64,000 bases of DNA from Granulicella mallensis MP5ACTX8 (GTDB lineage Bacteria > Acidobacteriota > Terriglobia > Terriglobales > Acidobacteriaceae). The stretch lies in assembly GCF_000178955.2 (NCBI RefSeq), contig NC_016631.1:5456001-5520000 (forward strand), given 5' to 3'. Below, piece after piece: positions 1 through 64,000 of the stretch (positions within the stretch are counted from its first letter, which is position 1; each line of letters begins with the position of its first letter). The notes below the pieces were generated by a model that was given only the letters and a program-made list of their open reading frames with translations, was not told where the DNA came from and ran no database searches. The position numbers were made by a program, and so were the translations under genes.

Positions 1-780
1 CTCGGCACGCAGCATCGTGAGAGTTACGGCCTGGGGAAAGATCGTCACCTCTCCCAGAAAGATTCTTCCGAGGTCGGGCACGTCGATAGAGTGGCCAGAA
101 CTCCGGTCCGAAGTGAGGCCATCGAGCTTGTCCACCAGAGAGCACAGCGTGTATCCCTCAAGGCTACCTTCACCAGAATTTTCCTTCGCCGCAATCCAGC
201 CGTAGCGAGCGCGAACCCACTCGGGGATGGACCTGTTCTCCAACAGATCGACGCCCTGACGGTGCGCTGCCTGCCAAAGCGTGGGCCAGGCCAGTTCAGG
301 ATTGACGGATGCGTCCCGATTATAAACGTCCTCAGAACGATGCTGTTCCGGCAGTAGCGTGGCGTTCAGGACGGGGGTTACCGGCCTGCCGTCGACGCGA
401 AGATTATGGATATGCGAACCGGCAAATGAGATCTTCCGAGGGCCGCGGCCGGCCTCAGGATGCTCAATAAATACCTGCGCTGCGAGGCTGTCCGCAGTAA
501 CCCGCCCCAGCAGATTGAAGCCTTCTACCACGCTGGAGACGCGCTGCGTCCATGGCCCATTCCTTTTTGTAGGCCTTCCTGAGACATGGGTGTAAGAGGC
601 TTTTGCGTGGATGCGATCTTCGAAGTGGAAGGGCTCCGCCTTTTGCGTGACGCTGCCTCCGGTAGAGGACAGGGCAACCGAACAGGGGGTCGGTATATAG
701 CGGAACGGCTCCTCAAGGAACCCGCCCAACGAGTTGGCGTCTGCATGAAAGTAGAAGACCTGTTTTACGTCCGTTTGCAT
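1..780 (-). CDS. Unidentified protein, third gene of the ECF-sigma operon (C-terminus beyond window)
   Basis: An uninterrupted frame of 260 codons runs from an ATG at 780 off the left edge, so only the N-terminal part is visible. AGGAG ends 8 nt before this ATG, which decides the start. The N-terminus is MQTDVKQVFYFHADANSLGG and has no signal peptide or membrane segment. The protein looks soluble and mixed alpha/beta, with no motif I recognise. It starts 29 nt after the anti-sigma stop on the same strand, so it is probably co-transcribed with the sigma/anti-sigma pair. It may be a target or accessory of that regulon, but this rests on position only. Confidence 0.75.
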   Translation of the reverse strand, partial: MQTDVKQVFYFHADANSLGGFLEEPFRYIPTPCSVALSSTGGSVTQKAEPFHFEDRIHAKASYTHVSGRPTKRNGPWTQRVSSVVEGFNLLGRVTADSLAAQVFIEHPEAGRGPRKISFAGSHIHNLRVDGRPVTPVLNATLLPEQHRSEDVYNRDASVNPELAWPTLWQAAHRQGVDLLENRSIPEWVRARYGWIAAKENSGEGSLEGYTLCSLVDKLDGLTSDRSSGHSIDVPDLGRIFLGEVTIFPQAVTLTMLRAE

Positions 781-809
781 GGCATTGACTCCTGGTGAGA
801 TGGCATTGA

Positions 810-1520
810 TTAATGACCGGACCCGGTGTTCAACGAAAAGCTGTACGTCGCAAGCTCGGCACCACTGCTGGAGGCGGCTCCGTCCTGATTTCCTTTGACA
901 GCCAGGGAGTAGATACCCTCCCTCCTGTTCGCGAAAGGAACGCGGATCGAGACCGTGTCCTTCGCCTCCTGGGCCGACACCTTAACCGTCCAAAGAAGTT
1001 GGTGATCTGGTGAATACAGCAGACAGGTGTAATCAGAAAAGCGGTCCTGCGCTGGAATATCTACCAGCAGCAGGAGAGCCTGCGCGTCGCCGGCCTGCGC
1101 GGAAACAATGTTTCCTCCGCGGCTGTTCCCGTTGACCAGGGAGACTGTAGCTAAGACCTCAGGCTTCTCCAGGCTTGCGACTTCATTTCGCAGCCGAGGA
1201 TAGACAACCGTGTTTTGATACACAACCACCAGCAGGCACGTCGCGAACGCTGCGACCGCGAACCACTCCCTCCACAGGAACAGCCAGCTCTGCTTAATCT
1301 TTGGCGGCCTGGCATCACTCAGACTTGGGCTGCTCGTCGGTGCTGTCTTCTTGAACTCGCTCCGTGCCGCGTCCATGAATGCGGAGGTTGCGCGAACTTC
1401 GGCAGCACACTCCGGACATCCGAAGTAGTGGTCCTCAAACTCCTCGCGCAACTCTGGCGACATCTCATTCAGCAGATATTGTTCAACCAGATGTTGATCG
1501 ACGATGCGGTGATGATCCAT
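810..1520 (-). CDS. Membrane-anchored anti-sigma factor (zinc-finger type)
   Basis: This 236-aa protein should sequester the ECF sigma factor encoded just upstream. The N-terminal cytoplasmic region carries HYFGCPEC (H31, C35, C38), the HxxxCxxC motif of zinc-binding anti-sigma domains. One transmembrane helix lies at about residues 83-104, followed by a periplasmic domain of about 130 residues. GAGGA precedes the ATG. The start lies 37 nt beyond the sigma-factor stop, and the next gene follows after 29 nt, giving a three-gene operon. The signal sensed by the periplasmic part cannot be read from the sequence. Confidence 0.85.
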   Translation of the reverse strand: MDHHRIVDQHLVEQYLLNEMSPELREEFEDHYFGCPECAAEVRATSAFMDAARSEFKKTAPTSSPSLSDARPPKIKQSWLFLWREWFAVAAFATCLLVVVYQNTVVYPRLRNEVASLEKPEVLATVSLVNGNSRGGNIVSAQAGDAQALLLLVDIPAQDRFSDYTCLLYSPDHQLLWTVKVSAQEAKDTVSIRVPFANRREGIYSLAVKGNQDGAASSSGAELATYSFSLNTGSGH

Positions 1521-1557
1521 CCGAATTCATTCCTCGAGTTAATAGTGCGTTGGGGGA

Positions 1558-2154
1558 CTAAAACGTTTCACGCCTGGGGACAGGTTCTTCTGGAACAGGC
1601 GGCCGATCATAGGTCGACCGGAAGGACTGCTTGGCCCGGTGAAGCAGAACTCGCAGGTACTCGCGGCTTACTCCCATCTCTGCACAGACAGCATCTTTGT
1701 CGCGGTCTTCCATCAGGATGGCCCGCAGCAGGTCCCGGTCGCGGCCGGGCAGCTCCGCCAAGGCCTGCTGCACAAGACGTGCCCTGTCCTTGCTCTCTAA
1801 CAGATTGAGCGGGCTTGGGTTACGGTCGACATAGACCGTCTCGGGCTCTTCCTCCAGCGAAGATCCAACCTTCTTCTGTGCCCGATAGTGCTCCTGCAGT
1901 ACATGATTGCAAACGGAGTTTACGAACGATCCCAGCCGATTCGCATCGCGCAACCCATCGCTCTTCCTCAACATCAGGAAGACGCGTGTAAAGGTCTCCT
2001 GCCTCACATCTTCGACAGCCTCGCGGGAGGCCAGGCGCGAGCGCAATTTCAGGTGGATCAACTCACTAAAGTAAGCAACGAAATGCTTTTCGGCAGACGG
2101 GTCCCCTAGCTGGAGCTTTTCCAGATACTCGGCATCGAACGTGAAGAATTCCAC
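1558..2154 (-). CDS. ECF-family RNA polymerase sigma factor
   Basis: A 198-aa sigma-70 family protein of extracytoplasmic-function type. Region 2 (about residues 20-95) contains the typical VRQETFTRVF stretch. Region 4 (about 130-180) holds the helix-turn-helix around VCAEMGVSREYLRVLLHRAK. There are no regions 1 or 3. The start is GTG, supported by GAGGAG 7 nt upstream. The gene leads an operon with its putative anti-sigma factor, and such operons are usually autoregulated. I could not identify its promoter with confidence in the 186 bp separating it from the divergent gene at 2341. The ECF subgroup is not determined. Confidence 0.9.
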   Translation of the reverse strand: MEFFTFDAEYLEKLQLGDPSAEKHFVAYFSELIHLKLRSRLASREAVEDVRQETFTRVFLMLRKSDGLRDANRLGSFVNSVCNHVLQEHYRAQKKVGSSLEEEPETVYVDRNPSPLNLLESKDRARLVQQALAELPGRDRDLLRAILMEDRDKDAVCAEMGVSREYLRVLLHRAKQSFRSTYDRPPVPEEPVPRRETF

Positions 2155-2340
2155 TCGCCTGCTCCTCTGTTATGGGTTGCTCTGGGAAGTCTACTCGATT
2201 CAGGACAATTGCTGACCATATGCCGGAGCATAAAAATCCAAAGCTGCCCATTCGCAAAACGGCGGTGATCTTCCGCAGCCCGTCGAACGGGATCTTCCAC
2301 ACTTGGCCAACTCTGGAGTAGCCTCTACCTGAGGTGAAAC

Positions 2341-2787
2341 ATGCGCATTTCCAAATTTCTCAGTTTGCTTATTCTTGCTGCTGGATTTTTGTTCGTCAGC
2401 AGCGCTAAAACGCCGGCTCAGGTTTCAGTGGATATCGGGGTAGCCCCGGTCTGCCCCTACGGATATTTCGACTATGCTCCCTATGATTGCGCTCCCTACG
2501 GGTACTATGGCCCGGATTGGTTCACTGGCGGCATCTTCATAGGAGCCGGGCCCTGGTTCCACGGTCATCGTGGCTTCTATGGCCATGTCGATAACCGCTT
2601 CGATCCTCGTAATGGCTATCATGGCCCGCTGCCAGGCCGCGGCGAGTCGGCGTTCAACCACTTCCACGCGAACGAGGCACGGGACGGACAGGGCCACGTC
2701 GGCAATGCCGGTCATGATGCAGGCGGCGAACGTGCTGGTGGATTCCAGCGTGGCGGTGGTGGCCATGCTGGCGGCGGTCACCGCTAG
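2341..2787 (+). CDS. Small secreted Tyr/Gly/His-rich protein, function unknown
   Basis: This 148-aa protein has a clear Sec signal peptide (about residues 1-27, cleavage near AQ-VSVD). A Tyr/Pro/Cys-rich segment follows (CPYGYFDYAPYDCAPYGYYG), then a low-complexity tail rich in Gly, His and Arg. A His-rich tail may bind metal, but that is inference. GAGGTG lies 4 nt before the ATG. It is transcribed divergently from the ECF operon and ends at a strong bidirectional terminator. Similar short secreted proteins with a tyrosine-rich segment are, from memory, common in acidobacteria. No function can be assigned. Confidence 0.75.
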   Translation: MRISKFLSLLILAAGFLFVSSAKTPAQVSVDIGVAPVCPYGYFDYAPYDCAPYGYYGPDWFTGGIFIGAGPWFHGHRGFYGHVDNRFDPRNGYHGPLPGRGESAFNHFHANEARDGQGHVGNAGHDAGGERAGGFQRGGGGHAGGGHR

Positions 2788-2845
2788 AAATTATTCCATG
2801 CTGTCGCGACAGCATGCGTACAGAACCAAGCCACACCGTTTACAG

Positions 2846-2888
2846 AAAGATTCAGGGCAGAGCCATTCCGGCTCTGCCCTGAATCTTT
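2846..2888. terminator. Bidirectional intrinsic terminator
   Basis: A perfect 19-bp inverted repeat (2846-2864 with 2870-2888) and a 5-nt loop, with A-rich and T-rich ends so that each strand ends in a U-run. It lies between convergent genes ending at 2787 and 2917. Confidence 0.9.
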
Positions 2889-2916
2889 TGAGGGATGTTT
2901 CATTTGAGCAACGTGT

Positions 2917-4842
2917 CTAATGGCACGCCGCAATCAGGACATCATTGCTGCCCATTTGGAGTTTCAACTGCTGCCCGGTAATTTCTGCTACCGAACTGCT
3001 TATCCCCAACTCCGTTGGCCCAACTCGACAACCCGCTGCCCAGGTGCTCGTCAGGTCAACCGTCAAAGCCTCGGACGCCTGGCCACGATGTATGGCTACG
3101 AGCACCTTTTGATCGTCCGATGCCGCAGTACAGCCGGATGCTGGCGCATGGGAGCTATCGCGCAGAAAGACCAGCCAGTTCTCGCCACTGTTAAGCATTT
3201 GCAGTCCTCCACACGTCAGAGCAGTGTCCTTATGGCGAATGGCTGTAAGCCGCGACACCCAGTCAAACATCGCAGCCTGTTCCGGCGAGCGTCCTGCCGC
3301 AGTAAAGGCGTTCTTTGTAGCTTCTGGAAACCCTCCGGGGAAGTCTCTACGATTGTCGGGATCTTCGCCGCCCTTCATCGCAAGCTCGTCGCCTGAATAA
3401 ATCTGCGGCATGCCACGAGTTGTTAGCAAATAAGCGAAAGCCAATCGCAATGCGGCGTCCGTTGTAGCTCCTTGGCTGAAACGCGCCGTATCATGGTTGC
3501 CAAGAAATGGAACAAGCCGTTCCGGATGAGGATAGAGAGAATCTGATTCCAGCACATCGGAGAGCTTCTTCAAGGATTCACCCTTTAGAAAGACATCACG
3601 CAAGGCGAAGTAAGTCGGAAAATCGAAAGGTGTAAAAAGCCCTGTATCGACGCCCGCCCGTGTAACTCCTCCGGCAAAAGAAGAAGTAATCACCGGATCT
3701 CCATTAAAGACCTCTCCTACCTCGGTCAGCCTTGGATATAACTTTGCCAGTTCACCATGGAACTCATGCCAGAACTCTCGGTCCACGTAGGGAAAGGTGT
3801 CGATGCGCAGGGCATCGGCGCCGGTCTGCTCGATCCACCACACGGCATCCTGACGCAGATATTGCGCTACCGCGGGGCTCTCCGTATTCATATCCGGCAA
3901 CACATTCGCAAACCATCCATGCAAGGTACCAACGCGGTCGCGGTCGGAGGCATGAGGATCGATCAACGCATGGAAGTTCGTCTCAGCCTTGAGGTGGCTC
4001 TCCGCAGTGCCATGAAACCAGTCCGGCGCGGGCTCATCATGAACCCACGGATTGCCCGGACCCACATGGTTGGGAACGGTATCGAGCACCAGCTTCATGC
4101 CGCGGGCATGCAGTGCCGAGGCCAATACTTTCAGATCATCGAGAGAGCCATAGTGATCGTCCACCCGATACAGATCGGTCGCGCCGTAGCCGTGATAACT
4201 TTCCTTTTCGTGGTTCTCGTAAACGGGCGTCGTCCATACCGCCGTCACTCCTAGTTGCTGTAGATAGTCCAGATGCTGCGTCACCCCACGCAGATCTCCG
4301 CCATGCCAGCCGCGCGGCTTGTCGCGTTCCGCACGAGCCTCTGCACTGTCCGCGGCGCTGTGTGCTTCGAGACCGTCGTTCGTCAGGTCGCCATCGGCAA
4401 AACGATCGGTCATGATGAGGTACATCACATCGCGCGAAGAAAAACCCGCGAAGCCATCGCTCACCGGCCGGCGTGCGGCAAAAGTATACTTCGTCTCCGC
4501 AGTCTGGCCATTCCGTCTGGCACGAAGGGTTATGGTCTCAGGTTTAACCGGCGATGCCTCAAGCCACACCTGCGCCCAGTGACCGTTCGCGGAAACAACC
4601 GTCTTCTCAACATGCAGTGACGCATCACTCAGCGAAAATTTTGCACCGCTAAAACCTTCGCCGCGCACTAGCAACATGGGCTTCGGCATGGCAGCCCACC
4701 AATTGGGAGGATCGACCTTCTCGATCTTCAGCGCGCTTGAAGATATTTGAGCCTGGGTTGGATGGGTTACACATACCCCGGCTAAGAGTGCTGCTGAAAT
4801 TACGGTCAGACTCGTCCATCTCTCACATTTGCACCAAAACAT
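2917..4842 (-). CDS. Secreted GH13 alpha-amylase-family glycoside hydrolase
   Basis: A 641-aa extracytoplasmic alpha-glucan hydrolase. The order is signal peptide (1-32), an immunoglobulin-like N-domain of the cyclomaltodextrinase/neopullulanase type (about 36-125), a (beta/alpha)8 catalytic barrel (about 135-560) and a C-terminal beta domain. The four GH13 regions are visible: DTVPNH at 254-259, ALRIDTF with nucleophile D348, GEVF with acid/base E377, and GNHD with D451. AGGAG precedes the ATG. It lies downstream of a large TonB receptor on the same strand and near a GH31 glucosidase, consistent with starch or maltodextrin use. A terminator hairpin separates it from the receptor, so expression is probably separate. 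Substrate specificity within GH13 is open. Confidence 0.9.
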   Translation of the reverse strand: MFWCKCERWTSLTVISAALLAGVCVTHPTQAQISSSALKIEKVDPPNWWAAMPKPMLLVRGEGFSGAKFSLSDASLHVEKTVVSANGHWAQVWLEASPVKPETITLRARRNGQTAETKYTFAARRPVSDGFAGFSSRDVMYLIMTDRFADGDLTNDGLEAHSAADSAEARAERDKPRGWHGGDLRGVTQHLDYLQQLGVTAVWTTPVYENHEKESYHGYGATDLYRVDDHYGSLDDLKVLASALHARGMKLVLDTVPNHVGPGNPWVHDEPAPDWFHGTAESHLKAETNFHALIDPHASDRDRVGTLHGWFANVLPDMNTESPAVAQYLRQDAVWWIEQTGADALRIDTFPYVDREFWHEFHGELAKLYPRLTEVGEVFNGDPVITSSFAGGVTRAGVDTGLFTPFDFPTYFALRDVFLKGESLKKLSDVLESDSLYPHPERLVPFLGNHDTARFSQGATTDAALRLAFAYLLTTRGMPQIYSGDELAMKGGEDPDNRRDFPGGFPEATKNAFTAAGRSPEQAAMFDWVSRLTAIRHKDTALTCGGLQMLNSGENWLVFLRDSSHAPASGCTAASDDQKVLVAIHRGQASEALTVDLTSTWAAGCRVGPTELGISSSVAEITGQQLKLQMGSNDVLIAACH

Positions 4843-4876
4843 TTCGTGAATACTCCTGCCGTAAAACCTGCTCTAG

Positions 4877-4911
4877 AAAAATGCGGCACTGCAAGCATCT
4901 TGCAGTGCCGC
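4877..4911 (-). terminator. Intrinsic terminator after the TonB receptor
   Basis: A perfect 13-bp stem (4883-4895 with 4899-4911), a 3-nt loop, then TTTTT on the minus strand (4881-4877). It sits 20 nt past the receptor stop and ahead of the amylase start. Confidence 0.85.
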
Positions 4912-4931
4912 TGGAGGATGACTGCCCTTAG

Positions 4932-7900
4932 TTAGAAATTGACGCGGGCAGCGAACTCCATCTGCCGCTCCGACTGCGAACGAACGCTACTGATTGAACC
5001 AAAGCTATTGCTGGGCCCAGTCGTAACCGTTCCAGTCGTGAAATCCTTCACGCCATTGTTGATGTCTCCATCAGGATTGCGGAATGCCGGAGTATTGAAC
5101 AGGTTGTAAGCCTGGGCACGCAGCTGGAACTTCACCCGTTTGGTGATTGTGAAGTCTTTGAAGACCCCAATATCCTCGGCGGTAAAGCCCGGGCCGAAGA
5201 ACTGGTTGCGTTCTACGTTTCCTGGACGCGTATAGGCTGTGTTTCCGTCTACGACCTGCGTTGTCGGGACGCCGAAGGTACCCGTGAAGTAGGTTCGATT
5301 ATTAGCCGAGCTGCTACCACCAACCGGGTTCTTTGAAACGTGCTTATAGCTGATCAGATCAGCTCGGTTATCGAGATTCGTTCCCAGTGAATAGCTGGCT
5401 GTATTGTTAGCGTTTGTAAATGTAATGAAGTTGGCGCCAGTATTGATATCGAAGGGTGTGCCGCCCTGGACCGTTGTAATGGAATTCAACTGCCATCCAC
5501 CCAACACTTCATCGACAAGACGAGGAGCGTCCGCGCCGAAGCGCTGACCATGCCCATAAGGGAGGTTATAGACGACCGAACCTACGAACACATTGCGTTG
5601 ATCCTGGTCTGAGTTTCCGTAATTCAGGCGGAACTGTGGAACTCCATTCGCCATGAAGAAACGGGCACCTGAGCTATTGGTTCCCGTCGCAAAGGCACCG
5701 TTGGAATTATCCAGCGTATGCGACCAGGTATACGCACCGGTTACAAGCATGTTATTGCCTACATTACGATTGAGTGCGATCTGCAGGCCGTTATAGTGCC
5801 CTGTGCCCTCGGCCAGATTCTCCGTGATGTTCTGGCGATTGGGATAGAACTTTAGATCGTTCCCCAGTTGAAGCGCATTGGCATTGAAGTAAGTTGCGAG
5901 ATGGTCGCTCTTATTTCCGACATAAGCGATCGTCACGGACGTAAAACGATCCAATTGCTGCTGTAGTTGAAGATCATATTGCTGAACAGAGCTGTTCTGA
6001 TTCGTCGGATTTTGCGCAATCAGGTTCGAATTCGCAAGAACTGACGGAGTTACCGAGCTTGCTCCGAAGACAGGCAGCGGCAGAGCGGCGGTCGCCAACG
6101 TACTATCGTTATTGTTAGTAGGACCTTGCCCCATGAAGGTGATCCGATATCCATTGGCCGCCGTATAAGCCTGGGAACCATTAAAGCCAGGGTTATTGGA
6201 GAGCTGGTTGGTAACGCCACCGCGGTCGAGGAAGTAGTAGATGCCATAGCCTCCACGCAACGAGGTTTTACCGTTTCCGAACACGTCATAAGCGAAGCCA
6301 ATGCGTGGAGCGAAGTTATTCTTGCCCGTATTTACAAGCGAACGTGAGTTCCCACCTACACCGGCAAAAAGGAGCTGGCCTGAGGGAATATCATAGTTCG
6401 CCTGATTGTTGTTCTGTTCGTAGGGGAAGGTATAGAGATCGTAGCGAATGCCAAGATTGAGCGTCAGGCGTTGGCTGACCTTCCAATCGTCCTGGACGAA
6501 ATAACCTGTCTCATAGTTGAAGGTCTTGAAGAAACTGCTGGATACACCAATTTGATAATCCGAGAATCCAGCGAGAATCTCCGAGGTCTCATACCCCGTA
6601 AAGCGTCCCGTACCCGGGTAATTAACTCCTCCGAGAACAAAATCGCCCTTCGCATTGTTGCCTTGGAAGAAGTCGACCTCACGATGGATGATGTTCGCGC
6701 CAGCTTTAAAGGTGTGGTGTCCATGCGTATAGGTCACCGAGTCTGCAAACTGGAACGACTTCTGCGGCACGGAATAAGGGCCGCCATCGCCGGTATAGGC
6801 AATCTCTGTATTCCCGCCGCCGATCAGAGCACCACCGCCCAGAAGCGAGCTGCGATTTGCATTCACAATGCCGAGGTTGGCCGAAACAGCCTCACCCTCC
6901 TGTGGATTGATATAGGCATATTCAGGGCGGGTATAACCAAAGCGAAACTCATTGACAATATTCGGAGTGAAGATGCGGGTGTATCCAGCAGCTACGGCGC
7001 GTGGGTGATTGACATTGTCACCCGAGGCAAAGCCTGCAGGGAGTTTCGTAAACAGGCTGGTGATGGTGTTATTGTCCTGGCCATAGCTGTACCGGACAAA
7101 GAGTGTGTCCTTGCCGGACAGGTGATAGTCCAGGCGAACATTGAAGTCGTTGTAGTTGGTGATGTTCTTCCGAACGACAAAGTAATTATTGATCACGCCA
7201 GGATTATTAGGCAGATCAAAAGCATTCAGATAGTTCAGCCCGGCAGCGCTAAGACGATCTTTCGGGATAATATTTGCCTGCGAAGTGCCGGCTCCAAACT
7301 GCTGGCAGGTTGTCGGATCGTAGATCGCGCCAGCCACCACAACCGTTCCTTTACAACCTGTCTCGCTCGTATAGTTGCTGGGGTTGCCGGTACTGACGGT
7401 GGCGTTATTCAACAACTCCGTGAAGTTACCCTGGCGCATCAGAAGCGTCGGAACGGTCTGAAAACCCGCATCCTGGGGCTGCTTCTGGCGCAGTGCCTGG
7501 TAGTCACCAAAGAGGAAAAGCCTGTTTTTCAGGATCGGTCCACCGGCAGCAAAACCAAACTGCTTGCGCTGAAAGGCAGGGGCCGGACCGCCCGGCTGAA
7601 AATAAAGCGGGTTCGCGTCAAACACCTGATCGCGGAAGTACGCGAAGGCTGTTCCATGGATTTGATTGGTACCGGACTTGATCGAAGTGTTGACGATGGC
7701 ACCGCCAGCGCGACCGAACTCAGCCGGAGCAACGGCCGTCGTAACGCGGAACTCCTGGATGGCATCAGGCGAAGGAAAGATGATGATGCTGTTGACCAGC
7801 GACTCGTTGTTGTCGGTTCCGTCCAGAAGATAGTTATTGGATTGCGGACGAAGTCCGTTCACCGTTAGCGCTCCACCGCCGCTGTCGGAATAGCGCAGTG

Positions 7901-8465
7901 TCTCGACGTTTCCGTTTGAACCCGAGGCATCCGAACCGTAGGCGCCGCGCGTGACGCCCGGCGTCAGCGTAGCCAGCTGAAGGAAGTTGCGCTGCCCCAG
8001 AGGCAGGTCGACAACCTGGCGTCCCTCGATCACCTCACCGGTCGATGAGGTTGCGAGATCCACCAAGGGAGCGGCATCCGTCACTTCGATGGTGGTGCTC
8101 GTCGAACCAGTCGTCATTTTGAAGTCGAGGGTCAGAACCTGCTGCACCTGCAACTCGAAGTTTTGCGACTCCTTGGCAAAACCGTTCATCGTCGACTCAA
8201 TGCGGTAGTGCCCACGCGTCAGCGCCGGGAAGTTGAAGGCACCATCGGGACCCGAGGGCCTGGACTGGACAACATTTGTGTCCGTGTTGGTCAGGGTCAC
8301 GGTCGCGCCGGGGATCAAGGCTCCCGTGCTGTCGGCCACAGTTCCGGTAATACGGCCTGTATCCGACTGCGCCCAAAGCCCGGACTGTCCTGCCAACAGG
8401 CCAATAACGAGGAGTACGCGGAATATGATTTTCCCCGTCGAACTCAAACTCAAATTTCGTTGCAT
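4932..8465 (-). CDS. Oar-like TonB-dependent receptor with carboxypeptidase-regulatory-like domain
   Basis: A 1177-aa outer-membrane receptor that should import a large ligand using TonB energy. After the signal peptide (about 1-33) comes a carboxypeptidase-regulatory-like beta domain (RITGTVADSTGALIPGATVT onward, about 37-115). A plug domain (about 130-245) and a long beta-barrel follow, ending in an aromatic residue (AARVNF), as expected for BamA recognition. GGAGG sits 7 nt before the ATG. Neighbouring GH13, GH31 and propeller-regulator genes suggest an alpha-glucan ligand. The ligand is inferred from context only, since such receptors are numerous and diverse in acidobacteria. Confidence 0.9.
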   Translation of the reverse strand: MQRNLSLSSTGKIIFRVLLVIGLLAGQSGLWAQSDTGRITGTVADSTGALIPGATVTLTNTDTNVVQSRPSGPDGAFNFPALTRGHYRIESTMNGFAKESQNFELQVQQVLTLDFKMTTGSTSTTIEVTDAAPLVDLATSSTGEVIEGRQVVDLPLGQRNFLQLATLTPGVTRGAYGSDASGSNGNVETLRYSDSGGGALTVNGLRPQSNNYLLDGTDNNESLVNSIIIFPSPDAIQEFRVTTAVAPAEFGRAGGAIVNTSIKSGTNQIHGTAFAYFRDQVFDANPLYFQPGGPAPAFQRKQFGFAAGGPILKNRLFLFGDYQALRQKQPQDAGFQTVPTLLMRQGNFTELLNNATVSTGNPSNYTSETGCKGTVVVAGAIYDPTTCQQFGAGTSQANIIPKDRLSAAGLNYLNAFDLPNNPGVINNYFVVRKNITNYNDFNVRLDYHLSGKDTLFVRYSYGQDNNTITSLFTKLPAGFASGDNVNHPRAVAAGYTRIFTPNIVNEFRFGYTRPEYAYINPQEGEAVSANLGIVNANRSSLLGGGALIGGGNTEIAYTGDGGPYSVPQKSFQFADSVTYTHGHHTFKAGANIIHREVDFFQGNNAKGDFVLGGVNYPGTGRFTGYETSEILAGFSDYQIGVSSSFFKTFNYETGYFVQDDWKVSQRLTLNLGIRYDLYTFPYEQNNNQANYDIPSGQLLFAGVGGNSRSLVNTGKNNFAPRIGFAYDVFGNGKTSLRGGYGIYYFLDRGGVTNQLSNNPGFNGSQAYTAANGYRITFMGQGPTNNNDSTLATAALPLPVFGASSVTPSVLANSNLIAQNPTNQNSSVQQYDLQLQQQLDRFTSVTIAYVGNKSDHLATYFNANALQLGNDLKFYPNRQNITENLAEGTGHYNGLQIALNRNVGNNMLVTGAYTWSHTLDNSNGAFATGTNSSGARFFMANGVPQFRLNYGNSDQDQRNVFVGSVVYNLPYGHGQRFGADAPRLVDEVLGGWQLNSITTVQGGTPFDINTGANFITFTNANNTASYSLGTNLDNRADLISYKHVSKNPVGGSSSANNRTYFTGTFGVPTTQVVDGNTAYTRPGNVERNQFFGPGFTAEDIGVFKDFTITKRVKFQLRAQAYNLFNTPAFRNPDGDINNGVKDFTTGTVTTGPSNSFGSISSVRSQSERQMEFAARVNF

Positions 8466-8684
8466 GGTAATGCCTCCAAAAGGGTGCTCTTGAACCTGGG
8501 GTGTCGCAACCTCTCGGCGCGTACTCTTAGGCTGTTAAGCTACGTCGCACACCTTGGAAGATTCCTTCGCATCAGTGCAATCTTCTCGCGTCCCTTTGTC
8601 TCTCAATTTTTCATCCACAACTAAACTATCTGCAATCAATTATTTAAACCCGGTTAATCATCCAGCAACAAGGGTGGGCCCGGG

Positions 8685-10916
8685 ATGATAAAGTCTATGA
8701 CGCACCTGTTTCATATCCCAATGCAAACCCCGATTGCCAATTCGAGACTTACCTTCGGGCTCTACGAAGTCGATCTTCAGGCGGGGGAACTTTGGAAAGC
8801 GGGCTTTCGCATCAAGCTGCAGGGACAGCCCTTTAAAGTCCTGACAGCACTTCTTGAACGGCCGGGTCAGGTCGTTACCCGTGAGGAACTCCAACTTCGG
8901 CTTTGGGGAAAAGATACGGTCGTCGATTTCGACCACTCACTGGGCACAGCTATTAATAAGATCCGCGAAGCCCTGGGCGACTCCGCCGAAAATCCCCGCT
9001 TCATTGAAACCCTCGCGAGGCGGGGCTACCGGTTCATCGCGCCTGTCGGCTATGTGCCCGCAGAGGGGACGCCCCAACCTGTCTCCGAACCGGATAAAGA
9101 AGCTGCCTCTACAGAAAGCGCGGCCCCGGCCTTAGCCGCCATCGGAGTTCAGGCGGATTCCCGCTCTTCGGTTGTTCCGGTGATTCAAACCTCAACTGCG
9201 CGGCCCCTCTGGTGGGCGATCGCCTCTGTGGCTCTCGTTTCGGTGGCAGTCGCCGGATACCTCGCAGGCACCTCCCGAGCTACGACGGCGCCACCCCACA
9301 TTACGCAGATCACCCACGACGGCCACCTGGCTCCCAGCGTCAACACCATAGAAAATCACATGGCAAGCGCGACGGACGGCGTTCGTCTGTTTGCCCCGAC
9401 CTTAGAAAACGGCCATGCGGGGCTGGCTGCCGTGTCTCTCTCGGGAGGTTCAGTCACCCCCATGAGCATTCCGCCCGAGGTAGCGAGTCCGGCGCTGGGG
9501 AACATCTCTCCCGATGGCTCTCAGCTGTTACTGCGCGACCATCTCTCGCCGGAGTCCGAGCAACCGCTCTGGATCGTTCCAACGCTTGGCGGTTCGGCCC
9601 TACGCGTGGGGAATATTCTGGCCCACGACGCTACCTGGATGCCCGACGGCAAAGAGATTCTCTACGCCATCGGCAACGATCTCTACCTGACCCACCTGAC
9701 CGGCAACAAGCCCGAACTCTATGCCTCGCTTCCAGGCCGCGCCTTTTGGCTGCGCTGGGAGCCGAACGGCAAGCTGCTTCGGTTCAGCATGATCGACCCC
9801 ATCTCGCACACGCTCTCGCTCTGGCAACTGGCCGCGTCCGATCGCAGGCCGGAGCCCGTGCTCGCGGGATTCAGCAACCCCTCGTCCGAGTGCTGCGGGG
9901 TCTGGGCCAATGGTGGCCGCACCTTCGTCTTTCAGTCCTCGCACGGCGGAAATACCGATCTCTGGAAGCTCTCGGGCGAATCGACAAAGAACCCGGTGCG
10001 CCTGACCGATGGGCCGCTCGAGTTCCAGTCTCCAGTGGCCGCTCCCAACGGCAGCCGCGTCTTCTTCCTGGGAGTCGATGCGCGCTCGGAGCTTGAACGA
10101 GTGACTCCGAATGGCGAACTCGTTCCCGAAAAAGGCTTCCTCTCCTCAGCGGTTCGGGTCGACTACACCCGCGACGGCAAATGGGTCGCCTGGACCGACA
10201 GCGCAGGTCAACTCTGGCGAGCCAACGCAAGCGGTGAAGAGAAGCTGCTGCTTACGCCCGACACCTTCGATGTCTTCCTGGCCCACTGGTCGCCGGACGG
10301 CTCACGACTCGCCCTGATGGCGCGCGAGCCCGGCAAGGCATGGCAGATCTACCTGGTCGGCGCGAACGGCAACGATCTCGCGCCGCTCCTGCAGGAGTCG
10401 CGCAACGCCGCCGATCCCTCCTGGTCGCCCGACGGGCAGTCGCTTGTCTTTGGCCGTATCAACGATGCGATGGGCAAAGAAAACGCCTCGCGCACGCTTC
10501 ATATCTTCCACCTGAAGACGAACCAGATGGAGCAGGTCCCAGCCTCGGATGGCCTCTTCAGTCCGCGCTGGTCCCCGGACGGTCACTACATCGCCGCGCT
10601 CACGCTCGATCAGCGGCAGGTCAAGCTTTACGACGTTGCGGATCATACCTGGAAGGCGCTCTCCGTTCCCTCCGGCGCCGACCCGGTCTGGGCATCCGAC
10701 AGCCGCTCGCTCTACGTGCATGGCTCGCTCGTTCCGGCACAGCCTATCTACCGCGTCAGCATCCCCGATGGCCACGTGCAGGAGATCGTCCGCCTAGCCG
10801 ACTCGCGAGAAAACGATGCGGTTGATTACGTCTTCGGCGGCCTAACTCAGGACAACACCCCCCTGATCCGCGCTCGCATCTTTGCCGGAAACTTCTACTC
10901 GCTCGATCTGAAGTAA
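8685..10916 (+). CDS. Winged-helix transcriptional regulator fused to a periplasmic beta-propeller
   Basis: A 743-aa one-component regulator of CadC-like layout. An OmpR/PhoB-type winged helix (about 22-120, with LARRGYRFIAPV near its end) is followed by a Pro/Ala/Ser linker and one transmembrane helix (about 174-196). A large TolB/WD40-like propeller comes next, with repeats such as WSPDGSRLAL, WSPDGQSLVF and WSPDGHYIAAL. The DNA-binding part is cytoplasmic and the propeller periplasmic. It is divergent from the TonB receptor and upstream of the GH31 gene, so it is the likely local regulator of glucan use. No strong ribosome site marks the first ATG, and starts at codons 5 or 13 are possible. 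Confidence 0.85.
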   Translation: MIKSMTHLFHIPMQTPIANSRLTFGLYEVDLQAGELWKAGFRIKLQGQPFKVLTALLERPGQVVTREELQLRLWGKDTVVDFDHSLGTAINKIREALGDSAENPRFIETLARRGYRFIAPVGYVPAEGTPQPVSEPDKEAASTESAAPALAAIGVQADSRSSVVPVIQTSTARPLWWAIASVALVSVAVAGYLAGTSRATTAPPHITQITHDGHLAPSVNTIENHMASATDGVRLFAPTLENGHAGLAAVSLSGGSVTPMSIPPEVASPALGNISPDGSQLLLRDHLSPESEQPLWIVPTLGGSALRVGNILAHDATWMPDGKEILYAIGNDLYLTHLTGNKPELYASLPGRAFWLRWEPNGKLLRFSMIDPISHTLSLWQLAASDRRPEPVLAGFSNPSSECCGVWANGGRTFVFQSSHGGNTDLWKLSGESTKNPVRLTDGPLEFQSPVAAPNGSRVFFLGVDARSELERVTPNGELVPEKGFLSSAVRVDYTRDGKWVAWTDSAGQLWRANASGEEKLLLTPDTFDVFLAHWSPDGSRLALMAREPGKAWQIYLVGANGNDLAPLLQESRNAADPSWSPDGQSLVFGRINDAMGKENASRTLHIFHLKTNQMEQVPASDGLFSPRWSPDGHYIAALTLDQRQVKLYDVADHTWKALSVPSGADPVWASDSRSLYVHGSLVPAQPIYRVSIPDGHVQEIVRLADSRENDAVDYVFGGLTQDNTPLIRARIFAGNFYSLDLK

Positions 10917-11045
10917 TCCTGCCAGCCCGACCTGCTTAATCCATCCCGTCAAACCACTGATCCTACATCGCTTACCTGTTGACTCAAAAATGAGTAACTG
11001 AGGGAGAACCTTGCATTGCAGTGATCCGCGACGAATGCCGACTCT

Positions 11046-13583
11046 ATGCCCATGTCCGCATTCCTACAGAGGAAGACCACGCTCTGCTTCGCTCTCTCCG
11101 TTCTTGCGCTGGCGAGCTTAAGCGCCGCCGCTCAATCCGCTCCCGCTACCCTTAGCGGATTCCAAGCCACGGCATCGCTTACCGGACTCACCCATACCGC
11201 GAGCGGCATCGAGCTCTCGAATGCGGTCTCAACGTTGAAGATCGACGCCATGCGTCCGGATGTTCTGCGGGTGCGGATCTATCCTAACGGACATCCCGCC
11301 GAAGACGCCTCCTGGGCGGTGCTACCGGAGGCCCGCACATCACGGATTGCCGTGACAGCAGAAGACGCAGGCTTCAGCACCTCAGCACTCCGGATAGCGG
11401 TGGACGCTGAGCTGCGCATCGTTGTGTCCGACCTTGCCGGCAACGTGCTGCAAAGAGACGCCGCACCGGCCGCGTGGGATGGAACGGGATTCAAAGTCAG
11501 CAAGCAGAAGACCGGCGACGACCACTTCTTCGGCCTGGGCGATAAGCCCGGTCCGCTCGACCGCGCCGGGGAGTCCTTCGTCATGTGGAACACCGACAGC
11601 TTCGGCTGGCAGGAGTCCACCGACCCCATCTACAAGTCGATTCCCTTCTTCCTGGAGATGCACGGCGGTCGGAGCATCGGTGTTCTCTTCGACAACACCT
11701 TCCGCACCTACTTCGACTTCGGCCACGAACGCGCCGACCGCTATACGTTCAGCGCTCCGGACGGCCCGCTCGACTACTACCTGCTCTACGGACCGGAGCC
11801 GAAACGCGTCATCGAGACCTATGCCTGGCTCACCGGCCCGACACCGCTGCCGCCGCTCTGGGCGCTTGGCTTTCAGCAGTCGCGCTATACCTATATCCCG
11901 CGCACCAAAGTGGAAGAGATCGCCTCCCGCCTGCGCGCCGACAAGATTCCTTCGGACGCTATCTATCTCGACATCGACTATCAGGATCACAACCGCCCCT
12001 TTACCGTCGACCAAGGGAGTTACCCCGACTTTCCCGGCCTCATCCACGAGCTTGCCGCAGAGCACCTCCACACGGTACTCATCACCGATCCGCATATCGC
12101 CAACCTGCCCCATCAGGGATATAAAGCCTACGACACCGGCGAGGCGGGCGACCACTTCGTGAAACGCAACGGAGAGAACTATGTCGGCCCCGTTTGGCCC
12201 GGGCCCTCCGTCTTTCCCGACTTCACTCGCCAGCAGACGCGCGCCTGGTGGGGCACCCTCTACAAGGACTTCGTCGCCGATGGCGTCGCAGGCTTCTGGA
12301 ACGATATGAACGAGCCCGCGGTCTTCACCTATCCCACCAAGACCATGCCCGACGACGTGAAATACCGCATCGACGAGCCTGGCTTCTCACCGCGCACAAC
12401 AACGCATCTCGAGATTCACAACATCTACGGCCTGGAGAACTCACGCGGCACACGGGAGGGCCTGCTCGCACTGCAGCCGAATGTGCGACCCTTTGTGCTG
12501 ACCCGCGCTAGCTATGCCGGAGGCCAGCGCTACGCCGCGACGTGGACCGGCGATAACTCCTCGACCTGGAACCACCTTCGCCAGACCACGCCACAGCTTC
12601 TCAACCTCGGCCTCAGCGGCTTCTCTATGTCCGGTGCGGACGTTGGCGGCTTTGCGGGTTCTCCTTCGCCCGAGCTGCTGACGCGCTGGCTGGTGCTGGC
12701 GGCGTTTCAGCCCATCGACCGCAGCCACGCCGCGAAAGGCACACGCGACCACGAGCCCTGGGTCGACGGCCCGGAGCAGGAGAACATTCGCCGCCGTTAC
12801 ATCGAAGAGCGCTACCGGCTGATGCCCTATCTCTACACCACGGCCGAAGAAACCTCGCACGACGGTGTGCCGATCCTCCGCCCCCTCTTCCTGGAGTTCC
12901 CGCACGCAGCAAGCGATAGCCATCCGCTCGATCAGGACGCGCCGGGCGAGTTCTTCTTCGGCCCGTCGATTCTGGTTGCCGCCTCGCCTTCGCCGGAAGA
13001 GGTCGCACCTTACACGGTCGTCCTGCCGTCAGGGCTTTGGTACAACTACTGGACCGGAGAGAAGCTCGATCGTCGTGCGCCGCTCGGCTCACGCGATCTC
13101 GAAATCCGCGACCCGACCGTGACCGATACTCCTGCGTTGCAGCCCATCATGGTGCAGCCCAGCCTGGGAGAACTGCCCCTCTACGTTCGCGCAGGCTCGA
13201 TCATCCCCATGCAGCCGCTGGTTCAGTCCACCGAAGAAAAGCCCAGCGGGCCGCTCACACTGCGCGTCTTTCCCGGCGACAACTGCCATGGCGATCTCTA
13301 CCAGGATGACGGCAAGAGCTTTGACTATCGCAAGGGTGCTTACCTGCGGCTGCACTTCACATGCAATGTCGAGGCAGATGGTTCGTTGACCGTCACGATT
13401 CCCAAACGCGAAGGCAGCTTCACGCCCTGGTGGACAGCGTTTCGGATCGAGGCTGTGGGCTGGACGCCTTCGGCGACGCAAGCCGTTGTTGGAGGGCATC
13501 GTTCTACGCTCGAGCATACGACGTTGGGGTGGGCTGTGACGATTGGCGATAACGGCAAGCCGCAGACGGTTGTGTTGCGGTAG
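11046..13583 (+). CDS. Secreted GH31 alpha-glucosidase
   Basis: An 845-aa glycoside hydrolase with a signal peptide (about 1-30), an N-terminal beta-sandwich, a catalytic barrel and C-terminal beta domains. The GH31 nucleophile motif WNDMNEP is present (D420), and TGDNSSTW carries the likely acid/base D503. GSYPDFP, AGFWNDMN and GGFAGSP are typical for the family. It likely releases glucose from maltodextrins made by the nearby GH13 enzyme. It follows the propeller regulator after 129 bp, which contain no clear terminator. The alternative start at codon 3 gives almost the same protein. Confidence 0.9.
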   Translation: MPMSAFLQRKTTLCFALSVLALASLSAAAQSAPATLSGFQATASLTGLTHTASGIELSNAVSTLKIDAMRPDVLRVRIYPNGHPAEDASWAVLPEARTSRIAVTAEDAGFSTSALRIAVDAELRIVVSDLAGNVLQRDAAPAAWDGTGFKVSKQKTGDDHFFGLGDKPGPLDRAGESFVMWNTDSFGWQESTDPIYKSIPFFLEMHGGRSIGVLFDNTFRTYFDFGHERADRYTFSAPDGPLDYYLLYGPEPKRVIETYAWLTGPTPLPPLWALGFQQSRYTYIPRTKVEEIASRLRADKIPSDAIYLDIDYQDHNRPFTVDQGSYPDFPGLIHELAAEHLHTVLITDPHIANLPHQGYKAYDTGEAGDHFVKRNGENYVGPVWPGPSVFPDFTRQQTRAWWGTLYKDFVADGVAGFWNDMNEPAVFTYPTKTMPDDVKYRIDEPGFSPRTTTHLEIHNIYGLENSRGTREGLLALQPNVRPFVLTRASYAGGQRYAATWTGDNSSTWNHLRQTTPQLLNLGLSGFSMSGADVGGFAGSPSPELLTRWLVLAAFQPIDRSHAAKGTRDHEPWVDGPEQENIRRRYIEERYRLMPYLYTTAEETSHDGVPILRPLFLEFPHAASDSHPLDQDAPGEFFFGPSILVAASPSPEEVAPYTVVLPSGLWYNYWTGEKLDRRAPLGSRDLEIRDPTVTDTPALQPIMVQPSLGELPLYVRAGSIIPMQPLVQSTEEKPSGPLTLRVFPGDNCHGDLYQDDGKSFDYRKGAYLRLHFTCNVEADGSLTVTIPKREGSFTPWWTAFRIEAVGWTPSATQAVVGGHRSTLEHTTLGWAVTIGDNGKPQTVVLR

Positions 13584-13623
13584 CGTCCTGAGTTGTTTGT
13601 TGAATTTTGTCCCCCCACAGAGA

Positions 13624-13844
13624 CGTCATCCTGAGCATAGCGCCTCGCGTTTTTTGCGAGGTGCGGAGTCGAAGGACCCCGAAAGACTTGATCTCACCCA
13701 GGAGGTTGGGACCTTTTCCCGCACGAGAGTTCAGGCTCGAGCGCTCGAGGTAGAGAAACTCCAAAGGGCATAGGCAAGAGGTCAACCCTCGGGGTCCTTC
13801 GACTACGCGTCCCCAAAGGCCGGGACGCTCCGCTCAGGATGACG
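13624..13844. repeat. Dispersed palindromic intergenic repeat, copy 1
   Basis: A 221-bp element bounded by a perfect 13-bp inverted repeat (CGTCATCCTGAGC at 13624-13636, complement at 13832-13844). A second nested inverted pair lies inside (GGAGTCGAAGGACCCCGA and its near-complement CTCGGGGTCCTTCGACT). The reverse complement resembles the element at 45675-45888 along most of its length. It fills most of the 393-bp gap between convergent genes. Confidence 0.85.
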
Positions 13845-13976
13845 ATTCGGCGAGGAGACGTAAAGCAAAGCTATGGGAGCCGTAGCCTGATGCTGAAGCA
13901 TCAGGGAACGCGCTTCGCGCCGAATCAAACTCAATATCCGGACAGGGTGACACGTCTTGGCCAGCGACAACACACC

Positions 13977-15122
13977 CTAAGGCTTGTCCGCAGGCGGCGT
14001 TGTAACCGTCGTATCGCCATCCACCCAATAACTACTTCTCGCCTGAACGACAAGATCGGAATAGTTCTTGAGCTGCAGCGTGACGGAATGCAGCCCCGGA
14101 TGCGGCGACTGCGGATGGAAGCTCAGAACGTAGCGATTCGGGATGTGGTTGGAGATCGTAAAGAGGTCACGCTGCAGGGTCTTGGCGTCCTTGTACTTGA
14201 AGTGCTCGCCGCCTGTAAATTTGGCGACGTTCTCGGACGCATTCGAGCGCATCGCGTTGGTCGCGGCAATCACGGCCATCTTGATCAGCCGCAGGGGAGG
14301 AGCCAGTTCCGCGAAGCAGTCAAAGTTCTGCGTTGCGCGGCCTTCATAGGTAGCGGGGTCCTGGTTCGGGTCTTTGCTGAAGCATCCATGCGGAGGCCCA
14401 GGCTCATTAGAGCTAAACTTGGAAGCCTCGTGCTTGATCTCGGCCTTGGTGCTCGCGAAGCCCACGCTGTAGATGGCGGTGTTGGTATCGCTGATCGCCT
14501 TTAGCGCGTCTTCGAGCTTCGTGTGGCTGCCGTGATCGATCGTCTCGCTCAACAGAAGAATGGCGCGCCGGTAGGTCGTCGGCTGCTTGCGCAGCATGTC
14601 GACCGCGTAAGAGAGCGCGTCGAAGATAGCCCCCTTCTGGTCGCCCGGATCGAGGTCGGCGAGCACGCCGGCCGCGCCATCGATATTGCGGGTGAAGTTC
14701 TGAAGCAGCTGCGGTTCGCTATCGAAACCGACAACGGCCACCCGATGCTCGATACCGCCCAGCATGTTGTCGAGCATCGGTGCGAGGTCGCGATAGTCCT
14801 GGAGGTGCTGGGCGCCATCGCTGCCCGTCTCGACGAGAACGACCAGAGCCAGGGGTTGACTGCCGGAGTCTTCCTCCAGCGAAAGCTTCTGCTCGACCCC
14901 GTCGTCCGTGAGCACAAAGTCATCGGCTTTGAGCGTATAGACGAGCTGCCCTGATTTCGTTCTAACGAGCGCCGGAACAAGCACCAGCGTCGAGTGCACA
15001 GTAAGGGTCGCAGTCTGCGAGTCCGGCTGCTGCTCGGGTTGCGGAGTGGGGGGCGCAGGGGTCTGTGCCAGCAGGGCTGGCATTCCCAGAAGCGCGACGG
15101 CGGCAAGGAGCTTCATGAACAC
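13977..15122 (-). CDS. Acidobacterial VWFA-related secreted protein
   Basis: A 381-aa protein with a signal peptide (about 1-20), a Pro/Gln-rich spacer, and a von Willebrand factor A-like domain of the type recurrent in acidobacteria. The usual metal-site motif DxSxS is replaced by ETGSD (E98-D102), so metal-dependent adhesion may be lost or altered. The ILLLSETIDHGS stretch matches a later VWA strand. It ends beside a palindromic repeat and is divergent from tdh. Its function is not known. The family assignment rests on the N-terminal pattern (LVLVPALVRTKSGQLV, then LKADDFVLTDDGVEQ). Confidence 0.8.
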   Translation of the reverse strand: MFMKLLAAVALLGMPALLAQTPAPPTPQPEQQPDSQTATLTVHSTLVLVPALVRTKSGQLVYTLKADDFVLTDDGVEQKLSLEEDSGSQPLALVVLVETGSDGAQHLQDYRDLAPMLDNMLGGIEHRVAVVGFDSEPQLLQNFTRNIDGAAGVLADLDPGDQKGAIFDALSYAVDMLRKQPTTYRRAILLLSETIDHGSHTKLEDALKAISDTNTAIYSVGFASTKAEIKHEASKFSSNEPGPPHGCFSKDPNQDPATYEGRATQNFDCFAELAPPLRLIKMAVIAATNAMRSNASENVAKFTGGEHFKYKDAKTLQRDLFTISNHIPNRYVLSFHPQSPHPGLHSVTLQLKNYSDLVVQARSSYWVDGDTTVTTPPADKP

Positions 15123-15308
15123 GCTGGAGTCAGTGTAAACGGAGATACCTTCTGTCCCTTAAATCCACGGCAGGCAAAATAGTCATCTATCGCTAAACGG
15201 TTTTCAATCTTGCATCTCCCCACTGGCATCGTGCCAGAAAGGGGGTACCATAGAATGTTTGCCGCTCGCCCCGCTATTTGAGTCAATCGAGGAGTAACAA
15301 AGAACATC

Positions 15309-16358
15309 ATGATTCCGAAGACCATGCAGGCCCTTGTAAAAGCAACCGCCGCACCAGGAATGGAGATGCGCGAGATGCCGGTTCCAGCCCTTGGAGCCAG
15401 CGATGTACTCGTTGCCGTAGAGACAGCCTCCGTCTGTGGCACCGACCTGCACATCTATCACTGGGACGAGTGGGCCCAGGCCCGCATCAAGCCTCCCTAC
15501 ATTCCGGGCCATGAGTTCTGCGGCACCGTGGCGGCTATCGGCGAACTGGTACAGGACGTCCAAGTGGGCGACTTCGTCTCCGCCGAGATGCACGTTGCCT
15601 GCGGCCACTGCCTGCAATGCCGCAGCGGACAGGCGCATGTCTGCCAGTTCGTGAAGATCCTCGGCGTCGATGCCGATGGAGCCTTCGCCGATTACGTCCG
15701 CATTCCAGCAACGAACATCTGGAAGCTCAGCCCGGCGATTCCGCGCGACTTCGGCTCGCTCTTCGATCCGTTTGGGAACGCGGTACATACGGTCCTGTCA
15801 GGACCCATCGCCGGACAGACGGTCGCAGTCACCGGGTGCGGCCCCATTGGGCTGTTCTCGATCGCCGTGGCCAAGGCCTGCGGCGCGGCGCATATCTTTG
15901 CCATCGAACCGAATGCGCAACGCCGGGAACTCGCTCGGCGCATGGGAGCCCGCACCCTGCTGGATCCCGCAAGCGGAGATATCGAGCAGCAGGTAAAGAC
16001 CGCGACCGGCGGCAACGGTGTCGATGTGCTGCTGGAGATGTCAGGCCATCCCTCTGCGATCGCTCAGGGTTTCCGTCTGCTGCGCATGGGCGGACGCGCG
16101 TCGCTGCTGGGCATTCCGTCGCGTCCCGTGGAGATCGATCTTGCCAACGCCGTCATCTTCAAGGGGGCGACAGTGCACGGCATCAACGGACGCAAGATGT
16201 ATGAGACCTGGTTCCAGGCCGAGGCGCTGCTGCGCGAGAGCGCCATCGATCTCGCGCCGGTCATCACACATCGGCTCCCTCTGGCGCGGTTCGACGAGGC
16301 CATGCACCTGCTCGAATCGGGCGAGGCGAGCAAGATTCTGTTGACGGTAAAGCGGTAG
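15309..16358 (+). CDS. tdh: L-threonine 3-dehydrogenase
   Basis: A 349-aa zinc-dependent medium-chain dehydrogenase that oxidises L-threonine to 2-amino-3-ketobutyrate with NAD+. Catalytic-zinc ligands are C43 (SVCGTDLHIYHWDEW, typical of threonine dehydrogenase) and H68-E69 (GHEFCG). The structural zinc cysteines are C98, C101, C104 and C112. The Rossmann motif GCGPIG lies near residue 178. The length is normal for the family. Kbl, which uses the product, is encoded on the same strand at 19013 but is separated by two genes and palindromic DNA, so the pathway is split here rather than in the usual tdh-kbl operon. Confidence 0.92.
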   Translation: MIPKTMQALVKATAAPGMEMREMPVPALGASDVLVAVETASVCGTDLHIYHWDEWAQARIKPPYIPGHEFCGTVAAIGELVQDVQVGDFVSAEMHVACGHCLQCRSGQAHVCQFVKILGVDADGAFADYVRIPATNIWKLSPAIPRDFGSLFDPFGNAVHTVLSGPIAGQTVAVTGCGPIGLFSIAVAKACGAAHIFAIEPNAQRRELARRMGARTLLDPASGDIEQQVKTATGGNGVDVLLEMSGHPSAIAQGFRLLRMGGRASLLGIPSRPVEIDLANAVIFKGATVHGINGRKMYETWFQAEALLRESAIDLAPVITHRLPLARFDEAMHLLESGEASKILLTVKR

Positions 16359-16401
16359 AGCAATTTCAGGCAGTGCGTGCTCTAAGGTCGGATCACCCTA
16401 A

Positions 16402-16555
16402 CATTGTCATCTCGACCGAAGCATGATGGCTTTATCGTCATGCGAAGTGGAGAGACCTGCAGTTTGTCTGTACGGGCTATGGTGCCTGCACGGGCAAGCT
16501 GCAGGTCTCTCCGCTACGGCGGCAAAAAGCGCCGCCTCCGGTCGAGATGACAATG
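16402..16555. repeat. Palindromic intergenic element with nested arms
   Basis: The outer arms CATTGTCATCTCGACCG (16402-16418) and their exact reverse complement (16539-16555) enclose inner arms related to GAGAGACCTGCAG and CTGCAGGTCTCTCC. It fills most of the tdh to alginate-lyase gap and has no coding potential. The arm sequence differs from the CGTCATCCTGAGC family. Confidence 0.8.
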
Positions 16556-16625
16556 CAGAGGATAATCGAAAAGAACCGCAGCATTACAAATGTCTCATTC
16601 AAGCGCGTGACAAGAGCATAAGAAA

Positions 16626-17828
16626 ATGAATAAGCTGCTCTGCATGAGATTCATTGCTTGCGTCATTCTCTTCGCCCTGGGTGTGCCGGCTCTTGTTGCA
16701 CAGGCACCCAAACCGCGCGTCTTTCTTATCAACGCCTCTGCTCTAATTCATGAAAAACAGCATCCCAACACAGACCTCCTGAAGCTGGTGCGGAAGGACG
16801 CAGATGCGGCGCTGCAGACTCCGCCCTTGACCATCACAGTCAAAACGAAGACTCCACCCAGCGGCGACAAGCACGACTACATGAGCATGGCTCGCTACTG
16901 GTGGCCTAATCCGAATACCAAGGATCACCTGCCGTACGTGCGGCACGATGGCCTATCGAACCCCGAGATCAAAGGCATCACCGACCACGAGCTTCTGGAC
17001 CGTGTAGCCGCAAGTTCGCGAGCACTGGCTCTGGGCTGGTACCTGACCGGCGATGAGCGCTATGCCGCCCACGCGACCCTGCTGCTGCGCACGTTCTTTC
17101 TCGACAAGGCGACAGCAATGAATCCGAACCTGGAGTTTGCACAATACGTCGCGGGCGTGAACACGGGCCGAGGCACTGGCGTCCTCGATGCACGAGGCCT
17201 CTCGATCGCAGTCGATGCAGTAGGCATGCTCGCTGGATCGAAGAGCTGGACGCCCGAAGATCAGGCCGCGCTACAACACTGGTTCGGCGAGTACTACACC
17301 TGGCTCACGACTTCGAAGAATGGCAAAGAAGAAGCTGCTGCCGCGAATAATCATGGCTCCTGGTATGCGGTGCAAGCCGCATCGATTGCCATGTTCCTGA
17401 GCAAGACCGATGACGCGCAGAAGATTGCGGAGCGGGTGCGCGATCAGCGGATTCCCTCGCAGTTCGATGCGCAGGGCATGCAGAAGTATGAGCTCGCGCG
17501 GACCAACTCGTTCTCTTACAGCGCCTTCAATCTGGATGCCCTGACGAACCTCGCAGCAATTGTTGCTCCTACCGGCATCGACCTCTACAAGCCGGTGAAA
17601 CCGGGCGCGCCGGGCATTCTGACAGGAGTCGATGCCCTGCTGCCCTACGACGCACAACATCCGTGGCCGCACGATCAAATCAGCAAGGGCAAGGAAGATT
17701 CTCTCTGCCCCGCTCTGATTCGTACCGCAGCGCATACACAGGATGCAAAGTACGCCGAGGCTGAGAGACGGTTCGACTGCAAGCAGACAGCAGTAACACT
17801 GCTTGAATCGCCCACCCGCTCAAACTAA
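16626..17828 (+). CDS. Secreted alginate-lyase-family protein
   Basis: A 400-aa protein with a signal peptide (about 1-26) and an all-alpha toroid of the alginate lyase (PF05426-like) family. Visible signatures are DYMSMARYWWPNP (84-96), GRGTGVLDARGL, and NNHGSWY with N241, N242 and H243, matching the catalytic Asn-His of family 5 and related lyases. It probably cleaves an uronate-containing polysaccharide in the periplasm. True substrate is uncertain because many homologues do not act on alginate. No carbohydrate transporter adjoins it. An alternative start at codon 7 is possible. Confidence 0.8.
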   Translation: MNKLLCMRFIACVILFALGVPALVAQAPKPRVFLINASALIHEKQHPNTDLLKLVRKDADAALQTPPLTITVKTKTPPSGDKHDYMSMARYWWPNPNTKDHLPYVRHDGLSNPEIKGITDHELLDRVAASSRALALGWYLTGDERYAAHATLLLRTFFLDKATAMNPNLEFAQYVAGVNTGRGTGVLDARGLSIAVDAVGMLAGSKSWTPEDQAALQHWFGEYYTWLTTSKNGKEEAAAANNHGSWYAVQAASIAMFLSKTDDAQKIAERVRDQRIPSQFDAQGMQKYELARTNSFSYSAFNLDALTNLAAIVAPTGIDLYKPVKPGAPGILTGVDALLPYDAQHPWPHDQISKGKEDSLCPALIRTAAHTQDAKYAEAERRFDCKQTAVTLLESPTRSN

Positions 17829-17893
17829 CTGAAGGTGCAAACGCAACGAGGCCGCCTGTGCAGGCGGCCTCGTTGCGTTTTGTACCTTCAGTT
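17827..17893. terminator. Bidirectional intrinsic terminator with extended arms
   Basis: The core 19-bp stem (17840-17858 with 17861-17879) has a 2-nt loop and T-runs on both strands. It is extended by AACTGAAGGT (17827-17836, overlapping the upstream stop) pairing with 17884-17893. It separates convergent genes. Confidence 0.85.
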
Positions 17894-17898
17894 TTGCG

Positions 17899-18861
17899 TT
17901 ATGGATTTTGTACAACGAGTTGGTCCGCAAGCCGGAAGCGCACGATGGACTCGGCAGGAATCACGATGTCGCGATTGCCGGTGGTACCGGCGATCAACGT
18001 GCCTGCGCCGGCGCCCGCTGCGCCACCGATCGCCAGTCCGACACCGCCGGTAGCGATGCCGCCGATCAACATGCCCGCACCGGTCATGCCACCGATAAAG
18101 CCTGAAGAACGCCGGCCCTTCCCACGCTTCGTACGCACGTTGTCATGCGTATCGATCCCATATTGATTGCCATTCAGCGTCATCGATGTGAGGCGTAGTT
18201 CGAGGATTGAACTGCCCTTGAAGTGACCGCGGCGATGCGAAGCATCCACCCGGCCGGAGACCGGTGTGCCACGCGGGATCACGACCGTACCGCCCTGCAC
18301 CACGGGTTCGACAACCTCGCCGGAGAAGCGATCGCCAGTGCGGCTGGTCTTGACACTGATGCGCTGATTGACCCGAATAGCCAGATCCGTACCGGCAGGA
18401 ACAGTGAGTTGCAGAGGAGCCGCCGGGGGAGCCGACGAGGGCTGGGCAGGCTGACTGGCCGCCGCTGCCGATTGCACCGATTCATTCTGCTGAGACGTAT
18501 TACCCTGCGGAGACATCGTGCCCTGGGGAGACATGGCACCGTTGCTGCCATCGTTGGGAACCGGAGCAGCCCCGACAGCGGTGATTACCGGATCCGTTTG
18601 ACGCGGTTTGGTCCCGGCCAGCGGCGGCGTGGTGGAGGTCTGAACGACAGGCCCCTGTCCTGCCACCGGAGCCTGTACCGTAGTGGTGACAGAGTTGCCG
18701 TTTGCATCGACGTAGTTGATCTGCTGAGGCGTATTCGTAGAGGCAGCCTGGGCCTTCGCCTGGTCAAGTGCCTGCTGCTCTTTGTTTTTGCAGCCTGCAA
18801 GCATGGCCAGGGTGATAAGCCCCGCGCCTGCCATAAAACGAATCTGTCTGCTGAATGCCAT
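17899..18861 (-). CDS. Lipoprotein with C-terminal glycine-zipper region
   Basis: A 320-aa predicted lipoprotein. The signal peptide ends in the lipobox LAGC (lipidated C24), followed by charged KNKEQQ. A low-complexity linker (Thr/Gln/Pro/Ser) leads to a beta-rich domain (about 150-250: QLTVPAGTDLAIRVNQRISV onward). A Gly/Ala-rich stretch (GGMTGAGMLIGGIATGG and beyond) resembles a glycine zipper. Because the mature protein is tethered by lipid, the Gly-rich part may insert in or pack against the membrane. The gene is divergent from kbl and ends at a shared terminator. Function unknown. Confidence 0.75.
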   Translation of the reverse strand: MAFSRQIRFMAGAGLITLAMLAGCKNKEQQALDQAKAQAASTNTPQQINYVDANGNSVTTTVQAPVAGQGPVVQTSTTPPLAGTKPRQTDPVITAVGAAPVPNDGSNGAMSPQGTMSPQGNTSQQNESVQSAAAASQPAQPSSAPPAAPLQLTVPAGTDLAIRVNQRISVKTSRTGDRFSGEVVEPVVQGGTVVIPRGTPVSGRVDASHRRGHFKGSSILELRLTSMTLNGNQYGIDTHDNVRTKRGKGRRSSGFIGGMTGAGMLIGGIATGGVGLAIGGAAGAGAGTLIAGTTGNRDIVIPAESIVRFRLADQLVVQNP

Positions 18862-19012
18862 TGATCTTCTCCTCGCCGCATTGAGCCCATGCGGCCTTTC
18901 GGGGAGTTGCTGGCTCGAGTAGGTTTACTTTGAGTGAGATGCCCTATTTCCGGCCACTGTCGCCTAGCCCAAAGCGAAAGATAGAGAGAAAGAGTTAAGA
19001 TCGTGAACAGCC

Positions 19013-20233
19013 ATGAGCCCGACATCGACACCCAGCACGCGTCCGCAACTCGCCCACCTCTCCGCACAACTCGACGATCTGCGAGCCCGCGGCACCTACT
19101 TCCGCCTGCGTGTTCTGGAGGACGAGCAGGCTTCCGTATGCCACTATGACGGTCGCGAGGTCATCAACCTTGCCTCGAACAACTACCTCGGGTTGTGCAA
19201 TCACCCGAAGCTGCGTGAGGCGGCAATTGCCGCTACCGAAAAGTACGGCGTAGGCTCCGGTGCGGTGCGTACCATCGCCGGAACCATGCGCATTCACATG
19301 GAACTCGAAGAGAAGATCGCGGCGTTCAAGGGTGTAGAGGCCTGCGTGGTCTTCCAATCCGGCTTCGCAGCCAATGCAGGCACGGTGTCGAGCATCCTCG
19401 GCAAAGAAGACTTCATCCTCTCCGACGAACTGAATCACGCGAGCATCATCGATGGCGCCCGGCTCTCACGCGCGAAGATCAAGGTCTTCCGCCACAAGGA
19501 CGTCGCACACGCCGAGGAGTTGTTGAAGGAGATTCAGAACGAACCCGGCCGCAAGCTCGTCATCACCGACGGCGTATTTTCGATGGACGGTGACATCGGC
19601 CCGGTCGCGCAGCTTTGCGATCTCTGCGATAAGTACGGCGCGATCATGATGGTCGACGACGCGCATGCCTCCGGCGTGCTGGGCCGCAATGGCCGGGGCA
19701 GCGTCGACCACTTCGGCTGCACGCAGCGCGTGGACGTACAGGTAGGCACGCTGTCGAAGGCCATCGGCGCGCTGGGTGGCTATGTCTGTGGCTCCAGGGA
19801 TCTGATCGACTATCTCTATCACCGTGCACGGCCCTTCCTGTTTTCAACGTCGCATCCGCCATCCGTGGCTGCCACCTGCATCGCCGCATTCGACCTATTG
19901 GAGAGTGAGCCCGAGCGCATTGAACGGCTATGGTCGAACACGCGCTACTTCCAGGAGCAGCTGAAGATAGCCGGGTTCGACATCGGCGGCAAGACCACGC
20001 CCGCCAGTGAGACACCGATTACTCCTATCCTCATCGGCGACGGCCGCAAGACCATGGACTTCAGCCGCGCGCTCTTCGAGCAGGGACTGATGGCTACCGG
20101 CATCGCCTTCCCCACGGTCCCGGAGGGCAAGGCACGCATCCGCTGCATCATGACCAGCGAGCATACCCGCCAACAGATCGATCAGGCTCTGGAGATCCTG
20201 ACAACCACGGCAAAACGGCTGGAGATTTTGTAG
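19013..20233 (+). CDS. kbl: Glycine C-acetyltransferase (2-amino-3-ketobutyrate CoA ligase)
   Basis: A 406-aa PLP-dependent alpha-oxoamine synthase. It converts 2-amino-3-ketobutyrate plus CoA to glycine and acetyl-CoA, the second step of threonine breakdown after Tdh. The PLP lysine is K249 in GTLSKAIGALGG. NNYLGLCNHPKL, SGAVRTIAGT and DDAHASGVLG are family signatures. A biotin-synthesis BioF is the main alternative, but the substrate-loop sequence and the nearby tdh favour Kbl. Length fits the family of about 395-400 residues. Confidence 0.9.
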   Translation: MSPTSTPSTRPQLAHLSAQLDDLRARGTYFRLRVLEDEQASVCHYDGREVINLASNNYLGLCNHPKLREAAIAATEKYGVGSGAVRTIAGTMRIHMELEEKIAAFKGVEACVVFQSGFAANAGTVSSILGKEDFILSDELNHASIIDGARLSRAKIKVFRHKDVAHAEELLKEIQNEPGRKLVITDGVFSMDGDIGPVAQLCDLCDKYGAIMMVDDAHASGVLGRNGRGSVDHFGCTQRVDVQVGTLSKAIGALGGYVCGSRDLIDYLYHRARPFLFSTSHPPSVAATCIAAFDLLESEPERIERLWSNTRYFQEQLKIAGFDIGGKTTPASETPITPILIGDGRKTMDFSRALFEQGLMATGIAFPTVPEGKARIRCIMTSEHTRQQIDQALEILTTTAKRLEIL

Positions 20234-20306
20234 TGAATTTTCATCTTTCCGGGAAGCTCCACAGCATCTCAGTCTGGTAGAAAGTCACTAACAAGGAGAT
20301 TTTGCA

Positions 20307-20699
20307 ATGGCTGATTTGGATGCTCTGAAGCAGAAGTATGCCCCTGTAATTGAGACGATTGAGAGCTTTTCCGAGTATGGCGCGAAGCTGGACTCCGTCG
20401 ATCTCGATGGCGAAAAGCTGCACCTCAAGGGCGAGGTTCCGTCGACCGTGATCGCGAACCGCGTCTGGGACGTCATCAAGGAAGTCGACCCGACCTACAG
20501 CGACCTCGAGCACGAGATTGCCACCACCGGCGGCGAGACGCAGCCCTACACCATCAAGGCCGGCGACAACCTCAGCAAGGTGAGCAAGCTGTTCTATGGC
20601 CATGCGAACAAGTACCAGGAGATCGCATCCGCCAACGGCATCGACAACCCTGATCACATCCAGGTGGGCCAGGAGATCAACATTCCTGTGCAGTCGTAG
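20307..20699 (+). CDS. BON-LysM domain protein (Kbp/YgaU-like)
   Basis: A 130-aa protein with a BON-like domain (about 20-72) and a C-terminal LysM domain (about 79-128: YTIKAGDNLSKVSKLFYG to QVGQEINIPV). The arrangement matches E. coli Kbp (YgaU), a cytoplasmic potassium-binding protein. No signal peptide is present. AAGGAG lies 8 nt before the ATG, a strong ribosome site. It is 73 bp after kbl and has its own terminator. A potassium-sensing role is inferred from domain order. Confidence 0.8.
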   Translation: MADLDALKQKYAPVIETIESFSEYGAKLDSVDLDGEKLHLKGEVPSTVIANRVWDVIKEVDPTYSDLEHEIATTGGETQPYTIKAGDNLSKVSKLFYGHANKYQEIASANGIDNPDHIQVGQEINIPVQS

Positions 20700-20717
20700 G
20701 TATTCAGGCTATGAAAG

Positions 20718-20743
20718 AAAGGCCGCTTCGGCGGCCTTTTTCT
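20718..20743 (+). terminator. Intrinsic terminator
   Basis: A 9-bp stem AAAGGCCGC with a TTCG tetraloop followed by TTTTT, 19 nt after the BON-LysM stop. Confidence 0.85.
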
Positions 20744-20832
20744 ATTGAAACCATCAACAATCGGCCTCAATTCAAGCCATCCACCGCAAGCAGGTGTCAT
20801 TCCCCTCGTTATCGTGGCAGAATGTTGCTCGT

Positions 20833-21576
20833 CTAAGGTGCAGCAACCTTCGATAACCACAGTTCCGCAACCTTCAGCAATCCACCATCGGAACGAAACT
20901 TCACATCTCGGCAATCGAATAAAACAGCCGTTTTTCTCTGAGCTCTAACGAGGCTAAAAGCGTGCTTGAGGCTCCGGCTGTTGTCGAACATCAGAGTCAT
21001 ATCAGCAACCTCCGACGCTATTCGAATTGCTTGCTGCGTGCGAGGATACCGGCTCTTCAATTTAGCGTCGGGTACCGAATGGCCACCGTGCATTTTTCTT
21101 GTGGCCACACGCAAAATGGAGAGTTCTGCACTGGCAAGTCCAACAAACAACAAGATCACGAAATACCCGTGTTCCTGCAAGGTCGTGATGGTGTCTGTTT
21201 TGGATTTGAAACTACCATCCGGCTGCTGCTCAAGATAGGAAAAGACTGTTTCGAAGGCAAAGGACATGCCTTGATCCATAATCAACCCCATAAAAAGTTG
21301 GACGCCGTCCTGAGAGAGCTTCTGCCAACGCTCGTCTCCATCTCGCAATCTCTCCGCCCATTGCTTCAACTTCTGATCTTCGTCGACTGGAGGAAGAAGT
21401 GAGAGTGTGAGACGATCCGCGTTCACCAAAGGAATCTGGAGCCCGTCAGCAAGTCTGTCATACCAGAGCGTCGACTTCCCCGATCCATTATGGCCAGCTA
21501 GAACAAGTGCGATAGGTTTTCCTTCTGCGGCTGCAATCTTCAGAAGGCTGTCGAGCGTCGGAGGCTTCCGAACCAT
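20833..21576 (-). CDS. Zeta-toxin-like P-loop kinase
   Basis: A 247-aa ATPase. Walker A GHNGSGKST (28-36) follows a beta strand (IALVLAG). The second part has RVATRKMHGGHSVPDAKLKSRYPRT, a stretch typical of zeta-toxin-like proteins. Zeta toxins phosphorylate UDP-N-acetylglucosamine and block wall synthesis. Family members without a clear antitoxin also occur, so activity is inferred. The start ATG overlaps the stop of the upstream small gene by one base (TAATG), which implies translational coupling and resembles antitoxin-toxin order. It lies in somewhat AT-richer DNA than the neighbouring rel gene. Confidence 0.75.
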   Translation of the reverse strand: MVRKPPTLDSLLKIAAAEGKPIALVLAGHNGSGKSTLWYDRLADGLQIPLVNADRLTLSLLPPVDEDQKLKQWAERLRDGDERWQKLSQDGVQLFMGLIMDQGMSFAFETVFSYLEQQPDGSFKSKTDTITTLQEHGYFVILLFVGLASAELSILRVATRKMHGGHSVPDAKLKSRYPRTQQAIRIASEVADMTLMFDNSRSLKHAFSLVRAQRKTAVLFDCRDVKFRSDGGLLKVAELWLSKVAAP

Positions 21577-21965
21577 TAGCCGGCTTTCGCTATTACGCGG
21601 AATTTGCCGTTCACAACTCGACCGACAATCTTCCGTCCGGCGGCATCTTCACGCACAATTTTGGAAGTGTCTTTGGGGTCAATGGAGTAGGCGTACACAG
21701 GCTTGTCCGAAATACTCCTGAACACCCGACTGCGATCTACTCCAGGCTTGCTCATAACCTTACCGAGCCGAGCGAGTACGGCAGAAGCTTTCTCTTTCGG
21801 TGAAACGGTTTCTTTTCGATACCGCTCACCAATTTTGATAACCAAGAGATCGGCGCGAGGAGTGACGACTCTCCGTTCACTCGCTGCAGCAACCATACCT
21901 CTTGCGGCAGCAACCTTGCGACCTTTAGCAGGTAAAGTTGAAGATGCATTTTGTGGAGTGCTCAT
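21576..21965 (-). CDS. Small basic protein coupled to the zeta-like kinase, candidate antitoxin
   Basis: A 129-aa Lys/Arg/Ala-rich protein starting MSTPQNASS. AAGGA lies 5 nt upstream of this ATG and decides it over an ATG 16 codons earlier that has no ribosome site. The N-terminal 45 residues look disordered. The C-terminal region (VFRSISDKPVYAYSIDPKDT and onward) may fold. It shows no similarity that I recognise to epsilon antitoxins. Its position upstream of the kinase, with a TAATG junction, makes it a candidate antitoxin. Confidence 0.6.
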   Translation of the reverse strand: MSTPQNASSTLPAKGRKVAAARGMVAAASERRVVTPRADLLVIKIGERYRKETVSPKEKASAVLARLGKVMSKPGVDRSRVFRSISDKPVYAYSIDPKDTSKIVREDAAGRKIVGRVVNGKFRVIAKAG

Positions 21966-22097
21966 GTTTCCTTCTCTCTCACACGCGCTCGGAACCGACA
22001 ATGCAAATAGCAATTGTCGAAAACCAGTATAGCCTTCCGCCTGAGGATAGAAAATGCAGATTTCGGCGCCTTAGCAATTCTGTCCTGTATCCCTAAG

Positions 22098-24596
22098 CTA
22101 GATCTTCTGCACGCGCATCACTTCGCGAACACCGGGCACTTTGCGCAGATTCTGTGTCAGCCGCGTGAGATGGCGAAGGTCGACCGTCTCAATGACAAAA
22201 TCGACATGGACCACGCCATCCTGCGAAGGTTTGGTGTCCAGCGAGCGGATGTTCGTGCCGTCCTCGGAGATGATGGCCGTGAACTCTTTCAGCAGACCGG
22301 CGCGGTCGTCGCACACCACCGTCAGCTTTACCGGATAGGTCGTAGGCTTCGGCCCCTGCTTCGTACCAGCTACAGCAGGTGCCAATGCGGCCCAATCGAC
22401 ATCGATGCGGCGATCGGCTTCGTAGAGCAGGTTCTGCACGTTCGGACAGCTGCGCGCATGAACGGCCACGCCCTTGCCACGCGTGACATAGCCGATGATC
22501 TCTTCGCCGCGAATCGGGTTGCAACATCGCGCGCGGTACACCAGCAGGTCGTCCTGCCCTTCCACCTGCAGCGAGTCCGACCCCTTGCCGAAGAAGACGC
22601 GCTTCACGGCATCGGACATGTGCGCGAGAGTATTGCCCACCGCTCCCGGCTCCGTATGCGCGGCTTCGGCGGCCATCGTGCTGCCGGGCTCCAACTTGTT
22701 CAGCACCTGCCGGGCTGAATATTTTCCGAAGCCGATGCCCGCCAGCAGATCCTGCTCGCCGCCCAGGCCATAGTCATTCGCAATGCGGTCGAAGTCGGCG
22801 GTCTTGAACTTGTCGAGCGACAGCTTGTACTTGCGCGCCTCGCGGTCCAGCAGCTTGCGGCCGATCTCAAGGGCACGAGCCCGTTGGTTCTCGTTGAGCC
22901 AGTGCTTAATCTTATTGCGGGCGCGCGAGCTCTTGGTAAAACTCAACCAGTCGCGCGAAGGAGCGTGGCCGGCCTGCGTGCTGATCTCGACGATATCGCC
23001 GTTGCGTAGCTTGTGCCGCAGCGGAACAATGCGACCGTTCACCTTGGCGCCCGTCGTCGTATGGCCGACATCGGTGTGAATGGCATAGGCAAAATCGACC
23101 GGCGTGCCGTCCTTGGGCAGCACGATGACCTTGCCCTTGGGCGTAAAGGTGTAGACCTCCGCGGGGTACAGGTCGATGCGCAGCGTCGACATGAACTCAT
23201 TGGGATCGGTCATCTCGCGCTGCCATTCCATCAACTGCCGGACCCACGCCAGCCGCTGTTCATCCGCGGCGCTGACGTTGTCGCTGGCCTTGTACTTCCA
23301 GTGCGCGGCGATGCCCTCTTCCGCCACCTGGTGCATGTCTTCGGTGCGAATCTGCACCTCGAACTGGTGTGCGCCTTCGGCGATCAGCGTCGTGTGCAGC
23401 GACTGATACATGTTCGGCCGCGGCATTGCGATGAAATCTTTAAAGCGCCCGGGCACAGGACGCCAGGTGCTGTGCAACAGGCCGAGCGCGGCGTAGCAAT
23501 CCTGCTCCGTCTGTGTAATCACGCGGATGGCAAAGAGGTCATAGACCTGGTCGACCGGAATCTGGTGGGCCGTAAGCTTCTGCTGGATCGAGTAGAGCCG
23601 CTTGATGCGCGATTCCACGCGGGCATTGATATTCGCCTCGCGCAGCTTGGCTTCCAGCGTGCTCACGATGCGATGCAGAAAGGCTTCGCCCTCACCGCGC
23701 AGCGAGTCGACTTCGGTCGTAAGCTGCGTGTACTGGAAGGGATCGGTGTAGCGGAAAGCGAGGTCTTCGAGCTCGCCGCGCAGTTTGCCCATGCCCAGCC
23801 GATGCGCTAATGGAGCGTAGATTTCGAGGGTCTCGCGCGCGATGCGCTGTTGCTTCTCGGGCTTCAGGTGCTCGAGCGTGCGCATGTTGTGCAGGCGGTC
23901 GGCGAGCTTGATGATGACCACGCGAACGTCCGTGACCATGGCCAGCAGCATCTTGCGAATGTTCTCGGCCTGGTGGTCTTCGCGATTGGCAAACTTGATC
24001 TTGTCGAGCTTGGTAACGCCCTCGACGATATGCGCCACCTGCTCGCCGAAGCGCTTCGCGATCTCCTCAGGGGTAACGTCGGTGTCTTCCACCGCATCGT
24101 GCAGCAGTCCAGCAGCGATCGCGGTCGAGTCCATCTTCAACTCCGCAAGCACCTGCGCAACCTCAAGCGGATGGATGACGTACGGCTCGCCCGAGGCGCG
24201 CTTTTGCGTCGCATGCTGCTGCATGCAGAAGATCCATGCTGAGCGAATAATCGCAAGATCGTCTGCGGGCCGGTTAGCACGTACAGTTGCGAGCATGCGC
24301 TCAAAGCGCGCGTCCAGTGCCACATCGCCGGAGAGTACACGGGTGCTGGGCTCGACCGGAGGCGGTGCCGGGGCAGGCGAAAGGAAGACGCCGGAGGGCT
24401 CATCGAGATCTGTGGTCTTTAGATCGGCGATAGCACTTGCAGACGGAGGATGGCCAAGCGAGGTGGGGGGGAGCGTTGCTTCGAGCTCCACGCCAGTTTC
24501 GCTGATTGGTGGCGCGAACGATCTCTCTGAGCCGGCCGCCGGGAAGCGGCCTTCCCCTGATTCAGGACCGGGTACAACCGGCCGCGCTATAGCCAT
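22098..24596 (-). CDS. rel: Bifunctional (p)ppGpp synthetase/hydrolase (RelA/SpoT family)
   Basis: An 832-aa stringent-response enzyme. The HD hydrolase domain has LLHDAVEDT (H166, D167). The synthetase domain has RFKD (384-387), the RxKD form found in bifunctional Rel/SpoT rather than the ExDD of RelA. A TGS domain (about 476-540) and a C-terminal ACT domain (about 757-832) follow. An unusual N-terminal extension of about 90 residues, rich in Pro and Ser and without domain features, precedes the HD domain. No other gene shares its operon. A palindromic element lies between it and the hydrolase gene. Confidence 0.93.
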   Translation of the reverse strand: MAIARPVVPGPESGEGRFPAAGSERSFAPPISETGVELEATLPPTSLGHPPSASAIADLKTTDLDEPSGVFLSPAPAPPPVEPSTRVLSGDVALDARFERMLATVRANRPADDLAIIRSAWIFCMQQHATQKRASGEPYVIHPLEVAQVLAELKMDSTAIAAGLLHDAVEDTDVTPEEIAKRFGEQVAHIVEGVTKLDKIKFANREDHQAENIRKMLLAMVTDVRVVIIKLADRLHNMRTLEHLKPEKQQRIARETLEIYAPLAHRLGMGKLRGELEDLAFRYTDPFQYTQLTTEVDSLRGEGEAFLHRIVSTLEAKLREANINARVESRIKRLYSIQQKLTAHQIPVDQVYDLFAIRVITQTEQDCYAALGLLHSTWRPVPGRFKDFIAMPRPNMYQSLHTTLIAEGAHQFEVQIRTEDMHQVAEEGIAAHWKYKASDNVSAADEQRLAWVRQLMEWQREMTDPNEFMSTLRIDLYPAEVYTFTPKGKVIVLPKDGTPVDFAYAIHTDVGHTTTGAKVNGRIVPLRHKLRNGDIVEISTQAGHAPSRDWLSFTKSSRARNKIKHWLNENQRARALEIGRKLLDREARKYKLSLDKFKTADFDRIANDYGLGGEQDLLAGIGFGKYSARQVLNKLEPGSTMAAEAAHTEPGAVGNTLAHMSDAVKRVFFGKGSDSLQVEGQDDLLVYRARCCNPIRGEEIIGYVTRGKGVAVHARSCPNVQNLLYEADRRIDVDWAALAPAVAGTKQGPKPTTYPVKLTVVCDDRAGLLKEFTAIISEDGTNIRSLDTKPSQDGVVHVDFVIETVDLRHLTRLTQNLRKVPGVREVMRVQKI

Positions 24597-24638
24597 AGGC
24601 CATTATACGTGGGCGGTGGTTCGTAGAGATAAGGGAGG

Positions 24639-24838
24639 AGTGGCAAGTGGTAAGTACAGGGGCACTGGGGCCGGAGCGACAAGATTACAGCGCCAACGGC
24701 GCGGCACATGGCAACCCGGGCCGAAGCAGATTCCCTGCGGGAATGACAACCAGAAAAGCAAGTACAAAGACAAAAGTAAGTGCAAAGGCAACTACCGGCC
24801 AGACCGCTCTACCCACTTATCACTTGTCACTTGCCACT
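24639..24838. repeat. Palindromic intergenic element upstream of rel
   Basis: The outer arms AGTGGCAAGTGGTAAGT (from 24639) and their imperfect complement (ending 24838, with a 7-nt insertion) bound about 200 bp of non-coding DNA. Inside is GGAATGACAACCAGAAAAGC (24742-24761), whose complement also occurs near 26105-26130. It occupies the whole gap between rel and the hydrolase gene. Confidence 0.65.
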
Positions 24839-24841
24839 GTC

Positions 24842-26032
24842 TTACCGCAGCAATCCGGGCGTCGGCCTGGGCCCTTGATGCGTCCATCGCACCAGTTCGT
24901 CGAACGCCCGCCCAATCTCTTCCGGGGCAATGACGCAGTGGCCCTCGCGATGCACGTATTTCTGCACGAGGTTTTGCTCGAAGCCCGCGGCCATCACCAG
25001 GTGGTCATAGGCAGAGAGCGTCGTTGCAGGGACCAGGGGATCGTAGATCGTATGGAGCGCGAGCATGGGCTTCGCCAGGTGGCCATTCGGAGTGTAGTGG
25101 CGGAAGAGATACTCCTTGGCCTTCGGGTCGGCGGCATAGCGGCGAACGCCATCGTTCAAGGCATAATCACCGGCGGACGAAGCAGGATTCGTCCCGGTAT
25201 AGATGTAGTTGCGATTGTCGAAGGGGTTTCCCCCGGCCCGGCGCTGCATGTCGCCAATCACGAAGGTGAAGTAGGAGATACTACTGGCCAGCCCGGCATC
25301 GGTATGCAATCCCGTGAGGGCCCGCATCTCTTCGGCGGCCTCGGGATTGGCACGCAAAGCGGCCATGATCTTCTCGTGCATGGCGATCGAGTTGATGTAG
25401 TCGGCGGGCGTAGGAACCAACGGCGGCATCAGGCCGGGAAAGTAGAAGTCGAAGGCTGCACGCCAGGCGAAGCGCCGCTCAAAAGACTCGGACGTCGCCC
25501 CCACAGCGCCGCAAAGATCCAGTCCCCCGAGATAGGGCTTCGGATTCAACTCCAGCGTAATCATGGTGAGCGCACCGCCCATCGACTCGCCGGCAACGTA
25601 CGTTTCGTGCGGCTGGCCATAGGTCTTCGTAAAGTAGCGGCGCAACTGCTCCGTCTCCGGATAAGCCTGCGGCAGGGCCCAGCCGGGCTGCGAGTAGGCG
25701 CTCTGCGCGATGGCATAGTGGCGGTCGAAGAGCGGTATCTGCCGTGGCTCCAGACGCTCGGCGAGGTGGAACGTCACTCCCTGCGTGGCATAGCCGTGGT
25801 AGTAGACGATCAGCGAGTGGTTCCAGTCGTTGGGAATGTCGATGCGGTACGCCGCGCCTGACAGTACACCGATCTCGGTAGTTCCAAAGGGCGTCTTCAG
25901 CACCGCAGGCCGGGACTCCGGCTTCTGAGCATGAAGGAGCGATGCGCCGGCCAGCGCAAAAACGATCACTGATTTCAGCGCAGACAGGCCTGTCTTGTGC
26001 GTTGAAAGACGATCTCGCGAAGTAAGAAGCAT
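24842..26032 (-). CDS. Secreted alpha/beta-hydrolase
   Basis: A 396-aa protein with an N-terminal signal peptide or anchor (about 15-36, ending LLHAQ). It has an alpha/beta-hydrolase fold: oxyanion strand LIVYYHGYA (74-82), nucleophile elbow GESMGG (S150), a probable acid in TIYDPLVPA, and histidine in REGHCVIAP. A helical lid region lies between residues 190 and 290. Substrate is not evident; a peptidase, esterase or lipase role is possible. It appears monocistronic, flanked by palindromic repeats. Confidence 0.75.
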   Translation of the reverse strand: MLLTSRDRLSTHKTGLSALKSVIVFALAGASLLHAQKPESRPAVLKTPFGTTEIGVLSGAAYRIDIPNDWNHSLIVYYHGYATQGVTFHLAERLEPRQIPLFDRHYAIAQSAYSQPGWALPQAYPETEQLRRYFTKTYGQPHETYVAGESMGGALTMITLELNPKPYLGGLDLCGAVGATSESFERRFAWRAAFDFYFPGLMPPLVPTPADYINSIAMHEKIMAALRANPEAAEEMRALTGLHTDAGLASSISYFTFVIGDMQRRAGGNPFDNRNYIYTGTNPASSAGDYALNDGVRRYAADPKAKEYLFRHYTPNGHLAKPMLALHTIYDPLVPATTLSAYDHLVMAAGFEQNLVQKYVHREGHCVIAPEEIGRAFDELVRWTHQGPRPTPGLLR

Positions 26033-26117
26033 GTAGGGTTCCCACCGATTCTATCGCACACGGTTCTTACCCTTTGCCGTCGCCCAGCTTCGGCTTTCTG
26101 CTCTTGTTTTTGCTTTT

Positions 26118-26165
26118 CTGGTTGTCATTCCGACCCTGAGCTTAGTCGAAGGGGAGGAACCTGCT
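26118..26165. repeat. Single arm of a dispersed intergenic repeat
   Basis: TGGTTGTCATTCC followed by CCCTGAGCTTAGTCGAAGG, GGAACCTGCTT. The same series in the same order occurs at 29908-29960, with small substitutions, between unrelated genes. Confidence 0.6.
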
Positions 26166-26192
26166 TCCCGAATCACCACAAACGCCTGTGCT

Positions 26193-27131
26193 TCATCCAA
26201 ACGACTTCCGAGCCAGCGCAAGCGCCTCCGCCTGCATACCAGCCTCGTCCCCACATCCCGCCAACCAGTGCATCTCCGTCTCACGGCGAAACCACGTCAT
26301 CTGCCGCTTGGCATAGTTGCGATGCCCCTGCTGCGCCGCTGCAACGGCAGCCTCCGACGTCAGCTCCCCACGCAGAACCGTCATCGCCTGCGCATAGCCA
26401 AGCGAGGTCAAGGCACGGCAATCCTCCCCGAAGCGAGAACGCAACATCTCCGTCTCGGCAACGAGACCGCGCTCGAACATCGCTGCCGCGCGCTGGTTGA
26501 TGCGTGCATAAAGAACCTCGCGCGGAGGTCCGAGCGCAAACTGCAGCACGCGATAGCCCTGCAGGGCATCCCGCCCGGCCTGCCACTGTTCCGTCTGGGG
26601 CTGCTTGGCGGCAAGAGTGACCTCGATACTGCGGATCAGCTTCGGCGTATCGTTCGCGTGGATGGCCCGTGCTGCCTGGGCATCGAGCCGCTGCAGCATG
26701 CGGTGCAGATATGTCGACCCGCGCTTCGCCGCAACCTCTCGCAGCCTCTCGCGCAATGCCTCATCGCGAGGAGGAGCAGGTGCGAGTCCCTGCAGCAGCG
26801 CGCGCAGATAGAGCCCCGTTCCCCCGGCGACGATGGGCACAAGTCCCCGGTCGCGAATATCGGCGATGGCCGCACGCGCATGCCTGGCGTAGTCGCCTGC
26901 GGTACAGGCCTCATCCGGCCAGTAGAGATCGAGGCAGTGGTGCGGCACTCGCGCGCGCTCTTCGTCCGTCGGTTTGGCCGAGCCAATATCCATCAACCGA
27001 TAGACCGCCACCGAATCGCAGCTCACGATCTCGCCACCCAGTTGCGCAGCAAGTGCCATCGCCAGGGCCGTCTTCCCGCTTGCCGTGGGCCCCGCGACAA
27101 CGAGCAGCGGAGTCTCCCCCTGCCCGCTCAT
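26193..27131 (-). CDS. miaA: tRNA dimethylallyltransferase
   Basis: This enzyme transfers the dimethylallyl group from DMAPP to A37 of tRNAs reading UNN codons. The P-loop GPTASGKT (14-21) and the DSVAVYRLMDIGSAKPT substrate loop are diagnostic. QMTWFRRETEMHWL near the C-terminus is the family tRNA-binding motif. I choose the ATG at 27131, which overlaps the upstream stop as ATGA. A start four codons earlier would overlap more and lacks a ribosome site. The product is 312 aa, normal for MiaA. It is likely in an operon with the small membrane protein and TonB genes. Confidence 0.92.
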   Translation of the reverse strand: MSGQGETPLLVVAGPTASGKTALAMALAAQLGGEIVSCDSVAVYRLMDIGSAKPTDEERARVPHHCLDLYWPDEACTAGDYARHARAAIADIRDRGLVPIVAGGTGLYLRALLQGLAPAPPRDEALRERLREVAAKRGSTYLHRMLQRLDAQAARAIHANDTPKLIRSIEVTLAAKQPQTEQWQAGRDALQGYRVLQFALGPPREVLYARINQRAAAMFERGLVAETEMLRSRFGEDCRALTSLGYAQAMTVLRGELTSEAAVAAAQQGHRNYAKRQMTWFRRETEMHWLAGCGDEAGMQAEALALARKSFG

Positions 27132-27355
27132 GGTCTCCACCATCCAGGAACGAAGACACGTCCCAGACCAGCCCGCGCCATGCTTACAACCAGCACCAGC
27201 ACCGCCAGCCAGAGCAAGCCACGCACCAGGCTGCGATGCTCCAGTTGCTCACGCTCGCGGAAGTAGGCTTTACGCTCCTGCTCCGCACGATCCAGCGTGC
27301 GTGTAGACGCAGGAATGCGGGGAGGTTCAGCACGGTGTTCAGACTGCTGTGGCAT
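27128..27355 (-). CDS. Small single-pass membrane protein
   Basis: A 75-aa protein with a charged N-terminal half (RAEQERKAYFREREQLEHRS) and one transmembrane helix (about 45-62: LLWLAVLVLVVSMARAG). It starts 4 nt after the TonB-family stop and overlaps miaA by ATGA, so the three genes are probably translationally linked. Its role is unknown; position alone suggests a link to TonB function or to membrane anchoring. Confidence 0.6.
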   Translation of the reverse strand: MPQQSEHRAEPPRIPASTRTLDRAEQERKAYFREREQLEHRSLVRGLLWLAVLVLVVSMARAGLGRVFVPGWWRP

Positions 27356-27359
27356 CTGT

Positions 27360-28469
27360 TTAGCGAAGAGGCTCGTTGACCAGGTACAGGAACCTCAGCT
27401 CAAGGTTAGGCCCATGGAACTTCGAGGGCAACGGCGGAAACTGGCCTTCGCTGGTAATGGAACCCCACGCAGCCTTATTGATCGCATCGTCGTGCGTCGA
27501 GCCCTCAAGATGCATAGCGCCGATACGGCCATCGGGGAGAATCGTAAAGCGAATGTACGTCTCGCCCGCCTTCGACAAAGGCGGCTGAGTCTCCTCCGGC
27601 AACAGGGGAATCCAGTTGCGGTAGATATCGGCCTTGAGACGGCGCAGGTACTCGCTGAAGTCGACGCCCTGCGTATCGGAGAGGACCTCGACACCACCCA
27701 GGTTGTCGGCCTTGGACGGGCTGCGGGCAAAGCCTCCCCCACCGCCACCACTAGCCGCTGCACGTTCTGCGTTCCGAATGTTGTCGCCCGCTGTCCCGGA
27801 GTTCGTATTGAAGTCCGGCTTAGAGGAAGGCTGCGGAGTCGGAGCGTCGGCGAGCGCAGGAGCCGGAGTGCGCGGCTGTGGCTGCGGCGTTGCCGGGATC
27901 GGCGTTGTTGGAGGTGGATTGATCGGAGTAGGCGCGGTCGGCATGGGAGCCGGAGCAGGTGTCGGCGGCTTCGGCGGGGCCTCCCGTGCCATCGTACGCA
28001 GATGCTCCAGCGTACGGTTGTCCACAGACCGCGGCTTTGGCGCCGGCCTGGGCGAAGGCGCACGGGACGTCAGCACCGGCAAATTCAACTGCGTAAGTTC
28101 CCGATTCTTCAGGACATCCGTTGGGCTGACCAGGACCGGGGCATGCCACAGATAGCGCGGACCGTAGAAGAGAACCCAGGCCACCACCAGCCAGATAAAG
28201 ACCGAGATGTAGATCGATTCGCGAAACCGTCCCCGCGCGCGCTCATCCTCCATGGTGTCGAGCAGACGAACCAGCTCGTGCTCTTCGAGTTCGCCATAGC
28301 GGTTGGTGCGAATGCGGATTGGCTTTACCGGAACCTGACCGGTCGGATCGTGCGGCACAAAGGAGAGCGGCGCACTGGAATCGGGCGTGGGAACAGGGGT
28401 CTGAGACTCAGGCGAGTCCTGCTCCGGCGTCGGCTGTCCGGGTTCGATCGGGCTTTGGGTAGGAGGCAT
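27360..28469 (-). CDS. tonB: TonB-family energy transducer
   Basis: A TonB-like protein of 369 aa from the ATG at 28469; a GTG 12 codons upstream is an alternative, and neither has a good ribosome site. A cytoplasmic segment of about 80 residues precedes one transmembrane helix (about 85-108: ISVFIWLVVAWVLFYGP). A long Pro/Thr/Ala periplasmic spacer follows, then a TonB C-terminal domain (YLRRLKADIYRNWIPL to the end). It couples the proton gradient to outer-membrane receptors. The N-terminal cytoplasmic extension is longer than in E. coli TonB. No exbBD genes are adjacent. Confidence 0.82.
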   Translation of the reverse strand: MPPTQSPIEPGQPTPEQDSPESQTPVPTPDSSAPLSFVPHDPTGQVPVKPIRIRTNRYGELEEHELVRLLDTMEDERARGRFRESIYISVFIWLVVAWVLFYGPRYLWHAPVLVSPTDVLKNRELTQLNLPVLTSRAPSPRPAPKPRSVDNRTLEHLRTMAREAPPKPPTPAPAPMPTAPTPINPPPTTPIPATPQPQPRTPAPALADAPTPQPSSKPDFNTNSGTAGDNIRNAERAAASGGGGGGFARSPSKADNLGGVEVLSDTQGVDFSEYLRRLKADIYRNWIPLLPEETQPPLSKAGETYIRFTILPDGRIGAMHLEGSTHDDAINKAAWGSITSEGQFPPLPSKFHGPNLELRFLYLVNEPLR

Positions 28470-28650
28470 CAACTGTCTAGAAGTCTGTGACGGTTTCGCG
28501 AGCACAAAGTTTCGCCCACGTAACCGGCCGCCAGACCTGATTGGATGCTGGCTGATTTTATTTTCGCATCTTTCTCCCTAAGTGAGCATCGGGGAAAGAG
28601 TTCCCCTTCAAACTCTCTCCTTAACGCCACGCGTCGTCTATGCTGCCAAC

Positions 28651-29154
28651 ATGGCTCTCCCCGCTGACCTCACCGGACGTACCGCCGTCGTTCTTACCGC
28701 CAGTGACCGCTGCTTTGCCGGAACACAGACCGATCTCTCCGGGCCGGTGATCGCACAACTGCTGACAGAGGCTGGTGCCAAGGTACTGGCGATGCAGGTC
28801 GTCCCCGATGAGTTGTCAGATATCACCGCAGCCCTGCGCCAGGCAGCCGGACAGGCCGCTCTAATCGTCACCACTGGCGGAACGGGCCTCGCTGCCCGCG
28901 ATGTGACACCAGAGGCCACGCTGGCCGTCTGCGACCGCCTGGTCCCAGGTCTGGCGGAGCTGATCCGCCAGGATGGCGCCCGGCACACGCCGTTCGCGGC
29001 GCTGAGCCGCGGGGTCTGCGGCGTTGCGCGTAAAGCCTTGATTCTCAACCTGCCCGGAAGCCCTTCCGGGGCAGAGAGTTCGCTGCGCGCGGTGCTTCCG
29101 GTCTTGCCGCACGCCCTCGATCTATTGGCCGGAAACACGGCACATGAAGGCTGA
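28651..29154 (+). CDS. Molybdopterin-biosynthesis protein, MogA/MoaB family
   Basis: A 167-aa protein of the MoCF_biosynth fold that adenylylates molybdopterin or assists molybdenum insertion. The motifs TASDRCFAG and [17 protein letters not shown] are diagnostic. The ATG at 28651 places the first strand ([10 protein letters not shown]) at the usual distance from the N-terminus, so I prefer it over an upstream in-frame start at 28582. Distinguishing MogA from MoaB is not possible here. No other molybdenum-cofactor genes are nearby. It is divergent from tonB. Confidence 0.85.
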
Positions 29155-29227
29155 AAACCGGCGCTACACGCCCGATTCAACTTCACCGTAACAGGAGATT
29201 TGTGCTCAGGCGGTAGAATAAAGGTTC

Positions 29228-29887
29228 GTGATCATTGGACCTCTTGCACTTCTGCACAAAGTCTCGACCACCTTGCTGGCCGTAATGAAACCCCTCGGCA
29301 TCTGGGGTGTCGGCGGGCTTGCGTTTATCGACTCCGCCCTGATTCCGATCCCGGTCTCGATGGACGGCGTGATCATCGGCTACGTCGCCACCAACCACAG
29401 CCTCTTCTTCGTCTACTGCCTGATTGCGGCAGTGGCTTCGGCGATCGGGTCGCTGGTTCCCTTCTACATCGGGCGCGCGGGCGGCGAGCTGGTATTGCTC
29501 AAGCGCATCAACCGCGAACGCTACGAGAAGATTCGCGACCGCTTCGAGCGCCAGGAGTTCTTCGCCATCATGATCCCGGCGATGCTCCCACCCCCGACCC
29601 CGCTGAAGCTGTTCGAGTTCGCCGCAGGCGTCTTCGAGATGAAGCCCATCACCTTCGTGCTGGCCATCTTCACCGGCAAGTTCGTGCAATTCCTCATCTG
29701 CTCTCTGCTGACAATCTGGTTCGGCCCCAAGCTGGTGCATACCATGCACGGTATGTTGCATCGCCATCTGAGCGTGATGATCGGCATAGCCATCGGCGCG
29801 CTGTTGATCCTGCTGTTCTACATCACCCGCAAGATCTTCGATCGTCGCAAGGGTGAGAATCTGCCGTCGGAAGACGCTGGCGAATAG
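29228..29887 (+). CDS. DedA/SNARE-associated (VTT-domain) membrane protein
   Basis: A 219-aa integral membrane protein of the DedA/YqaA type, with about four to five membrane segments. Signatures include FIDSALIPIPVSMDGVIIG, a re-entrant-loop motif, and MIPAMLPPPTPLKLFEFAAGVF. Family members act as flippases for undecaprenyl phosphate or phospholipids, so this one probably acts in the inner membrane. The start is GTG with AAGG close upstream; an ATG at 29285 would remove the first segment. It lies 73 bp after the mogA/moaB-like gene on the same strand. Confidence 0.8.
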   Translation: MIIGPLALLHKVSTTLLAVMKPLGIWGVGGLAFIDSALIPIPVSMDGVIIGYVATNHSLFFVYCLIAAVASAIGSLVPFYIGRAGGELVLLKRINRERYEKIRDRFERQEFFAIMIPAMLPPPTPLKLFEFAAGVFEMKPITFVLAIFTGKFVQFLICSLLTIWFGPKLVHTMHGMLHRHLSVMIGIAIGALLILLFYITRKIFDRRKGENLPSEDAGE

Positions 29888-29907
29888 ACAGTTCTTGTCT
29901 TAGCCCT

Positions 29908-29960
29908 TTGCTTTTCCAGTTGTCATTCCTCCCCTGAGCGAAGCCGAAGGGATGGAACCT
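29908..29960. repeat. Single arm of a dispersed intergenic repeat
   Basis: It carries CCAGTTGTCATTCC, CCCTGAGCGAAGCCGAAGGG and GGAACCTGCTT, the same order as at 26118-26165. It sits in the gap between the DedA-like and protease genes. Confidence 0.6.
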
Positions 29961-30077
29961 GCTTTCTGAAATGAATGGGCCTGAATTTTCACGCGCACTT
30001 GTAGACACGGCCCAGCCCTCGACGCTACCATGGCGAAGAAAAGGCGACAATCCAAAACAAATTTAAAGAGGCTAGGA

Positions 30078-31373
30078 ATGCAACTTTCACGCAGCATTTT
30101 GCCCGCTCTCGTTGTGTGCGGACTTCTCTCGTTAAGCCAGGCGGCTCATGCCGGCAATAAAAAAGTATTCGTTGACTCAACCCCTGAAGGCGCCCAGGTT
30201 GAATTGAATGGAAGCATTACCTGTACTACCCCCTGCACAATCAATTTCCCCAGCGCTTTCTTCGGGAAAAAGCATACAGCCTTTGGCAAGTATTTGGACG
30301 AGCCCGTCATCATACGACTGACTAAAGAAGGCTTCGTCCCGAAGGACGCACACCTGGTTACGGGCCCCCATCACTGGTCGAGTCTGAACGGCCAAAATCA
30401 CTTCAACTACTACTACTTCTCCGACGACCATTTCAATGTTTCGCTAACTCCTGTTCAAACGTTTGTAGAACAGGGAGCACCAGTCGCCGCCGCCGAAGAA
30501 CTGCCTATCGAACAGATCGTCTATGACTCGCTGCCGGCAATCGTGCAAATTCATGCCGGACAATTCAGTGGAAGCGGCTTCTTCATCACTTCCGCGGGGT
30601 TGGTAGCCACGAATGCACATGTTGTCGAAGGCCAACCGTCCGTAACGGTGATCACACCCGACGGGAAGCCCCTTTCGAGTAACAGCATCTATGTCGACCA
30701 TGACCGTGATTTAGCTTTAATCAAAGTGGACGCCCATGATGTTCCCTTCCTCGCTCTGTCCCCCGCGCTGCCCATGCAGGGAGCCGAGGTCATCGCCATA
30801 GGAACTCCGGGGATCAACGACGTAGCAGGAGTGGGTCTGCTGCCGAACTCCGTCAGCAAAGGAATTGTAAGCGGGATTCGAACCTTCTCCGAGGACACGA
30901 TCGCCAACGCTCCAGGCCGCGCCGGGACATGGATCCAGATGGATACGACGATCAACCACGGCAACTCCGGCGGCCCACTCATCAATCGAGCAGGCCTCGT
31001 AGTAGGCATCAACACTTTGGGCTTTGCGGGCACAGGCACACCGGGAATCAACTTCGCCCTCTCCGCGAAGGAGTTAGCGGGCATCGTTCATGAACGGCTG
31101 GGAATCACGCTCGGACCAAAGGCGGATTCCACCCGGCACTCCGATCAGGCGGCAACAGGAAAGATCTCCATCCTCTCCACACCGGACGGAGCCGATATCG
31201 AAATCGACGGCGTATTCCTAGGCAATACTCCTTCGGATCTATCGGTTGAAGCTGGGAAGAGAGTCATCAGGATTACCAAGAAGGGGTATCAACCGTACGA
31301 ACGCACCCTTCAAGTACAACCCAATGGTTCGCAGAGAATCTCGGCAGAGCTTGATCCGGTTACTACTCCATGA
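30078..31373 (+). CDS. Secreted trypsin-like protease flanked by PEGA domains
   Basis: A 431-aa secreted serine protease of the S1C/HtrA type. The ATG at 30078 is preceded by AAAGAGG at 6 nt and gives a clean signal peptide (1-26), so I prefer it over an ATG 16 codons upstream. An N-terminal PEGA-like domain (about 28-125: KVFVDSTPEGAQVELNG) precedes the protease (about 145-345), with H181 in TNAHVVEG, D211 in DLALIK and S297 in GNSGGPL. A C-terminal PEGA domain (about 362-428) ends the protein. PDZ domains are absent. PEGA domains may bind the envelope surface, leaving the protease anchored; this is inference. Confidence 0.88.
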   Translation: MQLSRSILPALVVCGLLSLSQAAHAGNKKVFVDSTPEGAQVELNGSITCTTPCTINFPSAFFGKKHTAFGKYLDEPVIIRLTKEGFVPKDAHLVTGPHHWSSLNGQNHFNYYYFSDDHFNVSLTPVQTFVEQGAPVAAAEELPIEQIVYDSLPAIVQIHAGQFSGSGFFITSAGLVATNAHVVEGQPSVTVITPDGKPLSSNSIYVDHDRDLALIKVDAHDVPFLALSPALPMQGAEVIAIGTPGINDVAGVGLLPNSVSKGIVSGIRTFSEDTIANAPGRAGTWIQMDTTINHGNSGGPLINRAGLVVGINTLGFAGTGTPGINFALSAKELAGIVHERLGITLGPKADSTRHSDQAATGKISILSTPDGADIEIDGVFLGNTPSDLSVEAGKRVIRITKKGYQPYERTLQVQPNGSQRISAELDPVTTP

Positions 31374-31392
31374 ATTTGTATAACTCACTTTA

Positions 31393-31430
31393 AATAAAAA
31401 GGCCGACGCCATAGCGTCGGCCTTTTTATT
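31393..31430. terminator. Bidirectional intrinsic terminator
   Basis: A perfect 17-bp stem (31393-31409 with 31414-31430) with loop CATA; the A-run and T-run ends serve both strands. It lies between the convergent protease and TonB-receptor genes. Confidence 0.92.
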
Positions 31431-31438
31431 GAATGCGG

Positions 31439-34400
31439 TTAGAAGTGGAACTTGCCTGAGAACTGAGCGACCCGGGCATCCGGCGATTCCGCTGCGATTC
31501 CCGATCCACCAAAGCGTGTGCTGGATATTTGTCCGAAGCCGGATCCTACCGTTGTATTTGGCGGACCGTACGTTGGAGTATTGAGCGCGTTGTACAAATC
31601 TGCGCGGAAGTCCAGTGAGGTTTGATGCCACAGCAGGAAGGTCTTGGAAAGAGACAGGTCGACGCGGTTGTAGCCCGGCCCATAAACAACCTGGCGCAGA
31701 GGCGGGCCATAGGCTGCGATTCCACCGTTGTCAGCAATCGATACCTGATTGGGACCGAGCGGAACTCCTGGCGCAGGAGGTGCAACAGCGACAGGCGGAT
31801 TGGTATAGGCACAAGGATTGAACCAGGTCTTCACCGTACGAGTCTTCGTAGCGCAGACTACGCTGGGATCAGGATTGGAGCCACCCGTCGCGAAAGGATC
31901 ACCGATCCTTACAGCGTCTGCGTTACCCACCCCGTTGGTAGGATTATTGCCTGCGGTCACCAGATTTGGCTGACCCGTCTCAACCCGGAAGAGGAGACTC
32001 AGATTGAAACCACCCACAAGCGCATCCAACACCCTCGACTGATTCAGGTATTTGCGCCCACTCCCAACAGGCAATTGATACTGCGTGTTCAGGACGAAGC
32101 GGTGACGAGTGTCTGTTGCGGTTGGGCCATAATCAAAGCCATAGCCCAACTGTCTCCAATTGCGATAATTCGAGCTGTTTGTTCCACCGAGTGGCTGGGT
32201 GGTGTCATCCAGGCTCTTTGACCAGGTGTAGTTGGCCATGAAATACAGACCGCCCTTGGAGCGATGCTCGCCGGTAACCTGAAGGCTGTTGAAGTTGGAG
32301 CTGCCTTCGTTGTCTTCCAATCCCCCTCCAGAGAATTGATTGAACGGCCGGGCATTCTGCACGGAAGCTCCGGGAGGAAGCAGATTAGGGATCTGATTGG
32401 CGCTAGGGTTCGAAGTGATGTGAACGCCCAAGGCTCCCACATAAGCAACAGTTACCGTTGAGTTGCCGGCAAGCTGCTGCTGCACCGCAAGATTGAATCC
32501 CTGAGTATAGGCAGTCTTCAACGTCTTGGGATACATATTGATGCCCGGAGTCGTTATGAAATTGGATAGCCCCGCCGACAGAGCTGCGCTGAATCCATTC
32601 TCAAGCGTGAGGCCATTCGTAGCACAGTTACCCGGCGTGCAGATACCACTGTTGAAGTTCGAGGTAAAAAGAAACGGAGCATTCAGCGCAAGATTCGGGC
32701 TGAAACCCACATTCTCAAAGCCGCCGAAGAAGATCCCGTACCCGCCACGAACCACCAGCTTGTCCGTTGCAGAGTAAGCAAAACCGATACGTGGCCCAAA
32801 ATTCGCTTTTTGTGCGTTCGTCAACGCAGGATTACTGTCGTAGACGACGGGCACATTGTTAGCTGCGAGTTCGTTGAGAAACGCCTGCGGCAAGGGGTAT
32901 TGCTTTGCCGCATTGGGAAGCAGATAGGTCGCAGTGTTGTTGGAGTAATCAATCAAGAAGTTAGCTTGACGGCCATCCAACTCTACAAAGGGCTGGAAGT
33001 AGTCATAGCGAACGCCCATGTTCAGGGTCAGGTTTGCGCTTACACGCCAGTCGTCCTGAAAATACGCACTGCGATACCAGCGTTGATCGTGTACCAACGA
33101 GAAGTTTGAAACCGAAGCCGTATCCATCTGGTCGAGCAGGAAGTCAGCCCCGCCAAAGCCGGAGTGGGCTTGATTGGCTTGATCTTCCGTGTATTTGCCG
33201 TCGAACTTGTAGTACCCACGTGCCTGCGGTATCTGCAGAGTCTGAATACGAATCCTCTGTAGATTGAATCCGACCTTCAGGCTGTGCTTGCCAATCGTCT
33301 TGGAGACGTTGTCCAGAAGTTGAGCCACGTTTTCGAATTCGTTGGTAGGAAGATACTGGGCTGAGCCGAAAGAGGTAGGATTCGGATTGGTGCTGGTTCC
33401 GAGGTTTTGACCACCGCCAAAATCGAAGAAGGGCAAACCGCCATTTCCTGCCTCGAAGGGAATACCCCCGAGCCCAAACTGGGGTGAAAGATCCGTATTC
33501 GAGTTTGGCTGTGCATACTGCGCGTTGATCCAGTTATAGCCAACACGAAACTCGTTGGCCAAAGTCGACGTGAAGAAGTGCGTCTCCGAGAGAGTGAACT
33601 GGCGTGCCTTGTCGGTGACGTTGCCACTCGTGCCGAAGCCTGAACCATCGAGTATGCCGAAGGGGCTTGGATAGGTTTGCTGTTCATTGACTACGCTGTA
33701 TTTAGTAAAGATCTGATCTTTCTGGCTTAGGTTCCAGTCCAGGCGTCCATCGTACTGGACGGTGTTGTCCTTCGCTCCGCCCAGAAACTGATAGTTGCTG
33801 TATGTCTGGCCGGGAGCACCAAAGTTCGGGGCGGGGAGAAGGTTGAAAAGTCCCTGCGCGACGGTGTCGATTTGGGCTGGGCAAATGACATTGATCTGAC
33901 CGTTGCACTGTAGCGGTACAGGGTGGGGATTGATGCTGCTGTCTGTACCCGCTGCGTAGAGGGTCTTCGGGCTGCCGCCTGTATCCGTAGCACTCAGCAG
34001 TTCGCTGAAGTCACCCGTTCTCATCTTGAGGGTGGGAACTGTATTGATGGAACTCTGACCGAAGATAACGCGATTCCCTTCCACATCGCCGAAGACAAAG
34101 AGTTTGTCCTTGAGGATCGGTCCGCCGATGGCTGCGCCAAACTGGTTCTGGCGATACTTCGGTTTGGTGGCTTCAAAATAGTCACGGGCATTAAGAATGT
34201 CGTTCCGCCAGTACTCCCACAGAGTGCCGTGAATCTGGTTGGACCCGGATTTCATACTCGCGATCACCACGGCACCGGCTGCCCGGCCAAGCTCCGCGTT
34301 GTAGCTGGACGTCTGAACTTTGAATTCAGCAAGCGATTCAGGAATCGGCTTGATGACGTACATGGCGCCGCTTGGTTCATCGACCAACATGGCATTGTTG

Positions 34401-35131
34401 TCGACGCCATCAAAGATGTAGTTATTTTGCCCGGTCCGTTGGCCGTTGGCTGAAAAATCACCACCGTTCGTGCCGCGGGTTCCTTGTGCGGCTGGAGCCA
34501 CTCCAGGAGTAAGTTGTGCGATGAAGATAGGATTGCGGTTCACCAAAGGCGTCTGGACGATTGCCGCCGCTGAGATAGTGGCTCCCGTGGAAGAGTTATC
34601 TGTCTGCAAGGCTGCAGGATCGGTGGTGACCTCAACGGTCTCGGTAACAGAACCGGCCGCAAGCGTTATCGGCACCTCAATACGTGCGGAAGCATTGACG
34701 ACAAGTCCCTTTTGTTCGGCCTTGGAGAAGCCCTGCGCGGAGACAGTGACCTTATAGCTGCCGATTTTGATCGGGGTAAAGGTAAAGATTCCCTCGTTAT
34801 CGGACTTGCGGACCAGGGAGAGCCCTGTCGCTTCATCGACCAGGGTGACAGTGGCGTTGGGGATGGAAGCGCCGGTGCTATCGTGCACCGTTCCAGCAAG
34901 CGTGCCCTGATCCAACTGGGCATAGGCTGCAGTTCCGCTCAGCAGGGCGGAGACGATCGCAAAGAGGAATATAAAAAGGCTCAACTTAAAAGAGCTTTTT
35001 TGAAGATGCTGAGTTGGATTGGAGAGAGATTGATTCCACAACTGACGAAACTGCAAGCTTGTTTTAGAGAGCGTGGTCGATCGCGTTGAGCAAGCGATAT
35101 AAGAAGTTTGCGCGGTCTTTAGATCCCTCAT
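31439..35131 (-). CDS. Oar-like TonB-dependent receptor 2
   Basis: About 1230 aa. A carboxypeptidase-regulatory-like domain (LDQGTLAGTVHDSTGASIPN onward) is followed by a plug and a long beta-barrel ending with the aromatic signal SGKFHF. The start is uncertain. The ATG at 35131 leaves about 45 residues before the hydrophobic signal segment (SLFIFLFAIVSALLSG), which is long. No closer ATG exists; TTG codons do. The open frame continues upstream to 35332 without coding character. The ligand is unknown, because no enzyme genes adjoin. It shares domain order with the receptor at 4932. Confidence 0.88.
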   Translation of the reverse strand: MRDLKTAQTSYIACSTRSTTLSKTSLQFRQLWNQSLSNPTQHLQKSSFKLSLFIFLFAIVSALLSGTAAYAQLDQGTLAGTVHDSTGASIPNATVTLVDEATGLSLVRKSDNEGIFTFTPIKIGSYKVTVSAQGFSKAEQKGLVVNASARIEVPITLAAGSVTETVEVTTDPAALQTDNSSTGATISAAAIVQTPLVNRNPIFIAQLTPGVAPAAQGTRGTNGGDFSANGQRTGQNNYIFDGVDNNAMLVDEPSGAMYVIKPIPESLAEFKVQTSSYNAELGRAAGAVVIASMKSGSNQIHGTLWEYWRNDILNARDYFEATKPKYRQNQFGAAIGGPILKDKLFVFGDVEGNRVIFGQSSINTVPTLKMRTGDFSELLSATDTGGSPKTLYAAGTDSSINPHPVPLQCNGQINVICPAQIDTVAQGLFNLLPAPNFGAPGQTYSNYQFLGGAKDNTVQYDGRLDWNLSQKDQIFTKYSVVNEQQTYPSPFGILDGSGFGTSGNVTDKARQFTLSETHFFTSTLANEFRVGYNWINAQYAQPNSNTDLSPQFGLGGIPFEAGNGGLPFFDFGGGQNLGTSTNPNPTSFGSAQYLPTNEFENVAQLLDNVSKTIGKHSLKVGFNLQRIRIQTLQIPQARGYYKFDGKYTEDQANQAHSGFGGADFLLDQMDTASVSNFSLVHDQRWYRSAYFQDDWRVSANLTLNMGVRYDYFQPFVELDGRQANFLIDYSNNTATYLLPNAAKQYPLPQAFLNELAANNVPVVYDSNPALTNAQKANFGPRIGFAYSATDKLVVRGGYGIFFGGFENVGFSPNLALNAPFLFTSNFNSGICTPGNCATNGLTLENGFSAALSAGLSNFITTPGINMYPKTLKTAYTQGFNLAVQQQLAGNSTVTVAYVGALGVHITSNPSANQIPNLLPPGASVQNARPFNQFSGGGLEDNEGSSNFNSLQVTGEHRSKGGLYFMANYTWSKSLDDTTQPLGGTNSSNYRNWRQLGYGFDYGPTATDTRHRFVLNTQYQLPVGSGRKYLNQSRVLDALVGGFNLSLLFRVETGQPNLVTAGNNPTNGVGNADAVRIGDPFATGGSNPDPSVVCATKTRTVKTWFNPCAYTNPPVAVAPPAPGVPLGPNQVSIADNGGIAAYGPPLRQVVYGPGYNRVDLSLSKTFLLWHQTSLDFRADLYNALNTPTYGPPNTTVGSGFGQISSTRFGGSGIAAESPDARVAQFSGKFHF

Positions 35132-35416
35132 CGATGTTGGGACTCCTGAAATTTTGAAGAAATCTATTGGCCGGGAGCTTATAGGCCCCGTCAAGTTCTT
35201 GTCAATTGCGTAACCGTTTACCCATGTGCAAAACCCCATATCGTAACCGCTTACGTGACCTCTCGGCATCCACCGAATACCCGCAATCGATGAGTCAGAA
35301 CTTCCGCCCTTAGATGTCATGGCGGCGTTCATGGCTGTCTAACGTTTTGCTAATTTTTAGGTGTCTTATAGGTCGATAACATGTCCGGCATAGCAGCGCA
35401 TTTCACGACGCATAGA

Positions 35417-35561
35417 GAGGCGCGAATCGGAAGAGCATGGTTCAGTCGGCCACGCTGTATCGTGAGGCACGGATTGGAAGGACATGTTCCCCTATCGCCA
35501 CAATGTATGGGGGAGCACGAACCGGAAAGGCACGGTTTCGACCGTGCCCTTCCGGTTCGTG
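35417..35561. repeat. Three diverged tandem copies of a 47-48-bp unit, last one folded into a hairpin
   Basis: Copies begin at 35417, 35464 and 35512, with related openings GCGCGAATCGGAAGAGC, GCACGGATTGGAAGGAC and GCACGAACCGGAAAGGC. The third copy continues into a 21-bp inverted repeat with one mismatch and a TTCG loop (35516-35536 with 35541-35561). The hairpin has no T-run, so it is unlikely to be an intrinsic terminator. Confidence 0.65.
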
Positions 35562-35673
35562 TTGGGCCTAGGGGATAAGCAGAAACAGTTGCACTTTACG
35601 CTAGGAGTAGCTCTTGGAAGCGAAGTGCGGGTACGGCGCACCAGACCTAGATTAGAGATACGGTTCTACATCT

Positions 35674-35713
35674 AAAGGGAAAATGGCTGTGAGCGCATTG
35701 AGCGTCACAGCCA
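35674..35713 (-). terminator. Intrinsic terminator of the dCTP-deaminase operon
   Basis: The stem TGGCTGTGA (35684-35692) pairs with TCACAGCCA (35705-35713). On the minus strand it is followed by TTTTCCCTTT. It lies 203 nt past the deaminase stop. Confidence 0.65.
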
Positions 35714-35915
35714 CTGTCAACTTGGTCCTATTTCGGGTCTGTACATATCTTCGACTCGTAATAAGAAGCTAAACTTCGAGTCTGAATTGTAATGTCTGCG
35801 CTTTCGCGCTTAGCTGGTGACCAGTTCTGTACGGTGGTAGCAGCCTCTTCCATGCTCTCTCGCAGAGCTTGGATACGGTCTACGACTGGCATCGCGACGC
35901 TCATATCATTCTCCC

Positions 35916-37454
35916 TCAGCTATCATTCTTTCCTTCATTGTTCGATTCTGCTAGATCTAGAGGAAGTTGCTCAAACGATCTCTTTAAACGAGCGATCGCT
36001 CTTGTTTCTCTCTCTACATACGAAATTGACACCATCGAAGAACGAAGTTGCGTTCTGGACCTCTGCCAATTGATCGCGTGGCCATTATGCAGCTTCCGGT
36101 CCACTTCTTGACTGTATACCGGTTTGGTCGTGAACAACGCAGAATATTTACTCGGACTGATGCCAACAAAAGGCACGAAGGGAACGGCATACGGATTGCT
36201 ACGACTTCTAGCGGACTCACCAAGCTGAATCGCATCAGCATGCAGCTCTTTCGCTTTGCTTTTCGGATACGGTTCAATATAAACAACCTTTGAGATACCC
36301 GCTCCGATGATGTGACGAGCACAGTTATGGCAAGGGAAAGTTGTCGTGTAAAGGGTTCTTCCAACAGTCGAAATGCCCTTTCGGGCACAAGACAAAATAG
36401 CCTCCATCTCTGCATGGACCGCGCGTCCGAACTCCGTAATAGAGAAGAGCGATGTTTTCTTTACCGCTCCTCGGATTCTTGGATCCTTCCCAACATCATC
36501 AGGAAGAGCTCGCATGATTTCATCGAGAATGAGATTTTTCCGTTCATCGTTCGAGTCGAGGCCCTTGAGGTGATCTCTCTCGTCTCCCTCATCTCTTTCC
36601 CAGTATTGGCCCCCGCCAGCCTTCGGGACCTCGTTACACCCAACCGATAAAATATCTCCATCTTGAGAGGTGATCGCCGCGCCAACTTGTCGCCCGAATT
36701 GTGCAGAGCGAAGTGAGGCAGAATACGCCATGAACATAGCCTGCTCATCGCGGGTCGGGGTCTTGTATGGATGAGAAAAAAGAACATCAAGAAATCGACC
36801 AAGTTGACGTTTCCAATCATCGCCGTTTCCACCAACGTCGAGAAACACGTCTGACAAGTGGAAGGCTTCCCGTGTACGCTGTCCACCATCTTGATGATCA
36901 TGGGCGTCCGTATGGACGAGTTCTTTCGCTTCATCAACTGTCATATTTTTATGGCGATGAAGATGCTTTACTCTCTCTTCTTCTGGAGCGAACACCCCGA
37001 TCAAATGGAATCCGTGTCCATACACTGAACGGAGATATGCTACTTCTTCAGATCTCTTCAGGGTAACTAGGATATGCGCTTCGTTAAGAAGCGCTTCCCC
37101 AGGAGCCTTTTTCTTCCGCGCAGACGCAATTTGGTTAACCGCCGCCAATGCCAGCATCGCGTTCTTCTCTTCATCTGTCGCTCTACTGTTGAATTTTCTG
37201 TATACCTCATTGGCTGCGTCGATTCGAGTTAGTATCCGCTGGTGTTCGGGCGAATCGACAAGATTGCAAACTACGTTGAGCATCTTACTAAAGGGCTCGA
37301 TAAAATCGCTCAATCGAACGATAGTGGGTTTATATCCAAACTCCCGAAGCTGCGAAGTAAGATTCTCCGCAACCATGTAGGCATCTGTGCCAATGGGCGC
37401 GACCAAACCAAAAACTAGTTCTGCGTTTTTCAGGCGTTCATTGCTTTCAGGCAT
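35916..37454 (-). CDS. Antiphage-type dCTP/dCMP deaminase (DcdV-like)
   Basis: A 512-aa two-domain protein. The N-terminal half (about 1-225) is a P-loop kinase-like fold with a degenerate loop GLVAPIGTD (16-24) that lacks the Walker lysine. The C-terminal half (about 235-460) is a zinc cytidine deaminase with HAE (H347, catalytic E349) and PCHNC (C375, C378). This architecture and length match the dCTP-deaminase family shown to protect against phages by converting dCTP to dUTP. The start is ATG with only a weak ribosome site. It lies 15 bp after the partner gene and in DNA visibly poorer in GC than nrdJ next door, suggesting transfer. Plain dCMP deaminase is less likely because such enzymes are about 150 residues. 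Confidence 0.85.
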   Translation of the reverse strand: MPESNERLKNAELVFGLVAPIGTDAYMVAENLTSQLREFGYKPTIVRLSDFIEPFSKMLNVVCNLVDSPEHQRILTRIDAANEVYRKFNSRATDEEKNAMLALAAVNQIASARKKKAPGEALLNEAHILVTLKRSEEVAYLRSVYGHGFHLIGVFAPEEERVKHLHRHKNMTVDEAKELVHTDAHDHQDGGQRTREAFHLSDVFLDVGGNGDDWKRQLGRFLDVLFSHPYKTPTRDEQAMFMAYSASLRSAQFGRQVGAAITSQDGDILSVGCNEVPKAGGGQYWERDEGDERDHLKGLDSNDERKNLILDEIMRALPDDVGKDPRIRGAVKKTSLFSITEFGRAVHAEMEAILSCARKGISTVGRTLYTTTFPCHNCARHIIGAGISKVVYIEPYPKSKAKELHADAIQLGESARSRSNPYAVPFVPFVGISPSKYSALFTTKPVYSQEVDRKLHNGHAINWQRSRTQLRSSMVSISYVERETRAIARLKRSFEQLPLDLAESNNEGKNDS

Positions 37455-37469
37455 TGACGTTGAACCTAT

Positions 37470-38174
37470 CTAACCTTTAATTATCCCGGCATCAACCACT
37501 CGCTTGAAATGCTTCGCAGCCTCATGACAAGCCTTTCGGGTTCTTGCCTTTGATCTTGGCCGTGAAATAGAATGACCAGTCTTCAACCCCATACACCAGA
37601 GATCAGCGGCATCTGCCCCAAATTCTGATTCGATAATGATTGTTAGAAGTTCCATGTAGGCATCTAGTTCATGGTCTTTCCAACTTGAGGGATATAAGTA
37701 AACATACCGCTGCTTACCTTCTTTATCAGTAACAACCATATGAGGCAGACCTTTCAAAATGATGCCATTGAAAAATGTGCCGTCCATCTGAGTCGCCCTG
37801 AGCAGACTACCTTTAAACTCACCAATCTTTGGAAGGAAATCCTTTTCAAAACACTCGAAGCATTTTTGATTATCTTTTACCGGATACTGGGAAGGAGAGT
37901 GCACAACTTCTGATGCACGATGCGACATCTCTTCGTAGATCTCATTCCGTCTTGCGCCTCTATTTGAAGCTAGCTGTACAACTGCCTCCCTCACTGGCTG
38001 ATAGTAACGGTATACAATTCGCTGTTTTGCTTCCAAATCAGCGATTAGTTTTTCCCACCGCCCGGCAGGTGCATTTACAAGCCGACTAAACGGATAAATG
38101 TGTATGCTAGGCGCCTGAACAGTAAGCGTAGCCATCCTAGACTCTTGAACCACAAGCTCAACCTTCGGTGCCAT
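37470..38174 (-). CDS. Unrecognised protein preceding the dCTP deaminase
   Basis: About 234 aa. The ATG at 38174 has GGAGG 13 nt upstream. An ATG at 38186 lies only 1 nt from that site, and a TTG at 38225 would begin in the nrdJ terminator, so the start is tentative. There is no signal peptide or membrane segment. The middle is charged, with CFECFEKDFLP. The later part (GIILKGLPHMVVTDKEGKQ, then a strand, then ELDAYMELLTIIIESEFG) recalls the layout of PD-(D/E)xK nucleases, but the ExK is replaced by PSSWK, so activity is doubtful. It shares the operon and low GC of the deaminase, and is a candidate regulator or sensor. Confidence 0.7.
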   Translation of the reverse strand: MAPKVELVVQESRMATLTVQAPSIHIYPFSRLVNAPAGRWEKLIADLEAKQRIVYRYYQPVREAVVQLASNRGARRNEIYEEMSHRASEVVHSPSQYPVKDNQKCFECFEKDFLPKIGEFKGSLLRATQMDGTFFNGIILKGLPHMVVTDKEGKQRYVYLYPSSWKDHELDAYMELLTIIIESEFGADAADLWCMGLKTGHSISRPRSKARTRKACHEAAKHFKRVVDAGIIKG

Positions 38175-38230
38175 ATTTGAGACCATGCCTCCATTTGATT
38201 GTTGCGAGGTTGTTATTGGGCCCAAATACC

Positions 38231-38261
38231 AGAGCCCGCCGTAAGGTTAACGGCGGGCTCT
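38231..38261 (-). terminator. Hairpin after nrdJ
   Basis: A perfect 12-bp GC-rich stem (38231-38242 with 38250-38261) with a 7-nt loop, 15 nt past the nrdJ stop. The following minus-strand bases GGTATTTGGG form a poor U-run, so read-through into the deaminase operon is possible. Confidence 0.65.
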
Positions 38262-38276
38262 CGCACTACCAGTTCT

Positions 38277-41540
<3,264 letters not shown>

Positions 41541-41615
41541 GTTCGATCAAACCTTTCGGGTAAAACTGAAGCTGATTCCTGCAAAATAACGAACACCGAT
41601 AAACCCAGGTAGCGG

Positions 41616-41700
41616 GACTTATCGGGTTTAGAAAAAGACTTGGCGGACGAAATCCGGAAGAAAACTTGTCGGGTCGTGATCCGAGAAGAAGACTTGGCGG
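41616..41700 (-). promoter_or_regulatory. Four-fold repeated 10-mer in the nrdJ leader
   Basis: On the minus strand, CCGCCAAGTC (41700-41691), CCGACAAGTT (41672-41663), CCGCCAAGTC (41646-41637) and CCGATAAGTC (41625-41616) recur at 28, 26 and 21 bp. The first three are followed by T/C-rich TCTTCTTC-like stretches. The last copy lies 76 bp before the nrdJ ATG. Spacing close to two or three helical turns suggests protein-binding sites or RNA elements. They do not match the NrdR box. Confidence 0.45.
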
Positions 41701-41864
41701 TCTTTCCAGTGCCTCCAGTGGCGATGCTTTGCCAACACGTTCCTGGCTGCTAAATAAAACGCGCTACGATAACTGGCTGGCAGAGCCAACCAAGGGTCGA
41801 AGGTTCCTTTTAAGCGGTGTGGCCGTGGCTACGGGCGCTTCACCAGGAACTGCGGGTGAGCTTG

Positions 41865-41893
41865 AAAGTACCGCCCCATCTGGTACGAGTCAA
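41865..41893 (-). promoter_or_regulatory. Possible nrdJ promoter
   Basis: Minus strand: TTGACT (41893-41888), a 17-bp spacer, TACTTT (41870-41865). The match to the sigma-70 consensus is moderate. It would give a leader of about 315 nt containing the repeated 10-mers. Confidence 0.3.
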
Positions 41894-42253
41894 GTATAAA
41901 ACAACAAGATCTAGTGGTGTCGAAGTAGATACTCCCGGGACGCGACGATTCACAGGGTCAACCTCGGTTTTTCTGGGGTTTTCTTGTGGAAAGCTCCGGA
42001 TAGGTGCGCCGTTTGCGGGTTTTTGTAACCACTCATTCACACGGCTTTCACAGACTATCGCCGTACACAGTCGAGAGCAAGACGCAAGAACAGTGCAATC
42101 GTGATTTTTCGGGGTGGAAATGTGGGAAAGGGGGCCGGGATTGGAAACAGGAAGTAGGCAACAGATCAGGGCAAAGCCCGAATGGAAGCTTCAAGCCCTG
42201 AGCTTCCTGTTTCCGCGGGCCAAAGCCTTAGATCCGTGGAGGCAGGTGCTTCG

Positions 42254-43072
42254 TCAGGAGTTTTGGATTTCGACCTTGCGCAGCAGGCGCCAGCAGCCGA
42301 AGACGATGGCGGCGGCGAAGACGAAGTGGAGCGCAATCGAAAGATTTGAGGGGGCGTAGTTGAGAGGCCCATTATGACCGGACACCATGAAAATAGCATT
42401 GGAGATTCTCTTGGCTGGTCCCCTAACGAGCGACAGAACGCCGATCAAGTTCGGCAGTATACCGAGAGCTCGTAGCTTGTGATTCGGGCTGGTCATGAGC
42501 CATCGTTGCGAGGCGGTGAGCGTGTAGCCACAGAGACCGAGAGCGATAGAGGCGAGGTATCGGCGTGGGAATTCGATAGCGGAAAGAAGGTCAAAGAGCC
42601 TGGGGTGGGGGCCAAGGGCTGCCGCTGCCGGAAGTCGTTGCAGGATGGCGAGAAGGTGCAGCAAAGAGGGCGCATGGACCAGACGGAGCCAGCCCAAAAG
42701 AAGCAGCCAGCCAAGTAACGGAAAGACAGCAACAGCGGCCGTCGCTACAGCAAGAGGAGCCAGGAGCACCGAGGCTCGCGAGACAGGACGAGTAAGCAGA
42801 AACAAAGTGTTGGAGCTAGAAGATAATGCGTTCGATCCTTTGAGGCTAAGGCCCATGAAGAAGCCGACAAGGCCGGCGGTAACAGGAAAGTTGAGAAGAA
42901 CCTGGAAGTCAGTGGGATCGACAGGGCAACCGCAGAAGTGGTGCCAGAAGATACCCATGTCCGTAAGGCTCTCCCCGCTGACCCAAACATGCATGAAAAG
43001 CGCAAAGAAAAACGAGACCACAAAGGCGGCGATGAGACGGCGGCGGGCGAGAAGGAGCCAGGGTCGGATCAT
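42254..43072 (-). CDS. ABC-2-type exporter permease subunit, second
   Basis: A 272-aa polytopic membrane protein with about six hydrophobic segments (for example AAFVVSFFFALFMHVWV, VLLAPLAVATAAVAVFPLLGW and LHFVFAAAIVFGCWRLL). It is the last gene of the GntR-ATPase-permease operon, 76 bp after the first permease. It has no transport motif that fixes a substrate. It is likely paired with the other permease and the ATPase to form an ABC-2 exporter. Another role in envelope stress is possible. Confidence 0.7.
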   Translation of the reverse strand: MIRPWLLLARRRLIAAFVVSFFFALFMHVWVSGESLTDMGIFWHHFCGCPVDPTDFQVLLNFPVTAGLVGFFMGLSLKGSNALSSSSNTLFLLTRPVSRASVLLAPLAVATAAVAVFPLLGWLLLLGWLRLVHAPSLLHLLAILQRLPAAAALGPHPRLFDLLSAIEFPRRYLASIALGLCGYTLTASQRWLMTSPNHKLRALGILPNLIGVLSLVRGPAKRISNAIFMVSGHNGPLNYAPSNLSIALHFVFAAAIVFGCWRLLRKVEIQNS

Positions 43073-43148
43073 AGGGTTCCAGGTCCAGTTCAGCGAAGAG
43101 CTACGAGGGTTAAGAGCTTAGGGTTCTTGGTGATTGACGAAGTGGAAG

Positions 43149-44183
43149 TTAGAGTTCCTTGCGTGCGAAGAAGATCTGCGCAAGCCAGAGAAATACAGCC
43201 GAAAGAAAAATGGGAATAAATGCATAGAACCAGGGCGGCGGCGGACCGAGGCTGAAGTAAAGAAACAGTACTTCTTTGCAGTGCGCAATAGACAGCCCGA
43301 GAGCGCGATGTGCGGCGAGAGAACTCGTTAGACGCTGGACCTCGATCACTCCAAAGTAGATGGCGAGCGAGAAGGCTAAGAGGTACGCATTGCGCACCGT
43401 CGACTTCGACAAGGTATTGAGAACGGCGAAGAAGCTGAAGATCAGAGCTGCTGTCGTAAGCAGCGAGAGCATGAGGCGAGGCATCGAGGTTAGAACAAGC
43501 TGAATGACGTGGTAAAGGTGGTGAGTCTGCTGCGAGTTTCCGAAAGCAGCAGTACCTCGCCATGTGCTATCGGCAAGTGACGTCCAGACCGGTCCATACA
43601 CGATCAGCATCAGCAAGAGGGAACCGAGGGCCCCGGAGAGAATGGCAGCCAGCAGTGTAGCGAGAGCTGAACCGATTCGCGCCCAGAATAAGAACTTCCG
43701 CGTGAGAGGACGTGTACGGATATAGGTGCCTAGCCGAGGTTCCTGCAGATAGTTGGTCGTAATGATCGACGTCATGAGGCTAAAAAACGCAACCATGATG
43801 ATCATGAGCCCTAAGCCACGGAGATAACTGAACCAGACCCTCTGCGAATGACTGAATTCCGCATCGAACCGCTCGATCTCCCGGGGCAAAAGACTTGAAC
43901 TGAGAAAGACGAACATCACCCAGGCACAGATGGTGTAGTACATGCGCGCGGCGCTACGTTGTTCGCGAAGATAGGTGCGCTGCGGAAAGGTAAAGCGGCG
44001 GAGAAAAAATCTGGGGGCAGGTTCATCCTTCGGTTCAAAGAGTACCGGCAGTTCCCTGCCGGATTCTTCCAGGGCTCTGTTTGCGCGGCGCTTGTAGACC
44101 AGGCGGATGCGTTGATAGATAACGAGCAGGACAAACGGCCCGAGGGTTGCGATCGGAATGAAGAGGAAACCGGGGAAATTCAT
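43149..44183 (-). CDS. ABC-2-type exporter permease subunit
   Basis: A 344-aa membrane protein with an N-terminal helix (about 4-25), a charged cytoplasmic stretch, then about five more segments (MYYTICAWVMFVFLSS, GLMIIMVAFFSLMTSIITT and others). The start ATG overlaps the end of the ATPase gene by ATGA, so expression is coupled. The ATPase and YtrA-type regulator upstream identify the system. The substrate is unknown; such exporters often respond to cell-wall antibiotics. Confidence 0.75.
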   Translation of the reverse strand: MNFPGFLFIPIATLGPFVLLVIYQRIRLVYKRRANRALEESGRELPVLFEPKDEPAPRFFLRRFTFPQRTYLREQRSAARMYYTICAWVMFVFLSSSLLPREIERFDAEFSHSQRVWFSYLRGLGLMIIMVAFFSLMTSIITTNYLQEPRLGTYIRTRPLTRKFLFWARIGSALATLLAAILSGALGSLLLMLIVYGPVWTSLADSTWRGTAAFGNSQQTHHLYHVIQLVLTSMPRLMLSLLTTAALIFSFFAVLNTLSKSTVRNAYLLAFSLAIYFGVIEVQRLTSSLAAHRALGLSIAHCKEVLFLYFSLGPPPPWFYAFIPIFLSAVFLWLAQIFFARKEL

Positions 44184-45094
44184 GCCTCCTCCCTCCCCTC
44201 AGCAGTACGGCAGAGCTCCAGGAAGATCTCGTTGAGCGAGAGGGGGCTGGAGTCGAGGATCTCAGCGCCGTTGCGAGTCAGTTCAGCGGCAAAGGCTTCC
44301 GGATTGCGCTGCACGACGTAGAACGTAGCGTGAGCTTCTTTCCGCGTACTAAGGATCGACTCGCTGCGAGCTGGAAGCGCGGCTCCGGTCACGGTGAAGC
44401 GGCGGAAGCTGGCACGAATGTCGTCGAGCGGGCCTTCGAGGAGAACCTTGCCGCGATCCATGATGCCGATGTGGTCGGCGATCTGTTCGATCTCGGGAAG
44501 CTGATGGGTGGAGAGAAAGATCGTGCGGCCTTCAGCGGTGCAGTCTTCCACGAGGAGACGCAGTAGAGAGTCCAGGACAACAGGGTCGAGGCCCGTCGTA
44601 GGCTCGTCAAGAATCAGCAGTCGTGAGCGCTGGGCGATGGCAGCAGCCAGCGCCGCTTTGGTCTTGTTGCCGAGCGAAGCACGAGCCAGGACGGTATTGA
44701 ATGGAAGCTCGAGACGGTCGCAGACTTTGCGAGCGAGGGCGTCGGACCAGGTATCGGGATAAAAGGCCCGGTTAAGCTCAAGCAGCTTGTGAACGGTAAG
44801 CGAGCTGGTAAGGGCTTTGTCTTCGGGGACGTAACCGACCTGCTGGAGCACTTTGACGCGTTCGGGGTCTTGGGCCGGGTTGAGGCCGAAGACCTCGATG
44901 GAGCCGGAGGTGGGTCGGGCGAGGCCCATTGCCATGCGAAGGGTCGTGGTCTTGCCGGCGCTGTTGCGGCCGAGCAGCCCGTAGATGGAGCCTTCAGGAA
45001 CATTGAGCGAGAGGCCGTCAACCGCGCGAATCTGCTTGCGGCCGGTGCCGTAGGTCTTGACGAGGGAGTGAGTCTGGAGGGCGAAGGTCGTCAT
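44180..45094 (-). CDS. ABC transporter ATP-binding protein
   Basis: A 304-aa ATPase driving the two adjacent permeases. Walker A is GRNSAGKTT (42-50) and Walker B is LLILDEPTTGLDP. The ABC signature is atypical, SLGNKTKAAL instead of LSGGQ, with TKAA in the usual helix position. The C-terminal 70 residues form an extra domain common in YtrB-like proteins. The start overlaps the GntR gene by ATGA, and the stop overlaps the first permease. Confidence 0.88.
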   Translation of the reverse strand: MTTFALQTHSLVKTYGTGRKQIRAVDGLSLNVPEGSIYGLLGRNSAGKTTTLRMAMGLARPTSGSIEVFGLNPAQDPERVKVLQQVGYVPEDKALTSSLTVHKLLELNRAFYPDTWSDALARKVCDRLELPFNTVLARASLGNKTKAALAAAIAQRSRLLILDEPTTGLDPVVLDSLLRLLVEDCTAEGRTIFLSTHQLPEIEQIADHIGIMDRGKVLLEGPLDDIRASFRRFTVTGAALPARSESILSTRKEAHATFYVVQRNPEAFAAELTRNGAEILDSSPLSLNEIFLELCRTAEGREEA

Positions 45095-45534
45095 GGATTT
45101 CCTGCTGGGTCTTCAGAAGAGGGGGAGGCGTGGGTGCGGCGGGACTGCTCGAGCTCCTGCAGCTCGGAGTCGAGCAGCTTGTGGAGGTCGGCAGAGGAGA
45201 GGCGGAGCTGCGAAGCTTCGACGGCCAACTGAGCCACGTGAGGACGCAGGCGGCGAAGCTTTTCGGCCTTCAACAGGCCGGGCCCGAGAGCAGTAAGGCT
45301 GGCAACGAAGGTTCCGCCGCCTGGCACGGTACGAATGATGCCTTCGCGTTCGAGGTTCTGGAAAGCACGAGCAACGGTGTTGGGATTGATCCGGAGATCG
45401 GCGGCGGTGCGGCGCGTGGAAGGCAGCGGGTCGCCGGCGTGCAGGACTCCGGAGGCGATCGCCTGCTTGATCTGCTGCTCCAGCTGCAGATAGACAGGAA
45501 CACCGGAGCTCGCGGAGATGCGCAGCGACAGCAT
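45091..45534 (-). CDS. GntR-family regulator, YtrA subfamily
   Basis: A 147-aa repressor with an N-terminal winged helix (about 10-80: VYLQLEQQIKQAIASGVLHA, then LRINPNTVARAFQNLEREG). The short C-terminal dimerisation segment of about 60 residues is typical of YtrA. The conserved operon order GntR-ATPase-permeases supports it. A palindrome with 8-bp arms overlaps its start codon, as expected for autoregulation. No ribosome site is present; leaderless translation is plausible (see the promoter entry). Confidence 0.88.
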   Translation of the reverse strand: MLSLRISASSGVPVYLQLEQQIKQAIASGVLHAGDPLPSTRRTAADLRINPNTVARAFQNLEREGIIRTVPGGGTFVASLTALGPGLLKAEKLRRLRPHVAQLAVEASQLRLSSADLHKLLDSELQELEQSRRTHASPSSEDPAGNP

Positions 45535-45571
45535 GACCGTACTAATACAATAATACGGTCAAGGAATGCAA
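45534..45571 (-). promoter_or_regulatory. Promoter and palindromic operator of the GntR operon
   Basis: Minus strand: TTGCAT (45571-45566), an 18-bp spacer, TATTAG (45547-45542), with the ATG seven bases further on, so transcription could begin at or next to the start codon. An inverted repeat TGACCGTA (45534-45541) / TACGGTCA (45554-45561) with a 12-bp centre covers the -10 element and the start codon. It is the probable operator for the encoded regulator. Confidence 0.5.
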
Positions 45572-45674
45572 CCCTGTTTTTGCGCAGTTAGAGGACGTAT
45601 GTCCTATAGAGCGAGCACGGAACCGAGCCCTGCAGGGGCGCGCCATCATAGCTTTTTGTCTATTCCCGCCACAG

Positions 45675-45888
45675 AACCGTCATCCTGAGCGAAAGCGTCC
45701 CGGCCTTTGGGCGCGGAGTCGAAGGACCCCGAGGATTGCAGTCTTGCCCATGCCGTCGGACCTTTTCCACTTCAAGCGCTCGAGCCTGCGCCTTCGTGCT
45801 GGAGAAGGTCCCAACATCATAGGCAAGATCAAATCCCTCGGGGTCCTTCGACTCCGCACCTCGCAAAAGCGCGAGGCGCTTCGCTCAG
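45675..45888. repeat. Dispersed palindromic repeat, copy 2, interrupted by the IS110 element
   Basis: The left arm AACCGTCATCCTGAGCG (45675-45691) should pair with a right arm, which is split: CGCTCAG ends at 45888 and GATGACGGTT resumes at 47138-47147, after the insertion. The inner nested palindrome includes CGGAGTCGAAGGACCCCGAG (from 45714). Its reverse complement resembles 13624-13844 throughout. Confidence 0.85.
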
Positions 45889-45984
45889 CGACTGTCTGTG
45901 CTGTCAAGAGAGGGTTATGGGAAAGCGGAAAACGATGAAGCCGTTTCCCTCTTTCCCACAACCTCTGCGGTTGTTGGGATTGAG

Positions 45985-46922
45985 TTAGACGGGGAGCGGT
46001 GGTGTTTGGAACTGTTGGCGAACTTGTCTGGCTTTGGCGTTGAGTCGTACGAGGAGTTTGTGAGCCAAGGCGATACGAACGACCTTAGGGGGTTTGCCAG
46101 CGTCGCGGAGCCGTTGCTGAAAGGCGATGAAGTCGGGTTCGTGACGGCCTACGACGCTGGCGACGATGAAGAGGATTTCGCGGATGGAGGGGCGTCCGCC
46201 ACGCACCACACGCCTGCCTTCGCGTTTTCCGCTGTCGCGGGCCAGGGGAGCGAGCCCGGCCAACTTGGAGATGGTCTTGTTGGACAGGGTGCCGATCTCG
46301 GGCATCTCGGCCATGAGCCGGGCCACGGTGCGGTCAGCCACGCCTTTGATGGTGCGGAAGGCCTGATCCAATTGCTTCCATAGTGGATCGGCGGCGATGA
46401 GGGCGGCGATGGCGGCGGCCAACTGGTCCATCTGCCCCTTCAGGAACGCCAGCAACTGGTCGATGGCGGCCAGCACTTCGGTATCGGTGACCAGACGGCG
46501 CTGGTTCCGTTGCGCTGTGCGCACCTCGGTGAGCTGGCGCAGACGCGTGACCTGGGCCCGCAACTGGCGTTGCCGCTGCGTCCCCAGCACGCTTGGCACG
46601 GGCTTGCGGACCTCCGCTACCAGGCAATCAGCCCCGCATCGATGGCATCGGTCTTCTCCGTTACCCCCATGCCTTCGGCGAACTGCCGCACAGACCGCGG
46701 GTTCAGAATCGCTACGGCCAGCCCCTCGCTCGCCAGCAAGGCGAACGGCTGTTGCTCGTAGCCCCCGGTGGCTTCCATCGCCACCAGCTGCACCTGATGG
46801 GCACGGCAGAATCCGGCCAGCTCTCCGATCCCTGCCACGCTGTTGTCAAACGTCGCTGCCGCTCCCTCTCTGCCGATACGAACCGACAAGCTGAGGGAAG
46901 ATACATCTACTCCACAAATCAT
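45985..46922 (-). pseudogene. IS110-family transposase broken by a one-base frameshift
   Basis: The N-terminal part, from the ATG at 46922 (MICGVDVSSLSLSV), has the DEDD-type RuvC-like residues: D in GVDVS, E in AMEATGG and the aspartates of KTDAIDA. It stops at a TAG at 46617-46619. The C-terminal part (IS116/IS110/IS902 domain, with LAGLAPLARDSGKREG holding the probable catalytic serine) continues in another frame to 45985. One missing base near 46617 would restore AWYAEVRKP. The site has no slippery run, so programmed shifting is unlikely. The intact protein would be about 313 residues. Confidence 0.85.
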
Positions 46923-46924
46923 GC

Positions 46925-47100
46925 GCGTCACGGTGTAACCTGCCTTGTATGTGCGATTGCATAGTCTTCTGACTGTTCGGTCGTACCCTGACTTGGGCAG
47001 CGGTCCCTGGGCTGAGCGTCGGTGGTTGATCACCTCAGGATGAACGGGTGCCGTCCGCCCGTGGGGGAACCGATGCCTCGGTTCCCCCCTCTACAACAGA
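46925..47100 (-). ncRNA. Candidate IS110 bridge RNA
   Basis: Non-coding minus-strand DNA just upstream of the transposase, the place where IS110-group elements encode bridge RNAs. From its 5' end it has a hairpin (11-bp stem 47088-47078 with 47073-47063). A stem-loop follows with TCATCCTGAG (47043-47034) identical to the target across the core, and CGCTCAG (47018-47012) complementary to the right target half. A second region has ACAGTC (46976-46971), matching the end of the element, and ATACAAG (46950-46944), complementary to its start including the CT core. Guide assignments are by eye. RNA ends are approximate. Confidence 0.7.
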
Positions 47101-47367
47101 CTCTAACGAATGACTGTTGATCTCCTATAGATACAAGGATGACGGTTCGGTGGGAGATGAACAAAGCCCATCGCTCTATCTGCAACATCCTCATTCTTCG
47201 ATGAAACTGGCACTCATCGTTCCGACGCAGGAGCGTAACAAATCGCCAAAAATTGACGGAACCTTGTAGTCTGTCTGCGCATCCAATCGGAAGAAATACA
47301 ACACCTGTTGCGTAAAATGCATGTGTTGCTTATATTTCAAGTGTTGTCCAAGTTTCGAGGAGAGATG

Positions 47368-47967
47368 ATGAAGAATTTTGCAATGGCAGGTTTGGCCGCA
47401 GCAATCGTGCTGGCGGTAGGTGCGGGTTCGATGAGCGCACAGGTGACGACGTGGAAGATCGACCCGATGCACTCGGAGAGCGATTTTGCAATCAAGCATA
47501 TGGCAATCAACACGGTGCATGGCTCGTTCCGTGGAGTTTCGGGAGTCATCACTCTGGATGAGAAAAACCTGTCGAAGTCGGGCGTGGAAGCCACGATCGA
47601 CGTGACCACCGTGGATACCGGCATAGCGCAACGCGACGGCCATCTGAAGAGCCCGGACTTCTTCGATGTGGCGAAGTTCCCGACCATGACCTTCAAGAGC
47701 ACCGGCGTGACCAAGGCCGGCGATCACTTTGACGTCGCCGGATTGCTGACGATCCACGGCGTGACCAAGCCGGTCGTGCTGTCGCTCGAAGCACTGGCCA
47801 AGCCGCAGACGATGGACGGCAAGAGCCTGCATCGTGGATTTACCGCTACGACCGTCATCAACCGGCAGGACTTCGGCCTGATCTGGAATGGCCCGCTCCA
47901 GAGCGGCGACAAGGTCCTTGGAGACCAGGTCAAGATCGAGCTGGATATCGAAGCGGTACAGCAGTAA
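47368..47967 (+). CDS. YceI-family secreted protein
   Basis: A 199-aa protein with a signal peptide (about 1-25) and the YceI lipocalin-like barrel: WKIDPMHSESDFAIKHM (from about 29), HGSFRGVSG, KSPDFFDVAKFPTMTFKST and HGVTKPVVL. Family members bind isoprenoids such as polyprenyl chains in the periplasm. AGGAG lies 5 nt before the ATG at 47368, favouring it over the ATG three bases earlier. No cytochrome b561 gene is adjacent. It is followed by its own terminator. Confidence 0.88.
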   Translation: MKNFAMAGLAAAIVLAVGAGSMSAQVTTWKIDPMHSESDFAIKHMAINTVHGSFRGVSGVITLDEKNLSKSGVEATIDVTTVDTGIAQRDGHLKSPDFFDVAKFPTMTFKSTGVTKAGDHFDVAGLLTIHGVTKPVVLSLEALAKPQTMDGKSLHRGFTATTVINRQDFGLIWNGPLQSGDKVLGDQVKIELDIEAVQQ

Positions 47968-47992
47968 GAGCAGGAACAGGAAACAGTTGGGA

Positions 47993-48021
47993 GGGCGGAC
48001 ACTTCGGTGTCCGCCCTTTTT
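47993..48021 (+). terminator. Intrinsic terminator after the YceI gene
   Basis: Stem GGGCGGACAC with loop TTCG and complement, followed by TTTTT; it begins 26 nt past the stop codon. Confidence 0.88.
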
Positions 48022-48072
48022 GTTTGTGGGCGCAGATCCAAGAGGCTGTTGAGTCAGAGCGTGTGTTGTTGC

Positions 48073-48283
48073 TTGTTTTTCGTCGTCATCCTGAAGCGTA
48101 GCTGAAGGCCCCGCGTTGGTCCGCTGGGGGGGCGCCAGACCAATGGGTAGGGCTGTGGCTGGCAGCGTTCGCTCCAGTGGCATCGTGCAGAATGTGGGGG
48201 GCCTTCGCCGATCCACCCCAGCAAGCGCAAAGTGCGCGCTCGCCGGGGACCCCGGTATGGCTCAGGATGACGACGAAAAACAA
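48073..48283. repeat. Palindromic intergenic element with 22-bp terminal inverted repeats
   Basis: A 211-bp element whose ends are perfect 22-bp inverted repeats (48073-48094 and 48262-48283), containing CGTCATCCTGA as in copies 1 and 2. The interior is GC-rich and not similar to those copies. No open frame of note lies inside. It also carries the target-like CTCAGGATGACG (48261-48272), which is uninterrupted here. Confidence 0.8.
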
Positions 48284-48450
48284 ACAACGACGAAGAACAG
48301 GCAACGGCATCCGTAGCTTATGGACAGACTCTTGGGAAGGCCTTTCAGGCGGCGCGTAAGACAGCCTTGGCATCGTATGAGCAGGTTTGCCGGGAGGATT
48401 TGGATATGGCTACTTCTGCTGAAACGAAGGAACAACTCGGAGGAAAGACA

Positions 48451-48642
48451 ATGCAAGGAGATCGAGGGGACGCCAAGGCACAGCCCTCAGGGCCTCGTGG
48501 AGACAATCCTGCTACCGCCGGGCAGGGAGAGACTCAAGTGAAGTCGAAGACCTCTGAAAATGCCGAGGAGAAGATCAATCCCTCCGCTCCGGGAGAGACG
48601 GGAACGACTCCGGGGACGAACGGGAAGGCAATCTCACATTAG
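48451..48642 (+). CDS. Small hydrophilic protein, function unknown
   Basis: A 63-aa protein starting MQGDRGDAKAQP, with GGAGG 7 nt before the ATG, which is the main support. It is rich in Gly, Pro, Asn, Thr and Lys and has no hydrophobic segment, so it is probably disordered. In-frame ATGs upstream (48406, 48367) lack ribosome sites. No relative is recognised. Confidence 0.5.
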   Translation: MQGDRGDAKAQPSGPRGDNPATAGQGETQVKSKTSENAEEKINPSAPGETGTTPGTNGKAISH

Positions 48643-48748
48643 AGGGGATGCGGGAACGATAGGCGTGAAGGCCTCCTTGCTTTCAGCATCCGACATCGCT
48701 CCCTCCTTCACCTCTCACCCTCCTAAGTAATTGAGTTCGGATAGCACG

Positions 48749-49906
48749 TTAGAGTTTGTTCTCGCTGAAATAGCGATATTCCATGACCCGCGCAGCGGAA
48801 TAGGCAGCTTCTCGGCCATAGGTCGCCTCAATCTCCGCGAGCGTTTTATCCAACACCAACACGGAGGGTCCGGCGTTCAAGGACGGCAGGACACGATCAG
48901 GTCTTGGATCGCGTCCCACGATGTTCTCCGGTATTACGAGCAATCCGTGAAGGGTCAAAACCGGTTCTGTTTTTTCTGCCATCGCTACAGCATGGGCGCG
49001 ATGGGAGTGGGTGTAAGCCTCAGCCGTCAATGCCAGAGCCACTTCGTCGATGCCAGGAGCGACAGGGATGCCGATGAGTTCTCCTGCATCGTGATTGTCA
49101 CGCATAGAGCCCGCTTTTGCTTTCTCTCCTGAACGCCACTGAAACGAATCGCTGTTATGCCTGGAACTCCATTGAGCGACTCCGACTTCCCTGGCGACAG
49201 CCGCAGCCCGTTCGTGTCCGGCAATCGCCTCGACAAGTGCGAGGGAGATCATGATCGACGCACTAATACCGGAGCTGGAAACGATCTTTCCATCTGCTAC
49301 ATACCGGATGTTCTTCTCCCAGCGCACGTCCGGGTAGTTGGCGAGCCTCAGGCTCTCAGTGCCCCAATGCGCTGTGGCACGATGCCCATTCATCAAACCG
49401 GTATTTGCCACGACAATTGCCCCATTGCAGATGCTGACGATCGTACTTCCCTTCGCAGCCTGGGCTTTGATCCATGCAAGGAGAGAAGGATCCGTCTCGT
49501 TCATCATGGCAGGGACGATTACGTAGTCAGCTCCCTCGCGATAGCCCGCATCGAACTGTGCTGTTGTCTGCTGCATCTCCAGCCGAAGCGCCGGGCGCAT
49601 AGGAACCGTGCCGGGCAGGAGTGAAACCGCTATGACTTTTGCAGACTTCGAGCGGGACAGAATCCCAAAAGGAACAACAAAGTCGGAGAGCTCCGTTCCA
49701 CTGTTGTCCGCCAGGACAGCTACTACCGGTTGAGCCCGGCCAAATCTTCTCTGATAAGGATTAATCATTTCGTCGTGTCTCTCCAGGGCCCCATCAAGGC
49801 CTGAGGTGCGTATGGCCGCTGCGAAAAGGTCAGGGCGAGGCGTCAAGGCGACGGCAGACGCTGCAGTTGCCAGGCTCAGCATTGCCTTTCTACGAGTGAG
49901 AATCAT
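48749..49906 (-). CDS. Exported DJ-1/PfpI-family protein
   Basis: A 385-aa protein with an N-terminal export signal (RRKAMLSLATAASAVALT; an RR pair precedes the hydrophobic part, so Tat export is possible). A DJ-1/PfpI glutamine-amidotransferase-like domain spans about 58-235, with the nucleophile elbow SICNGA (C160). The last 130 residues are less conserved. The same fold occurs in the sensor half of the divergent GlxA-type regulator, 92 bp away, so the two may share a ligand or regulon. Enzymatic activity is not shown. Confidence 0.75.
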   Translation of the reverse strand: MILTRRKAMLSLATAASAVALTPRPDLFAAAIRTSGLDGALERHDEMINPYQRRFGRAQPVVAVLADNSGTELSDFVVPFGILSRSKSAKVIAVSLLPGTVPMRPALRLEMQQTTAQFDAGYREGADYVIVPAMMNETDPSLLAWIKAQAAKGSTIVSICNGAIVVANTGLMNGHRATAHWGTESLRLANYPDVRWEKNIRYVADGKIVSSSGISASIMISLALVEAIAGHERAAAVAREVGVAQWSSRHNSDSFQWRSGEKAKAGSMRDNHDAGELIGIPVAPGIDEVALALTAEAYTHSHRAHAVAMAEKTEPVLTLHGLLVIPENIVGRDPRPDRVLPSLNAGPSVLVLDKTLAEIEATYGREAAYSAARVMEYRYFSENKL

Positions 49907-49998
49907 TTTGTCTCCAATGGGTTGAGAGTTGAGAACCCTTCATGATTCTGAGTGGGGTTGGACATGGCGTAAAGGACGTAATACCCTCGTTTCACGCC

Positions 49999-50943
49999 AT
50001 GCCTCATCGACTTACATTTTTCGTCTATCCCGGCTTTCAACTCCTCGATCTCTCCGGACCGCTCAGCGCCTTCCAGATGGCAGCAGACAGTTCCAGGAAA
50101 GGCCGTTATCAAATCGAAGTGGTTTCGACAAAGGGAGGTGCTGTCAGCAGTGCAGGAGGGCTCACGATATCGACGAAGCGGTTGTCTCCTGGACCGATCG
50201 ATACCTTGATCGTCGTGGGTGGGCGTGGGGCATGGGCGATCGCAGATTTCGAGAAGACAGTGAAGGCCATTCAACGTCTGGCTGGCCGCTCTACTCGCAT
50301 TGCAAGTGTCTGTACCGGCGCGTTTTTGCTCGCGTGTGCGGGGCTTCTCGATGGCCGGCGGGCGACCACTCACTGGAGATACGCCCGGAGACTTCAACGC
50401 GACTATCCGCGGGTCAAGGTAGATATGGACAAGATCTTCATCAAGGATGGAGCGATCTGGACGTCCGCAGGTATCACGGCAGGCATTGATCTGGCCCTCG
50501 CGATGATAGAGGAAGACATGGGAATCGATGTCGCGCGTGGCTTAGCGCAGGAGCTGGTCGTCTATCTTCGGCGCCCCGGAGGCCAATCGCAATTTTCAGC
50601 GATGCTCGATCTGGAACCTGAGTCGGATCGGATTAAACGCACGCTACTGTACATCCAAAAGAACCTTGCGGCTCCTCTGGATCTTGAAACGCTGGCCGAG
50701 GTAGCACGTATCAGCACGCGTCATTTCGGACGGTCCTTTCGGACCGAGACCGGAGAGACTCCCGCCAAAGCAGTTGAGCGGTTACGCATTGAAGCGGCAC
50801 GTCCACGCGTGGAAGAGGGCGCGGAATCAATAGAGCTGATCGCTTCATCGGTTGGATTTTCTGATCCCGAAAGAATGCGCCGTGCCTTTATCCGCCACTA
50901 TGGACATCCTCCACAAGCACTACGACGCGTGAAGAAGCTATAG
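49999..50943 (+). CDS. GlxA-family AraC-type transcriptional regulator
   Basis: A 314-aa regulator. A DJ-1/PfpI-like N-terminal domain (about 5-170: FFVYPGFQLLDLSGP, SVCTGAF) is joined to a C-terminal AraC helix-turn-helix (about 215-310: LETLAEVARISTRHFGRSFR, then IASSVGFSDPERMRRAFIRHYG). The ATG at 49999 places the domain at the normal distance from the N-terminus; one 19 codons earlier is possible. It lies divergent from an exported PfpI protein and 86 bp upstream of a RidA-like gene, which may be its targets. Confidence 0.88.
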   Translation: MPHRLTFFVYPGFQLLDLSGPLSAFQMAADSSRKGRYQIEVVSTKGGAVSSAGGLTISTKRLSPGPIDTLIVVGGRGAWAIADFEKTVKAIQRLAGRSTRIASVCTGAFLLACAGLLDGRRATTHWRYARRLQRDYPRVKVDMDKIFIKDGAIWTSAGITAGIDLALAMIEEDMGIDVARGLAQELVVYLRRPGGQSQFSAMLDLEPESDRIKRTLLYIQKNLAAPLDLETLAEVARISTRHFGRSFRTETGETPAKAVERLRIEAARPRVEEGAESIELIASSVGFSDPERMRRAFIRHYGHPPQALRRVKKL

Positions 50944-51028
50944 AAGCACGGGCGGTTTGCCAAACCAGTTAGAACAGTGCAGCCAGGCGATCAACGTTTT
51001 ATCAACCCCAGGATAGCGAGATGAAGCG

Positions 51029-51439
51029 ATGAAAGACAGTTCCCTGACATTACGCGATTGCGACGACTTACACGACCCTACGGCTCAGGGATATTCGCAC
51101 TTAGCCATTGTGGCGAAAGGGGCAAGCGTCGTTTATATATCCGGACAGTATGCTTCGGGCACAACGGCTGCCGTCGTCTCACCATTGTTTGAAATTCAAA
51201 TCAGTCAGGCCTTCCAGAACCTACGAACAGCTATTCATGCGGCAGGGGCGACGCCACATAACGTAGCCAAGCTGACGGTTTTTATTGTGGATCACTCAGA
51301 AGCGAAACTACCTCTGCTCGGCATGGAATTATCCAAGCTCTTTGGAATACATAGACCGGCACTGACACTGATTCCTGTTCCAAGACTTGCCATGGATAGC
51401 ATTCTTTTTGAAGTGGAAACAGTTCTTGTCCTGGACTAG
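51029..51439 (+). CDS. RidA (YjgF/YER057c/UK114)-family protein
   Basis: A 136-aa protein of the RidA family, which deaminates reactive enamine or imine intermediates. Signatures are VVYISGQYASG, FQNLRTAIHAAGATPHNVAKLTVFIVD and PALTLIPVPRLAMDSILFEVETV. The canonical catalytic arginine near the C-terminus (in VEIEAIA context) appears as F-E-V-E-T-V, with R119 a few residues earlier; activity is therefore uncertain. It follows the GlxA regulator in the same direction and ends in a terminator. Confidence 0.82.
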   Translation: MKDSSLTLRDCDDLHDPTAQGYSHLAIVAKGASVVYISGQYASGTTAAVVSPLFEIQISQAFQNLRTAIHAAGATPHNVAKLTVFIVDHSEAKLPLLGMELSKLFGIHRPALTLIPVPRLAMDSILFEVETVLVLD

Positions 51440-51490
51440 CCGTGAAACGAGGTTCGACTCAAAAAAATACAGAACCCGCGCAAATAAAAT

Positions 51491-51530
51491 GTCCCTCCTT
51501 TGCTGTGAAGCTACAAAGGAGGGACGGTTT
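51491..51530. terminator. Terminator between the RidA gene and TonB receptor 3
   Basis: A 12-bp perfect stem (51491-51502 with 51514-51525), followed on the plus strand by GGTTTTCTTTC, and on the minus strand by ATTTTATTTG. Both flanking genes are convergent. Confidence 0.85.
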
Positions 51531-51545
51531 TCTTTCAGTTGAGTT

Positions 51546-54317
51546 TTAGCGGTTGTGCTTCGGCGAGAAGCCAAACGTTACCGAAAGCATGATGCTGCGG
51601 CCGGGGAGGATGCCGACGTTATCGCCGCCGTTGATTGGCGTCGGGCCCATGGTGTTGAACGGGTCTGTGTAGGTTGTGCCATTGGCAGAGATTGTCTGAG
51701 TGAGAGCCTTGCCTACGATCTTGTCGCTCGTAATGCTGTGCTCGTCCAGGAGGTTGTTGACGCTCAACCGGATCTTGGTCTGGTCGAAGCGGCCGCCGGT
51801 GCGAATGGTGTAGTTGATGAAGGCGTTGGTGACGCTGAAAGGATCGATCGTCGCCTGGTTATGGTATGCGCCGTTGTCCTGGTACATGGTGCCGACACGC
51901 TTATTGAACAGCGCCACATCCCAGGCTTTCTTCTGGTAGGTAACGCCTTCCGCCTCGGTATCGGAGGGCGTGTTCTGCACCCACAGTCCCGAAGGCGCCG
52001 CGACAGTAATGGGAGCTCCAGTGCACTTACTGGGAGCGCAGGTAACGCTCAATGTTCCGAGGTAGGTAGCGCGTCCCACAGTCGCGTTCACATAGGCGCT
52101 GAAGCCATAGCCAAGATAGAGATTGCTCTCCGCTTCAAAGCCCTTGGTGATGGAGCTGGGCTGGAGGAAGCTGATAGGCTCGCCGTCCGAACCCAATACG
52201 GTCGAATAGCTGTTCTGAAAACGGATGTGGTAGAAGTCTGCGTCCAGAGTCAGGCGCTTCAGCTTGAGAACCGTGCCGGTCTGATAGGTTGTGGATCGCT
52301 GCTGTTTCGGCAGGGTCTGCACGGGGATGAAGGCAGCGCCGGGAAGCGTCGACTGGGCATAGTCGAAGGTGCTGCTGGGCGGAACGATGCTGCCGGTGGA
52401 GAGCTGGCCATAGGCCGACCAGTTATTCATGATGCGATAGTTTCCATCGATCGAAGGCAGCGTTGCATAAAAGGCTCCGCCGTTCGTGATGAAGGCATTC
52501 GGATTACCGGTTCCGGCAACGCTGGGGGTGGGGCCGGTGCCGAGATTGCCGATGGTCTTGCCATCGTCGGCGAACTGCTTGGTCGAGATAGTCTCGTAGG
52601 AGAATTTGGTGCCGGCTGTAATATTCAACTTCTTCGTGATGTGAAAATCATATTCGATGAAGGGCTGGTAGGCCGCGCTGATGTACTTCTCGTTGAAGTT
52701 GGAGAGCGCCTGATCGGCCCAGTTATTGAGCGGGTCGGAAGGAAACTGGTGGCGGTTGGTGTTAGCCCAGTCATACCAGGCTCCGAGGTGCAGGGTACCG
52801 AACTTCGAGTACTGGCTCAGCTCCGACGTCTCGCCGTACTTGCGATAGCTGTTGTACTTGTCGATGCCGCAGGGCAGCTTGCCTTTTACCGGCACATTGC
52901 AAGGCTGAATGGGGAGTCCGAGATAGCTCGTAGATCCGTTGATCGTGGTGGCTTCGGTGATCGGCGTGGCGTTGGTGTACTTCTCGGAGTTGTCGTAGTT
53001 GTAGGTGTAGGGCTTGATGTCGAAGACAAAGTTGTGGCCGAACTCCGAGTGCAGGCCGACGTACTCGAAGTCGGTAGGCACGTGGTACCAGTTGTACTGA
53101 AAGTCGAGGTAGTTGGCCGGGTCGGAGTTATCGGTGTTGAGGAAGTTGATACCCGCGCCCGCAAAGGGCGCCAGCGTTGCGGTGCAGGTATAGCCTGCCG
53201 TAGCTCCGAACATCTGGCAACGGGTAGCGCTGAAGTTCGGCGTATTCGCATCCAGCCAGATCACGCCGGAGTAGCCGGTGAGCACGGTCTTATCGGTGAT
53301 TCTGTACTCGACCTTGATGTCGCCCGCGTTGCGGGTCTGGAAATTGAAGGTCTGATAGCCGTCGGACTGCAGGTGGTGGACGTCGACGGTGAAGTTGAAC
53401 CGGTGCCCAGGACCGAAGTTACCCGAGTCATACTCGCCGTCGTAGAGATAGGTGTGGAACGATCCGCCGGAGAAGGTCCCGCGGATATTTTCCAGCGGAG
53501 ACAGGTCCTGGGAGAGCAGGTGGATGGACCCGCCGAAGGGCGTGGGCCCGATGGTGGAGGCGGTACCGGGGCTGCGGTCGAAGTCGATGCTGCCGATGAA
53601 CTGCGAGGGGAAGAACGCCCAGGAGTGGTGGCTCGGCGTGTTGGTGTCGAAGAAGGGGATGCCGTCGAAGTCGATGTCATAGTCGCCATCGGGGAAGCCG
53701 CGGAAGAAAGTTGAGGACTGGCCCAGGCCGACGCCGTTGCCGTTGGTGGTAAAGGTTCCGGGAGCCATCTCGACCGCCTCACCAAAGTCGGAGACCGGCG
53801 AGGTGAAGTTGTGAATGAAGGAAGACGTAATCTCGGTGCGGGCGGAGCGTTCGTCGAGCAGAGCGTCCATGGGCGCGAGCGCCGCGGCGATGGAGCCGGT
53901 CGTGTCGGCATCGACCGTAACCTCGGTAGTGGTGGAACCGATCTCGAGGGTGAGGGAGACTTCACTCGGCTGTCCGTCGGCAACCTGCACCGACTTGCGG
54001 GTTACACCCTGAAAGCCGGGGGCGACGGCTACGACGGTGTACGATCCTGCACGCAGGCCGGAGACGGAGAAGTGTCCCTGGCCATCGGCGGTCGTAGTCG
54101 AAGCATGGCTGGTGGCGTCGTTGCGAACCGTGATGCTGGCGTTGGCGATCATGCCGCCCTTGGAGTCGGCGACGGTTCCCTGCAGCGTGTCGTCGGCAGT
54201 TTGGGCCGCGGCCTGCGAAAGTATTCCCACAGCGGAGAACAGGAACAGGCAAACGGTAACGGCGATCCGGAGAGCTCGACGATAGGGCTTGTTCGATTGA
54301 ACTTCAAAAACTTTCAC
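51546..54317 (-). CDS. TonB-dependent receptor 3 with carboxypeptidase-regulatory-like domain
   Basis: A 923-aa outer-membrane receptor, shorter than the other two and closer to siderophore or small-substrate receptors. The signal peptide (about 1-39) is followed by a regulatory-like beta domain (LQGTVADSKGGMIANASITV onward, about 44-120). A plug (about 140-280: FFRGFPDGDYDIDFDGIPFFD) and a 22-strand-type barrel end in VTFGFSPKHNR. The start is GTG with AAGGA 7 nt upstream. The C-terminal phenylalanine is followed by an eight-residue tail, unusual but tolerated. The AT-rich stretch 54500-54620 upstream probably holds the promoter. Confidence 0.85.
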   Translation of the reverse strand: MKVFEVQSNKPYRRALRIAVTVCLFLFSAVGILSQAAAQTADDTLQGTVADSKGGMIANASITVRNDATSHASTTTADGQGHFSVSGLRAGSYTVVAVAPGFQGVTRKSVQVADGQPSEVSLTLEIGSTTTEVTVDADTTGSIAAALAPMDALLDERSARTEITSSFIHNFTSPVSDFGEAVEMAPGTFTTNGNGVGLGQSSTFFRGFPDGDYDIDFDGIPFFDTNTPSHHSWAFFPSQFIGSIDFDRSPGTASTIGPTPFGGSIHLLSQDLSPLENIRGTFSGGSFHTYLYDGEYDSGNFGPGHRFNFTVDVHHLQSDGYQTFNFQTRNAGDIKVEYRITDKTVLTGYSGVIWLDANTPNFSATRCQMFGATAGYTCTATLAPFAGAGINFLNTDNSDPANYLDFQYNWYHVPTDFEYVGLHSEFGHNFVFDIKPYTYNYDNSEKYTNATPITEATTINGSTSYLGLPIQPCNVPVKGKLPCGIDKYNSYRKYGETSELSQYSKFGTLHLGAWYDWANTNRHQFPSDPLNNWADQALSNFNEKYISAAYQPFIEYDFHITKKLNITAGTKFSYETISTKQFADDGKTIGNLGTGPTPSVAGTGNPNAFITNGGAFYATLPSIDGNYRIMNNWSAYGQLSTGSIVPPSSTFDYAQSTLPGAAFIPVQTLPKQQRSTTYQTGTVLKLKRLTLDADFYHIRFQNSYSTVLGSDGEPISFLQPSSITKGFEAESNLYLGYGFSAYVNATVGRATYLGTLSVTCAPSKCTGAPITVAAPSGLWVQNTPSDTEAEGVTYQKKAWDVALFNKRVGTMYQDNGAYHNQATIDPFSVTNAFINYTIRTGGRFDQTKIRLSVNNLLDEHSITSDKIVGKALTQTISANGTTYTDPFNTMGPTPINGGDNVGILPGRSIMLSVTFGFSPKHNR

Positions 54318-54772
54318 GTGTATTTCCTTCCACGGTTTGTCGTACGTTGGTCGGGCCCGGCGGCGTTACTTTGGGTGAGAGCAGAGAAACTCAAAGGGCT
54401 CTTGTTCGCTACGCGTAGACGCAGAAAGTCAGGGCATGGCCCATGCGCCTGCCTTCCAATCCGAGAGATACAAACCTCTCCTGAACCGATATTGCGTTTT
54501 AACAAGAGTGCGTGCGCCCTATGAATAAAGCGTTAAAAAGAGGTGAATCTGTGTTAAATACGAAAGGTAAGTTATTCAAAACAGAGGACTTATATTTAAG
54601 GAAAACTTAAGGTTTGGGTGCTTTCTTAAGAAACGTTGAAGGCGCGTTCAGGCGTTCTTCAGCAGTGAAGGAATGGGTGCATAGGGCACTGAGGCCTGCA
54701 GGAGACGGGGATGCAGGATGGAGGCTTCAGGAGATAAGTTCTTCTTTTCCAGAGGCATCCATGTGGCATTGG
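54318..54772. other. 455-bp gap upstream of TonB receptor 3
   Basis: It contains an AT-rich block (about 54520-54630) that likely has the receptor promoter. No RNA gene or repeat was seen. Confidence 0.5.
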
Positions 54773-55210
54773 TCACGATAGAACGCTGCTGATCGGCATG
54801 CTCTTCAGGGCCTGCCTGTGCGCATTGTTGGTTGCAGCGGGTGCTTCTTTGGCCTGTTCAGCATGGTCTTTCAGGGACTGTTTGCTGATAGCAGGCTTTT
54901 TCGCTTCGATCAACACGGTAGTGTGGGGGCGTGTTACAACAGGGGCGAGGAGTTTGCTTTCCGGCGGCGCAAGCGTGACGGTAAACGCTGGTGTGGTCTG
55001 CCAGTCTGTAATCCTTAGCGATGGCCGCCGGAGACCGCCAGCCGATATATGCGCTCTCGATCTCTCCACACTGTGCGACCAAATCAGATGAGAACATCTA
55101 CTGGCATTGAGCCTAATCATCGAAGCGTGCAGCCTATGCGTACACAGCCGATGAATCACATCGTTGTAGACTTGTTCGCGAGCCAGATTAGCCGTCGTCT
55201 TATACTTCAC
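54773..55210 (-). pseudogene. Decayed small helix-turn-helix-like gene
   Basis: The open frame beginning at 55210 (MKYKTTANLAREQVYNDVIH) looks like real coding. After about residue 38 the plausible protein sequence shifts to another minus frame (SSDLVAQCGEIESAYIGWRSP, then AAIAKDYRLADHTSVYRHA, which resembles a DNA-binding helix). A frameshift near 55092 would join them. The original frame continues to a stop at 54773 with mostly unfamiliar sequence. I recall similar intact small proteins in acidobacteria but cannot verify it. An intact gene of unknown function is the alternative. Confidence 0.45.
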
Positions 55211-55229
55211 CCCTTTTGAGGTTGTTTCT

Positions 55230-56672
55230 TTGCGTCACTTCCAGTCTGCTTTGAAAAGTCTGCCCGCCACGTCGTCAGCGTTGCCCACGATCTTCGCTCT
55301 CGCTATCACGCTACTCATCTCCGGCTGCGGAGGCAGTGGAAGTGGCAGTGGCAGTGGAGGCACCTCCTCCGGAACACCCGCGATTTCATCCGTTACGGTG
55401 AAATGTTCGCCAACCTCGATCTCTACGAATCAGACCTCGGCCTGCACACCGACGGTGAGCGGCACTGGGAGTTTCAGCAGTGCCGTGACGTGGTCCCTCA
55501 GCCCATCAAGCATTGGCTCGGTGAGCAGCACGGGTGTCTTTACGCCAACAACGACAGGAGCCGCAACCATAACCGCCGCATCCACACAGGACGCAACCAA
55601 GTCGGGTTCTATGGCCGTCACCGTCACCGCATCCGGTCAAACCACGACGGGTTACATAGTCGGACTTGCATCCCTTGCAACCGGAGGCACGACCGCCGCG
55701 GAATGGCAGCTTACCTCCGGCAGCTCAACAGCCGTCGCTTCGGCGTTGCCCTTGCCCAGCGGCGTGACAGGTGGTTCTGTAGCCACCGGCATAGCGGTCT
55801 CCGGCAGCGATGTGTATGTGGCAGGAGACGCGGTCTCGAATGGCTATTTGATCGCCGCATACTGGGTGAATGGCACGGCCACGACGTTGCCCTTGCCCAG
55901 CGGCATATTAAACTCAGTGGGCACGGGCATCGCGGTCTCCGGCAGCGACGTGTATGTGGCGGGCGACGCGTATAACGGTGACGCGGAGGAGACTGGGACC
56001 GCTGCATACTGGGTGAACGGCACACTGAAAACCTTGCCTTTGCCCAGCGGCACGACAGGCGCTGTAGCTAATGGAATCGCGGTTTCTGGCAGCAATGTGT
56101 ACGTGGCGGGCGACCTGGGTCTCACGGCGGGCACCGAGATCGCCGGGTACTGGGCGAACGGCACTCCCAAAATTTTGCCTTTGCCCAGCAGCACGTTGCA
56201 ATCATCGGCCACCAGCATCGCTGTCTCCGGCAGCAACGTGTATGTGGCGGGGTATGCGGTTGACAACGCGGTGTCCAATACGACCGCCGCATACTGGGTG
56301 AATGGCACGCTCGAAACTTTGTCCTTGCCCAGCGGCACGGTAGGTGCTGTAGCCAATGGAATCGCGGTTTCTGGCAGCGATGTGTATGTGGCGGGGTATG
56401 GGTATGAGAACGACGCGCCGGAGACCGAGATCGCCGCATACTGGGTGAATGGCAAGGCCACGACGTTACCCCTGCCCAGCGGCACGACAAGTGCTCAAGC
56501 CACCGGGATTGCGGTCTCCGGCAGCAACGTGTATGTGGTGGGCTCGGGGTATAACAGCGCGACTCAGACCTATACCCCCGCATACTGGGTGAACGGCACA
56601 CTGGAAACCTTGCCTTTGTCCAGCGGCACGATAGGGGCTCAAGCCACCGGAATCGCGCTCTTGCCTCAGTAG
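55230..56672 (+). CDS. Lipoprotein with Ig-like domain and six tandem 49-residue repeats
   Basis: A 480-aa surface-type protein. The lipobox LISGC is followed by a Gly/Ser linker. A BIG2-like Ig domain spans about 50-130 (SVTVKCSPTSISTNQTSACT). Six near-identical units of 48-51 residues follow, each with GIAVSGSDVYVAGD, AYWVNGTATTLPLPSG, preceded by one degenerate unit; this looks like a beta-propeller. The start is TTG, with GAGG 8 nt upstream. The repeats are alike at the DNA level as well, so copy number may vary between strains. Binding partner unknown. Confidence 0.8.
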   Translation: MRHFQSALKSLPATSSALPTIFALAITLLISGCGGSGSGSGSGGTSSGTPAISSVTVKCSPTSISTNQTSACTPTVSGTGSFSSAVTWSLSPSSIGSVSSTGVFTPTTTGAATITAASTQDATKSGSMAVTVTASGQTTTGYIVGLASLATGGTTAAEWQLTSGSSTAVASALPLPSGVTGGSVATGIAVSGSDVYVAGDAVSNGYLIAAYWVNGTATTLPLPSGILNSVGTGIAVSGSDVYVAGDAYNGDAEETGTAAYWVNGTLKTLPLPSGTTGAVANGIAVSGSNVYVAGDLGLTAGTEIAGYWANGTPKILPLPSSTLQSSATSIAVSGSNVYVAGYAVDNAVSNTTAAYWVNGTLETLSLPSGTVGAVANGIAVSGSDVYVAGYGYENDAPETEIAAYWVNGKATTLPLPSGTTSAQATGIAVSGSNVYVVGSGYNSATQTYTPAYWVNGTLETLPLSSGTIGAQATGIALLPQ

Positions 56673-56675
56673 GCT

Positions 56676-57117
56676 CTGGCCAAGGGCCGGGTGATTCCGC
56701 TCACAGATCGGGCATCTACTTATTCTGAAAGATTGTCTCGAATGGCAGTCCGGCGGGTATGTTTTTGCCAATCGGGACGGAAAGCCTTACCTCGGAACGT
56801 CGATAAATCGCCCGCACCGGAAGGCTGTCACACCGAAGGTGACAGGTAAGCGCCGCCCGCTCTTCCCTGCGGATTTTGTACTGCACTCCCTACGCCATAC
56901 AATGCTAACTAGGCTCGGTAGGTCGGGAGTGGATGCGTTCACCATGATGCGGATTGCTGGTCACAGCAGCATCGTGGTGTCACAGCGGTACATCCACCCC
57001 ACCCCGGAGGCAGTGGAACGCGCTTTCGAGCGGCTTCAACTGTCTGGCGACTTCGCCGTTATCGAGCCAAAAAGACAGCCACCCGCTACAGCATCCGCAA
57101 CATTGGAACTAGCGTAG
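56676..57117 (+). pseudogene. Truncated and frameshifted tyrosine recombinase (integrase) remnant
   Basis: The remnant starts mid-domain (AKGRVIPLTDRA), then shifts frame near 56720 (ILKDCLEWQSGGYVFANRDG). It then continues in one frame to a normal C-terminus with HSLRHTMLTRLG (catalytic H and R) and GHSSIVVSQRYIHP (H and Y). The N-terminal half, including the first catalytic arginine, is absent. It abuts the 5' side of tRNA-Ile2 and may be left from an earlier element at that locus. Confidence 0.8.
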
Positions 57118-57133
57118 CGCGTAAGTTGTTGCA

Positions 57134-57210
<77 letters not shown>

Positions 57211-57373
57211 CTCCAAGACTCAGTAAATCCATATAAACAAAACAAAAATAGACATTTATATTGTTGGGCTGCCTGACAAAGGTGCCGAGTTAGCTTGAGT
57301 CAAGGTCGCTCGATTCGCGTTTCGGTACAATTGCGGTACAGTACTGGGTGAAGCGGCCTGTCCAGGAGATACC

Positions 57374-58474
57374 GTGGCGACTATCGTCAAGACTCCATCT
57401 GCTACTTGGAAGGCCGTCATCCGCAAGACCGGCTGGCCCACGACCGCGAAGACCTTTCGCACCAAACGGGACGCAGAAGACTGGTCGCGCCGCACTGAAG
57501 ACGAGATGGTGCGCGGCGCGTACATTCAGCGGGCAGGTGCTGATCGTCTTACCGTAGCGGATGCTCTGACGCGATACCTAGCGGAGATAACGCCGAGCAA
57601 GCGGCCAAGCTCTCAAGTATCAGATCGGCAGAGATCGGCAATCCTCACGAAACACTTGGGCAAATACTCCCTGGCCGCAGTCACTCCCGAAGTTGCCGCA
57701 AAGTTTCGAGACGTACGACTTGCCGGCGAAGATCGGAAGGATGACATAGGCGGGCCCGTTCCACGTTCAAATGACACTGTTCGGCTCGACCTGGCATTAC
57801 TGGGACACCTCTTCACAATTGCAATAAAAGAGTGGGGTATCGGGCTACCCGCGAATCCAGTCATGAACATCCGTAGACCAACGCCAGCTCCTGGTCGCAA
57901 CCGTCGCCTCTCTGCTGGCGAGGAAGCTAAGCTTCTCAAGGCTGTTGCCCTGCACAGTAATCCGATGCTCCGCTGGATCGTGAGCATCGCTCTTGAGACG
58001 GGGATGCGCTCCTCCGAGATCACCGGGCTTCGCCGAATGCAAGTGGACTTGGATCGTCGAATTGTGCGGTTGTTGGAGACAAAGAACACGACGCCACGCA
58101 CCGTTCCTTTGAGTAAAGATGCCGTCGAGATTTTCCGTGAGGCGATAACGCATCCGGTACGGCCCATAGATACCGATTTGATCTTCTTCGGAGAGCCCGG
58201 TCGAGATGGCAAGCGTCGTCCCTACAACTTCAACCCTGTATGGCTGAACATCAAGCGCGAACAGGGGCTCGCCGATGTCCGCTTCCACGATATGCGACAT
58301 GAGGCGGTAAGCCGATTCGTCGAAGCAGGCTTCTCGGACCAGGAGGTCTCCGCAATCAGTGGTCACAAGTCGATGCAAATGTTGAAGCGTTACACACATC
58401 TGCGAGCTGAAGACTTAGTGGCTCGGATGGACGAGGCCGCGTTACGGCATAGAGGTCAAGTGCGTGAAGCGTAG
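57374..58474 (+). CDS. int: Tyrosine recombinase (island integrase)
   Basis: A 366-aa phage-type integrase. The core-binding domain is at about 55-165 and the catalytic domain at about 175-350. Catalytic residues are R212 (ETGMRSSEITGL), K237, H305 and R308 (HDMRHE), H331 (GHKSMQ) and nucleophile Y340. The start is GTG with AGGAG 6 nt upstream. An N-terminal Arm-like domain (about 1-50) is present. It begins 164 bp after the attL and is expected to recombine the tRNA-derived 47-bp sites. The protein appears intact. Confidence 0.92.
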   Translation: MATIVKTPSATWKAVIRKTGWPTTAKTFRTKRDAEDWSRRTEDEMVRGAYIQRAGADRLTVADALTRYLAEITPSKRPSSQVSDRQRSAILTKHLGKYSLAAVTPEVAAKFRDVRLAGEDRKDDIGGPVPRSNDTVRLDLALLGHLFTIAIKEWGIGLPANPVMNIRRPTPAPGRNRRLSAGEEAKLLKAVALHSNPMLRWIVSIALETGMRSSEITGLRRMQVDLDRRIVRLLETKNTTPRTVPLSKDAVEIFREAITHPVRPIDTDLIFFGEPGRDGKRRPYNFNPVWLNIKREQGLADVRFHDMRHEAVSRFVEAGFSDQEVSAISGHKSMQMLKRYTHLRAEDLVARMDEAALRHRGQVREA

Positions 58475-58811
58475 CCGCCAATTGATCTCTGAACATGCGG
58501 AAGCCCGACAACTGGGCGGTACACCGGGGTTCATGCGCGAGCAGGGCAGTCAGCGCTGGTTTCTGCGCATGACGATCACGCCCGACGATGGCAGCGCGGC
58601 GTGGGAGCACAGCGATACGCTGACGTACTCATCTCCCGAGCGGGCAGCGCGTGTGTGTGCCGTTGGGCTGACGGTGCCGGTGCGGTACAGCCCCATCGAT
58701 CATTCGGTGATGATGACCGACCTGATAGCCATGGGCCTCGAAGACTCTTTCCTGCTGCAGTGCAAGCAGTGGAACGCGGCGGTCGCGAACGGAACGACGA
58801 ACGACCTTTGA
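58464..58811 (+). CDS. Unknown small island protein
   Basis: A 115-aa protein that starts at a GTG overlapping the integrase end by 11 nt; an ATG at 58533 (MREQGSQRWFLRM) is a second candidate. It has an acidic and aromatic C-terminal part (MTDLIAMGLEDSFLLQCKQW) and no signal peptide. It could be an excisionase-like partner based on position, but the sequence does not show it. Confidence 0.45.
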   Translation: MKRSRQLISEHAEARQLGGTPGFMREQGSQRWFLRMTITPDDGSAAWEHSDTLTYSSPERAARVCAVGLTVPVRYSPIDHSVMMTDLIAMGLEDSFLLQCKQWNAAVANGTTNDL

Positions 58812-59023
58812 AGGGATCTGATGCGACAGCGACGTACATTGATGAGCATGATCCCTATCACCATCGTTGTTCAGGGTACAAAATCGTCGTAGTGGGTAGC
58901 GTCTGGAACGCTCGAGTCTCTTGGACTCTGGGAATACATTTCACCACCGACGGTCTTCATCACCTGGCAGCAGATGAACTAGCGCCTTTGAACCCGCGTT
59001 ATTCTTTCGACCCTGAAGAATAA
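58806..59023 (+). CDS. Possible small island protein
   Basis: About 72 residues from a TTG at 58806, ending LNPRYSFDPEE. The C-terminal portion (GYKIVVVGSVWNARVSWTLG) has plausible strand pattern, but no ribosome site or family is seen. It could be noncoding. Confidence 0.3.
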
Positions 59024-59117
59024 GACTTTCGCCAACTCTCCCATTTACAATGCCAATGGAACCCTACACAGCCGGGTGAGGTGAGCAGTGGTAAGTAGGA
59101 CAGGAACACTTGCGCGT

Positions 59118-59306
59118 ATGCGTTTGGGGCAAGCGTTCATCGTCCTGCTATCGGTAGGTTTACTCGCCGGTTGCTGGCAGGCCGTTCAAGTGCACAACTA
59201 CCAATCATTGCTGATCGCGGTTCCGGTGAACGTGGTTTTGCAGTTCAGGTTGATCGCTTTCATTCGCAAACAGAAACAGATTATGGCGCGCAGGTTCGCA
59301 AGGTAA
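59118..59306 (+). CDS. Small two-helix membrane protein of the island
   Basis: A 62-aa protein with two membrane segments (FIVLLSVGLLAGCWQAV and LLIAVPVNVVLQFRLIAFI) and a basic C-terminus. The ATG lacks a strong ribosome site; a GTG ten codons upstream is an alternative. Function unknown. Confidence 0.4.
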   Translation: MRLGQAFIVLLSVGLLAGCWQAVQVHNYQSLLIAVPVNVVLQFRLIAFIRKQKQIMARRFAR

Positions 59307-59446
59307 GAGAGAACACCCACCAAACCGAGGGCATCCCGAGCGGCGGTTTTTGACGGTCAAGACTCCACGCGGCAGCAATGGCAAAATGAAGACTGAGGTT
59401 TACGCCTCCGGGCCGATTCCTTCGGTGCTGATGAAGGATTAGGGTA

Positions 59447-59644
59447 ATGCCGATCCGGAATCTTGCGACGTGGAATCAGCAGAAAACGCTGGAACGCTTC
59501 TGGGACGGGCGGGCGATAATTGAGCGTCTAGCTATGATGCCTAACGATGCGCTTATCTATGGCTTCAACCACGACCTGTTCTTTCAGACAATACGTTCCT
59601 TGGTCGATAGCAGCTTGACAAAGCAGAGAAAAGACAAGTTTTGA
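59447..59644 (+). CDS. Small island protein, unknown function
   Basis: A 65-aa protein (MPIRNLATWNQQKTLERFWD). It has AAGGA upstream at a long distance. A mix of charged and aromatic residues suggests a small folded protein. No family recognised. Confidence 0.35.
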   Translation: MPIRNLATWNQQKTLERFWDGRAIIERLAMMPNDALIYGFNHDLFFQTIRSLVDSSLTKQRKDKF

Positions 59645-59906
59645 GAAATTGAGCACCGTCACCCGCAACGGCCAGAGCGCCCGTTATTTTTGAGTGCAAG
59701 GTAGTGGCAACACAAAATTTCAAACCCATGTCAAAGATGGAAAATGGTGCCTGATATTTGGGGAGATCGTTTACCTGCCCGATCCATATCCAGTTTTTTA
59801 AGAGCTGAAATCCAATCGCTAAAAGTCGCAGAGGAACATAAAGAAAACACCCACTTTCTGGCTTCATAGCGTCTTATTTCATTTGCACTTGCGGCATTGG
59901 GGAGCA

Positions 59907-59953
59907 ACTCATAATCCCTTGGTTGGGGGTTCAAATCCCTCCGGGCCCACCAT
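59907..59953 (+). repeat. attR: 47-bp direct repeat of the tRNA-Ile2 3' half
   Basis: Identical to 57164-57210. It marks the right boundary of the island and is not itself a complete tRNA. Confidence 0.95.
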
Positions 59954-60426
59954 TTCTATCTTCATCCCTGATCGCTAGTGCGTGTCATCAAACTGCTTCT
60001 GGAGCGAATCGAACTGTGCAAACAGCTTGTTGAGGCACGGTGAGGATGGGGATTCGGTCAGATATCGCGCCTATCAGAAAATTCAATACGGCGCATAACG
60101 AAAAAGTGCGAAGTCGTGCGAAATTCTATCTCGCCTCATCGTGAAATCCCCTCGTCCCCTCTGGGCTTGAGAGTTCTCGAAGCGATGCCGAAGACCTTCG
60201 CACATGGCTTTTGGTGATGTGTCGCATAAAAATAAGCTCTTTGCGCAAACAGTGCTTGCTGTTCCGTGCGGCACTGGGTACGGTACAGCTACTGCAACAC
60301 AATTCTCAGCCTCTTTAAATTGCCGCCCGGGAGCCTGCAAGCCAGCTCCAAAAGGGCCTGCCCTACGTGTTTTTATTGGGGACCTTTACCCCTTTTGCCT
60401 ACTTAACCCGATCAAGGAGTCTTGCC
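59954..60426. other. 473-bp gap upstream of amtB
   Basis: No coding frame with a credible start was found. I looked for a sigma-54 promoter (GG-N10-GC) for amtB and saw no convincing match. An AAGGAG site belongs to amtB. Confidence 0.5.
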
Positions 60427-61998
60427 ATGCCCTCCGCCCGAACCCAGGAAGCACGTCCCTCCTTCTCGCAGAAACTCATGCGCCTCAGCACACGGCTGCG
60501 CGATGCAGAGTGGCGCCGCTACGGCGCTACGCTCCTTGCCGGTAAAGTCCTCGGCGTCACCGCCGTGATGGCGGTGGCCGCTGTGGTGACCGAACTTTGT
60601 TTCGCGAAGGTGTTCGCCGCGGATACTCCGGCGATCAAAGTAGCCGACGTGATCAGCCCGATCAACACCATGTGGACGCTGGTCGCGGCCTTCCTCGTCT
60701 TCGGCATGCAGGTCGGGTTCACCATGCTGGAGGCGGGCTTCTGCCGCTCACGCGAGACCGTCAATGTGCTGATGGAGTGCATCGTCGACACCTGTCTTTG
60801 CGGCCTGCTCTTCTATGCCATCGGCTTCGCCTTCATGTTCTCCCATGGCAATGGCTTTATCGGCTACCACTGGTTCTTCCTGAAGGACATTCCCACGACC
60901 TACGAATCGAGCGGCGTCAGCTTTCTCGCCTTCTGGATCTTCCAGTTCGCGTTCGCCGATACCTGTTCCACTATTACTTCGGGCGCTATGATCGGCCGCA
61001 CCGGCTTTGTGGGCGATCTGCTCTACAGCCTTGCAGTTTCGGGATTCATCTACCCCATCATCGGCCACTGGGCATGGGGGCCGGACGGCTTCCTGGCTAC
61101 GATGGGCACTGCGGGATACTTTCTTCCGCACCTGGGACAGAGCTTCCATGACTTCGCCGGTTCGACGGTGGTCCACACCATCGGCGGCATGGTGGCACTG
61201 GCCGGATCGATCGTCCTGGGACCTCGGCTGGGACGCACCTTCAAGCGCGACGGCGGCGGGCCCATGCTGCCGCACGATCTGACCATCGCCGCCTCGGGAG
61301 CGCTGCTGCTCTGGTTCGGCTGGTATGGCTTCAATCCCGGCTCGACGCTTTCCGCCATGGACTTCGAAGGCATCGGGCGCGTCTCTGCGAACACCACGCT
61401 CGCGGCGTGCGCTGCCGGTCTCAGCGCGATGTTTATGTCTTACCCGATGAGCAAGAAGTGGGACATCAGCTTCACGGTCAACGGCTTCCTGGCGGGCCTG
61501 GTTGCGATTACCTGTCCCTGCTACTGGGTCAGCCCGACAGGCTCGATTCTTATCGGAGCGGTGGCGGGCGTCGTCGTGGTCCTCGGCGTGGAGCTGCTCG
61601 AGTACCTGCGCATCGACGATCCGATCGGCGCGGTTCCCGTGCACGGCCTCTGCGGGATCTGGGGAACGCTGTCGCTGGGTCTCTTCGCGATCGGCAAGTA
61701 TGGAGTGAGCGGCCCCACGGCGCCGGATAACAGCGCGCCGCTGACAGGGCTCTTCTACGGCGGCGGTCTTACGTTGATGAAGGCGCAGTTGATCGGCAGC
61801 GCCATCATTACGCTTTCCACCTTTGCCGTGGCCCTGCTGGTGATGTGGCTGGTGAATCTGACCGGAACGCTGCGCGTCTCGCACGAAGGCGAACTGTACG
61901 GGCTCGACCTCCACGAGCACGGCATCACGGCCTATCCCGAGTACGTCATCACGAGCCTCGGCTCTCCCTCCGGCCTCTCGGTACCCAGCGAGAAGTAG
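60427..61998 (+). CDS. amtB: Ammonium transporter
   Basis: A 523-aa Amt-family channel. AAGGAG lies 8 nt before the ATG at 60427 and decides it over an ATG 20 codons upstream. A basic cytoplasmic N-terminus and a first hydrophobic segment (LAGKVLGVTAVMAVAAVV), likely a signal sequence, precede the Amt core with eleven helices. Amt signatures are DFAGSTVVHTIGGMVALAG and FGWYGFNPGST. The C-terminal tail with DLHEHGITAYPE is typical for PII-regulated channels. It lies 40 bp ahead of glnK; PII binds and closes the channel when nitrogen is plentiful. Confidence 0.95.
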   Translation: MPSARTQEARPSFSQKLMRLSTRLRDAEWRRYGATLLAGKVLGVTAVMAVAAVVTELCFAKVFAADTPAIKVADVISPINTMWTLVAAFLVFGMQVGFTMLEAGFCRSRETVNVLMECIVDTCLCGLLFYAIGFAFMFSHGNGFIGYHWFFLKDIPTTYESSGVSFLAFWIFQFAFADTCSTITSGAMIGRTGFVGDLLYSLAVSGFIYPIIGHWAWGPDGFLATMGTAGYFLPHLGQSFHDFAGSTVVHTIGGMVALAGSIVLGPRLGRTFKRDGGGPMLPHDLTIAASGALLLWFGWYGFNPGSTLSAMDFEGIGRVSANTTLAACAAGLSAMFMSYPMSKKWDISFTVNGFLAGLVAITCPCYWVSPTGSILIGAVAGVVVVLGVELLEYLRIDDPIGAVPVHGLCGIWGTLSLGLFAIGKYGVSGPTAPDNSAPLTGLFYGGGLTLMKAQLIGSAIITLSTFAVALLVMWLVNLTGTLRVSHEGELYGLDLHEHGITAYPEYVITSLGSPSGLSVPSEK

Positions 61999-62038
61999 AC
62001 CCTATCTACTCGAACGACACGATAAGCGAGGAACGACA

Positions 62039-62377
62039 ATGACGAAAGTGGAAGCTATCATTCGCCCCAGCCAATTCGATAAGGTCCAGGAAGCGCTTGC
62101 CCAGCTCGGGATTGAAGGTATGACCGTGTCCGAAGTTCGCGGACACGGTCGCCAGAAAGGCCATACCGAGAGCTATCGGGGAAGGGAGTATGCCATCAGC
62201 CTGATTCCCAAGGTGCGCATCGAAATTGTTGTTACCGATGAGCGCGTGGAACCTGTGATCGATGCCATCCTTGTGAACGCCGCTACCGGGGAGATCGGGG
62301 ATGGAAAGATCTTCCTCTACAAGGCTGAGGATGCCATCCGTATTCGCAACCAGGACCGGGGTGAGATTGCGCTGTAG
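62039..62377 (+). CDS. glnK: Nitrogen regulatory PII protein
   Basis: A 112-aa trimeric PII signal protein. The T-loop has YRGREY with Y51, the uridylylation position in proteobacteria, and Y46. The B-loop (TGEIGDGKIF) and C-loop are present. GAGGAA precedes the ATG. Adjacency to amtB identifies it as GlnK-like. It senses ATP, ADP and 2-oxoglutarate and regulates the channel. No uridylyltransferase gene is in the window. Confidence 0.95.
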   Translation: MTKVEAIIRPSQFDKVQEALAQLGIEGMTVSEVRGHGRQKGHTESYRGREYAISLIPKVRIEIVVTDERVEPVIDAILVNAATGEIGDGKIFLYKAEDAIRIRNQDRGEIAL

Positions 62378-62434
62378 CTTGCGGTTGGTTTCCTAGTCAA
62401 TTCCCGGTTCAGGCCGAGAGCCCCTGCGGGAACC

Positions 62435-62929
62435 TTAGTTGTACTGAAGCTCGTGCGGCGCGGGCCAGGTCATCGTGCCGTCGGCGCGATTCACATACAT
62501 GAAGACCTTGTGGTCGCCGTTCACGCGGACGGCGACGATAATGCCCGTGCCAAACGTCCCCGTGCCGTCGGTCTTCGAGATATCGACGTGATGCGAGAGG
62601 ACGGGCCCCTTGACCGGACTGTCGATCGTCCAGTCTTCGGTGAAGCGATTGAGCGAATAGCCGGAGTACTTATCGGGATGCTGCTGCCAGTTGGGATCGT
62701 TGTTATAGATGCCGTAGGCCTTGCTGTAGTCCTTCGCCTCGAGCGCGTCGAAGAAGGTGTTCACCTTGTGCTCGGTGCTGAGATTGGAGAAGAGCCATCC
62801 GTGGCCCAGCATGAAGCCGGCAAGCGTCAGCACGACGAAGAGCAGAATAAGCACACCGCCGGCGATCAGCAGGTTGCGGTTCAGGTTTTCGCGGCGGGCA
62901 TTGTAGGCAGGGGCGTCCAGCAGGCTCAT
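62435..62929 (-). CDS. Single-pass membrane protein, unknown function
   Basis: A 164-aa protein with a cytoplasmic N-terminus, one transmembrane helix (about 20-44) and an external domain of about 115 residues. LSTEHKVNTFFDALEAKDYS recalls DUF4878-like or NTF2-like folds that begin with a helix. It is followed by the yraN gene upstream on the same strand (24 bp gap), so they may be co-transcribed. No function can be stated. Confidence 0.7.
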   Translation of the reverse strand: MSLLDAPAYNARRENLNRNLLIAGGVLILLFVVLTLAGFMLGHGWLFSNLSTEHKVNTFFDALEAKDYSKAYGIYNNDPNWQQHPDKYSGYSLNRFTEDWTIDSPVKGPVLSHHVDISKTDGTGTFGTGIIVAVRVNGDHKVFMYVNRADGTMTWPAPHELQYN

Positions 62930-62953
62930 GATTCGGTTTCCTCTTCTGGAATA

Positions 62954-63445
62954 TTAGACACCGGAGTGGCGTAATTCGGCATGGGCGGAGAAAGCATCGC
63001 GAAAGTGTTCGAACGCCGCCCCCTCGGGCAGCAGGTAGACCGAGAGCACATCGAAGCGGATCGGGATGCGATCACGATGGGGTTCGGGGATCTGGCGAAG
63101 GTACGCCGCGGCCATGCGGCGGAGGACGCGCTGCTTGTAGAGGTCGACCTGGCTCTCGGCGGTGGCGAGGTCCCGGGCCGTGCGGGTCTTGATCTCGAAG
63201 ATCACGAGCGTGTCTCCGTCCCAGGCAACGAGGTCGAGGTCTCCCTTGATGCGGTCGGCCTTCCAGCGGCGCGCGACGATCGTATATCCCAGCGAGCGGA
63301 GGTGGAAGCAGGCTGCATCTTCGCCTTGTTCTCCGGTAAGAAGATGCTGAGGCCTGGGACTGCCGTTGGAGTTGCGCGCAGCCAGACGCTGCAGCGCAAG
63401 GTAGGCACGGCGTTCCAGGCCGAGCGTGAACGTGGCAAGGCTCAT
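62954..63445 (-). CDS. YraN-family (UPF0102) putative endonuclease
   Basis: A 163-aa protein with a PD-(D/E)xK-type core: GEQGEDAACFHLRSLGYTIVA, then GDLDLVAWDGDTLVIFEIKTR, with D and ExK in the correct spacing. The family is linked to DNA processing but has no firm function. The ATG at 63445 gives normal length; one 20 codons upstream adds residues without a ribosome site. It is divergent from pyrG. Confidence 0.85.
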   Translation of the reverse strand: MSLATFTLGLERRAYLALQRLAARNSNGSPRPQHLLTGEQGEDAACFHLRSLGYTIVARRWKADRIKGDLDLVAWDGDTLVIFEIKTRTARDLATAESQVDLYKQRVLRRMAAAYLRQIPEPHRDRIPIRFDVLSVYLLPEGAAFEHFRDAFSAHAELRHSGV

Positions 63446-63541
63446 GCGGAGAGAATAACGCGAGAATGGGGCGTTTGTGACGGGACTCTTCGCAAAAAGG
63501 CCCAAAATATCGCACGAATCGCCGGATAGAGCCCAATATAA

Positions 63542-64000
<459 letters not shown>

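Follow-up and report, generated by a model that had tools for sequence, protein, structure and literature searches.

Among the closest described systems is IS621 of Escherichia coli, which combines a recombinase with DEDD and Transposase_20 domains, a CT core, a REP-like target, and a 177-nt bridge RNA encoded upstream of the gene, with a 5' stem-loop followed by a target loop and then a donor loop, a promoter at the circle junction, and handshake bases, according to the parts of the two reports drawn on here (PMC11208160, PMC11208158). The seekRNA of ISEc21 is likewise encoded upstream, with its bottom-strand match before its top-strand match, and ISMch6, compared with ISEc21, has undergone a natural change of target along with a change of guide (PMC11187229). 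All tabulated copies of ISPpu9, ISPpu10, ISPa11, and ISRm19 in the genome studied were associated with REP sequences of the host (PMC1525189). Since the preference of IS110 elements for palindromic repeats (PMC1525189, PMC11208160), the large-scale covariation of guides and targets (PMC11208160), and one natural redirection (PMC11187229) were already known from the passages cited, the element described here is a new example within the known kind of bridge RNA. No paper listed in the literature searches was about this element, judged by title and opening of the abstract, although it may be in the supplement of PMC11208160.

The window analyzed here is a 64,000-nt stretch of the Granulicella mallensis MP5ACTX8 genome. 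It contains an element at 45889..47137 on the minus strand (1,249 bp with one CT core counted), whose ends are common to three other copies in the genome; a second copy of the CT core, at 45887-45888 on the minus strand, adjoins its right end. With slashes setting off the core, the ends read CT/TGTATC (left, from 47137) and ACAGTCG/CT (right, to 45889), and the flanks are ACCGTCATC/CT on the left and CT/GAGCGAAGC on the right. We conclude, with a probability of about 0.94, that the left-end segment (46923..47137, minus strand; supported by alignments of 10 and of 16 left ends) encodes an IS110-group bridge RNA, which would be transcribed, bound by the recombinase, and used in catalysis. The element shares with IS621 the recombinase domains, core, RNA layout, junction promoter, handshake bases, and REP-like target listed above, and with ISEc21 the upstream position, the order of the strand matches, and, among its relatives, natural retargeting along with altered guides. 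The bridge RNA very probably tells the element where to land, namely in a short repeat scattered over the host genome, whereas the site of ISEc21 lies inside other IS elements, and ISPpu9, ISPpu10, ISPa11, and ISRm19, compared by description, belong to other hosts and other repeats.

The layout of the element is that of the IS110 group, with a left end of 206 bp up to a GTG, a shorter other end, a CT core on both sides, and no long target duplication. Two minus-strand fragments of the recombinase gene score above the Pfam cut-offs: 46617..46931 with DEDD_Tnp_IS110 (PF01548, 56.6 bits; match region 46617-46922, as submitted to the Pfam search) and 45985..46599 with Transposase_20 (PF02371, 54.5 bits). 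The two domains are in different frames in the window copy, whereas copies L003 and L004 in the same genome have both in a single unbroken frame. Alignment with these intact copies places the break at a 1-nt deletion, where the window reads TGG-TAG, ending the first fragment, and the intact copies read TGG-TTC-GCG; inspection of this site by eye revealed no slippery run for a programmed frameshift. The same one-base deletion leaves both the window copy and a further copy, L002, without the intact recombinase frame of the group, and the window element is a defective member of it. The motifs GVD, MEAT, KTDAIDA, and DSG of the intact L004 recombinase align by eye with those of ISCro4, and in the window the first three are retained in fragment 1 and DSG in fragment 2. 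In a PDB search with the L004 protein, the nearest solved structures were the ISCro4 transposase (9t56; E 6.7e-30), a relation of sequence only, and IS621 (E 7.7e-28), of which the recombinase is a distant homologue.

The earlier note on this DNA had singled out four short minus-strand matches in the left end, TCATCCTGAG at 47043-47034, CGCTCAG at 47018-47012, ACAGTC at 46976-46971, and ATACAAG at 46950-46944, and had read them as the left and right guides of a target loop followed by those of a donor loop. All four are present at these positions, and their order, which is that published for bridge RNAs, is borne out; in each loop, the left guide equals the top strand and the right guide is complementary to it. 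The left target guide consists of TCATC, the core CT, and a G (47036..47043); it equals the left flank plus core and tracks the flanks in relatives. Two of the ten bases of the longer match across the CT are fortuitous, because relatives differ at the first of them and the second belongs to the apical hairpin and is invariant; we therefore rejected the whole 10-nt match as the guide. The right target guide CGCTCAG (47012..47018, with the core guide AG at 47012-47013) is the complement of the right flank CTGAGCG and also tracks the flanks in relatives. The left donor guide ACAGTC (46971..46976) is an eroded version of the ACAGTCGC of most relatives; it equals the right-end tip and changes with that tip in ATAGTC elements. 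The right donor guide ATACAAG (46944..46950) is the complement of the left-end tip CTTGTAT and overlaps a Shine-Dalgarno-like AAGG. All four guides are thus legible in the unannotated sequence, and natural variation provides a check on them. Of 20,000 dinucleotide-shuffled versions of the left end, with the 20-nt tip excluded, 21 contained TCATCCTG, 274 CGCTCAG, 167 ATACAAG, and 3,350 ACAGTC, and none contained TCATCCTG and then CGCTCAG in order. ACAGTC, which occurs twice in the left end (other copy at 47117-47112), is therefore weak evidence by itself, and its significance in isolation was rejected; conservation in relatives is what supports its role as a guide.

Relatives were obtained from a scan of GTDB contigs (20 loci, including Acidobacteriaceae, Silvibacterium, Terracidiphilus, Methylobacterium, Caulobacter, and Microvirga), from genome searches with matches, at the E-value of each search, in 5 of 150, 8 of 397, 9 of 9, and 5 of 397, the set of nine being genomes picked for already holding loci, and from a Rhizobium plasmid (one further locus). 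Loci were merged if the last 20 flank bases and the left end were identical, which gave 27 insertions with 15 distinct guide sets; both flanks were available for 26 insertions and 14 sets. Merging removed duplicates of a single place, such as L005 of L004, reduced seven Methylobacterium copies, with left flanks of only 6 nt at contig ends, to one, and dropped L078. L007, L031/L042/L055, and L032/L052 were excluded for an unusable left end, and L030 has no right end. One of the excluded loci, L042 of Occallatibacter, holds at 1501-1760 an element with left tip and right end that has lost the guide region and gene start.

The earlier note had asked whether related copies at other sites keep guides that do not match their flanks. 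They carry other guides, and these match their own flanks better than flanks shuffled among guide sets. With one insertion per guide set and 14 sets, the left guide agreed with the left flank at an average of 54.6 of 70 cells over five positions, compared with 33.2 (sd 4.4) in shuffles, and the right guide with the right flank at 67.6 of 84 cells over six positions, compared with 36.6 (sd 4.6); the base of the left guide after the core equaled the first right-flank base in 14/14 sets, compared with 8.3 in shuffles. None of 2,000 shuffles reached even the lowest observed total, in a test uncorrected for shared ancestry. The six acidobacterial guide sets alone give a weaker result, with 22 of 5,000 shuffles attaining the observed total. 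Tracking of the flank involves about five left target bases here, compared with seven described for IS621, and the right target guide is longer than in IS621, with 5-6 bases past the core (PMC11208160, PMC11208158).

Individual relatives illustrate the range of agreement. The left guide AGGCC of L018 equals its flank AGGCC, and the right guide TTCTGAG faces CTCAGGA with one G-U pair; in L021, CCACC equals the flank CCACC, and GGGAGAG faces CTCTCCC. In Microvirga L033, the right guide CGGGTGAG accompanies the flank CTCACCCG, and the left guide matches at only three of five positions. Many rows show mismatches in the left target guide, with three or four of five positions agreeing. In the L070 group, with left guide CACAC, the flank is CACAC in three of the five insertions and GCCAC or CGCAC in the others, and in the five copies of genome G200, the left guide matches the flank at one or two of five positions in the register of the alignment and better with a one-base shift chosen post hoc. 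The right flanks of the seven Methylobacterium copies are CTCTCCC in five and CTCCCCC, with one mismatch to the guide, in two, and L078 has CTCTCCC where its guide calls for CTCACCC.

The donor guides are nearly fixed. The right donor guide is ACAAG in 26/27 rows and ATAAG in L030, and the left tip is CTTGT in 26/27 and CTTTT in L030, a tip change uncompensated by the guide. At the left donor guide, most rows have ACAGTCGC, and L069, L071, L072, and L075 have ATAGTCGC together with the right end ATAGTCG. Between donor guides and ends, one change is matched (ACAGTC to ATAGTC, spread over three guide sets but possibly a single event) and one, in L030, is unmatched. With its target guides rewritten, the lineage preserves a concise history of retargeting, and its members offer ready-made pairs of guide and target for probing how far the target loop can change. 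In Microvirga L033, at ~2900-2960, the segment of the left donor guide is tandemly duplicated (CGACCGAACAGTCGC twice).

The target had been proposed to be a palindromic intergenic repeat, and a dispersed palindromic repeat with 225 exact 12-mer sites in the host was indeed found: TCATCCTGAGCG occurs 225 times in the 6.24-Mb genome, compared with one occurrence of the reversed control, and among the matches listed it is often in inverted pairs ~205 bp apart. The same pattern occurs 26 times in G200 and at most twice in G411, G534, G802, and G523. TCATCCTGAG occurs five times in the window, the guide included, compared with 0.18 expected. The rest of the interrupted repeat lies at 45680..45888 (no strand assigned), with the other inverted arm TCATCCTGAG at 45680-45689. 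Further copies of the ~200-bp inverted pair are found in the window at 13626-13842 and ~48080-48275, the latter with a changed base in one arm. By description, the repeat is similar to the CGTC-tagged REP class in starting with CGTC and in being paired in inverted orientation, the inverted pair here spanning ~205 bp (PMC3733652); the genome contains six matches to the tyrosine transposase family PF01797.

Sites of relatives are multiplied as well. CCCCTCATCCG, common to the L072 and L073 sites, occurs 114 times (G802) and 79 times (G523) in their own genomes, against 4 to 10 in each of the remaining four. For CACACCTCACCC, the count is 24 in G534 and between 0 and 2 in each of the other five genomes, and CCACCCTCTCCC occurs 15 times in G411 (control 1), 11 times in G534 (control 2), and 1 to 3 times in the other four. 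CGYCCCTCCGGG, present at three of the five G200 sites, was not enriched in G200 itself (2 matches, compared with 6 for the reversed control); in G523, which is without this guide, it occurs 14 times (control 3). Thus, four of the five target patterns tested, that of the window element and three further ones, are multiplied in the host of their element and that of G200 is not, a count in which a mild bias toward repeats is possible because the patterns were chosen from observed insertion sites.

Conservation of the fold had been named as a test of the bridge-RNA reading, and relatives do preserve the fold, with compensatory changes. RNAalifold predicts 46 pairs from ten left ends, of which 14 are changed on both sides. 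When the three pairs joining the core guides are omitted, the resulting 43-pair version has pairing in 94.8% of 425 cells, and 13 pairs are changed on both sides, compared with 5.8 (sd 1.6) in shuffles and with 3 to 8 when partners are slid, the consensus being favored over the slid versions because it was derived from the same sequences on which it was scored. All helices lie on the minus strand. A first hairpin, CAACAG...CTGTTG (47094..47119; helix 1, 4/7 pairs changed on both sides), precedes the 5' stem-loop GGGGGAACCG...CGGTTCCCCC (47063..47088; helix 2, 7/13 pairs changed on both sides) and is an extra conserved element compared with IS621. The small GGTG...CACC hairpin that the earlier note had seen between the two target guides is the apical hairpin of the target loop (47021..47034; helix 4), with three pairs, none changed on both sides. 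The window left end folds 3.45 sd better than shuffles (0/200 as good); the consensus donor-loop stem is absent from its own single-sequence minimum-energy fold.

A covariance-model search, also proposed earlier, scored 132 bits at 46934-47088 of the window; as the model (R1) was trained on the window and the other sequences that it then found, its matches to these are by construction. Over the 35 sources searched, the model found nothing convincing in distant IS110 loci (E 0.52-0.58 in L062, L063, L065, and L067). L073 contains a second, shorter bridge-RNA-like match to the model on its minus strand (823-919, 40.7 bits), perhaps a remnant of another copy. Only a tRNA reaches the Rfam gathering score in the window, but Rfam may hold no bridge-RNA family, and none of the papers cited makes such a match part of the definition, so that this result carries little weight.

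The two ends carry the halves of a putative promoter, a -35-like TTGACA in the right end (45902..45907, minus strand) and a -10-like TATCTA in the left end (47128..47133, minus strand), which would be 17 nt apart once the ends are joined. In 20/26 elements the joined ends give TTGACA/G, 17 or 18 bases, and TATCT, and the other six have TTGACC; by consensus, this is a junction promoter of the kind that belongs to IS110 bridge RNAs. In the IS621 structure paper, the handshake guides are the bases just 3' of the core guides and form pairs with the partner DNA once strands have been exchanged (PMC11208158). In the present alignment, the target-loop handshake base is C in 26/27 rows (T in L030) and the donor terminal base is G in all 26 elements that have a right end, so that C faces G in each of the 26. 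The donor-loop handshake base is G in 27/27, and the left target terminal base is C in 25/27 and T in 2/27. At the second handshake position, the window has no match.

A standard IS110 bridge RNA, presumably expressed, bound, and active in recombination, accounts for the locus most simply. The element would leave as a circle, and joining of its right and left ends would create the promoter TTGACA-17-TATCTA. The transcript would fold into the 5' stem-loop, the target loop, and the donor loop; the target loop would pair with TCATC-CT on the bottom strand and CT-GAGCG on the top strand of the dispersed palindromic repeat, the donor loop would pair with the joined ends ACAGTCG-CT-TGTAT, and the recombinase would exchange strands at CT.

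An alternative that we consider very improbable is that the left end serves solely as a structured leader on the transposase mRNA, with matches at the guides that arose by chance or from copied flank. The donor-loop stem does overlap the probable GTG start of the recombinase (46929..46931, minus strand), which lies inside the 3' arm of that stem, as well as the Shine-Dalgarno-like AAGG, and a regulatory 5'-UTR is described for ISPpu9 in the portion of the report cited (PMC8450116). The corresponding GTG opens the longest frame in 26/26 elements examined, a count that is partly by construction because extraction relied on the same motif; loci without it are those with a missing left end, distant IS110s, or tyrosine-transposase loci. 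A leader, however, needs no guides at fixed alignment columns that change with the flanks of each insertion, a match reached in 0/2,000 shuffles. The two roles could coexist: with the GTG in the donor-loop stem and the right donor guide over AAGG, a recombinase that binds the transcript encoding it would mask its own start codon, if the overlap is real. Assignment of the element to the IS1111 group instead of the IS110 group is extremely improbable; guide RNAs and DEDD recombinases occur in both groups, but a non-coding region upstream of the gene, with the bottom-strand guide before the top-strand guide, is the IS110 pattern in the account cited (PMC11187229), and the solved relatives found were IS621 and ISCro4.

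A bridge RNA of the IS110 group thus being the preferred identity of the RNA, a separate question concerns the state of the window copy. All four copies in the host genome (window, L002, L003, and L004) are inserted at one position of the repeat, GTCATC/CT/GAGCG. L002 shares the frameshift and the guides and is identical to the window copy at all but one of 1,249 positions, and it occupies another copy of the repeat elsewhere in the genome, with flanks of its own. L003 and L004 are 77% and 76% identical to the window copy at the DNA level and have an intact 323-aa frame from the GTG and the same donor-end sequence. The left donor segment is ACAGTCAG in the window and L002 and AGAGTCGC, with one mismatch, in L004; with ACAGTCAG instead of ACAGTCGC, pairing of the left donor guide in the window and L002 extends over only 6 bases, compared with 8 or 9 in most relatives. 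The earlier note's interpretation is supported as far as it went, but it had missed the broken recombinase frame, the short left donor guide, and this near-identical second copy.

Because it has no intact single-frame recombinase and has lost bases of the left donor guide, the window copy is probably non-autonomous and may depend on the intact relatives elsewhere in the genome. The same two defects would fit a dead relic, a former bridge RNA in an element no longer mobile by any route, and we give this somewhat under even odds, since L002 carries the same frameshift and guides in a different repeat copy and the genome also supplies intact 323-aa recombinases from elements with the same donor-end sequence. 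The near-identity of L002 at another site may reflect movement in the broken state, in trans, or gene conversion, or the indel may be an assembly error made twice. A more elaborate proposal, which we regard as speculative and rather improbable, is that the window copy and L002 are non-autonomous guide-RNA elements that have spread with recombinase, and perhaps also bridge RNA, supplied in trans by the intact copies of 76-77% identity, and that, with the donor loop over the ribosome site and start codon, an RNA-bound recombinase represses its own translation and so links enzyme supply to the occupancy of the guide RNA. Broken yet duplicated copies raise a testable question of movement in trans; this frameshifted, near-identical pair beside intact relatives, and the GTG start inside the donor-loop stem, are the less ordinary features of the locus.

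A similar palindrome appears at insertions of a distant IS110 in Methylobacterium sp. NEAU 140 (L062-L068), whose protein is 36% identical to the Caulobacter protein and whose left and right guides read CTCATCCTG and CACCTCAG. Its left flanks are CTCATC/CT in L062, L064, and L066, and not in L063, and its right flanks are CT/GAGGTGC in L065 and L068 and CT/GAGGCGC in L067, the other ends being cut by contigs. On these flanks and guides, a distant IS110 lineage is aimed at a palindrome similar to TCATCCTGAG.
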